In this document: positions 1 to 51,436 of the stretch, piece after piece
Numbering within the stretch: position 1 is the first letter of the stretch
How the letters are laid out: every line of letters starts with the position of its first letter
DNA from: Globomyces pollinis-pini
Taxonomy: Eukaryota > Chytridiomycota > Chytridiomycetes > Rhizophydiales > Globomycetaceae
NCBI GenBank assembly: GCA_025399215.1
Contig: MU621210.1
Coordinates: forward strand, 1 to 51,436
Length of the DNA stretch: 51,436 bases
Direction of reading: 5' to 3'
Position numbers and translations under genes: made by a program
The notes under the pieces: generated by a model
The model's input: only the letters and a program-made list of their open reading frames with translations
Told to the model about the DNA's origin: nothing
Database searches by the model: none

Positions 1-123
1 TTTGGAACTAATGCTACAAGAATTGATTTAGATCAATCATTGGTATACAGAGGAAACACTAGAAAGGCTAAGCGAGCGAGAGGGAGAGTAGCGGATGCAC
101 TACCAGCTCTAAGACATCAATAA
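1..123 (+). CDS. 3' end of an unidentified gene (partial)
   Basis: An open frame runs from the first base to a TAA at 121-123 and gives 40 C-terminal residues rich in Arg and Lys, with a basic cluster (about residues 25-33) near the end. AATAAA-like sequences follow at once (about 119-136) and fit a polyadenylation signal, which supports this being a true gene end. The start lies outside the window. The protein family cannot be recognised from this tail; a nuclear or nucleolar protein is possible from the basic composition only. Confidence 0.5.
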   Translation, partial: FGTNATRIDLDQSLVYRGNTRKAKRARGRVADALPALRHQ

Positions 124-205
124 AAATCAATAAAAATTTTAAAATGACCAAGGTGTGTCTTGTTGTTAGTATGAAACGTTAGTGCTACCATTTTTCAGTA
201 TTTTT

Positions 206-284
206 GGTTGTGTGTTCATTAAATTGGGAGTGTCTTCATTAAATTGGTTGTGTGTTCATTATTTTGGGTTGTGTGTTTCATCAG
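206..284. repeat. 20-bp tandem repeat, about four copies
   Basis: Four consecutive near-identical units of about 20 bp start at 206, 226, 246 and 266. Each begins GG(T/G) and contains a TGTGTTCATTA-like core. The copies differ from one another at only a few bases. The array lies in non-coding sequence between the first gene end and a small exon, and has no recognisable function. Confidence 0.7.
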
Positions 285-305
285 CTTCCCTTTTCTTTCA
301 ATGAG

Positions 306-487
306 TTCCAACAAAGGCAGCCAAGGTAGCACCAGTTCAAGCACTTCTTCTTTATGAACTTAAAATAATCTCTGGTTATGAGCACGCCAGCTATGCACAC
401 AGGGATACAGATCGTTATGCTTACATTGGAAAATCTGATGGTCAACCGGAATGGGTGGATTATGGAAAGAAGAGTGATAGAAATTAA
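306..487 (+). CDS. Possible terminal exon of a small unknown gene
   Basis: An open frame after an AG at 304-305 runs to TAA at 485-487 and encodes about 60 residues with a plausible globular composition, rich in Tyr, Asp and Gly (for example the stretch GYEHASYAHRDTDRYAYIGK). An in-frame TGA lies directly upstream at 302-304, so translation must enter through a splice acceptor or the frame is spurious. An AATAAA follows at about 499-504. No upstream exon could be joined with confidence and the family is not recognised. Confidence 0.35.
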
Positions 488-962
488 ATGCTTTTCAATA
501 AAATTGGTGCTTTAATGCAGTTATACAATTTTGGGTGTTCATATTCTTAGAATTCTAATTCACTGTTCGCATAGATTATTTTGAATAGGCCCCTGCCACG
601 ATGTTAATTCAATACGTGCTTATAGTCTTTTCTCTGAAGCTTCACATCCACCTGTTCCGGCAGCTATGTTAATTCAATGCTGGATTTTCTCTGAGATTCA
701 GAACAATCTATGTAAACATGTTATGATACTTAAATGTTCAGTCAGAGTGTTTTTTAACCCTACATTATTAATGTACTTGTTCAAACACTCAAGTTTGAAG
801 GATATGTAAACTGTCAATTTTGCAAATCCTCGTATTAGTCGAACCAAAAGAGACTATTGAAGTGAAGAGTTTCCAGTATACTATTTTAGTCTTTACAAAA
901 CCAAGTTTGAAGTGAGAAAACAGTTGTGGGTGAGAAATATGAACTCTTTATTAAAACATAGT
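488..962. other. Intergenic, no gene seen
   Basis: No exon chain is supported on either strand. A 13-bp word, ATGTTAATTCAAT, occurs at 601-613 and again at 666-678, each followed by a TTTTCTCTGA-like string, suggesting a small local duplication. The right end holds the 3' region of the minus-strand eS21 gene, with AATAAA on the minus strand at 947-952. Confidence 0.6.
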
Positions 963-1289
963 TTACTTGGAGTAAGACCAAACGCTAATAGAGTTAATAC
1001 ATAAGAAATTCATACCTTTTAAGGTAGCCGTCTTGTGTAGCGAGACGGTTAAGAGAATCATCGGATTCACCGGCAGAACGAACAGCACCAGAGATGGCAT
1101 AGTGTTTAGATTCACCTGGGATCATACGACCTTCAGCATCCACTTCACAGACACTGAGTTGAATGGAAGCATGGTCCTTGGCGTTGATAAGACGTCCAGT
1201 AGCAGAGCATTTGCGAGGTACGTAAAGATCGACAATCTAAAAACATAAATGACTTCCAGTTGCATTACTTGTCCACGTTCGTTTTCCAT
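963..1289 (-). CDS. RPS21: 40S ribosomal protein eS21 (RPS21)
   Basis: Three exons on the minus strand (1269-1289, 1016-1236, 963-984) joined across introns of 32 and 31 nt give an 87-residue protein. The family is recognised from the run [17 protein letters not shown], the AKDHASIQ block, the [11 protein letters not shown] motif and the C-terminal VWSYSK. eS21 in other eukaryotes is about 80-87 residues, so it is full length. It is a component of the small ribosomal subunit near the uS2/uS5 region. The start ATG sits in a tiny 7-codon first exon, which is easily missed. A polyadenylation signal follows on the same strand at 947-952. Confidence 0.93.
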
Positions 1290-1803
1290 GTTGTAAAGCA
1301 AAAGTATTCATGTCTTTATTTTTGTTTTTTCATTCCAAGCCACTTGGCTCGAAATTCTCCGAAACAAGTGTAATACCAAAGACATGTAAATTAATTCTTA
1401 GAGAATGGGTAGTAAGAAAGTAATTTGGATATGTGGTAAGAATCATTAGTTAGAGAGTATTGTTGATACATGGTAATCTTTTCAAGGGCGAGAGTTTTAT
1501 AAGTAGCCGATTGTAGTTTTTCGTGGTCTTAAAAGAGCTATCTACAGATTTGGTCTAATAATTTCTTAAAGAGCCATCTACAGATTCGGTTCAATGATGT
1601 AAGGTCGTCAATGTAAGCAGGGAGAAGATGGCAAGGCAACATGTTATATTGCCATATTAAAATATTAAAATACTAGTACTGAGTTGTCTTTACAAGAGAA
1701 GTACAATTAGCCAACTTTATTTACCAGATCGTATAAATGAGCAATTGAATGTAGTAAAAGAATAAGTCGTGAAAGAAAGTTTGTCTGGGATTCAGACTTG
1801 CCC
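1290..1803. other. Divergent promoter region of eS21 and CTF18
   Basis: No coding exon is supported. The two genes diverge from this 0.5-kb stretch, so both promoters should be here. A 23-bp imperfect direct repeat (AAAGAGCTATCTACAGATTT and its relative) occurs at 1531-1554 and 1568-1590, 37 bp apart. No TATA box or other element can be assigned. Confidence 0.5.
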
Positions 1804-4800
1804 ATGGACTTTGAAGATGAATGGGAAGCGGAGAATCAAGCTGCTATGGAAGCCTTTGAAGAAGCTCAACAATTAAATGGTTTGCATCCGTAATTAACCT
1901 TAGATCCTCTTGTTTTTGTATCCAAACCAGTAATTCCTAAGCAAAACATATTCGATACTCCAAAGAAAAAGAGTAATTCAATAATATTTAATTAGTATAG
2001 GAAGTAATGAATTAAAATTCGCTTATTATAGGAATATCTTCTCACCCTAATCCATCATCTCCTCCGTCTTGCAATTCACCTTCATTTACAAATATACAAC
2101 CAACACCTCGTCCATCGGATCTTTATATTGGATCAAAGAAAATTCACCCATTAGACTCTCATTCTGTAGATCAACCCATGTTAGTACAAATGGAATCCAC
2201 AAGGGCAACAGGAAAGCGAGGTTTATCCTTCGATTCAGATGATGACAGTAACATGGGGGATCAAATCGAAGTGACTCAGGCGACAGGATTGTCATTATCA
2301 CAACCAGAATACGTTTCAACACGAACTGCATTAGAATTTAGTGATTCAGACGATGAGCAACAATGCTCAACTGGTTTGGATCGAGATTCAGTCTCTACCC
2401 AGACCAAATCCAGTATGTTAGATGCTAGATTTCCCGGACTACCTGGTACTCAATCAAATGTTGCTCTTCAGATTCCTGATTATATACTTGGTGAGAAGTC
2501 GCGAATTACCTCGTCTAACAAGACACAAACTCCAACTCACGAGCCACAGGATTTTTCAAGTTCAACTCCAGCAACTGGCAGCTATGTGGGGTCCCAAACA
2601 ACATCAGTGGACAAAACACAACAAAAAGATTATACCAAAATGCCTGCTGGGTCTTTTCTTTGCGGTAAAACTGCGAATGGGAAAATTTTGTTCTTTCCTA
2701 AACGAAATCCCAACAACAAACCCAAATCAAATCTTTTGAACAGTCATGCTGCCAACACTATACTCTTGTCGGACAAAATCAATAAACTGATGGATATAGT
2801 CACTGAAAGGATAAGATATGATAAAACTATTGCTGAAATGGAAGCACTACGCGGTCCAAGTGATATCGTTTCAATGGAAAATAGTGAGAAAACATTATGG
2901 GTTGACAAATACGCACCGAAAATGTACGTCGACTTGGTTGGTGATGAACAATTGAACAGAACTGTACTAACTTGGGTAAAACAATGGGATTATTGTGTGT
3001 TTAAGAAAGAGATTCGAAAATTGAACTTTGACGAGTTTACAAATAGTAACTATAAAAGTAAATATTCCAAAAATTCAGGATTTATAAAGGTAATTGATCT
3101 GTTTTTGAAAAACATCAGCCCGTTGATAAATTTCAACGACCAGAAAAGCGAATATTACTCTTATCTGGGCCACCTGGTTTAGGAAAAACTACTTTGGCTC
3201 ATGTGATTGCAAAGCATGCTGGATATAAAGTCATAGAAGTCAATGGAAGGTAAATTGATAATCTAACTGGATAGTGATGATCGTACGAGTGCCACATTTA
3301 AGAACATTATTCAAACTGCAGTGGAATCCAAGGATGTGATGGGAGATAAACGTCCCAATTTAATCATCATCGACGAGATAGATGGTGCTAGTACTGCTAC
3401 TAGTGGTGACAGCTCGTTTATTAACTTGTTGGTTAAATATGCTGATCCATACAAAGGGGGTAATAAAGGCAAGAAAACGAAAGAGCTTATGCGTCCAATT
3501 ATATGTATATGCAATGATCCGTAACTTATTGTATGATTCATTTGCAGATATGTCCCAGCACTTCGACCATTGCGAGCCATTTCCAAAATAGTTCAATTCA
3601 AACAGCTACCAGATAGATCATTGGCGAAACGGCTTCATGAAATTTGTCGATGGGAGGGACTGCAAGCAACATTCCAAACAATGATGACATTATGTGAAAT
3701 GACAGCAGGTGATATGCGATCTTCAATCAATTCCCTACAATTTTTGAAAATGAAATCAGATGAACTTACGAATAAACAACTACAATCGCTTTTAGTTGAA
3801 TTGAAAGATGTAGAATGTGACTGGATGAAAGTTTGTACAGCTATTTTCAAAACTCAACCTGCCAAAAAGATAGATCAGCGAATTTCCAAAACCGATAAAG
3901 GTATTATTTCCTTTATTAACAATCACAGATCCAAATCTGTACATTGATCGAATTTCTAAATTGATATACGCCAATGGTGATCATGAGAAGTTGATGGAAG
4001 GTAATCAGAATAAAATCTAAGATCAAGTATGTTTCGAAAATTATCTAAATCGAAATTTATTTGAAGTCACGGGTAAATCTTTAAAGAACGAATCTCGGTA
4101 TGTACAACAAGGAGCATTTCTTCAATTTCATGACACAATAAGTAAAAAGATCCAGGAAAGTCAACAATATGAGCTGACATCTTATTTGATATACCCAATA
4201 ATCAATTTCCACCGTCTTTTTGCCTCTCCTAAGCAAATTTCATTGGTGTATCCTAAAATGGTATATCAACATGATGCTGGTCGTAAACATATCAAAAATT
4301 TATCACAAATGTTTTGGAGTGGTATGAAAACATCCAGTCAAATATTTTGGAAATCTCAATCGAATATTATAATGGAATTAGCACCCATGTTACAATACAT
4401 TTTATCTCCAAAGTTCAAACCAGTAACATTTGATTTTAAATTCATTATTGTAGGTGAATGTTCAATTATTGAAACCTCATGAAAGGATTGTTGCAAATCG
4501 CATTCTGGAAAATTTACAAGCGTTTGGTTTAAATCTTGTCAAAGAAAATAATGATACGATAATCAACTATCATTTAGATCCGTAATTTTAAACAAAGACT
4601 AATATTAGACCTCTAAAATTGTTGGTGGATTTAGAGCCATATTGTCATCAACGACAAACCATTGAAAACTATTCATATGCGGCCTGTCAGTTGATTTCTC
4701 ATGAGGTGAATTATATCATTTAATGTCTATTATAGTTGGATCGATTGAAAATTCATGGTGCGGCAAATAATGAATCAATGAAGAATAAAAAACATCAGAG

Positions 4801-5172
4801 ATCTGATGCTGAAAACCCGAAAAAAGTTATTGAACCAGTGAATAAATCAACTGATGTGCAACCTAAACGTGCTCTTAAATTCGAAGATTTGACTCCAAAA
4901 GCTCCTGTTGTTATTGCCGACAAGGTAAAAATGAACAGGATATCGTTTAATTATTTTAGCCAATATTGGATTTTTTCGGAAGAGTTGTAAAAACACAAGC
5001 ATCTAAAATTGAAGCTGACAAAGAGAATGGTAATTAATTGTACGATATTTTATTGATGTTAGTGATTCAGAAAACGTTGGCATTACCGGTCTTGTTTAAA
5101 TTCAATGAAGGATTTTCTAATGCAGTTCGTAAACCCATTTATATGAAATCTTTTCTTCCTAAACAAGATTGA
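1804..5172 (+). CDS. CTF18: CTF18, large subunit of the alternative replication factor C clamp loader
   Basis: A chain of about 14 exons encodes a protein of about 1000 residues. Markers are Walker [10 protein letters not shown] (exon 3119-3249), the NGSDDR box, Walker B DEID, the [10 protein letters not shown] block, and the C-terminal signatures LDFFGRVV and [12 protein letters not shown], which are diagnostic of Ctf18. Exons: 1804-1879, 1904-1972, 2031-3089, 3119-3249, 3275-3520, 3548-3900, 3929-4000, 4022-4422, 4454-4581, 4609-4705, 4736-4924, 4960-5029, 5063-5172. One intron is only 21 nt (4001-4021). The join between 1972 and 2031 is unsettled: an 8-nt exon at 1996-2003 keeps phase but would carry an in-frame TAG. 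Ctf18-RFC loads PCNA and acts in sister-chromatid cohesion. RFC5, a partner subunit, is encoded at 28551-29743. Confidence 0.93.
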
Positions 5173-5270
5173 TAGTGCGGTATTGGTATTAATTATAATA
5201 TAAACAATTTGCTCAAAACATTTTACAATACTTAAGCATTCAAATTAAAAATGATATCTATATTGATCTA

Positions 5271-8200
5271 TCATAAATTTAAAGGATTCGAGAAAATCCG
5301 TTCAACATATCCTCGTAACATTGATTTCGTCATCTTATTTTCATCAAAGGTTTTAGTGGATGCTTTTGATTCATTTGATTCTAATGAAGTTTCAGAGTCA
5401 TTTGGTAGTGCATATAAAGAGGATTGACGGGTTGGGAATATTGGTTCTTCATAAGAAAATCCATGCATTCCAAACTGAGATCGATGGTTATACAAAGAGC
5501 TGATTGATTCACGATAAGGCTCGAACGATGATGATCGACGTCGTTTAATGGTAGGTTCTTCTTTACTTAAATCTGAATTAGATGGACTTGAAATTCTATT
5601 GGGGCCAAGTAATGATGCATTTGAAGGTCGAAACGCCAATCCACGAAGTTCTTGAGAGTTTCGGTTGTTGCTATAGTTAGATAATCTTGATCTGGACCAT
5701 CTTTGGCTACGATTGCTGAAATCGGATGATCCACGAGCACTATAGAAACTACCAGAGGAATCACGTGGAGAACTTGGAGCAGTGTAGAAGGATAAATCAC
5801 TCTCAGACTGTGTAGGGCCATACCCTTCTTTAGCAGTATAGAATGAATGAGCATCGCTGAAAGATTCGTTTGCAGTGTAGAATGAATCGTCACTATAAGA
5901 TCTAGTAATTCTTCTGGAATCAACTGGAGGTGAAACATCTTGGAAAACCAATGGTTTCGGATCGTTAGTGACACTTGATCTTTTGGGTTCCACGACAGTT
6001 ATCAACTCGGATGCGTTGATATCAGTGCCAATTAAAGGTGAAATTTTTGAGTCATGCTCTATGCTAGTAACAGAATCCAAAGCATTCGAGATTTGAGTCA
6101 AAACTTCATCTTCATCTTCTTGATATGAATAGTTGACACGATTTAAATCTTCTGAGTCATTTGTTGATTTTAGTACTGAATCAAGCTGTATATTGTCAGC
6201 AGAGTCTAATGTATTTGATATCTCTGTTAAAATTTTAACTTCATCCACTTCATTCGGCTCGTGCCTACTATCTGAATCCATCATGTAGTGCGAGGAGTTC
6301 ACTGCATCATTTATGACGGCAGAGAAAGTATCTCTAACATTTCCTGGCTCTGATGAAACAATTTCGTCTAGATTGTCCTTATCTTCCTTTTGAATTGTAT
6401 CGAGCGGTTGCTGGACTAAAGGTGATTGTACTTCGTCAGTGAACCAAAATGATTTGGTTGATTTACCACTGTTAGGCTGTTCAACCCTTTCGACTTCATC
6501 AATCTGCACTAATACGGTATCATTTTTATTTTCTTTCAACTCCAATTCCACATCTAAAGTCACTGACTCCTTCAACAGATTATCAGAGAGCTGTTCGCTG
6601 TCATTTTGATAGACTGCAAGGTTTGGTGGTTGACTAAAAGTAATATCTTCATTGTGATCAATGGCATTCATATCTATAGAAACAGAGTCAGATGATTGCA
6701 AGCCATTTGCACTTTCATTGTCGAACCGCTCATATTCAGTTTCTATAGTGTCCAATTCAAGACTGCCATTTCCCTCCATGTTTGTATTGACGGCCATTTG
6801 CTGACGATCGGTTGTATGATACGTTGGATAAACTTCAGATTCCTCGTCAATATCAGTTTGAATTCTTTGAAAATCAATGTCTGATGATTTCGCAACATCC
6901 AATAAATCTCCAACATCCTCTGTTTGGTTTTCGTTGAGATTTATAATAATTTCTTGCGATACAGTTTTTTTCACAGTGTTTGATGCAATCGAATGATCTA
7001 TCAATTGCTCTTGATCGACTATAGTATCCATTTTCATTTTTTCACCATCAGCAATGATATCATTCCGTTGAAATTGGTCTAGCTCTCCTTTGGCTTCAAA
7101 GAGTTGAGGTGTAGTGGAAGTTTCACCAACATTTAATTCTGTAGAGACAGCAGCACCAATTTTGGCTATGATATCACCACTCTCTTGGGTCTCTTCTCTT
7201 TTAATATCAACCGTCATAGTATTTCGAGCTGCATCAGAGTGAATTGAATGGTTACTCATCAATTCCCAATCCTCCTGGATCACATCCAAAGGTTCATTTG
7301 CATCAAGAACATCCAATTGCCCAGAAGAGAAAGAGGAGTCTTCAATCTTGACACTATCTTGTGCATTCGAAAACAAAGAATCGGATTGTAAGGAAGTGAC
7401 AGACTTCCATTCGTTAGTGTTACTGCTAGTCAATTTAACAGAATTTAAAGAGCCACTTCCATAACTATTAGCCATCTTTACTGAATCATTGTCTTCATTT
7501 GTTTCACTTCGATTCAAGTCCATATAAGATAGTTGGGTAGATGAATTGATAATACCATCTACTGGCAAAGCATTTTGATGAATACTTTCTGCCGAAAATG
7601 GGTCTTCATCTGATTCCCGGAAAGAATCATCAACAACATCTGCATTGATAGCCAATGTATTGAAAGTAGATGATTGCCTACGAGATGTAGTTAACGGTGA
7701 TGTTTTGGGGTTTGATGACCTCTCCAAATCATCAGAGATGAAAAACGTTTGGGATGTTTGATTTTCTAACGACGATTCTTGTTTTTGAGTAGATACAGCG
7801 TTGTTATCCAAACCGGTTTTTACCAACTTGTTCACATTATTAGCAGTATTCATTGTAGTATTTTTTGTAATATTCATGGTCTTGGTAGTAGTAGAAGTAA
7901 TGATTTTCATTTCCCCAGTTTTGGAGGCTGTTCGACCATTGTACTTTGCGACTCTATCAGTACCTTGCAGTGACGTAGATTCCTCAGCTGGTAAATTTCC
8001 CAGTGATAACAATCCAATTGAAATTTTGTCTTTTTCTAACTTATTTCTTTCTGCATTTGCATTTGTTACATCATGTGTTGTAAGAGGTATACTTCCACCA
8101 TCAGGAATGGCTGAAATTTTACTTGAAGGTGCATCTGATTTACTTGAGTTAAGTGATGTTTGAATATCATCAATCATTATCTTTGACACTACCACATCTT

Positions 8201-10781
8201 GTTTTTCAACTGACACTGAATCAATTGTGGCAGGTACAACGGATATGGTATTCGAAACCACATTGCTATTTATCGCACTGAATGAATCAGAATAAGTCAG
8301 CGGTATCTCGGTCAATGCCAATGCTTTTGTTTCATACACATCCTTGACTATGGCTGAATTGGTATTCACGTCTTCAGTATGCACAGTGTTGACTGAACTG
8401 ATTGCTGATTGATGAGCTGAATAATCAACATTCTCCTCGATTCTTTCATTTCGTACCGATGTATCCAATTTAACTTTTTCAGATGCTGATATATCCTGTT
8501 TTGTTACAGAAAACACTTCAGAAGAATCTGGTAACACATTTGAAACCAAGTTAGAAGTAGCCGTTGAATTATTCGATAGCTGATCCAAACCGTTTACAGA
8601 ATGGTTTTCTGTAGTCGTGTTCAGTTGCTCCAGCCCCGTATTTGTTATGGATACACCTTCTGTAGATATGAAAACATCTTCGTTGGGTTTCGTAACCAAA
8701 TATTCATTCTTAATTAGGTCCGTACGTGTCAAATCATTCGACGACTGATTGTCAGCCATTTCGACTTTGCTTTCGACCAATTGCCGTGAAGTTGCATTTG
8801 TACCTGATAAATCTTGGATTACTTCAGAAGATACCTGAGCAGTATCGATCGTATCGGTAACTAATGGTGAAATAGTGCCACCTGATGTAGTAGTTGGATG
8901 ATGTACTTTCTTGATGGAGGATGAAGGCGAAGGTGTAGAAATAAATGATGAGCCGGAACCAGTATCTTTCACTTGAGTTACAGCTTCAACTATATCCGAA
9001 TGATTTAATTGAGTTTCAACCCAATCTGGCACATTTGAAACTTCGGAACTTATAAACTTTTGATCTTTTACATCAGATGAACTGACAATTTCATGCGATT
9101 TTTCAACTAATTCATTGATATTGATGGATGTGTTGTTTGGTATTAATGAAAATTGTTCTTGACGATTCGTTGTGACGGTTTGAGATGGGGTTTGTTTCGA
9201 TCCAATACTTGAATTTGATAAATATTCAGATACTAAAGAACTGTGTTCGGATTTATTTTCAATCCAATCAATCACTTTGGCATTCGACTCTACTTTAGAT
9301 ATTCCCATACTCTCCAACTGTTGATCCAACACACCAAGTACATTGGGCTTTAGTTCATTTCCATAATCAGATGTGTTCTGTGGATGTTCAATTCCAGAGT
9401 ATTCAATATGATTTGAAGTGGATGAATGTTCATCATGAATTGGAAGTTGGTTTGGTCTAATCAAACTGAAGTTGACTTCATGATCCGATTTGACAAACGA
9501 GAAAGCATCAGAGAGACTATCCATAGACTCTCTATGTCTTGGAGCTTGATGATTTGCATTATCCAAAATAAATCTCTCCGAGTTGCTGCTCACACTGACT
9601 TCGGCATCATCAAAAGCTAAAGAGGTTAGGAAAACAAAAATAATTACTAGATGATTGCACCACGGTTGATTGAATACCGGAATTGCTCGCTAAATAGGAA
9701 GTAGCTGGCATCCCTAACAAATTAAGAAAATTACTAAAGATACCATTGGTAGGTAGCTGTTTAATATGAGTGTACAGATCGTCATTAAACCCATTAAAAA
9801 CTAAATTTAGAACGTCGATATTCTTACATGGCAATATATCGGCCGGTTTTGCAAAAGCGACTTCGTTGCCTTGATCGTAAATGAAAGCATGATATCCAAC
9901 AACTTTGGGTGATATGGTAGCGGAAGATGTATCGGTCTTGAATGAGGTTAAAGAACCTAATATAAGTTAAAAAATTAAACTCACCAACACTGTTTTTTGA
10001 TTCTACAACAGCTCGACTGGATGATGCATCGGTTTCGCGAGGTAAAAAATAGGCGTCCGCAGGAGAAGATTTCGGTAACGGAGATCCTAAGGGATCAGTA
10101 AACAATCTAAATACCTTGAGGATTATTGGGCGGAATGGATAATTGATCCACAGCATTACCAACTGGTCTACCTCTCGCAACAGGAGAGTTTTCTGACGTG
10201 TTTTGATTCGCAGTTGAGGTTTCAGTGCTATTAGGAACAACGTTTCTGGTGATAAACTCCGTTTGATTATTGTTTTCCACAGAATTTACTTGCGATGTGG
10301 TGGTTTTGGTTGTTCTTCTTCGTCTACAAAAGCACATATATATCACTAAAATAGTAACAATGAGTACCAAAACGATAAGTGAAATCCAAATAACACTTAA
10401 GCGTTCCGAGTTGTTTTGGGGTGTGTTAATGGCTTCGGTTGGTTTACTAGTTGATGTAGGTGAACTTAAAGAATTCAAGGTTGAAGAAATAGTTGAACTG
10501 GATGTACTAGACAGTGTTTGAACGGATGTTGCCAACGATACGGATAGAGTGGTCCAAGGTGGAATGGTGACCAAAGCTGTTGTTGTTGGTGGTGACAGCG
10601 AACTTTCCAGTCCTGGACTTCCAGAGGGACGAGCAATAGTGTTCAGAGGTGTATTGAGATTGTTTGACACAGTATTTTGAATTGTTGGAGTTGAATGCAC
10701 TGAGACCGTCTGAATGGCCCCAGTCTGTACCAACGACTGTTGATGGTAATAATATGATTGATTGTAAGCGTACTCAATCAT
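5271..10781 (-). CDS. Giant single-pass membrane protein with a long disordered cytosolic tail, family unknown
   Basis: Four exons (10115-10781, 9985-10086, 9648-9956, 5271-9616) join across introns of 28, 28 and 31 nt in one frame, giving 1807 residues. The N-terminal 128 residues are Ser/Thr/Pro-rich and mucin-like. One strongly hydrophobic helix spans about 129-151 and is followed by FCRRRR, which by the positive-inside rule places the N-terminus outside. There is no evident signal peptide. The remaining 1650 residues are acidic, Ser/Asn/Thr-rich and without Cys-rich or globular domains. Near the end are four FY(T/S)A repeats (about 1600-1655) and a KRRR cluster near 1720. The architecture recalls fungal wall-stress sensors (Mid2/Wsc type), but the tail is far longer. 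Function is unknown. Confidence 0.8.
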
Positions 10782-11151
10782 TCCTATTCCACTTTTGATT
10801 TATTCTATTTTTTGAAACAATTCTTCTCGCTTTGTTTCAATTCAGCTAGGTAGTTGTACAAACCGAGTCAGGACGGCCACCGAGTGGATAATCAGTTCAC
10901 AGTTTGCAGTTAAATTCATATGCCAGAATTTTTTTTGGTGTAGTATCCAGATATAAACAAAAGGATCGTGAATTGTTTAAATTTTCCTGTTCCTCTCCCA
11001 TCAAACAAATTCAGACCCCTTCCACGTGTAACCTTATCCAGCTCCCAAATCAAGAAAATCAACCGAATCAAGAAGCCAAAAACATTTACAAATAACAAAC
11101 CAGGAGTATTTTTATTCACGAAATGGGTTGATTTAGTCCAAATACTAAAAA
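10782..11151. other. Intergenic, promoter side of the giant membrane protein
   Basis: No exon is supported in this 370-bp stretch between two minus-strand genes. It should hold the promoter of the giant protein and the 3' flank of the Mpv17-like gene. No distinct element is seen. Confidence 0.5.
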
Positions 11152-11845
11152 CTAAGAGTCTATCTTCTTGCTGCTCTTTTTATTCAAATAGCTGAAAGAG
11201 TAAGAAAAATAAGAGCATACCTCATGTATGTATTCCACCCTAATGCGACAGTATTGACTACATTCGCTTGATAGTTCAATGGGACGTATTTGAAATTGAC
11301 CAATCTGTACATTAACCAAAAAAGCACTACTGAACCGCCGGCCAAAGAGTATAATTCCCTACCAAAGCTGATGGGTATCCTTTCCGTAATCGATTTTTAA
11401 TCCCCTCCCAATCCTCTCCTTCCATGTATCCGTTGTATGTGAAGAATATAGCCATGAAGGTGGGAGCAAATAACAGTTGATCCTTTCTGTGAGTGCTAAA
11501 TTCCATATACCATGGCAACTCTTGTCAATAATGCTTACGGTTATTTAGCAGAATATACCTTTTTGAGGATTTGCTATCACCACCTTCAAATTCAAAAAGC
11601 GATACCAAGTGATCATTGCTGGACCAGCCAAAAACAATCCAAATCCTGAGGTTAAATGATATCCCAACCTCCCAATCTGCGAGTTCGTTTTACGTCATAA
11701 GAATCCAATGGAGTTTGTTCAATTCCAACTTGAGAAATCAGATCTCCCAAAGAAAACAAGAATCCTACTATCAAATCAATGGTCATTTACCAGTTGTAAT
11801 TGCTTGTGTGGCGAATGGATATCGTGCTAGAGCGTTCCGATACAT
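11152..11845 (-). CDS. Mpv17/PMP22 family membrane protein
   Basis: Six exons (11791-11845, 11669-11767, 11559-11645, 11331-11520, 11221-11304, 11152-11191) with introns of 23, 23, 38, 26 and 29 nt give 184 residues, the usual family length. Recognised by SLGDLISQ near the N-terminus, RRLGGFGLFLAGPAMITWYR, a central KDQLLFAPT, and the C-terminal LWPAVQLVNFKYVPLNYQ followed by GWNTYMSYL. These are the hallmark blocks of the four-helix Mpv17/PMP22/Sym1 proteins of the inner mitochondrial or peroxisomal membrane. Members form or modulate channels and support mitochondrial DNA and metabolite balance. Organelle targeting cannot be decided here. It is divergent from alpha-tubulin. Confidence 0.9.
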
Positions 11846-14132
<2,287 letters not shown>

Positions 14133-14400
14133 ATGTTTCTAATAAACCCGTTTGTTGCTATATTCATTCTGTAATTTGATCAATTAAATACTTAGATATC
14201 TCTCTTAATTTAACTATTTGGGTTTGTATTTGGAATCTTTATATTCTCTGATACTAAAGTATAACTTCATGTAACTAAATGGATAGAAAGTAATCTGGGT
14301 AGTTTTTAAGATTACTTATCGAACGTAGTCTGAGAGCACTGTTGAGTTTGAAAATATTTGAGATTTCAACGAGTGAAATTCATTTTATTGAGTCAAAAAA

Positions 14401-14581
14401 AAAGAAAAAGTGGGTTCGTTAATACTACCTAAACTTGCCATAAAACATGGGATTAAGGCAAGTTATATACGAACTTTAGTAGATCGTAGTAGTAAAAGGT
14501 TACCAAAGTTCGTATATACCTTGCCTTAATTCCATGCTTTATAGCAAGTTTCGGTAGTATTAACGAACCCATTTTTTCTTT
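14401..14581. repeat. Inverted repeat: two 81-bp arms, 19-bp spacer, each arm a helix-turn-helix coding fragment
   Basis: The left arm 14401-14481 is the reverse complement of the right arm 14501-14581 at 74 of 81 positions by hand comparison. Translated in the same frame, both arms encode the peptide GSLILPKLAIKHGI followed by KA(S/R)YIRTLV. Five of the seven differences are silent third-codon-position changes, so the arms are two diverged copies of one coding sequence placed head to head. Similar (L/I)A.KHGI...Y.R.L segments occur in helix-turn-helix regions of DNA transposases; that link is inference. The transcript could form a strong hairpin. Confidence 0.8.
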
Positions 14582-14668
14582 GGCTATCCAGCTTTCATAA
14601 TCCGCGACCGCCTTTTGTTTGGTCACAATGGGGATTTTCGTCTTTCTCTTTAATAGTACCCTCCCCAT
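14453..14668 (-). pseudogene. Transposase-like helix-turn-helix fragment
   Basis: A 71-codon frame begins with a basic segment (KRKTKIP) and continues with TKQKAVADYESWIAKEK and a helix-turn-helix-like LPKLAIKHGIKARYIRTLV, then runs into the opposite arm of the inverted repeat and stops. No catalytic DDE domain follows. It is best read as the 5' remnant of a transposable-element gene. A second partial copy of the same segment lies on the plus strand in the left arm and reads on through VDRSSKRL. Pogo/Tc1-type or another DDE family cannot be distinguished. Confidence 0.5.
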
Positions 14669-14822
14669 GAAGATGAAGATAGTAGAATAGGAAAAAAAAA
14701 ACGTTATATTTCGCTTTTAAATGCCGATTGTCCAGTTGGACCAAGTGGCTGTTTTTTTTTCAATACCTCTTTCATTCTATCAACTATTCTAAGTTATTTT
14801 GATTTAATCAAGACTTTTTGTA

Positions 14823-14987
14823 ATGGCTAGAGATTGGATTGTTATAAACAATGATGCGTTAAAGACTTGCATTAAAGAGGTATCTGGTAATAGTAAATGC
14901 ATTGCTGCAAGAAAATTGAAGACAGAGAAATACACAATTGTAGATAGAGGACATTTAAATGTGCTGCTACATCATGCAACGTTGTAG
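14823..14987 (+). CDS. Small unidentified reading frame
   Basis: An ATG-initiated frame of 54 codons ends at TAG 14985-14987. The peptide (beginning MARDWIVINNDALK) is moderately basic, has no recognised motif, and no further exon can be joined. It lies next to the transposase-like fragment and may be part of the same decayed element. It could equally be chance. Confidence 0.2.
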   Translation: MARDWIVINNDALKTCIKEVSGNSKCIAARKLKTEKYTIVDRGHLNVLLHHATL

Positions 14988-15813
14988 GTGTATATTAAAT
15001 ACAAAGAAGTCACTTGAGTTGTGCATTCGGTAAAACAAGATATCAAATGTCTATATTGAAAGGAAAGGTCAGCCAGAAACGGGATGGACCATTAATCTTG
15101 ACAATGATTCTTGTTAGTTATAAGATGCTAAAAATGATACCAGGTAGCTAGCTCTTCAACAGTGATTGACCTGATGTACTTCAATTATACATAAAAAAAA
15201 GCGTTTTAAATCCTATACAAACAATATATACAATAATAGGGAGAATAATAGTCCAAGTCACAAAATACACTGAACAAAATCTTATATACAAATATTTAGA
15301 AGAACTAAATCCAGATGTAGTTTAACAATACATTTCTTTTCGATTATACACACATTCACAGAAGACATGATGGATATTTTAAAAGTATTATTCAAAAAGG
15401 ACCAAAAATAAAAATGTGTGTGTATTTAGAATTATGAGTAAACCTAATTTGTTTATGGAAGGGTGTATAATATAAAATTAGTTGGTATGTTAATACCTGT
15501 ATCAATATGTTTACATTAACTCCCATTTAGAAATTATGGATTTCGATTAGATGGAAAGAGAACTCAAGAAATATTGGATGGAAATTGACCTCAAGAAAAC
15601 TATTATCGATGCTAATTCTATTGCGTAGACTGTATATCAAGTATCAGCTGTCAATTGATACATATAAGTTCACTAAAGCTACATTTTCTAAATTTGAACT
15701 TTAACCCTACGATTTATCAGTAGTTAGTGCATATGACATTAAATGTGATCGAAACACCATTCATCGAAAAACAGGGAAAAAGTAATAAATAGCCATAGTT
15801 GAGAATTCTATGG

Positions 15814-16149
15814 TTATGTACAGTAATGATTGATATCTGATATCATCAATTTCAGTTTTCGATCGGTTTTGTAATGTAACGCTGGATCCTTAGCAATGAG
15901 AGAAAGGACTTGTATACAAAATAATTGTGTATTGTTTGGAGTATTATCCGATTCTTTTTCCAAAGAAACGTGTAAATGAACCAAAGCATAAATAGTCTTG
16001 GAAGAAAAACAAGACGGCACAAATAAGGAGAAATAATTAAAATGAAGATCATTCAAACCAAAAACGGTTTGAAACAACCAATAACGTAAAGATAAAGCCC
16101 ATGATGTGATTCTAAATTCTAAACCCACCTTGTGATAATTCAATGGCAA
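15814..16149 (-). CDS. Unidentified open frame, possible exon or relic
   Basis: An open frame of about 111 codons without an ATG at its upstream end; an in-frame TAA lies just before it. The translation has helical, Leu-rich segments and a reasonable amino acid mix (for example LFCIQVLSLIAKDPAL), so it could be an exon of a lost or unrecognised gene. No partner exon or family is evident. Confidence 0.2.
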   Translation of the reverse strand: MPLNYHKVGLEFRITSWALSLRYWLFQTVFGLNDLHFNYFSLFVPSCFSSKTIYALVHLHVSLEKESDNTPNNTQLFCIQVLSLIAKDPALHYKTDRKLKLMISDINHYCT

Positions 16150-16925
16150 TAATTAAATATATGGACAACTACGCTTTATTAAAATCAGTCGATTAAAGCA
16201 CAACGGAATACGCCAGAACATGTGAGGTCTATAGTGTGTTGATGCTTTTCATTCAAGCAAAGCAATTGAACAAGCAACACTCTGTTCTGGGTCAATCCGA
16301 GCTATGTATTTGTATTAATCTGGGCTAGTTGGATATGGAAGGTTGTTGTTCAGATCAAGAGTCTATGATCAATTTGTCATACCTCATGGTCAGTAGTAAT
16401 CAATGACAAACAAGGGCACTTTCGTAACAACCATGCGTCTAAACCGCACTAAGTTTGAATATAGTGAGTCACAAAGTGCCACATCGGCCATCTTTCAAAT
16501 GAGGAATTGTGGGATTGTAAACAAGTTATTTTGGAAGTAAATAAGAGTTGAAGAAGCTGTTGTTTTGTTGTTTTACTTACTGGGCCGAAAGCAACAAAAG
16601 TGGGATAGATCACGAAATTCAGGTGGTGTGATGGTGTTCTGTGTACAAGAAAAAAAATAACGTAGTCCCCACTATTCCACTATTACTCATCCCTGTTCCA
16701 GCATAGAACAGCAGAGAACAACATACATTGACGCCCAAGAAGCATTCATGCCTCTTCCGAATGGAGTTTCTTTAGATTGATAAGGCTTCATTCTACATTC
16801 GTCGCTTTTTCATAACGCTTGTTTCAGTTCGTTGAAAAAATAACGTGATAACATTTGTGTAACTACCCGTGCAACACATTGATTTCCTTATATAACCAGT
16901 CGCCTTCTTTCCAGATTTCACTCAA

Positions 16926-18736
16926 ATGTCTGACAAGAAACAAACCTTAGAAGAGTTGATGGACAGCTTGGTCATCAAGCATGCCGAAACCGAACGTAGA
17001 ATAAACAAAGAGATTGATGCTGACATTATCTCTAAAATGGACAACCCGATCTTGGGTGTACAGTTCAAAAAACCATTCATTGTCGCTCCTTCCAATCCTT
17101 CCTTGTACTTCATTATTCCAAATGAATTTGCTGAACGTTTCTGTTACTACGGATGGTCTCCTTTGTTAAAAAAATTGTTGGGTGGTGTTCTTGGTTTATC
17201 CAAATGGTCCTATGGTTTAGACGGAAAGATCGCTGGAAAAGATGGTAATGATTGGCCATTAACTAACCTTTAGACACTGATGTAAATGCTTTTGCGTTGA
17301 ACTATGATTTCTTGACCTACTTTACTCCATTGCTGGGAGCCTTCATTTCTGATTCTTTCCTGGACAAGTACAAGACTATTGTATCCTTGGGTCTCTTTTA
17401 TTTGGTGGGTATGTTCATGCTCTCTTTTTCTGTAAACCCAAACATCCTTGGATACAGTCAAGTATTAGCTCCAATTTATGAAGCTTCTCCGCTTAATCAA
17501 ACTGTTATTGATGCTGGAATTAAATTCATTCCTCCTCAAGGCCCAAATGTCACATCTGCTCCAGCTTGGTTAGTCTACACTGCTTTGTTGTTCTTAGCTT
17601 TTGGTACTGGTGGTATTAAACCTTGTGTTTCTGCTCACGGTGGTGATCAATTCCTTCCACAACAGGGAATGGCCCTTAACTTGTTCTTTTCCATGTTCTA
17701 TATGTCTATTAACGTTGGTGCCATGTTGTCTGGTTTATTCGTTACACCTTTACAAGAAAAGAAATGTTTTGGTTCCCCTGAAGATTGTTTCTACGAAGTA
17801 TTCATCATCTGTTCCGTTGTATTTGCTATTGCCTACTTTTTGTTCATATTTGGTAAACGTTACTATAGAGTTGTACCACCAGCTGGTCGTTTTATTCTTG
17901 GTGATTTGTGTGTTTGTGGATTCACCTGGATGTTCAAGGGCAAAGAACATGTCGAATCCGTCTATGGAAAGTCTATTGTTATGGAAGCTGCTGACTTAGG
18001 AAAAGTTTTGGTTGCTATTCTCCCAACTCCATTCTTCTGGATGGCTTTCAAACAAAGTGGTAATCTATGGCAAGATTCTACCGATCGTCTCGGAAAAAGC
18101 ATTATGAACAGTGTTCAAATTAACACCGTCGTCAATCCTTTATTAATTGTTATTTTGGCACCATTATTTAACAAACTTGTTTACCCAGTATTACCAAAGA
18201 AATTTGGTCTTTTACAAAGAATCTGTCTTGGATACTTCTTCACCGCTTTATCCATGGTTATTTGTGGTTTAATTGACCAATATGTTTTGGCTAGATGCAC
18301 AGTTGATAGTTCTTTGGAAAGAGGATCTTACTATTATGGAGTCTGTGCTTATCCACAATTGGACAACACTATTTGGATCATTCCATATATCATCATGACC
18401 ATTGGTGAAGTTTTGATTTCAATTTCAGGACTTAACTTTGTATATGAAGAAGTAGGTAAACGTACCAAATCCTCATCCACTGCTCTCTGGCTTGTTGGAT
18501 CATCTTTCGGATCTTTCTTCACCTCACGTTTGAGTAAATTCTTGAAACCTGGAACTGTCGTCAACGAAAACCACAAAGTCACCTTTGATCAATTCTACTT
18601 TATTTGTGCTGGAATTTTAATGGTTGTTGTTATTCCACAAATGATCATTACTTACTTCTATGTTTACAAGGCTGATCGTCCAGAAACCATTGAATTGGAA
18701 AAGAAGATTGAGAAAGCTATAGATTATGAACCTTAA
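16926..18736 (+). CDS. Proton-dependent oligopeptide transporter (POT/PTR2 family)
   Basis: Two exons (16926-17244, 17274-18736) with a 29-nt intron give 593 residues. The family signature is the proton-coupling motif in NEFAERFCYYGW (ExxERFxYYG), followed by FGTGGIKPCVSAHGGDQF, the second POT signature, and about 12 hydrophobic helices ending near the C-terminus. POT carriers import di- and tripeptides with protons across the plasma membrane or endomembranes; the family also includes some nitrate and drug transporters, so substrate is inferred. The 68-residue N-terminal extension before the first helix is hydrophilic. For an osmotroph or intracellular parasite, peptide uptake fits well. Confidence 0.93.
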
Positions 18737-19282
18737 ATATCATTTTAGGAAATTGAATAAACTGTTTTGTATCCAATATTTGTTTGGTTTTGTTAATGCT
18801 TTGAGTATTATATTTAGTCTAAACTACTGCAAGTATTTGCTGTACAAATGATACATTTACTATTCCAGGTGGCCTTTAGTCCTAACGTGACAAGTCGAAT
18901 TTAATAGGCGGAATATCGGAAACGACCACTGTATATGGTAATGTAACAATAATTAAAGTGGATATATAATTGTATATGTTATCTACATCTGATAGTACAA
19001 TCTGATATCTGTCAAACATCACTTCATCAATATACGGTCATAATTCGCTGATGAAGTTTTCTTGCATTATTAAGTGATGCTTAATTTCGAACTTACTTGA
19101 CCTCCTAAATATAGTTCAATATCCATCAATACGCGAAGGACAACTCATCCTCTGCCAAAGTATCATTTACATTTCAACGAAGGGGAACGACCAGCTGTTG
19201 GTGTGATCAAAGCGTGATCTAGTAACGCCGCATCTTCATCATTCACCTGTATTTAAACTCATTTTCATCAAACAAAACTAAA
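18737..19282. other. Intergenic, no gene seen
   Basis: About 545 bp between two co-directional genes. No exon is supported. It should hold the 3' flank of the peptide transporter and the promoter of the carrier gene. No repeat or RNA gene is evident. Confidence 0.5.
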
Positions 19283-20315
19283 ATGGAAGTTCAAACAACG
19301 TTATCGAAACTAAAGGGTTGGTTTAGTGAACCTGGTCCGTATTGGAAAACAATTCAACCATTTGTGTTTGGTGGGACCGCTGGAATGGTCGCTACCACCT
19401 GTATTCAACCAATTGATATGGTCAAGGTTTCTATCCAATTACATGGAAAGGGTGGAGTTACTAATCCGTTTATTGTTGCAAAAGATCTGATTGCCAAGGA
19501 TGGTGTCTTTTCGTTATGTAAACTCATCCATTTCTTACCATAGATCGTGGTTTATCTGCTGGTTTGTTGCGACAAGTATGCTCGTTGCTATTTAATTGAT
19601 CCATCTAGGCGACTTATACTACTGCTCGAATGGGGATTTTTAGAACCATTTCGAATAAATTAAAAGCGGAAGATGGGTCACTCACTTTTGCGAAACGGGC
19701 GGTTGCAGGTTTAATTGCTGGTGGATTGGGATCTGGTATTCATTCTTTTTCTTATGAGTAGTGGTTGGAACTCCTTGTGACCTTGCTTTGGTTAGAATGC
19801 AGGCTGACCTGTCTTTACCTCCAAATGAACGTGCAAATTACAAGAATGTCGTTGATGCTCTTTATAGAATTGCTAAAGCTGATGGCATTTCTGGATTATG
19901 GGCTGGATGTGTCCCAACAGTAATGCGACATTCACTAATTGTTTAGGTTGCTAGGGCAATGGCATTGAATGTTGGTATGTTGGCGACATATGATCAAGCT
20001 AAAGATACTCTGGAAGCAAAGTTTGGAAAGAATGGAGTCACATCTTTCACCAGTTCTGCAATTGCGGGATTCTTTGCTTCAGCAGCATCCCTTCCATTTG
20101 ATTTTGTAAAAACGCGTATCCAGAAAATGACACCAGATGCTAACGGGAAACTGCCTTATCGAGGATCAATTGACTGTGCCTTGAAAGTATTGCGCACTGA
20201 AGGACCAATGGCATTCTATAAAGGATTCTGGACTTTCTATGTCCGTATTGCACCACATGCTATGATCACTTTACTAGTTGCCGATACACTACGACAAAAA
20301 TTTGGTGCTAATTAA
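19283..20315 (+). CDS. Mitochondrial carrier, 2-oxoglutarate/malate carrier-like
   Basis: Five exons (19283-19517, 19544-19575, 19609-19735, 19762-19919, 19947-20315) give 306 residues. Three carrier repeats carry P-x-[DE]-x-x-[KR] motifs: QPIDMVKV, TPCDLALVRM and LPFDFVKTR. The atypical second motif (TPxDLALVRM), with ADLSLPPNERANYKN and PTVARAMALN after it, matches the oxoglutarate carrier subfamily (SLC25A11-like). These carriers exchange 2-oxoglutarate for malate or other dicarboxylates across the inner mitochondrial membrane as part of the malate-aspartate shuttle. Subfamily assignment rests on motif recall. The next gene, convergent, is another mitochondrial carrier. Confidence 0.9.
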
Positions 20316-20421
20316 CTTGAAATAAAGATTATTGAACAACCGTTTCGAAAATGTGCATGGTATTATGAATTTTGTCATAGATATGTATATTAACCGACAA
20401 ATGTCTTTCTAGTTTAATCTA

Positions 20422-21343
20422 TCACATTGGTTTTACTCCAGAAACCTTACGGAGTTGTTCCAAAACAATAAAAGTGATAATTGTATGTGGTCCTAACCGA
20501 AGCCATGATGGTAACCAGCCTTTAAATAATCCAATTGGCCCTTCTGCTTTGACTGTCTTAATCATGCAATCGTAAGAAGATGAATAGAGTAGTCCTTTGC
20601 CTTCTGGAGTAAATTTTTGATTCATATATCGAGATTTGACAACATCTACTGGTGAAGACGCAGTAGCGCACACAAATCCAGCAATCATGGACGACGCGAA
20701 ATGGACCATGATACCTTCGTGGAAATGACCAGCATCTATCAATAATCGTTTACTATGATCGTAACTGCCATATTAAATAACATCTATCAAGTTACCTAGA
20801 TAACTGTGCAGCAGTAACTATAATTGCACGTTGCGTTGTTGGCCCTACTCCACGATACAAACCAGGGATCCCTTCTTTCGATACAATATCGCGCACAGTG
20901 CTCCATATGGTAACATGGCCTGCAGCTGCGGAAGCTTGAAACCTCACCTTAATTAAATCAGTAGGATTAGCAATAGCAGCTCCAATCATTCCTGATAGTC
21001 CCCCGGCAGCAATTTTCTTCCATAAAGGTTCTACCTTTTCGTTATCAGAAAGAATTGTTTTGAATGGTTGATACAATCCCATCCTAATGGTACTATAACT
21101 GGCCTCACGTAAAACTGAAGCAGACAATCCTCTCCAAAGCGATACAATCCCTTCACTACGAATCATATTTGAAATCACATTTGAATTTCCTTTCGCTGCC
21201 AATTCTCCATTCAGTTGAAGTCTGATTTTAATTGTATCAATTGGATGAGTAAATACTGCTGCTACACAGCATGCAATTCCTCCATAAAAGAAACTGAGTT
21301 TTTGAAGGAACTTTGACGATTTTGATTCAATTTTAGTGTCCAT
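20422..21343 (-). CDS. Mitochondrial carrier of the UCP/dicarboxylate carrier group
   Basis: Two exons (20796-21343, 20422-20764) with a 31-nt intron give 296 residues. Carrier motifs are HPIDTIKIRLQ, NPTDLIKVRFQA and SPVDVVKSRYMN. The last two closely resemble the uncoupling-protein and dicarboxylate-carrier branch. The protein sits in the inner mitochondrial membrane and should exchange small dicarboxylates or act as an uncoupling-like carrier. It lies tail to tail with the oxoglutarate-type carrier, 106 bp apart. Its first 92 bases of coding sequence (21252-21343) plus upstream flank are repeated exactly beyond an N gap (21473-21653), which is best read as an assembly overlap rather than a second gene. 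Confidence 0.9.
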
Positions 21344-21432
21344 TCTTTGAAAAAAATCGTCCCCACTCTTTCAGTAGCCCACCTGACATGGCCTTAATAC
21401 CCAATTGGGACAAAGAACTCAGCATTGAATTA

Positions 21433-21472
21433 NNNNNNNNNNNNNNNNNNNNNNNNNNNNNNNNNNNNNNNN
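21433..21472. other. Assembly gap (40 N)
   Basis: Forty N bases. The 181 bp before it (21252-21432) and the 181 bp after it (21473-21653) are identical, so the two contig ends overlap and the true genome most likely has a single copy and no gap. Confidence 0.98.
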
Positions 21473-21653
21473 AATACTGCTGCTACACAGCATGCAATTC
21501 CTCCATAAAAGAAACTGAGTTTTTGAAGGAACTTTGACGATTTTGATTCAATTTTAGTGTCCATTCTTTGAAAAAAATCGTCCCCACTCTTTCAGTAGCC
21601 CACCTGACATGGCCTTAATACCCAATTGGGACAAAGAACTCAGCATTGAATTA
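21473..21653. repeat. Exact 181-bp copy of 21252-21432 (assembly duplication)
   Basis: Contains a second copy of the UCP/DIC-like carrier start codon and about 92 bases of its coding sequence on the minus strand, truncated at the gap. Identity over the whole length, including non-coding flank, argues against an old duplication. It should not be annotated as a carrier fragment. Confidence 0.9.
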
Positions 21654-21734
21654 CTTTTCATTAAACTAGATTTGGGATTATTGATTTATTAATGTGTAAA
21701 CAGTTGATTGAAATTCACGTTGAATTAACAGTCC

Positions 21735-23210
21735 TTAGCATTGTATTGTTGAATTATGTTGTTTTGGAACTTTTTTGATTTTCCTTAATTTAGGAATCAG
21801 CTTTCCAAATTTTTCCAATAGTGTCAAATGAATGGCATTATGAGAAAAAATGATAAAGTATCGTATACATACTGATAATGTATAAATTCTATCGCTTCCA
21901 AGTATCAAGGTATAATTTTGTAGAAAGCTCATGAGGTAGAACAAAATAATTCCAGATATCTGAATAAATAGTAGGATAACAAAGTATGAATCTTGTTTGA
22001 ACAGAAAGCGAAGGTAATGTTTTTTCGTGTGTTTGAATCGAAAAACGATGACCAACAATGGCATTAAATTCACTAAGAAAAATATGAGAGTCCAGTATGG
22101 TGCCCAACTGTACCAAATAGAGAGATCATTGTAGGACATAATACAATTGTTATGGCTATCGAAACAGAGAGAAAAATATCTACTTCCAGCTAATAGAAAA
22201 TGTAGTACTGTAATTATTAAAGCAAGTGAGATCTTCATTGTCTTTCGACTTCCTTCCAATCGGAGATCAACTAAGATATTAATGGTTAAGATAATAGTTC
22301 CCATTGTAGAAACATTCTCGAATATTGACGAAACACCAAAATGAATCAGGTAATCATCTCCAATATAGTAGATATACGATACCCGACTGATCACTGTGAT
22401 TAGCCAAGAAAGATTCAAAATGATAAAGTATCGAAATAGGTTTTGCTTTCTTTTAAAGTACAATTGATAAAAACATGATAGAACCGACACGATTGAGAGT
22501 GCACATAGAAAGCCGATTGTGATGTCTGAAACTGTGAATGTATTTGGGATATAAAGGGACTGAGGAACCTCCGATATCCATGGATAAGTAATTGTGCCTT
22601 CAGTTGTCTTTATAAAAGACAGAGAAACACTAGTAAATACACTATTGTAAATTGTAGTTGGAAGTTTGGACAGCTGAATTGAAAAATTTGAGTTAATACA
22701 GGATTTGTCATTATATACTGTCAGAAGTCCTGTGCTGGAGCATATCATACTTTCTGTACATTCATCATTTGCCAAGATTAGTATATCTTGGTATGGAAGG
22801 TTCGAGTGAACGCTGTTGGAGTGAAGTAGACAATATTTTGTGTTGTTAGCTTCCAAAGGAAGGTACCCAAAAATTAACGGATTTGTCGAAGACATCAATG
22901 CTGGGGCACTGCTCTTGTAATTTCCGGATCTGTTTGGAGTTAATGACTTTACACAACAATTGATGGAGAATTGTGGTGGTGCTACTCCGCACTGATAATA
23001 AAAAGCGTCCATAGCATTTAACTGAAATGATTCTGGCCATATTTCGTTTGGTTCAGGTTCATAACCTTCTAAATCGGAGATTGAAAATGAACAAACCGAG
23101 TTGGGTGGTCCAGAACATCTATCTGAGTGCAACCATTGAGAATGAACCAAGACATGAGACAATACCGTATAAAACTGGGTATGTATAGCGTATAGCGTCA
23201 GTATATTCAT
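21735..23210 (-). CDS. Seven-transmembrane protein with Cys-rich ectodomain (GPCR-like orphan, copy 1)
   Basis: An intronless frame of 491 residues. The N-terminus (MNILTLYAIHTQFYTVLSHV) can serve as a signal peptide. An ectodomain of about 200 residues follows with a conserved Cys layout: RCSGPP, CGVAPP...NCCVKSL, KYC, ECTESMICSS and KSC, plus N-glycosylation sites. Seven hydrophobic helices follow from about residue 228, including a FENVSTMGT helix, a LLAGSRYFSL helix and a WAPYWTL...FRF helix. A second gene at 29799-31250 has the same layout and is a paralogue. The topology is GPCR-like, but no DRY or NPxxY motif is seen, so coupling to G proteins is inference. It is divergent from the MYND-presenilin gene. 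Confidence 0.85.
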   Translation of the reverse strand: MNILTLYAIHTQFYTVLSHVLVHSQWLHSDRCSGPPNSVCSFSISDLEGYEPEPNEIWPESFQLNAMDAFYYQCGVAPPQFSINCCVKSLTPNRSGNYKSSAPALMSSTNPLIFGYLPLEANNTKYCLLHSNSVHSNLPYQDILILANDECTESMICSSTGLLTVYNDKSCINSNFSIQLSKLPTTIYNSVFTSVSLSFIKTTEGTITYPWISEVPQSLYIPNTFTVSDITIGFLCALSIVSVLSCFYQLYFKRKQNLFRYFIILNLSWLITVISRVSYIYYIGDDYLIHFGVSSIFENVSTMGTIILTINILVDLRLEGSRKTMKISLALIITVLHFLLAGSRYFSLCFDSHNNCIMSYNDLSIWYSWAPYWTLIFFLVNLMPLLVIVFRFKHTKKHYLRFLFKQDSYFVILLFIQISGIILFYLMSFLQNYTLILGSDRIYTLSVCIRYFIIFSHNAIHLTLLEKFGKLIPKLRKIKKVPKQHNSTIQC

Positions 23211-23522
23211 TTTTCAGGGTAATAGAAATTACACGAATTTCAGAAACTTTCGCGTCTTGTGAATTAATCAAACTCAGCGGTACTTTTTTAAACATAAATC
23301 ATCAAAACGATTCGAGTGAAATAATTGATAATCAATTAATTTCCTCCTATAAGTGTAATATTTTGATTCAACTTTGAGATAATAAGTTAGTTACATTGCA
23401 TGGGTTAATCACTAAATCTACACGGTAGAATCAGTAATTGACCTCAAGTTGCCATAGACTCTTTGATTCTTTAAGTACGTGCCACAAATAATTTCTGTCT
23501 CTATAAATTCTGTGTTAGACAA
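23211..23522. promoter_or_regulatory. Shared divergent promoter of 7TM copy 1 and MYND-presenilin
   Basis: A 312-bp AT-rich intergenic stretch with divergent starts at 23210 (minus) and 23523 (plus). A small palindrome, TTGATAATCAATTAA, lies at about 23326-23340. No known element can be assigned; co-regulation is inference from arrangement. Confidence 0.4.
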
Positions 23523-25284
23523 ATGCCAACTCAGGAACAGTCCAGCAGACCAACAACAAACCACCAGTCTAATGAAGAAAATTCATTAGCTAGTTCCCAA
23601 AATCACAGGAATTTAGTCTGTATTGTATGTTCAAAAAAAGCACTTTTTATGTGTTCTCTATGCTCTTCTGTTCATTACTGCTCAGGTTTGATTAATAATC
23701 ATACCTCTGATAACTAGAAACCTGTCAACAAAACCACTGGCCAATTCATAGAGATACGTGTGCTGGATATCAGAGACCAACCACAACCAGTGAACATGGT
23801 TCTGAAAATCAATTAGATACCATCAAATACTATGTAGCAGAATTATCCAAAATACTAAAACCTGTGACACTTTGTATGTTCACTTCAATCTTATGGGTTA
23901 AATTATCCAACCCTCCCATTGATTACTTCGAGACTGGGACACCGAAAGATAAGGTCGTTTCTATTGGAAGCTCGTTTGGTAGTGAAGGTGGAAGCTCAGA
24001 CTCTGAATCAATCAAATTTGCTGTGATCATTATGGCACAAATTGTTGTTGCAACAACAATTATTGCGTGTTTGTTCAAATATGGAAAACAGAAGGTATTG
24101 GACTCATAACATATTAACTTGTATTTAGATTATATATGGTCTTTTTGGATTCGTTGTGTTTGTTCTCCTTTCACTGTTTGGCTACCGATTAACCGCAACG
24201 TTATTGATGATTGCAAACTTTCCAATGGTACAATAAGACATAAAATATTAAACGATACAGGATTGGATCACTCTGGCCTTTTTTCTATGGAATTTTGTTG
24301 CAGGAGGATTAGCCATTATATTTTGGAAAGGTCCAAAAACTTTAATGCAGTGTTATTTAATTCTGATGTCCAGTATGATGGTACTTTATTTATTTAACCG
24401 ATGATAGGCATTCTCTCTATCTCAAATTCCTGCCCTTGTAACTTGGTCCCTTTTAGGGTTTTTGGCTGTGTGGGGTAATTCAAATTCCAGTATTTATCTT
24501 TTGTAGATTTAATAGCAGTGCTATGTCCATATGGTCCATTAAGAGTAATGTTAGAGTCATCTCAAGCAAATGGAACTCAGATACCCAATGCTCTAATCTA
24601 TTCGTAACATTTCCATCGGTTTAAATTTTTAGGGGTAATAGTGTCTACCTTTTAATATGATTAGCTATGATATGGATTATGGCAACGCCTGGAAACCCAC
24701 CAACTATATCTGTCGATAATCTAGACCAATCATCATCAAATGACAACCGATCTCCAATTTTCGTCGCCCGTTCTGGTACCGATCAAACAAGCTCTACTGC
24801 TCAATTGGTACCCAGACCGACAGTATCAGCAGCCGACAGTGGTAATCCCTTAATATATGAGCCAACAGATTTGACAGAACGGAGAAGATTGACGAATGAA
24901 TTTGAATTAGCCGATTTTAGTGATCCAAATGCCGCACAAAGTGTTCAAAGTACTGACACTGATCACGACAATGGTTTGAAGTTAGGATTAGGCGATTTTG
25001 TATTTTATTCCGTTTTGGTTGGTAGAGCATCGTTATCCGATTGGGTCACTACCGTATGTTCCATTATTGCAGTATTATCTGGTCTGGTTATAACAATCTT
25101 TATTTTGGTGATGACAAGAAAACCATTACCTGCGTTACCAATTTCAATCTTTTTTGGAATTCTTATTTTCATTGTATCCTCAATCACTTTGACACCTATG
25201 ATGGGCCATCTTTTAACATACACAATTCAACAGGCAGGTACTCTCCGTGCTGGTAGCCAGCCAAGTGGTTTTATGTATCTCTAA
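23523..25284 (+). CDS. Presenilin (aspartyl intramembrane protease) with an N-terminal MYND zinc finger
   Basis: Eight exons (23523-23685, 23718-24094, 24129-24227, 24261-24380, 24408-24474, 24507-24603, 24633-24634, 24665-25284) sum to 1545 nt, 514 residues. Residues 33-69 form a complete MYND finger: Cys 33/36, 44/47, 53/57 with His65 and Cys69. The rest is presenilin: KPVTLCMF in TM1, the first catalytic Asp276 in AVWDLIAVLCPYGPLR, a hydrophilic loop of about 100 residues, the second catalytic Asp419 in LGLGDFVFYS, and the PAL motif (464-466) in PLPALPISIFFG. Presenilin is the protease core of gamma-secretase. The active site reads WD instead of the usual YD. MYND fingers bind proline-rich peptides and would lie in the cytosol here. 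No other gamma-secretase subunit is in the window. Confidence 0.9.
24633..24634 (+). other. 2-nt micro-exon of the presenilin gene
   Basis: Between the exon ending at 24603 and the exon starting at 24665 only one solution keeps the conserved presenilin frame (YSAMIW, the counterpart of YSSTMVW). It uses two canonical introns of 29 nt (24604-24632) and 30 nt (24635-24664), both GTAA...TAG, flanking the dinucleotide GG. A single 61-nt intron shifts the frame and hits a stop. Confidence 0.7.
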
Positions 25285-25366
25285 GGGTTTACACATAATT
25301 GTAATTATTTAATCAAATACAAACTAGTCATTCTTTCATAATTTAATGGAACTGTATATATTCAAT

Positions 25367-28009
25367 TCAATTTTCATTCAAATCAATGCCTTGAGATTGA
25401 AATTGGATTTTCAATAGTAATGCAAATTCTTCATTTTCAGCAGTTAACGGTTGAAGATACTGGTACACTTGTTTACTGAGAGGTAGATTATCCTGTTGGT
25501 AATGCATCCAAACTTCAGCAATTCGATCAGGATCCGTTTGCTTAAAAGCTATGGCATATTGTTCCAATGTGACTTTATAATGCTGTTGTAATAAATTGTA
25601 CCACTTCCACTCATCATCCAATGATATATCTGTTGAAGTTGTGGCAAGCAATTTTGTTAATATGCGTTCAGATGGATAAAATCCTTCTGGAATATCTTCC
25701 AATAATTGTATACATTCCAAAATCAAGCCTTGGTGCAAATAATATTCAGCCATACTGGAAAATACCGTTTCAATTCCTTTAGAATATCGCTTTGATCTTT
25801 TTTTAATTCTTGGTAAACAAAACTCTTCCATGAGCAATTGGATTTTAGATTCATTTGGAGTATTTATAAAGCATAAAATTGTATATGATAGCATGTAATT
25901 AGACGGAACCCATCCCAAACTCTTTAACCTATCTAGTAACTTTTGCATTTCACTTGTGTCTTTAGAAAGTGAGAATCCTCTTGCTAAGGCTTCAAACGTG
26001 AGCATTTGTGTTATTCTGGGAGATGATAATACATACTTTGATATACGTTGAACTCGTTCAAAATCACCAACATCTGCCATCACATTCAATAATTTAGAGC
26101 CTCGAACGGACATATAATTATTATATCCCTGTTCAATTGATTTTTCGTGAAAATCAACTAATTGCTGATATTCGACATCAATTTGAATCTTTAGTTTCTC
26201 AAATTTTTCGAGATGTAAACTCTTATAATACGACAAGTTGTTTTTCTCTTCTATTAAGGTAGTTACCGTTTGCATTTTGTAATCCAATAGTTTGATATAT
26301 GTTAGGCGGTTAGGTTCAAGTCCTGCATCTATAATACGCTGATAAATATGACCAGCCAATCCAGTATTACATTCTACATGAGCAAAAATTAAGTTATTGT
26401 AAGTATCTATGGTTGGTATTATACCATCTTTTTTGTGCTCCGCCATAAGTTTGTCAATCTTTTCAAAATAACCCTAACTGTTAAAGTTGGATATTTTTAC
26501 CATAGGGCCATAAGCATTTACCATTGAATTAAGAGTGCGGATGGTGCTAGGGAATCCTCTTTTTTTCATTTCATCGTATAAGTCTTCAATATTCTTGTAA
26601 CGAACCTCATTGGCAGCAGCACTCTTTGAATATGCCTCAATTCCGTAGTAAAAAGTTTCTTGTGTGGCCAAGTTCTTTTCTAAAAGATTGTCTAAAAGAG
26701 TTTGAAACTGCGTCCACTTCCAATTCTTCCCATAATGATCTAGTAAGACGTTTTGAAATTTTACATCATCAATAACTTTCCCTGATTTCTCATAATCTGA
26801 AACCAATTCTCTGGAATATTCAAACTCACCCCATTGATTCAGAATAGGAAGCATAACATTGTATACTCTTGCATCAATTAAATCAAGCTTCTTTAAATTT
26901 CGGTAGACATCCATTGCCAAATCAAAATATTGGAAATAGCATAAAGATCTGAGCACATCTCGTTTGGTAAATCTATCCCAATCATTCCCTAGAAGTTAGA
27001 TATAAATTTATATGTGAATACCAATGACTTCTAAGGCGTTTTGATATACCTGCAAAAGAATGTTCCGGTTTGTCAAATGATTGGTTCCTGATGAGTTTTT
27101 AGTGGCATGTACGGTAATGTCTAGATATGTTGTAACAATAAATTTTGTCAATCTGTTTTGATGACGCAGTTGACGATATATTGAGATATAATTTGGATTT
27201 TTGGTATTATAATAATGCCTAATAATAAATGCCCAACTATCAGATGATATTTGATTTGGGATCATCATCAATAAAGAGTTCCAATCTATGGTTTCATTTT
27301 TTTCCAAAGAATCTTTGAGCTAAAATGTTAGCTGAAGTTATTGATATGGATGTGAAGGTGAGCGATCTATTGAAGAATAAAATACACTTACATTGGTCCA
27401 AAACATTTCCAAATCAGAGTTCCATTTGATTTTAGTTGGAAAGAGTTGCATCATCTCCTTTAGATGGTCAGAATATCCATTTTGCACTGACTCTTTTATT
27501 ATTTCACCCAGTACAATTGTAACAACTGGAGTTTGGTCAATGTCGTAGTTCTGATTAATTATTTCCTTATACACCTCCAAAATTTGATTAAATGAATTCT
27601 TTCTAAAGATTAGAAGTACCAATGCAATACTGAATTCGAATTTTTCGCAAGAAAGTAGGTAGTAAATTAAAAATGAGGGTTGAATCGTCCATAGCAGTTC
27701 TATGAACAGTGCGTAATAGAGACAAAAGTTGAAGACTAAACGTTTAGTTGAAAGAAAGTACCTTCGATGGTAATCATACGTATTATTTAGCGAACTATCT
27801 AATGCTTTTAGCAAATCCGAATCATATTTTGGTAAGGTAATTTTTAATTCTGAAGAGACTGTTTGGGGTATATCTGATATCGTAGCATTTGGTTCCAAAG
27901 AGTCGGTATAGTATCTGATTGATCGAAATGATTGATTCCCTCTCACCATACATTGAATCTGCTTATAGTTCCTTACGTTCCATCTCCTTAATCCTCTTAA
28001 ACTCAACAT
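25367..28009 (-). CDS. Mitochondrial pentatricopeptide-repeat (PPR-like) protein
   Basis: Six exons (27762-28009, 27631-27735, 27392-27602, 27022-27319, 26501-26988, 25367-26473) give 818 residues. The start at 28009 is chosen because MLSLRGLRRWNVRNYKQI is a good mitochondrial presequence and avoids overlap with SPC1, which ends at 28078. Degenerate 35-residue helical hairpins recur, such as VYNVMLPIL...FEYSRELVSDYEKSGK, TIRTLNSMVNAYG..GYFEKIDKLMAEHKKDGI and TIDTYNNLIFAHVECN, as in fungal PPR proteins. They bind RNA and support processing or translation of mitochondrial transcripts. Introns are 26, 28, 72, 33 and 27 nt; the 72-nt one is unusually long here. Confidence 0.85.
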
Positions 28010-28077
28010 TGGAAGTAAAACAAAAAAAAACAAAGTCAATTCACAAAAGGCATTCAAGAAATAGATTAAAACTACGT

Positions 28078-28468
28078 TTAAACAAGGAGTTTCTTCAAGT
28101 ATTGAGTCCACGTCAAGGGTTGCTTTTTTGGTAATTTAGATTTGACCCATTTGATGTTGTTGCTATTGTACATTGGGAGAGGTAATACGGTTATCTAGTT
28201 ATAAAAGATTAATATGAGAAAGATACTATCAAAATCAAAACTAATCCCAGGATGTAACTTCCAATTGTAATCTTCATACTATCAAGCGAATATCCAATAA
28301 TAAACGATAAAACAGCATCTAATGCTAATAATCCAATCAATAACGTATGAGCTAATTCTTGGCCTTTAAAGTCGATTTCTCTAAAAAGATTAGTCAACAA
28401 TCACTTGAAATAATAGAAATAAATTAAAACTACGACCAAGAACCCCAAGTCCTGATCGTAGATTCCAT
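28078..28468 (-). CDS. SPC1: Signal peptidase complex subunit 1 (SPC12/SPCS1)
   Basis: Three exons (28434-28468, 28227-28380, 28078-28194), introns of 53 and 32 nt, encode 101 residues. Family marks are IDFKGQELAHTLL, two adjacent transmembrane helices (VLSFIIGYSL and ILGLVLILIITV), and the following LPLPMYNSNNIKW, which matches the LPPWPxYxxxxLKW block of SPC1. The protein is an ER membrane subunit of the signal peptidase complex that shapes the choice between signal peptides and membrane segments. Its stop codon lies 69 bp from the start of the PPR gene on the same strand. It is divergent from RFC5 with only 82 bp between starts. Confidence 0.88.
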
Positions 28469-28550
28469 CCATTGAATTGTTAATCTTTACCCTCCTTGGA
28501 ACATTGAAAAACGACAAATTAATTTTGTAAAATTCTGTGTTTTTAATTCA
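28469..28550. promoter_or_regulatory. Compact divergent promoter of SPC1 and RFC5
   Basis: Only 82 bp separate the two divergent start codons, so 5' leaders and core promoters of both genes must be packed here. It is AT-rich with T-tracts toward RFC5. No specific element is recognised. Confidence 0.5.
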
Positions 28551-29743
28551 ATGCAAACTGGAACAACAGAATCTGAAGAAACTCTTCCTTGGTATGTCTG
28601 TACATGCTCATTACGATAGGGTAGAGAAATACAGACCGAAAGAATTGCAGGATCTGGTCTCTCATACTGATATCATTTCTACTATAAAGACTTTCATGGA
28701 TCAGAATAAGTTACCTCATCGTATTCTTTAGTTAATTAAAGCATAGTCCTCTTCTATGGTCCACCTGGAACGGGAAAGACTTCAACTATTCTGGCTTGTG
28801 CTCGCCATCTCTTCGGACCAAAGTTCAAGTCAATGATTCTTGAGGTATCGATTATTTTATAAAGTATTGATGAATATGTAGCTCAATGCATCCGATGATC
28901 GTGGAATTGCTGTTGTCCGAGACCAGATTAAAAGCTTTGCCAGCACAAAAACACTATTCTCGTAAATAATACTTCATTAATATTTTTATAGAAATAATGG
29001 CTATAAAATGATCATATTAGATGAAGCAGATGCATTGACTCAAACCGCTCAAAATGCATTGCGACGGGTAATTGAACAATACACAAAAAATGTTCGATTT
29101 TGTCTTATCTGTAATTATGTTGGAAAAATCATTCCTGCTTTGCAGTCTAGATGTACCAGATTTCGATTTGCCCCATTGGAGCTGCCGCAGATCGAAAATC
29201 GATTAAAGTTTGTGATTGACCAAGAAGGGTAATGATCCATATTTCATGAGACAATAGTGTGAATATTGATGATGATGCCAAGAAATCATTACTAAAGTTG
29301 GCCAATGGCGATATGAGAAGAGCATTAAACATATTACAGGTATCAAATTCTCATTAATCTTACAATATTAGGCTGCCCATGTTGCTCACGATCATATTGT
29401 AGAGGATACAATTTATGCAACCACAGGATCACCTTTGCCATCAGACATCGTTCAAATAGTGCATTGGTTAATGAATGCAGAGTTCGGTGAAGCATATCAC
29501 AATATCAGATCTTTACAGATTGAAAAAGGATTATCGGTTATTGATATTTTAACGAGAGTGTTCAACACCACTTTAACGCTGGATATGCCAAGCCGAAGTA
29601 GAATATATATGCTAGAGCAAATGGCAGACATTGAATACAGTTTATCAGTTGGTGGCTCAGAAACACTTCAACTTAGTGCTTTAGTTGGTGTTTTTAAAGT
29701 TGCATTGGAAATGACAGTTGTTGAATCCAACCCTCAAAGATAA
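28551..29743 (+). CDS. RFC5: Replication factor C small subunit, RFC5 (yeast Rfc3) type
   Basis: Seven exons (28551-28591, 28620-28720, 28747-28844, 28882-28961, 28992-29228, 29258-29339, 29372-29743) give 336 residues, typical of the subunit. Marks are [18 protein letters not shown], Walker [14 protein letters not shown], the LNASDDRG box, Walker B DEADALT, the arginine-finger [10 protein letters not shown] motif, and [11 protein letters not shown]. The SHxDI...FxxxxxLPHLL version is the RFC5/Rfc3 subfamily. It works in the PCNA clamp loader and in alternative loaders including Ctf18-RFC. CTF18 is encoded at 1804-5172, so two members of one complex lie in this window. Confidence 0.95.
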
Positions 29744-29798
29744 ATGATCTAAAAAATAAACTGTTTCATGAATCTATTTTATCTGAATAAAGCGTGAA

Positions 29799-31250
29799 TC
29801 AATGTTTATTAACCGATAGTCCAGGTTTATGATCTGCTCTTTGTGCAAATGAAGTTACAGTGTTATTGAAAGTCTTCAATACAGTTCGTAGCTGTTGCAT
29901 TACGATGGAGTTGATGACTGAATGCATCACTTCACATAACACTATAAAGCATGAATTAGCAAGTAAGTTTCTATCATCGTATAGTATTTGAGTGTACGTG
30001 GACAAATAGTTTGTTACGATATACAGAGCAAAATTCAGCAACTGCAGGAGTAACGCGAAACCAAGTAGGTAATTGGTCGACAAAATGATCCAGCAACATT
30101 CTAGAACTGGTCGTTTAATTCTAGAGCATAAAGTTTGGCTATACCTAAAAACCATATACAAAGGAGGAAAAGCATTCATGACATGTAGCAATAACCTCCA
30201 CACTGGTGCTAAATGTACCCAAGTAAGAAATGATTTTTCTACTTCAGAAGCTGCACCAATATACAAAAAATAATATCCTCCAGCAAGTGAAAGATGTATG
30301 AGCAGTAATAATATTTTACATGACCAAACAATTACTGGTGTTTTGATGTGAAAGAAATATAGAATCGTCATGACAGTTTCATAGGCTGTCAGGAAAGTTG
30401 CAAAGTTCTCAAACATGCCATACATCTGAGCAACAACTAGGTACTGAAATTCTTCTTGATAGATAATACACCAATAGCACTAACAATATTAGAATAAGTC
30501 TCTAACCGTGTAAAATACTTCGTAGATTAACCAGCATATTTGAATAGCCATTGAGTTAAGTGCAATCCATTTGCGCTTTTCTTTATATTCTTTTCCGTAC
30601 TTAAATATGAAGAAAATTGAGATGATGAACGAAAGAATCATGGAAATTAATCCAAGTACCTCCAGTGGTGCTTTAAAAAGAGGTGTGAATAGAGTACCGG
30701 GATAGTATCCTACCCAATGTATATCGTATAACACTTCACCAGATCCAATTTGAATCAACTGTACAAATACATTTCCAAATGTAGTGGAATTCAACTCTAC
30801 CAGCTCGTTCGTTAATTGAAAAACTTCAGATTCGATGGTGCAATTATCTTCTTCATATATTTTTAGTGTTCCATCAGATGTACATGTAAACATACTATCA
30901 ATACAAGTTCCAGAAGCTAGAAAATAGTTCGGATACAATAAGCTTTCATTTGTATACTGAATTTGACAATAAGAATGTTTTAATGCTGTTTTAGGTAACT
31001 GAATCTGAAAATCTCCTTCAAAGTAATGGTGTGAATATGCTAGATAATCATCTGAAAGAGATAAATCAAGACTAGATACGCAACATCCATTATCCATTGG
31101 GATAGGACCTACTCCACAAATAGGAGGTAATATAAATTCTGATATATCATAAAAAATCTGTGTGGGATTGGATTCATTAAAAAATTGCATTGTTGTTGGT
31201 GGACCAATACAATTCGTATCTTTCCAAGCAGCTTGAAATACAAGCGACAT
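29799..31250 (-). CDS. Seven-transmembrane protein with Cys-rich ectodomain (GPCR-like orphan, copy 2)
   Basis: Two exons (30507-31250, 29799-30479) with a 27-nt intron give 474 residues. The ectodomain carries NCIGPP, CGVGPIPMDNGCCVSSL, SYC, TCIDSMFTCTSDGTLKIY and DNC, matching the Cys layout of the protein at 21735-23210. Seven helices follow, with matching blocks MFENFATF, LSLAGGYYFLY and WVHLAPVW...MVFRY. The chosen start lacks a signal peptide; the frame stays open upstream, so an upstream exon or earlier start is likely. The intron falls between helices 2 and 3, whereas copy 1 has no intron. A sensory or adhesion receptor role is inference from topology. Confidence 0.82.
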
Positions 31251-31480
31251 CGCAAATTTTCTATTAAAATAGGTAAAAAGTCGTTGTACATCAAAAGCGC
31301 GTTTTTTTTTTTGGCAACCATAAGAATGACTACTTATATGTAACTCTATAAGATCCGACTATATCACAAACTCCTGTTAGTCGTTATTAATTCGAATACG
31401 TTCAAAAATGGTTCCAAGTCACTTTTTACAAAAGAAATCATGTGAAATAAAATATGAATAAAGTGTCAGTCTCTTTAAAT
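31251..31480. other. Intergenic between copy-2 7TM gene and serine dehydratase
   Basis: The 230-bp stretch holds the possible 5' end or upstream exon of the 7TM gene and the 3' flank of the dehydratase. A T-run is at 31303-31313. Nothing else is supported. Confidence 0.4.
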
Positions 31481-32535
31481 TTATTTCTGAAGACTTTGTT
31501 TCCAAGATTCTATCATATCCAAATCAACTTGAAAACCACCACAAACTTCAACCAACACCCTGGAAGTAGAATTCAACTCAGGGACTACACTTTTTAACAA
31601 ATCACAATTGACACTTAGTACAGGTGCCAACGATGAAGCACATGCAGGTTCAACAAGATATCGATAATCATTAGCAAATTGAATGACTGAATTCAATGCT
31701 GTTTGATCATCTATCACTAACGATCGAACCTAAACTATTAATAACGATCCATACCAAATGTTTTCCATATTTTTCACGTAATCGTAGTGTTCCCTCAGAA
31801 ACTTGTTTGGCTCCAAGAGATTTTGCAATTGATGTGATATTTGGTAATGCAACAATACAATCAGCTTTCACAGCAGCAGCAAATGAAGCCGCACCAGCTG
31901 TTTCAACTGCAACAACGATAGTATTTTTACATTCCAGATCCAATAGACCAGTCAGGATTCCACATAGTAAACCACCTCCACCAACTGAACAAATCTATCA
32001 AAAGAATAAATAATTATAGTTGATACAATAATATCTGGTAGGTCAATTTGATTTTTGATTTCTTTTATCAATGAACTATGACCTTTCCATGTATCTTCAT
32101 GTTCAAAAGGGTGTACATAAAATCCAGTTTGTGCAGGTAGAGACTCTAAATATTCCATTGCCTTTAAATGAGTTTCATCCCAGGCATCCCCATGAACGAT
32201 AACTTGTGCACCATTTTCTTTCAAAACATTAATGGTTTTATTTGATGTAGTGGTTGGTACAAAGACAACTATCTTCAATTGAAGTTCATTGGCAACAATT
32301 GTGGATGCCATTCCTGCATTCCCTCCTGATGATGATACTAATACCTTTAGTTTAGGATTCTTTTTAATTGCATTTTGAATGCAATACCCTAAACCTCTAA
32401 TCTAGCTGTTAGTTACCCACTTCCAACCTTAAAGCTTCCACCAGGTTGTAGATTGTCTAGTTTTAGATAAACTGACTGTATTCCTAAATTTTTTGCCAGT
32501 TGAGGAGCATTTATGATTGGGGTGATCTGATGCAT
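31481..32535 (-). CDS. L-serine (threonine) dehydratase, PLP-dependent
   Basis: Four exons (32428-32535, 32027-32401, 31755-31994, 31481-31729), introns 26, 32 and 25 nt, encode 323 residues, the usual size of eukaryotic serine dehydratase. The catalytic PLP-lysine lies in QPGGSFKIRGLGYC, SSSGGNAGMA is the substrate loop, and ICSVGGGGLLCG binds the PLP phosphate. The enzyme deaminates L-serine to pyruvate, and often L-threonine to 2-oxobutanoate. It has no regulatory ACT domain, so it is the catabolic animal/fungal SDS/CHA1 type. The start is the first ATG of the exon; its preceding TTTTTTAG could also be an acceptor, so a further 5' exon is possible. Confidence 0.92.
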
Positions 32536-32732
32536 CTAAAAAAGGAAACTGTATTTTATATGCTTTCGGGTTCAAGAAAACTTCCTCAAATTTAACCTTA
32601 TTCTAGTTTGTTTAGTGATTGACACTAACGGTCAGAGGACACTTACTATCTATTTACGAATGAGGATTTATAAACCAAACTGTTTATTAAATGCATTAAA
32701 ACTTCAAAACAAAAACAATGTCATTTTCAACC

Positions 32733-35215
32733 TTAATATGGAGAATTCACAATCGAATTACGTGATTTTAGCATTTTGGTTGGAGTTTGTAAATTATTCT
32801 AAAATTAAACCAAATTCAACATACCTTGGACACCATTTCCACATTGCTAGGCAATGCCACAATAATAGAACGATCAGCACCATATTTGAAGTTGTCAGCA
32901 ACGACTGTTTCCGAATATTGCTTGATAGAATAGTCATGGTACTTTCCTTGTTTAACCTTTCGGAAATTCCATGTAATAACATATGGACCAGTAGAAGTTA
33001 CAATAGTTTTTTCCATGCTAGTTTCTGAGCTGGTGTTGAAACGGGCAGGAGTGAATGAAATTCGTTGGCCCATCCATGCAACATGCTCAGGTTTCAACTG
33101 TAATCTTCGAGGTTGTGTTTTAATTGACTTTTGAAATGCATTCTTTGTTTCCCCTTTCATTTCAGTATCAATTACCATCAAATAGGTTTCACAGGTTGCC
33201 AAAATATACTAACTGCATTAATGCACCATCTATACCTTTCCATTATCAGAAGTGTCTAACCCAATAATTTTATCTCCTAATCCCGCCAGCTGTGTTTTCG
33301 CTCTTTGGAGTCCAAGTCGATCAAACAACCTTATATCCCCCTTGCTAGATCCGACTGCAACAAACCCTTTCAATTAGTAAAAATCACATGAATTACCTTC
33401 TTTAGTCGTAGTTACAGAGGAAAGTTCTACTTTTGAAGTATATTGTGTTGTTGTATTACTGGCCAATTTGTTTTTACTATCCAAACGTCCATCAATTCGA
33501 TAAATTGCACGATCGTTCATACCAACCAATTCCTCATTATTTGTTCTCTGTGCATGCTTTGTAATGGGGGCCAAATCATCAATTCGCACATAATCACCCA
33601 AGTTCCATTCATCGACAACTTTACCATAGTCAAGATCCATCTTGTATACTTTCTTATCGTCACCAGGTTTGAGCATCAATAATGAAGTATCATCTTTATG
33701 TAACATGAGTTTACGTGGAGAAAAATACTGACCATCTGTTGTTCCAACGTTACTATGGTCATGAATCATTTCAATAATCTTACTTGATAGTATTTGCAAA
33801 CTCTAGCTGATCATCATTGGTATGTCTAAAGACCCCAATGCGATTACCACGAACTACGAATGAACGGTCTTTACCAACAGCCAATAAACTGTTGGATGTT
33901 TGAGAACGGTCAGCAACCATTTCATCGTCTTCATCATCACTGTTTGAAGTGACACGCAATGATGTTGGTTGTACGGTTTCATCATCTTCAACATTTTCAT
34001 CAGATTCAGCATCTTCGTCAGTGACCAGATCCTCATCAATTTCCATATCTTTAAACAATTGCTCTAAATATTCTTGATCAGACTCTTTCATCTTTGCATA
34101 TTCATCTTTGTGTAAAGTTTCGTATGTACATTGGCAAAAGAAGTGGTTGAATTTTTCAAAAAGAACAGAATCATTCTCATCAAATTTCAAAGACCACGAT
34201 ATAGAAGGCATAGAAGTCACAGGATCACACCAAACCCATATAAATGACAAGGAATGAACATCAAAAAATGGGTTCATGCGCTGTTCAATTACCTGACTAA
34301 GAACTGGTGCATCATCGTTAAAAACCACTAAAGAAAATTCATATCTTCCAGTCTGGTATATTTTAGTCGTTACTTTAGGCAAAGAAGGAACAAATGAGCC
34401 AACACCAGTTTCAAACATCCACAAGCTAGAATCGATTGTAAACAGTACAGAGCCGTCTGGAATTTCAGCTTCTGGGAGTCTAATCTTATGGGCTTGAGGA
34501 GAACTTTTCACTGGTGTGGTTTTTAAGGTATTTTCGGCAGGTTTAACAGGGGTTTTCAATGTTGTAGATGACGGTGGATTGGTAGCAGCTACTTTATCCT
34601 ACAATTAGGATAAAATTAGTTACCGTTTTTGATTTTGGTTGCCAAACTCCAATAGATGCTTCTTTTGCTTCAAGTTGCACTTGATTAGTAAAGGATTTTA
34701 TAGATAACTCCAATGCATCTTGAGCACTCTTCTTAAATGCCCTTTCATACATACAGCTGGATTGAATAAGAAATAAAAGCCGTTTACCTCATCATCGTTT
34801 CAAAGAATAAGTCAATTGATGTTTGATTGGATGATACATCAACAACATATTCCCAACCACAAGTTCTGGTTTCGTCCTCTAAATCAGCCCAGATAAACTT
34901 GGATCCTTCGACTGTAAAAAGCAAACACTGATCAATGAGAAAGGACGCTTCAAAATCATGTAGGAGATCTTCTTCTTGATTTTCTGATTCCGCTTCCAAC
35001 TCCTGTTCGCCTTCTTCAAATACTCTTGTGACAAGTAATTCGTAATTGAATGGAGAGTCCGTCTTTCGAATACTCATGGAAGCATCTCTAAAAACCTGGT
35101 GCCTTGTTTGGGTAGCATTTGGATCCAAGTAGAAAAGCTTTCCTGAAGGCAATTGAACCAATGATCCATCGTTATTTCCAAAAACTATATTTCCAATTGA
35201 TTTGAGCAAAAACAT
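32733..35215 (-). CDS. VID27: VID27 family protein
   Basis: Seven exons (34788-35215, 34624-34756, 33784-34598, 33397-33752, 33236-33366, 32825-33208, 32733-32798) give 770 residues. Recognised by the N-terminal FLLKSIGNIVFG and LPSGKLFYL, a central PH-like segment, an acidic linker (about DEDAESDENVEDDE), and the C-terminal WD-like domain with FSPRKLMLH, GFVAVGSSKGDIRLFDRLG and GLGDKIIGLDTS. In yeast, Vid27 is a cytoplasmic protein linked to vacuolar import and degradation; the family also occurs in plants and amoebae, and its molecular role is not settled. The acidic linker is phosphorylation-prone by composition only. Confidence 0.92.
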
Positions 35216-35251
35216 TCAACTGTCAGTTGTCAAGAAAATGATAAAATATTT

Positions 35252-35495
35252 TCAGTCCGAAATCTTGACTTCAAAGAACTTTAAATGAAAACTAAAGTAC
35301 AAGGAGAGTCCCATTTGGTCCTGATGGAGTCCTTTATGACTATCACGCAGAGATAAAAGTAAGGTTTTATCCAATGCTTCATTAAAGACTTGTGAACGAC
35401 TTACATATGGGTACATCCACATTTCTAGACACTGCACAGCTGTCAGCAACCATTTTTGAGAATTGCTTGTTACTATAGTTTACATCGGTAGTCAT
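35252..35495 (-). CDS. Small unidentified gene, exon structure uncertain
   Basis: A minus-strand frame carries a helical segment KWLLTAVQCLEMWMYPYVS followed by RSQVFNEALDKTLLLSLRDS and HQDQMGLSL, then stops at 35252 or, if a 22-nt GTAC...AAAG intron is removed, reads further. The ATG at 35495 opens a different frame, so at least one short intron must lie between if the two belong together; no unique solution is found. Composition and the compact spacing between VID27 and the next gene favour a real small gene. No family recognised. Confidence 0.35.
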
Positions 35496-35634
35496 CACCG
35501 TTATTTGTTTTTGTATACTTAATATATCCGATTATTCACATCTAATTGTGTTTGACATTGTCTTTCTTCATTCCATTACTGATGGTTACTTACTAATCTC
35601 AGAATCACATTCGAACATGTATTTTACACGAAGT

Positions 35635-37257
35635 TTATTGAATAGTTTTAGGTTTCGAAATACTGCTAAGAAACTGTTGAACAGGTTTCTCTTTTGGCCA
35701 ATGTCCCATCAAAATTCTCTGGAGTCGTTTCCGAACCAAAGCAGCGTGTGCATTCACGATCTTCATCACTTGTTCAACATCTACCTTCAAGTATCCCATT
35801 GAATCAACAACTGCTTCCAATGATTTTGAATTGAGTGATTTTTCTTTTAGTTTTTCGTAGTAAGATAGACATTCTTTGTATCGATAGTATCTCCATTCGT
35901 GGTGTATCAATACCAACAGCATGGCATCTGAAAGTGTTTTGTGGAGTATGTATTGCTGAAACGTAGAATGATCCGGAGCATACTTGTATGAAAGTATGAT
36001 TAAATTCAAGTAGTCATAAGAGTTTGAATCTTTGGGAATGTCTGAAAGAACGTTTTCTGCAACTTCAACCGATGACTCGGAAAAGAACGGAACAACTAAC
36101 TCTACAAGTGCTGTTGTTTCTGCCAGAGTAGTTGTGAATGTTTTTGCTTCGTGATACAGCTTCAAAACTCGTTGCGAATCTTTGGCGCTAACGAATATTT
36201 TCGTTAGGTAATAACAAATTTCATAATTGCGATATGTAAATGAGTCATTCGCAATACCGTCAAGGTTCTTGATCAATGATTTGGTGGGTAATATAGTAAC
36301 ATGATCCATGATTTTCAGCACAGTGACAAAACTTTCAATGATTCGATCTTGATGTTTAGCAGTACTTTTAAAGTGCAAAGATGTGAAGACACTGAGGATA
36401 TATGTGCTGTTGGCATGAACTATAAGCCCTGCTTCGATGCGTTTCCAGATGAGCTTTATATATGCATCCAAAGGGTCAAATTCTACTCGTCGTTTCTTTC
36501 CGGTCATGAATCGCAATAATCGAACTCCTTTACTATATTCATTGGCCAAGAAAAGGCCGTGGAGTAAGGTATTCAAGGTATCATCAGATAAACGTATATC
36601 TATTTCAGTAATTTGAGGAAGTACGCAAGTTTGGTATAATACTGTCAAACTATTAAAACTTCTCTGGTTGAACGCCTTAATGATTACCATCGGCAACCAT
36701 TGATTCACAGTATCAAAAGGAGGGTTTTGTTGACTGTATAATCTAATAATATAGAGCAGGTGCGTTACGAACACGTTTGTATCACATGCTAATAACATCA
36801 AGTCGGTGAATGTATGGTCTTTTAGTTGCAGATACTCTAATCCAACTAAAAAATGTTAATGTACAAACATGATACCATATCTAGCAAACAAAAGGGCAGT
36901 TTTTAAGTTTTTGACTTTAATCAAATCTTGGAGGAGTGCATCAGCAGAGTCAATAGACATGTCTGTATTTTCCCAATATTGAATTGCATCATCTAATATC
37001 ATATTCTCAAATATCTGTTTGTGATCATGTAAATCTTCAGATATTTGATCAATATCTATATGATTTTTTTTTATTGTATTCTTGATATCGATTGAATTTC
37101 CATTGATTATTGATTCTTTAGTGATTCCATTGAGATGATGTTTATGTTGAATCTCTTTAATTATTTTTAGTTCATCGTTTAGAGATTTTGTCGAGTAACG
37201 TACAATTCTATTCCTTAATTGTAATGAAGTCCTGGTATAATTTCGAATGACAAACAT
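35635..37257 (-). CDS. Mitochondrial helical-repeat (PPR-like) protein
   Basis: Two exons (36876-37257, 35635-36845) with a 30-nt intron give 530 residues. The start at 37257 gives MFVIRNYTRTSLQLRNRI, an arginine-rich mitochondrial presequence; an in-frame ATG 21 nt upstream adds a hydrophobic stub and is less likely. The body is all-helical with degenerate repeats (for example DDTLNTLLHGLFLANEYSKG and SFTYRNYEICYYLTKIF) reminiscent of fungal PPR or mitoribosome-associated proteins. Function in mitochondrial RNA handling is inference from targeting and fold; this is weaker than for the 25367-28009 gene. Confidence 0.7.
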
Positions 37258-37299
37258 TAAAAAAAAATAAAAAAACATACAAACTCTGATATATTTAAA

Positions 37300-37590
37300 T
37301 TAGATTCTGTCATGAGGGGGCCATGCATGATTTTTGACTAGAAACAATCGTTTCTTTTCCATTTCCTGTTCAACTAGTTTCTGTCGTATTTGGTCTGTAG
37401 TGAATTGGGAAGTACATGCTAATGTGAGATATCATAATGATACCTTCAGCAGCTTTAAGAAATGGTTTACAATAATAACCAGTAGTCCAAGTATATTTCC
37501 TTGTACATTGATAAAACTCTTTTGATACTATTAACATAACGAAATACCTTCAATCTGAGGAATACATTTTAAACGAGCAGCATCAGTCAT
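37300..37590 (-). CDS. Twin-CX9C protein of the mitochondrial intermembrane space (CMC1-like)
   Basis: Three tiny exons (37548-37590, 37444-37518, 37300-37418) with introns of 29 and 25 nt encode 78 residues. The spliced protein shows two exact CX9C pairs: KCIPQIEEFYQC and YCKPFLKAAEAC, 11 residues apart, the coiled-coil-helix-coiled-coil-helix fold. The choice of the 29-nt first intron, rather than a 20-nt alternative, is what produces the exact first CX9C. Such proteins are imported by Mia40 into the intermembrane space and often help assemble cytochrome c oxidase. The closest recalled family is CMC1, but COX-assembly relatives cannot be excluded. It is divergent from fumarase, 118 bp apart. 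Confidence 0.78.
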
Positions 37591-37708
37591 TTTAGTTCTA
37601 ATAAACTCCTACGATCAGGTAGAAAGAGTTACTTCTTCAGTTTTATTGAGTGTATTGAGTATCATTTGGCGGTCAAACTAATTTTTAATTTTTTATCCTC
37701 TTACAAAT
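37591..37708. promoter_or_regulatory. Divergent promoter of CX9C gene and fumarase
   Basis: A 118-bp gap separates the divergent start codons of two mitochondrial-protein genes. It is AT-rich with a GTATTGAGTATCATTTGGCG segment in the middle. No known element is recognised; shared control is inference. Confidence 0.45.
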
Positions 37709-39337
37709 ATGATTTCAAAATCACTCACCACTCGCATTCAAAAGAGAACTTTCTCTTCTTCTTTGGCTTGGTCAAAATTCAGAAACGAAACTGATTCGTT
37801 TGGTGTCTTACAAGTCCCTTCTGAAAAATATTGGGGTGCCCAAACTCAACGTTCATTAATGAACTTTAACATTGGTGGTCATCAAGAACGTATGCCAATG
37901 CCGTATATTATTCTCATTAACCATCTTTAGTGTCATCAAGGCCTTTGGGGTCATTAAAAAATCTGTTGCTACCGTTAACATGGAAACCGGTTTGGATAAA
38001 ACTGTGGGTCAAGCCATTGTAAAGGCTGCCGATGAGGTTTAGTGTTATGCATTAATTCATTCCTAGGTTATTGATGGAAAGTTAGATGACCACTTCCCAT
38101 TAGTCGTTTGGCAAACTGGTTCCGGAACTCAAACTAACATGAATGTATTGCACTAATGTTAATTCATTCTAGGTTAATGAAGTTATTGCAAATCGCGCCA
38201 TTGAAATTCTTGGTGGTGAATTGGGTTCTAAAAAACCGGTTCACCCAAATGACCACGTAAACAAAGGTCAATCTAGTAACGACACGTAATCATTTTGTTG
38301 CTCATCAATACTAGTTTCCCAACTGCTATGCACGTGGCCGCTGCTATGGAATTCAACCATCATTTATTACCATCCTTAGACACATTGGCCACTGCCTTGG
38401 AAGCAAAAGCAAAGTCCTTTGACCATATTATTAAAATCGGACGTACTCATTTACAAGATGCTACTCCTTTGACTCTCGGTCAAGAATTCTCTGGATATGC
38501 CCAACAAGTTAGATTCGGAATTGAACGTGTCAAAGCAACTCTACCTCGTTTGTACAACTTAGCTCAAGGTGGTACTGCCGTCGGAACTGGTTTAAATACT
38601 GTTAAAGGCTATGATGTAAAGGTAGCCCAAGCTATTTCCGATGCCACCAACCTTCCTTTCGTCACTGCTCCAAACAAGGTATTTTTTGATCATTTCCTGA
38701 CCATAGTTTGAAGCGCTTGCATCACATGATGCTATTGTTGAAGCTCATGGTGCATTAAACACTTTGGCTTGTTCACTAAACAAGATTGCAAATGACATTC
38801 GTCTTTTGGGATCTGGCCCACGTTGTGGTTTGGGTGAATTGAGTTTGCCAGAAAACGAACCTGGTTCGTCCATCATGCCTGGAAAAGTCAACCCTACACA
38901 ATGTGAAGCCATGACTATGGTCTGCGCTCAAGTTATTGGAAACCAAACTGCGGTTTCAGTTGCAGGTGCTCAAGGTCATTTCGAGGTATTGTTGTTTGTT
39001 TTACTAAACTGGATAGTTGAACGTATTCAAACCAGTCATGATCCGTAATCTCCTTCATTCATCACGACTTATTGGTGATGCTTGTGTCTCTTTCACTGAT
39101 AACTGTGTTGTTGGTATTAAAGCCAATGAACAACGTATCAATGAAATTCTGAATGAATCATTAATGCTTGTTACTGCCTTGAACCCATACATTGGTTACG
39201 ATAATGCTGCATCTGCTGCCAAAAAGGCTCATAAAGAAGGAACTTCACTCAAGGAAGCAACCGTTTCTTTGGGACTCTTGACTCCAGAACAATTTGATGA
39301 ATATGTCAGACCTGAAAAGATGATTGGCCCAAAATAG
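37709..39337 (+). CDS. FUM1: Fumarate hydratase, class II (fumarase)
   Basis: Seven exons (37709-37902, 37931-38036, 38067-38144, 38173-38285, 38315-38678, 38707-38985, 39017-39337), introns 28-31 nt, encode 484 residues. The N-terminus [20 protein letters not shown] is a mitochondrial presequence. Class II signatures are [45 protein letters not shown] and the catalytic-loop [15 protein letters not shown]. The enzyme interconverts fumarate and malate in the citric acid cycle; in fungi one gene often serves both mitochondria and cytosol. Codon use is C-rich compared with neighbours, as in alpha-tubulin, suggesting high expression. Confidence 0.97.
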
Positions 39338-39497
39338 ATTATTTTTATTGCAGGAACCAAGAACCTCATTACATTAACCTCATCTTAATTATCATGTCTT
39401 GAGACCAATAATTGCATTTACAGTCATGTGAGATTTCTCGGAGTTTCTATTGCGATTCCACTTGGTTTTTTCGAAGCTGCAAGCAAAGTTTTTGAAA

Positions 39498-40687
39498 ATG
39501 AGAATTTCGCAACGAATTAAATTGATAACCAGATGCTTTAGCAGTCCACCATCGGAGCTAACAGGAACCAGTAACAACAAAACCAAGCTTGAATAACCAT
39601 TGAATAGGTAGAAAAAAAGTGACCATAGAAACGTTGAGAAAGATCTATAAATCAAATGTACCAATTACAATGATGACAGCTCATGATTACCCAACCGGAT
39701 ATTTCTGTGAGAAATCAAATATGGATATGACTTTGGTAGGAGGTAATGTTTAACAATCATAAACATTTTAGATTCATTAGGTAATCGCATTGATTGAATT
39801 CATCAACAGCAATGGTATCACTTGGATATTCATCCACAAATCCCATTACATTAGATGTAACATATTTGAAGTCCATTAAATGGTAGGAAATGTTACATCA
39901 TTCAAGAGCAGTAGCACGTGGTAGTAAATCCCCATTTATGATTGGAGATATGCCATTTGGGACATATGAATCCGATGAGACTACAGCTGTCAAGAATTCG
40001 ATTCGATTTATGAAAGAAGGTCAAGTGGAAGGTGTGAAATTGGAAGGTGGTGTTGAAATGGCATCTACCATTTCTAAAATTACTAAAGTGGGTGTACCTG
40101 TGTTGGGTCATATTGGGTATCATCATGATTGATTTATGATTAGTTTAACTCCTCAACGTGCTGCTTCCTTGGGTGGTTTCAAGGTTCAAGGGAGAACTGT
40201 TGCAAAGGTTTGAAATGTTGTTTTTTGATTTGAATCTATTAGGCTAAAAAGTTATTGGAAGATGCATTGGCATTAGAACAAGCAGGTTGTTTTATGATTA
40301 TCTTGGAAGCTATTCCAGAATCTGTTGCTGCATTAATAACAAGTCGATTATCAATCCCAACCGTAATCCATTTATAGTTGATCATTAGATTGGTATTGGT
40401 TCTGGTGTACAATGTTCTGGTCAAGTATTGGTTCAAATGGATATGTTGGGAGTTTATGATAAACTTGCACCAAAGTAATTTGATATCTTGTTGATCAAAG
40501 GTTTTCAAAAGTATATGCTGAAATTGGTAAACAAACGATATCAGCATTGGAAGATTATGGAACAGAAGTTCGTAATCGTACCTTTCCAATTTCTGGTACA
40601 CATACCTATAAAATGTTGAAGGGTGAGGAAGAAGCATTTCAGGAATGGATAGCTTCCGAAGAAGCTCGAAATCAAACTACATTATAA
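39498..40687 (+). CDS. PANB: Ketopantoate hydroxymethyltransferase (PanB)
   Basis: Nine exons (39498-39570, 39608-39742, 39772-39780, 39810-39856, 39887-40116, 40144-40207, 40243-40362, 40389-40474, 40501-40687) sum to 951 nt, 316 residues. Marks are [64 protein letters not shown] and GHIGLTPQ. Exon 3 is only 9 nt. The N-terminus ([16 protein letters not shown]) is a mitochondrial presequence. The enzyme adds a hydroxymethyl group from methylene-tetrahydrofolate to 3-methyl-2-oxobutanoate, the first committed step toward pantothenate and CoA. It is found in bacteria, plants and fungi but not animals, so it argues against a metazoan source. Confidence 0.95.
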
Positions 40688-40783
40688 CGTGTGTGTTGAA
40701 GATTAACAAACTAAATATTGATCAATATTAATAAATTGCATCAATTTTTTATTTTTTTAATAAAGAGAATGATAACTGTTTCA

Positions 40784-42192
40784 TTAACCTCTTGCAGCTA
40801 AACGAGCTTTACGTGCAATTTCCTTATTACGAGTGATGGCACGATCAACGGAATCACGACATGCTGCATTTCTAAACTGTAATCCCAATTTAATTAAAAC
40901 AGTGTTCTTCTTTAATGCTTCGGAAAATGCTTGTTCAGCTTCATTACCAGTTGCTGTAATACTGTTTTGATATCCCAAGCGGATATCTTCAATTAAACAA
41001 TTTTCGGATTCAAGTGCGTATGCGATTTCTCGCATACCTGCGGGTCCAATACAATTTTTTTCCAGATTGATTGTTTTCAAGGATTTGTTGATTTTGAAAG
41101 ATTTACCTAATTCAACTGCAGCTGGTGTTGAGATAGATGAGTTTGAGAGATTCAAGGTTTGGATGTGTGAGCTTTGGGAGATGGCGGCTGCAAGAGCAAT
41201 CACTTGCTTTTCAGTCAATGCAAAGTCTTTGCAATCAAATGCAGTGATTTGTGGGTCATTTTGTGCCATTCCGTGAATCGCATAGAGCAATTCATCCAAC
41301 ACTGGGTTAGTACGGGATACAGTGGCAGTAATGGATGATAATGGGATCGATGGACCTGAACCGGAACGAGATAAAGGTTTGGCCAAAGCTGCAATTGATG
41401 TACGACGAGAATCGGCTTCCTTTAATGAAGTTATTGAGCTGCGGGATGGTAATGCTTCAACTGCTGGTTCGGGTGACGTTTCTACAACCGAGATTGGTTC
41501 AGTAGGCTCGGTCTTTGGGGAGTCTACAATGTCCTCTTCCTTGGAAAAAGTCTCTACAACGGGACTTTCCGAATTCCCAGGTTGTTCTACCGTACCTTCA
41601 GAAACTTGGACATAAGCAACTGAAAATTCAGCATCTGGTGTATCTGCAACAATATCTTCCACTACAGGAATATCTTCTGTCACAGGAATATCTTCAGTTG
41701 CATCAATAACCTCAACCTCTTCTACCGTCACTTCTGCAGCATCGCTTGCAACAGGCTCTGGGTTAGAAACATCTTCAACAGGTTCCACAACATCATTGGT
41801 AGTTTCTGTACTAACATCCCCTGTCACATTTTCAACCTCTTCCACAGTTTCTATCACATCTTCCACAACTTCAGTTTTAGTTTCAGTGACATCTACAATG
41901 TCCACTTGTTCCACTTCTGATGAAATTTTTTCTTCAGTATCCACTTGAACAGGATCATCTAAAGATTAATATAATTCCAAGTACCATTAGATTCAGTTGA
42001 TTCATTAGCGGATTCATCTGATAACCCTTCCACTTCATCTATCTCATTTTTTTCAAGTTCACCATTTTCAGTGGGAACAATATCAGTATCCAATTCAATC
42101 ACTTCATCATTGTTTGAATTTGTTTTTGTATGTTTATCTCCAACGTCAACCATTCGTTTCTTGCTCTTTCGGTTCTTTTTTCTGATGGCCAT
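40784..42192 (-). CDS. Acidic protein with C-terminal tropomodulin-like leucine-rich repeats
   Basis: Two exons (41985-42192, 40784-41958) with a 26-nt intron give 460 residues. The basic start (MAIRKKNRKSKKRM) is followed by about 250 residues extremely rich in Glu, Val, Asp and Thr, with repeats such as VTEDIPVVEDI. From about residue 285 a leucine-rich domain appears: LTEKQVIALAAAISQ, IQTLNLSNSSIS, LKTINLEKNCIGPAGMREIA, then KKNTVLIKLGLQF and AITRNKEIARKARL, the end of the tropomodulin/leiomodin fold. In animals this domain caps actin pointed ends. The tropomyosin-binding helices are not seen, so a capping role is inference; ribonuclease-inhibitor-type LRR is the alternative. Confidence 0.75.
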
Positions 42193-42823
42193 TTGATTTA
42201 AATAGGGTAAGGCGTTTTGATGGCTTGATTTGGGTTCCTTGTGTGAGGTTGAGATACTATGAACCTTGGGATCCAATGAATATTCCTATATGAATCTGAT
42301 GATATTGAATTCTATTTTGAATGGTTTGTTTTGGTCTGTTGGTGTTGTTTTTTGGGGTTTTGGATATTGTACTTGATTGTTCATTTTTTTACATTTATCT
42401 AACGGATATTGAAATAATTCGATAAATCTATATGGAATCGTTTAGTATGAGATGGGATTGATGTCTATCCATCTATAAGAATTTCAAAACCACGTTGAAC
42501 GTTGTGGAATATCGTCATCACCAAAAACTGTCAGTTTAACTCATCACTTTAATGTAGTTGTAATGAACTCATATTTAAATCGATGCATTGTATTCAATGA
42601 CTTTAATAGAAAGTATCAACACTGTTTCTTAATATAGCCAAAAAGAAAAACTATCTTGTCAACAAGTTGACAATTTGTGTTTGCTTCATTTTTATAATCC
42701 TCACAATTCCGGTCTTACGTACAAGATACTTGAACGTAGTGCAATGTCAATTCATACTTGCAAGATAGATAAAAAAACACGTATCATAAACAAACTTTCT
42801 AAAAACAAAATTTTCAAAGAAAA
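42193..42823. other. Divergent intergenic region, no gene seen
   Basis: About 630 bp between divergent starts. The frame of the tropomodulin-like gene stays open upstream to about 42276 but without an ATG. No repeat or RNA gene is apparent. Confidence 0.5.
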
Positions 42824-43523
42824 ATGAGTGAATTAGGTTATAATTCATTCTTGCGTGAATATCACCACTTACCAGCATCATATTACTTTGGTCCATTCAA
42901 TTACCCAACCATCTATGAAAAACAAGATTCAATTTGGGAATCAAAAATTGAAAAAGGTTTATTTCTTTGTAGAACAATATCCGTGTTGATACAAGTATGC
43001 CAATTAAGATTGATTATAGGCATTATTGGGAATTTTTGTATTGATAGTTGATAGTGGAATGACTCAATCGATACAAACATTTATCATCGTTATGGTGATT
43101 TTAGATTTGTTTTTGGTTATAACTTGTCCTTTATATTTCTCATTGCCGGATATTAAACTCGGTAAGGAACGAGTTCGTGATTCCACTTATGAACATCGTT
43201 ATAATATTGAAAAAACACGATTTAGAATTCGATTCTTGTTTGATTTCGTTTATTTGATACTATTCATTTGGTTGATGGTATTGATGGGAAAAGATTTGAA
43301 TTTGAAACCATTAACATTTCATGTATTGATCTTTTATTTGATCATGATGGTTTTAAATTGGATATTACCAGTATTGGCAATTTGTATTTATGCAATTTAT
43401 CTTTGTGTACGACCAGAACAGAATTTACATTATGGTGCTAATAGAAATTTATTATCAATTGCTAAACAAACATTCTCACCAAAGAAACCTGGAATGCAAG
43501 GTAATTTCATTCATCTTGATTAA
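42824..43523 (+). CDS. Four-transmembrane protein of unknown family
   Basis: Two exons (42824-42994, 43020-43523) with a 25-nt intron give 224 residues. The hydrophilic N-terminus (about 50 residues) is aromatic-rich. Four or five hydrophobic helices follow: around LIQALLGIFVLIVD, TFIIVMVILDLFLVITCPL, LFDFVYLILFIWLMVLMG, and a long pair LIFYLIMMVLNWILPVLAI...IYAIYLCV. A short basic tail ends FIHLD. No catalytic or transport motif is recognised. It is tail to tail with the zinc-finger methyltransferase gene. Confidence 0.75.
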
Positions 43524-43748
43524 CCATATAGATGAATCTAGCTCTATTTCAATCACTAATTTAAATCATCCTTCAGCGATGGTGGTCGTCAACGTCCCTT
43601 AATTAATAGTATTCGATGTTTTCAATTAATAAATGTTACGGATACAAATTCTTGTATGTTTGGATACGATTGTATGGTATACAGCGATGGAAGAGAAAAG
43701 TTGAGATGATAATTACTAGTTATATTGTCTATAATGAGATAAAAATAA

Positions 43749-45234
43749 CTATAAATCAGGATTATGCCATTTAGATTGTTGATGTTGTTTAGCTCTACAA
43801 AATTTGAAATGTTGGTACAAAGCTCTTTGTTCAATAAACCGAGACGGACACAAGGGACATACCATATCAAGCCCAATTGAAGGTTTCAAACTCTCCAAAT
43901 GCAATTCTTTCCCCCATTCTTGTTTGATACATGATTGACCACACACTTCGCAAGGGTAGTAAGCGTAGTCAGCATCATTTGTGTTGGAAGTCTCGTTTGC
44001 GTAGAGTGCATCAGGGGTTGTGGGCAACTCGTTTGGTTGGATTGTAGTATGTCGGTTAATAGAGTGTTGCCAAATTGCTTCTTCATCTCTAAAACCTTTG
44101 CCGCATTTCTCACAAATGAATGTTTTAGGTCTGTTTTGCTAGCAAATGTTAGATATCAATGAAGGAGTGTATGGAGTCATATACAAAATGGAAAACTCCA
44201 GATAGGAGGATGTATATGAACAGAAAAGAGGAATAGTCACTTACCCAATCTGATCCATATTCAAGTACTTCATGTATAGCATGAACATGTTGATGATATG
44301 CACGGGCACTAGATAACTGCTTCGCACAATGAATACATTTCAAATCTGCCGGAGCTGGTGGTTTCTGTTTTCTATTCTTTTTATGAAGATTCACTTTTTG
44401 AGGTGTCAAATCACCCACAGCATCAATCAGTGGTTTCATATCAAAAGTCGAATCAAAGGACTCACCAAACAAAGTTTCAAGCAATGGATGGATATCTTCA
44501 GTAGGTATGGGATTCAGGCAGTTTAGTGAAAATGTATGAACGCAAGATTTCATGGTTGTTCGTACATGTCGTTTTGTATGTGCATTTTTGAAAGAACCAC
44601 CATGCTTATTTCGTTTTACCACATAACCCGGCCATAACAATTCATTGAATAATTCAATTGATTTTGTTTGAAGACCTGTTCTACCAGCCTGATTGTGAAC
44701 ATTCCATCGTAATTCTTGACCTTGAACCTAATTATTAATCATACGATGGTATACTAAAGATATACGAACAAATGGTTCATCCATGAATTCATTAACATTA
44801 TCTGTCTTCAAAACCTTGACAGCTGAATCAAAGAAATGTGCCATTAGAAATTGATGAAGTCTGAAATCTTCAGTTCCCAAATGAGGATGATTCCAAACTA
44901 ACTATTTAATATAATTGAAAACCAAACTGATTGCGTTAAATCTAATATTTTCAAAATGTAAAGGTAATTCCCAAGCATTTACTTCATGCAACACTGATAC
45001 GTTCTTAAATTTTTCTAGATGAGATAAAATGATAGCAGCATCATCATATTTTGATATTAATTGTTTATGAGAATCAAATGAAGTAGCGATGATATGAATA
45101 TCATTTGATTTAATTGAATTTGCAATTCCTAAATAATTCCAAGCTATTTCATTATTATTTTGGATATGTCTTGCAAGTGCTAGTGAAAATGAAAAGTTTC
45201 CATCACCGAGAAGTAATATTCTAAAAGAATTCAT
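43749..45234 (-). CDS. BMT5-like Rossmann methyltransferase with C-terminal zinc fingers
   Basis: Four exons (44923-45234, 44755-44901, 44245-44727, 43749-44138) encode 443 residues. Residues 6-21 (ILLLGDGNFSFSLALA), then ATSFDSHKQLISKY and NHPHLG, are the marks of the BMT5/DUF2431 domain, which in yeast methylates N3 of a uridine in 25S rRNA using SAM. The C-terminal half carries C2H2-type fingers: CIHCAKQ...HQHVHAIH, CEKCGKGF...WQHSINRH, CEVCGQSC and CPLCPSRF...YQHFKFC. Introns are 21 nt (44902-44922, with an in-frame stop), 27 nt and an unusually long 106 nt (44139-44244). An rRNA modification role in the nucleolus is inferred from the domain. Confidence 0.85.
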
Positions 45235-45469
45235 TTTTGTGTCAAACCAGAAAAAAAAAAATATAAAAACGAGAATGATTTATGAGGATATTATGATTTG
45301 ATTGCGAGGTAACTGTAGGTAAAAGGAAGTGGAATGTATTGTACTTGACAAGTACCTTCACTTAGTATGATAAGTAAAGAAGTAACATGAGTTTATAAAT
45401 TAGGATATTGTATAAAAGTAAATTATTACAGACAAATGATAAAATATATTGAAGGAAATTTTGGACAAT

Positions 45470-45817
45470 CTAAGATAGTGAGAGAAGCTGTTCTATTTTC
45501 TTGAGTTCTTGTAGCAATTCACACTCCCTTTGACTTGCCAAACTTCTTTCCATCTCCAACGCAGATACTTGTTTTTCAATGATACCTTTATCAATCATCT
45601 GTCGGGTAATTTTCGCTTGATAGTTATTCAAAAGTTGGTCAATATCTTCATCCGACAAAAAATCAAAGTCATCGGAATCATTGCTGTAATTATCAGAGGA
45701 TTCAGTGTCCATATCCTGACTAGGGGACAAAGTCCACTCTGAGTGAGTTTTAGTAACGGTAGTAGTTATTCTGTTCATGTTCTTGGTAGTAATATTTATC
45801 AATCTGGTACTATTCAT
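45470..45817 (-). CDS. Small coiled-coil protein, unknown
   Basis: A single-exon ATG frame of 115 residues: a Thr/Ser-rich N-terminus, an acidic patch (DSDDFDFLSDEDIDQLL), and a C-terminal heptad-like helix from about residue 80 (KQVSALEMERSLASQRECEL onward) that predicts a coiled coil. Nothing identifies a family. The biased but orderly composition and ATG start favour a real gene. Confidence 0.55.
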   Translation of the reverse strand: MNSTRLINITTKNMNRITTTVTKTHSEWTLSPSQDMDTESSDNYSNDSDDFDFLSDEDIDQLLNNYQAKITRQMIDKGIIEKQVSALEMERSLASQRECELLQELKKIEQLLSLS

Positions 45818-47228
45818 GTATATAATTTATGATTGGACTAAGAAAACTAGTAGCTTTATAAAGGAAATAATATCAAACAATTATTGACTCAAACAGTTCC
45901 GAAGTGACAGTAAAATTAACAATGATGACTCATTTTGCGCCAATGACAAACTGTGACAAATCATTCAATTACTCTATTAGAACCAATCTATTAACTAATT
46001 CAAACTGTTATGGTTATCGGATGTAGTAACTAGTAGAGTTTTCATAGTCATCCTATAGTTTTCTACGTGTCTTTATGGAATAGTTTATGGTCAGTGTTTT
46101 ATTTATCCGCCCTTTCGATTCCGATCGGATTCTTGCTTGTCATACCTGTATTCCAAAATCTACAAAAACAGTCATGATTGATATCCATGTACAATAGAAT
46201 TGCTCATCTTCTTTTCATCATTCGAATGTATTACTTTTTATCATTAAGTCAAACAAAAATGACTCATCATTTTCATGATTTGTTCAAATTACTCTGCTAG
46301 ATCTTACAACTCTATCTGTGTGTTTACTGTTTATGACAGCACATTATTAGCGTACAAATAAAATATAGGCCTTCGATATAGAATGTTAAGTCTTGCTTAA
46401 AGATCTACTTAATGTTTTTGGTTGTTGCCATTTTTGGGACTAGTGTTACACATTCTTGCTATATATATTATTTCGATCGATTGCGAATATAGCATCAGTA
46501 GTTTCTTTTCAAAAAACTACATGCTTCTAGTAAGGATAAATTGGACAGAAATTAATTGAGGTAAAACACTTATATGTCAATAAAACAGCTCCTATGAATT
46601 ACAAACTGTACTTGCAGATGGGCAATAACCGAGAAATATTCATTATTTAAGCGCGTCGGTTATCAAGCCGGTTTAAGGTTTAAGGTTTTAGATGATAGAG
46701 AATCAACATCTATATAAAACAAATACAAGTTGAAAAATAGTCTGTCATGTTCAGGGTTAGATTCTCCCTGCTTGAAATTGATCTTTTACCTGTGTCAAAA
46801 TATAGAATTCCTTACAGTTACAAACGGCATCCATTGTAAGTTTGAATCCTGTTAGTAATATATGGGCTTGGATTAAGTATAAGCTTTATATCAATGATCC
46901 ATCAGGTTGTTCTTAGGGCGACTCAATTGATTTGACAATACCAAAAAGAATCGCGAAAAACATGAGTAATGGTTATCAGAGAGAAATGGTTATTTCATTC
47001 CTCCAAAAGTATCTAGAGTACAGAAGTAATGGACAGACAAACTAAGCAAACTTAGCAAATGATATTATTCTTAAACGACATCTATGTAATTATCGATGAA
47101 AAATAGAATAATCGTCCCATCATCAATAAAGGAATCCTGGTCAAGTGTGTAGTTGAGTGTATCAATCACTTCTTTCAAACCTTGAGACAAGCCAAAGGTA
47201 GAACTGAAAAAATTCAACCTTTCAAAGA
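45818..47228. other. Gene-poor 1.4-kb stretch before PNKP
   Basis: No exon chain is supported on either strand. The sequence is AT-rich. The word TTTAAGG is repeated in tandem near 46671-46685, and two loosely similar GACTCAT-bearing segments occur near 45926 and 46260. It holds the PNKP promoter at its right end. No tRNA or conserved RNA is recognised. Confidence 0.5.
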
Positions 47229-48572
47229 ATGAAGAGATCGACTTCAAAGAAAATACAATCTACTGAGAAAAAGCAAAGAACTCTGGATTCATTCAAAGGA
47301 ATTACTAATTCAGTAGTGGAGTGGAAGGTCGAAGGAACAGTTTTGACTGGAACCTATTCTGACTTTACTCCAAAATCAAAAGTTGCTGCCTTTGATTTTG
47401 ATGGTATAAATAATGGTTAAATTAATTCAAGGTACTATTGCATCGGTAAAAGGGAAATATTCGTTTCCAAAAGATTCAAATGATTGGGTAAGTGATCAAA
47501 CATTGATATCTAGGTATGGTTCGATCCTTCCATTCCTTCCATCTTATTGCATTTAGATAGATTACAATATTGTTTAGTTATATTTTCCAATCAAAGAGGA
47601 ATTGAAGAATCAAAGAATCTAAAAAAGAAGGTGATATTTCAATCCAGAATTGAAAAGACAATCAAGGAAATTATAAAATACTGTGAAACTTTGGATTTAA
47701 AACCACCTCCAATGAAAATATATGCTGCAACAGAAAAGGATATTTATCGAAAACCATGTCAAGGCATGTGGTTAAAATACCAAAACACATTTAAATCTAT
47801 TATAATCAATCAAAAGGAAAGTTTCTTTTGTGGAGATGCAGCCGGTAGAAGCACTATTGGTAGAAATTCACATGCAAAAGATCATGCTGATACTGATTGG
47901 AAATTTGCACTCAATTGTGATTTACCATTCATACTCCCCCAAGAAATCTTTCATTCTGATAATGTAAAGAAATATCTCAAAGAACCAAAGTTACATCTGA
48001 TTAAAGAACCATCACTAGTCCTGACTGGTTTTGATCCCAAAACTTATACAAACAGTTTCGAAATTCCACAATTTGATCATTATGATATTCTAATCTGTGT
48101 TGGATCACCAGCATCGGGTAAGTCTAGTTTCTGTAAACGATACCTACCCAACCACCAAAGAATCAATCAAGATGAATTGAAAAATGTCAATGCATGTATC
48201 AAAACAGCTAAACAAGCTCTCTCCAGCGGACAAAAGGTGGTTATCGATAACACAAACCCCACCAAAGATGCTAGAAAAAAATTCATTGATATTGCCAATG
48301 ATAAAACCATTGCATGCATTTACTTCAATACAGATCTTGACATCGCTCAACACAACAAACAATATCGAGAGCTACATCCACTTATACGAGAGTTGGCCGG
48401 TCTTGGGAATGGTAGTGAGCCATACCCTCATGTACCCATGATTGCCCTCTATACCTTTTTCAAGAAATTTGAACGGCCTGCTATTGACGAAGGATTCCAC
48501 CATGTTTATGAAATACCATTTGTACCGTGTTTTGAAGAGGGCGGGGAAGAGTTTTGGAGACTGTATTACTAA
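47229..48572 (+). CDS. PNKP: Polynucleotide kinase 3'-phosphatase (PNKP)
   Basis: Three exons (47229-47403, 47432-47487, 47514-48572), introns 28 and 26 nt, encode 429 residues. The N-terminal HAD phosphatase has DFDGT (catalytic Asp56/Asp58), FSNQRG (102-106) and GDAAGR (184-189). The C-terminal kinase has Walker A GSPASGKS (274-281) and DNTNPTKDARKKF. The enzyme removes 3'-phosphates and adds 5'-phosphates at DNA breaks so they can be ligated. There is no FHA domain as in animal PNKP; instead a short basic tail carries QRTLDSFK at 16-23, similar to a PCNA-interacting peptide. The layout is like fission yeast Pnk1. Confidence 0.96.
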
Positions 48573-48775
48573 TAAAACGTTATGTCCCATTTTAGAAAGG
48601 TTTTTATTTGAACATTACCATCAGTTCTTGTGTCAGAGCGTGCAAATAACTATATATATAACAACTACCAACCATCAGTAATAGAAGTATTTGATATTTG
48701 CATAAAATTATCGAAAATGCTGCCAAATTGAATGCACACTTTATATACTAAATGTGAAACGAAAATTTCAAGTGA

Positions 48776-48857
48776 GGACGTTTGGCCGAGCGGTCTAAGG
48801 CGTTCGACTCAAGTTCGAATCTCGTAAGAGGCGTGGGTTCGAATCCCACAGCGTTCA
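48776..48857 (+). tRNA. tRNA-Leu (anticodon CAA)
   Basis: An 82-nt class II tRNA. The acceptor GGACGTT pairs with AGCGTTC (two G-U pairs), the D-arm region reads TGGCCGAGCGG, the anticodon stem is TTCGA/TCGAA around loop CTCAAGT (anticodon CAA), a variable arm follows, and the T-arm is GTGGG-TTCGAAT-CCCAC. The discriminator base A fits leucine. It has no intron, whereas tRNA-Leu(CAA) genes are often intron-bearing in other eukaryotes. Confidence 0.93.
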
Positions 48858-49022
48858 CATTTTTGTTTTTGTAATTCTCAAGGTGATTTAACTTGTTCTT
48901 GGGTGTGATTTAACTTTCAATTGTTTTTGTATAGGTATCCGTTCGTCTGGTGCGCCTATTATTACCATTTCTTACAATCTTGTCTGAGCACGAGATAATA
49001 TATCTATATTGGACATTAGACA

Positions 49023-49235
49023 GTGACTTCTATGGTATTTTTTGTCCCTTTTGATCAGAAAGTTAAATCTTTGAGCGAACTTTTTTGGGAGTTGAACGTG
49101 ACTTTGAAATCAACCATTTCGAATAGACCTATATTCGATATGGATAGACTGAAACACATCTTCTACTCTCGTTCCATAGACAAAAGGAAACAAATTAAGG
49201 TTATGAAATGTGTGTTAATGTGGTTTTTTTTTTAA
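49023..49235 (+). CDS. Small unidentified reading frame
   Basis: A 70-codon frame. The first codons before the internal ATG at about 49032 are doubtful. The peptide has a reasonable composition (for example KVKSLSELFWELNVTLKS and IFDMDRLKHIFYSRS) and could be a gene relic or a single exon, but no partner exon, family or clear gene context is seen between the tRNA and the F-box gene. Confidence 0.25.
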   Translation: MTSMVFFVPFDQKVKSLSELFWELNVTLKSTISNRPIFDMDRLKHIFYSRSIDKRKQIKVMKCVLMWFFF

Positions 49236-49375
49236 AAGTGTGTAACATAGATATTAAATAGAGAGGCAAGATGCTTGACCTCACTAAGTATCTATTTAGT
49301 GTAGGTGCGAAGACAAGCGCGTCTGTATTGTTTATATAATTTGATCGAGTTCCTCTCTCAAATCACCATATTGTT

Positions 49376-50119
49376 ATGACTCTTACTCAAACGCCACATA
49401 TTCGCAGTCGGTTAAATACTGATCTTTCACTAATGAAGGGAATATTAGTAATGTCGTACTGCAAGCAATCATCTTATCCTGCAATTCTTAATGTTGAATC
49501 AAATGTCGCCGGCGATCAAGAGGAGAATGGGGTGATTGGAGATGTAAATATTGTCAGATCAAACATTTTTAATATCCCCATCGACTGTATGGGTATCATT
49601 GTACAGTATTTAGATCCCTTAACTATTCGAAATGTTGCAATGTCGTGTAAACAGGTCTCAAGAGTCGCTTTGGTATACCTTCATCATGCTCGCCAGCAAT
49701 TCAAACATTTTACCGAATTTGATCGCTTTATACACAGATGTGATCAATACTGGCAGGATAAAGTCGAGAATGGTATCACATATTGCCATCTGGCTGGTGT
49801 GTGGTGGCTTGAAATTGAAGTGTTGTTCACAAACTTACGTGTGGGTATTTACAAACCAACTTTAACAATCCGCCGCAACAGACGCATCAACTTTTGCGCT
49901 ATGATTTATGGCGAAATCAGCAACGGAGATACATTTGAAATCGTAAATAACGTTGCAATTGATTGGCGAGAAAAAAGAAACGTTTGGCATGATTTTTGTA
50001 CAGAACCTATTGAAGTGAAAAGCAAGAGCCAAGTTGTTCGCATACGTATACGTGATAATGGAGGGGGATACATTTATGGAGTTGATATAAGAAGTGCGAG
50101 GTTGGTACGTGTTGAATAG
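49376..50119 (+). CDS. F-box protein with a PP2-like C-terminal domain
   Basis: A single-exon frame of 247 residues. An F-box-like segment at about 64-105 (NIPIDCMGIIVQYLDPLTIRN) is followed by a beta-rich domain beginning GVWWLEIEVLF and ending VRIRIRDNGGGYIYG, resembling the phloem-protein-2 lectin-like domain of plant F-box/PP2 proteins. F-box proteins recruit substrates to SCF ubiquitin ligases; PP2 domains bind glycans. Both assignments rest on motif resemblance. The N-terminal 60 residues are unstructured. If correct, the substrate side would recognise a glycan or another exposed ligand in the cytosol. Confidence 0.65.
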   Translation: MTLTQTPHIRSRLNTDLSLMKGILVMSYCKQSSYPAILNVESNVAGDQEENGVIGDVNIVRSNIFNIPIDCMGIIVQYLDPLTIRNVAMSCKQVSRVALVYLHHARQQFKHFTEFDRFIHRCDQYWQDKVENGITYCHLAGVWWLEIEVLFTNLRVGIYKPTLTIRRNRRINFCAMIYGEISNGDTFEIVNNVAIDWREKRNVWHDFCTEPIEVKSKSQVVRIRIRDNGGGYIYGVDIRSARLVRVE

Positions 50120-50524
50120 TTTTATCTGGCTGGTTCAGATTTCTTTTTAAAATAAAACGTTCAATTCAACTTTTTGTCGGAAATTGAGTTCAAATTGATC
50201 AGGGTTAAAACCACTTACATGGTTCTTATCTGGGATAACACTGACTGAATAGCAAAGTTTGAATATCTGTGTGTAGCTAAATATAGTATTTTGCGATCTA
50301 ATCTAATTTGATTAGCCTCGCCTAATATAAATTTAGATTTAGGTTCAAAGTATCTATCTAAACTAAAGCGTGAATCTAATTATTTTAGACTTACAGTTCC
50401 TTGATTAAATTGATTCAGAAAGTATGCATCCATTTAGCACTAAGTACAAAATCAGTTCATTTAATGATATCAGCAGAGGGTGTTAAAACCTATTAATATC
50501 TGATTTATACACGAATCTTTTTAG
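50120..50524. other. Intergenic, no gene seen
   Basis: AT-rich sequence of about 400 bp. AATAAA at about 50152 fits the F-box gene end. Short repeated AATCTAATT/GATTTAG-type words occur around 50299-50385. The right edge ends in a T-rich AG that could be a splice acceptor for the next frame. Confidence 0.45.
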
Positions 50525-51034
50525 TTCAAGAAAAAGCAAATAGACAAATGGTTAGACAAACTCAAAGAGGTGCAACTGAAAATAGAAACTATCAAAGCAA
50601 GAAAGCTCGAACATCAGAAGAAAGAAAATAGAGTAGAAGGGCTTACTACGGATGAACTGGTGGAGTTGGAGCAATTTGATTGGAAAGAAACTCTTCAGGA
50701 ACTCAAAAAGGACAAGAAATACTGGCAAGACCCTATCAAAACAGCAACCAAAGAAGAGCCAAAGGAAGAGAGAAAGTCTTTTCGATTAGCGATAGCCAGT
50801 GAGTTTCAAGTATTACATCTATCGATACCACTTACAGAGAATGGACAACATTCCATTTGGATGATTCTATTAAATCCTTCAAGAACATTTTTATTCTCGT
50901 TTGAAGCAGTCTGTCTCATTGGTGCACATGAAGTGCTTCGTCGATCTGTTCTCAACGATTTTCTTTTGGATATTCTATATCGTCCTGAATTGAAAGAATC
51001 ACTCCGAATCTTCCCAGATATTCGAATTCTGTAG
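50525..51034 (+). pseudogene. Charged coiled-coil reading frame, possibly degenerate, unidentified
   Basis: An open frame after CTTTTTAG at 50517-50524, with no ATG near its beginning, runs to TAG at 51032-51034. The first 85 residues are highly charged and helical (for example WLDKLKEVQLKIETIKARK and DWKETLQELKKDKKYW). A hydrophobic part then looks frame-shifted relative to the first. No family is recognised with confidence. The lack of a start, the abrupt change in composition and the small separate frame at 51156 suggest a decayed member of a repetitive gene family. Confidence 0.35.
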
Positions 51035-51155
51035 AGTAAGGATTTGAATCTAGTTCGATTAGGAATTTTTTTACACACCCAATGAATTCTGAAGGAATGT
51101 CAAGCATATCAGCAACAAAGGATCAAGATCAACGGATCAACGGAATGATATCATT

Positions 51156-51362
51156 ATGCAGTCCCAACAACTTGTAAATCAAAGAAAATATACCAAAGCA
51201 TTGATTCTGATACCAAATGAATTTCATTCTCTAAACAACAAATTGGACGATTTATACTCTCTCAACACTGTGAAAATAGATTTTCAATTCATACCAAGAA
51301 AGATTTCTGAGTTCAGCAACGTTGAAAAAACCAAAGCTGAAAGATTCAAGTTTGGAACATAA
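51156..51362 (+). pseudogene. Small reading frame, possible continuation of the degenerate gene
   Basis: A 68-codon ATG frame (MQSQQLVNQRKYTKALILIP at its start) ends at TAA 51360-51362. It is on the same strand as the preceding charged frame and 120 bp away. Composition is plausible, but no family or joining intron could be assigned. Confidence 0.25.
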
Positions 51363-51436
51363 ATCTTTTCGGTCTATTTATGTATGGTTCGGCAGATTGT
51401 ATCGAAAGCTGGATTATCTTCTATCATGCAGTCGAT

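Follow-up and report, generated by a model that had tools for sequence, protein, structure and literature searches.

Presenilins of Globomyces pollinis-pini and of many other fungi are predicted to carry an N-terminal MYND zinc finger

Introduction

Presenilin has a nine-pass topology with its N-terminus on the cytosolic face of the membrane. The N-terminal tails of the human presenilins are disordered, and presenilin endoproteolysis falls in the loop between TM6 and TM7. MYND fingers are found on proteins of another kind: ZMYND8, BS69/ZMYND11, DEAF1, ETO and SMYD are nuclear or cytosolic. In BS69, residues Y540, Q546 and W550 mediate peptide binding, as do their equivalents in ETO and DEAF-1 (PMC4742278, excerpted text). 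The C. elegans protein CHB-3 combines a MYND finger with ankyrin repeats, and its MYND region matters for membrane-protein delivery (PMC2991246, excerpted text).

We analysed a window of 51,436 nt (contig MU621210.1, positions 1 to 51,436) from Globomyces pollinis-pini, order Rhizophydiales. A first-pass annotation, made from the sequence alone, had noticed a MYND finger fused to presenilin and was aware of no such protein. We found no publication on a MYND-presenilin fusion in the titles and abstracts of the papers listed from the open-licence PMC literature, and the word MYND is absent from the excerpted main text of PMC10406608. Within the searchable literature the architecture therefore appears to be undescribed. 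The claim of novelty holds to that extent but not for protein databases, where the architecture has already been computed; entries with both PF01753 and PF01080 are named there as presenilin, MYND-type or hypothetical protein.

Results

Gene structure

At 23523-25284 on the forward strand the spliced exons form a single frame in which an entire MYND finger (residues 33-69) precedes a full-length presenilin (Table 1). The exon model comprises eight exons with a total length that is a multiple of three, as the first-pass annotation had stated, and predicts a protein of 514 aa with a single terminal stop. TM labels were placed on the exons by alignment to presenilin. The seven introns, within 23686-24664, are very short (27-34 nt each) and GT-AG in every case. 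An apparent exon of only two nucleotides (GG) is required to read ALIYSAMIW, and the same residues are present in the deposited protein, P0001 (Presenilin-domain-containing protein, Globomyces pollinis-pini, 502 aa). P0001 is identical to the exon-model protein minus 12 aa, and splicing through the finger is the same in both. As the 12 absent residues correspond to 24842-24877, the depositors probably treated this 36-nt stretch as an eighth intron.

Within exon 2 the second half of the finger, ETCQQNHWPIHRDTC, reads continuously through a short linker into TM1. In-frame ATG codons in exons 1 and 2 were found at codons 1, 43 (within the finger), 108 (within TM1) and 160, with none between finger and TM1. 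An independent presenilin start in 23718-23870, which the first-pass annotation had named as grounds for doubting the fusion, is thus missing as far as ATG codons go. If intron 1 were retained, translation would stop at TAG after 64 residues. The gene models of P0077, P0099 and P0109 are broken at, or start from, a YCS/xxCQ junction, which is the position of Globomyces intron 1; this hints that the intron position that splits the finger is old. A PF01080 profile search of the 18.5 Mb, 459-contig genome gave nine candidates and four matches, all at this locus, and we saw no second presenilin gene.

Table 1. Features of the presenilin locus and of neighbouring reading frames in the window
Feature	Position	Strand	Description
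Neighbour ORF	12885-14132	+	tubulin match
Neighbour ORF	17297-18736	+	POT-family transporter match
Exon 1	23523..23685	+	residues 1-32 and first MYND half, ends ...HYCS; matches deposited protein P0001
MYND finger coding stretch	23619..23761	+	residues 33-69, interrupted by intron 1; Pfam PF01753 and PDB sequence matches
Intron 1	23686..23717	+	32 nt, GT-AG, splits finger after HYCS
Exon 2	23718..24094	+	second finger half, ~19-residue linker, TM1, first lumenal loop, TM2
Exon 3	24129..24227	+	presenilin membrane domain; exon model and deposited protein
Exon 4	24261..24380	+	presenilin membrane domain; exon model and deposited protein
Exon 5	24408..24474	+	presenilin membrane domain; final base opens Asp276 codon
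Exon 6	24507..24603	+	remainder of catalytic Asp276 codon (WD-LIAVLCPYGPLR)
Apparent 2-nt exon (GG)	24633..24634	+	flanked by introns of 29 and 30 nt
Exon 8	24665..25284	+	TM6-TM7 loop, GLGD, PALP, C-terminus, stop
In-frame 36-nt GT-AG stretch	24842..24877	+	missing from deposited protein
Second catalytic Asp codon (GLGD)	24994-24996	+	sequence; invariant column
PALP	25129-25140	+	sequence; invariant column
Neighbour ORF	25367-26995	-	PPR repeats match, just downstream of presenilin
Neighbour ORF	47547-48572	+	polynucleotide kinase 3'-phosphatase match

Head-to-head with the presenilin gene lies a 491-aa ORF (21735-23210, reverse strand); 313 bases separate the two starts. By eye this ORF is multi-pass, and its N-terminal part is long and contains Cys; a Pfam search at E 0.1 with 486 of its residues gave no match. 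Just past its end is a run of 40 N (21433-21472).

Domain assignment

Both domains scored above their Pfam cut-offs. Presenilin (PF01080) matched residues 91-488 over the entire profile (1-408 of 408; E 5.6e-98, 328.8 bits against a cut-off of 34.3), and zf-MYND (PF01753) matched residues 33-69 (E 3.1e-10, 40.4 bits against 22.7). The zinc ligands follow the Cys4-Cys2HisCys order, and the numbering given by the first-pass annotation (Cys33/36/44/47/53/57, His65, Cys69) is exact in the exon-model translation. The non-zinc residues that contact peptide in MYND fingers are also present (Tyr52, Gln58, Trp62). The catalytic features that had been reported at first pass, both Asp residues and the PAL motif, were likewise found. 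The first catalytic Asp is Asp276 in TM6, in a WD context, and its column is invariant in the 60-row alignment. The second is in a GxGD motif that reads GLGD, invariant across the 60 aligned rows, and the PAL motif reads PALP. Among the matches listed, WD was found by pattern in 145 of the 150 proteins, with two of the remaining five unmatched by pattern. We dropped WD as an unusual catalytic motif, as Y/WD is already described as the first-Asp motif of presenilins (PMC2770060, excerpted text).

Against the PDB, the best sequence match of the finger was ZMYND8 (E 1.1e-6), with DEAF1, ETO (CBFA2T1), BS69/ZMYND11 and SMYD also matched; PDB presenilins align only from residue 72 onward. The ZMYND8/ZMYND11 subfamily profile PF24324 scored below its curated cut-off on the exon-model protein (23 against 27 bits); a newer version, PF24324.2, is assigned to P0001 and other rows in database entries. 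We assign the finger as MYND only. NCBIfam gave only sub-cut-off matches on P0001, the better of them to an archaeal presenilin family. The other gamma-secretase subunits were matched above the Pfam cut-offs in the same genome, once each: APH-1 at 34.1 bits (over a partial profile), PEN-2 at 73 and nicastrin at 68.6.

Conservation of the finger

We compared mean pairwise identities in 42 of the 60 alignment rows; these were picked for two aligned finger Cys, a choice that slightly inflates the value for the finger (0.50). The flanks gave 0.14 each (pre-finger segment and linker), the core TM2-6 0.57, the TM6-TM7 loop 0.15 and TM7-9 0.68. By this measure the finger has changed little faster than the protease core, unlike its flanks. 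The linkers between finger and TM1 run from about 19 to over 100 residues and are poorly conserved.

Among the matches listed, 87 proteins are Pfam-positive for the finger. In these, His65, Gln58 and Trp62 are present in all 87 and Tyr52 in 86; the first and second finger Cys are missing in four and three rows, respectively. At the last zinc ligand, 80 rows have Cys, five have His and two have another residue. Chytrid presenilins in which we observed His for Cys at this position are P0032, P0039, P0041, P0042, P0046 and P0076; the swap should keep zinc binding. The Tyr/Gln/Trp set was also found in six other MYND fingers of this genome (those readable by pattern, of ten matches). MYND fingers in general have these residues, so no one ligand is indicated by them, and their retention shows a working MYND surface rather than a particular binding partner.

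Distribution among fungi and relatives

Relatives were taken from two lists (the best 120 each), which together hold 150 distinct proteins and favour close relatives of the queries. Among these matches, precomputed Pfam assignments place PF01753 together with PF01080 in 87 of the 150, and the fusion is therefore not peculiar to the Globomyces genome. A fungal-finger profile run on the other 63 found ten partial or missed fingers, leaving 53 of the 150 without a trace.

The fingered proteins among the matches listed come from chytrids, Basidiobolus, Syncephalis, an aphelid (Amoeboaphelidium protococcarum), Blastocladiomycota (Allomyces, Catenaria, Blastocladiella, Sorochytrium), Glomeromycota (Rhizophagus, Gigaspora, Paraglomus, Acaulospora) and Mucorales, as well as from Mortierella and relatives. 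The search among chytrid and aphelid presenilins that had been proposed at first pass thus found the fusion there, and much more widely; Rozella and Paramicrosporidium are not among the 150 matches listed. Beyond fungi and aphelids the only named taxon in this set, which also holds metagenome rows, is the nematode Trichuris, without a finger. A protein search restricted to the finger returned the query alone, giving neither a nearest non-presenilin MYND nor a fusion outside fungi and aphelids.

Many of the 53 proteins without a trace of the finger begin inside the tail. In several finger-less models the first residue already lies within a tail that a fingered relative shares: Boothiomyces/Terramyces, Mortierella alpina (P0115/P0071), Podila (P0082/P0037), and Powellomyces, which matches the fingered Geranomyces michiganensis. 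Umbelopsis vinacea keeps the tail motif of its relative, with an unrelated stretch before it. Long finger-less tails of 114 to 187 residues were found in Piromyces, two metagenome relatives and Gonapodya. True absence is likely in these, to judge by the predicted proteins, and possible in Bifiguratus and Amoeboaphelidium occidentale, so the finger would be dispensable in some lineages. Extra domains accompany presenilin in Rhizophagus irregularis P0027 (PF06094) and Polyrhizophydium P0015 (ARM/HEAT-type). Both may be merged gene models, a suspicion raised by the lack of PF06094 in R. clarus P0121.

Presenilin-domain trees

Trees were built from presenilin-domain columns, leaving out those of the finger: a quick one of 85 rows and a careful one of 47, midpoint-rooted for drawing only. 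Rows grouped by lineage. In the 47-row tree, 20 chytrid rows form one starred group; a second starred group, of 24 rows, contains aphelids, Blastocladiomycota, Basidiobolus, Syncephalis/Thamnocephalis, Glomeromycota, Mortierella and Mucorales; Piromyces, Gonapodya and Hyaloraphidium are outside both. Chytriales show a local duplication.

With the finger label taken as annotated, truncated models included, the 85-row tree required 20 changes (2 of 500 shuffles were as low) and the 47-row tree 10 (169 of 500 as low, that is, no clustering beyond chance). We then set aside 25 of the 33 finger-less rows of the 85-row tree whose N-termini were, in our judgement, short, merged or apparently truncated; four changes were left, and still four without P0122. 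These change counts do not tell gain from loss. As the arrangement recurs, by prediction, across many deep fungal lineages, the fusion looks old and conserved, not a one-off; we infer one ancient fusion with vertical inheritance and some true losses. Given the 20 and 10 changes of the uncorrected label, the single origin rests on our reading of which absences are real. A division into two ancient paralogues, with and without the finger, was unsupported, as many finger-less rows of the 85-row tree have fingered neighbours from the same genus or a sister genus.

Motifs in the tail and loop

The pattern [NG][VAIM]AQxIN between finger and TM1, where the tails otherwise align poorly, was found in 17 proteins against a shuffled mean of 0.015; it was scored among the matches listed in the 125 of 150 proteins with a tail of at least 40 residues, and as the rows are related these are not 17 independent events. 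A looser pattern gave 20 matches among those listed, of which P0035 was rejected, and added Syncephalis and Rhizophlyctis. A GRGNxAQxIN-type motif is present in chytrids, Glomeromycota, Calcarisporiella, Umbelopsis and Syncephalis and absent from Globomyces. The form (R/G)GN(V/A/I)AQxIN, often followed by basic residues, was observed in the tails of P0024, P0026, P0043, P0058, P0087, P0121, P0136 and others. No Pfam family covers the tail-motif region of P0026.

We also considered that the finger might bind a PxLxP motif, the ligand pattern of MYND fingers, in presenilin itself. Among the matches listed, PxLxP is in excess in the presenilin loop (12 of 148, against 4.8 with sd 2.1 in shuffles) and also in the N-terminal tail, where 26 of 150 have it and shuffles gave 3.4. 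The loop matches are mostly different sequences with no shared site, and 23 of the 26 tail matches come from Mortierella and relatives and read P(R/Q)LTP (e.g. P0040, P0062, P0071, P0144). As these represent one inherited segment they are not general evidence, and with no conserved loop site a general self-ligand was rejected. On motif grounds, P(R/Q)LTP is a possible self-ligand of the finger within the Mortierella lineage.

Discussion

The Globomyces gene is unexceptional within an architecture that is widespread among fungi, and the interest is in the architecture rather than in this copy. Judged from sequence comparison, it probably encodes a chytrid gamma-secretase presenilin with a cytosolic MYND docking module, derived from one ancient fusion followed by losses. 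Cytosolic docking is suggested because presenilin N-termini face the cytosol and because a finger that should fold around zinc sits here on a poorly conserved tether. On the presenilin N-terminal tail, the finger would lie on the cytosolic face and could dock a short Pro/Leu-rich peptide of a partner or of a substrate tail, as other MYND fingers do. Docking may then set where the protease is located or what reaches it, and after maturation the finger would remain on the membrane-bound N-terminal fragment.

That the finger and presenilin are encoded together, and were joined once, can be doubted in two ways. Two neighbouring genes, one for a small MYND protein and one for presenilin, might have been read as one. 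The finger is indeed split by an intron, and the peptide produced on retention of intron 1 would carry half a finger; the second half, however, shares an uninterrupted exon with TM1 with no in-frame ATG between them, and 87 of the 150 proteins among the matches listed are predicted to have this fusion. This reading is largely contradicted by the genomic sequence and we rejected it as scarcely credible. The single spliced frame claimed at first pass, with both Pfam domains over their cut-offs in the 514-aa model, therefore stands. Several independent MYND-presenilin fusions in different fungal lineages would account for finger-less rows being interspersed with fingered ones, and for the 20 and 10 changes on the two trees, the latter unclustered beyond chance. 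Separate events would, however, have had to place the finger each time in the same position and orientation, and with common features beyond the ligands (Ala40 in 82 and Ser54 in 86 of 87, among the matches listed). Several finger-less models also begin within a tail that matches a fingered relative, and one tail motif is common to chytrids, Glomeromycota, Calcarisporiella, Umbelopsis and Syncephalis. We consider repeated fusion very improbable and retain a single ancient origin with losses.

What the finger does is a separate matter. The first-pass annotation had offered two roles, tethering to a cytosolic partner and release of the finger by autoproteolysis. Tethering or docking is the most reasonable inference, with the contact residues kept and the finger constrained; autoproteolytic release is unlikely given the established site of cleavage. 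Because that cut falls between TM6 and TM7, the finger should stay attached to the membrane-bound N-terminal fragment, and a role in anchoring or recruitment is more probable than release. MYND fingers do occur in chromatin proteins, ZMYND8, BS69/ZMYND11 and DEAF1 being among the PDB matches, and some of the tails are Arg-rich, as might suit a signalling fragment freed by autoproteolysis or another protease and acting in the nucleus like animal MYND proteins. Yet the Globomyces linker has only ~19 residues and is poorly conserved, and we regard release by either route as improbable. Another role would be a structural or assembly element, serving folding, stability or contact with PEN-2 or APH-1 and not peptide docking. 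Conservation of the finger close to that of the protease core agrees with this, as does the exchange of His for Cys at the last ligand (5 of 87 among the matches listed), which should keep zinc binding. Linkers that range from ~19 to >100 residues suggest an independent module instead, and the peptide-contact residues are kept; a purely structural finger thus seems unlikely, though less so than a released one. A cytosolic docking module is the role we prefer.

Extending the docking module to the fungal ancestor is more tentative. In the ancestral fungal gamma-secretase, a MYND finger, in many lineages joined by GRGNxAQxIN in the tail, may have served as a built-in adaptor on the cytosolic side that recruited partners or substrates directly to the catalytic subunit and was lost with the enzyme in Dikarya; we hold this to be plausible but somewhat short of probable. 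If true, an adaptor on the catalytic subunit would amount to a substrate-selection or localisation mechanism of a kind that, to our knowledge, is without precedent in animal or plant gamma-secretase. If the catalytic subunit has a conserved docking domain, the proteins that bind the finger should lead to partners or substrates of fungal gamma-secretase. The arrangement also suggests that presenilin tails can serve as recruitment modules, which bears on the sorting of the animal enzyme.

The closest systems each share a part of this arrangement. Human PSEN1/PSEN2 (PF01080) likewise have both catalytic Asp residues, GLGD and PALP; the Globomyces protein matches the presenilin profile over its full length and the other subunits were matched in its genome, and it differs from the PDB presenilins in having a MYND finger upstream of TM1. 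With ZMYND8, BS69/ZMYND11, DEAF1, ETO and SMYD its finger has in common the Cys4-Cys2HisCys ligands and Tyr/Gln/Trp, but those fingers are carried by nuclear or cytosolic proteins and this one by a nine-pass membrane protease. CHB-3, as described in the excerpted text of PMC2991246, is a separate protein that acts on a guanylyl cyclase and is not fused to its cargo, whereas the Globomyces finger is fused to presenilin. The same architecture is found in the fungal presenilin entries with PF01753 and PF01080, among which P0001 represents the Globomyces gene itself.
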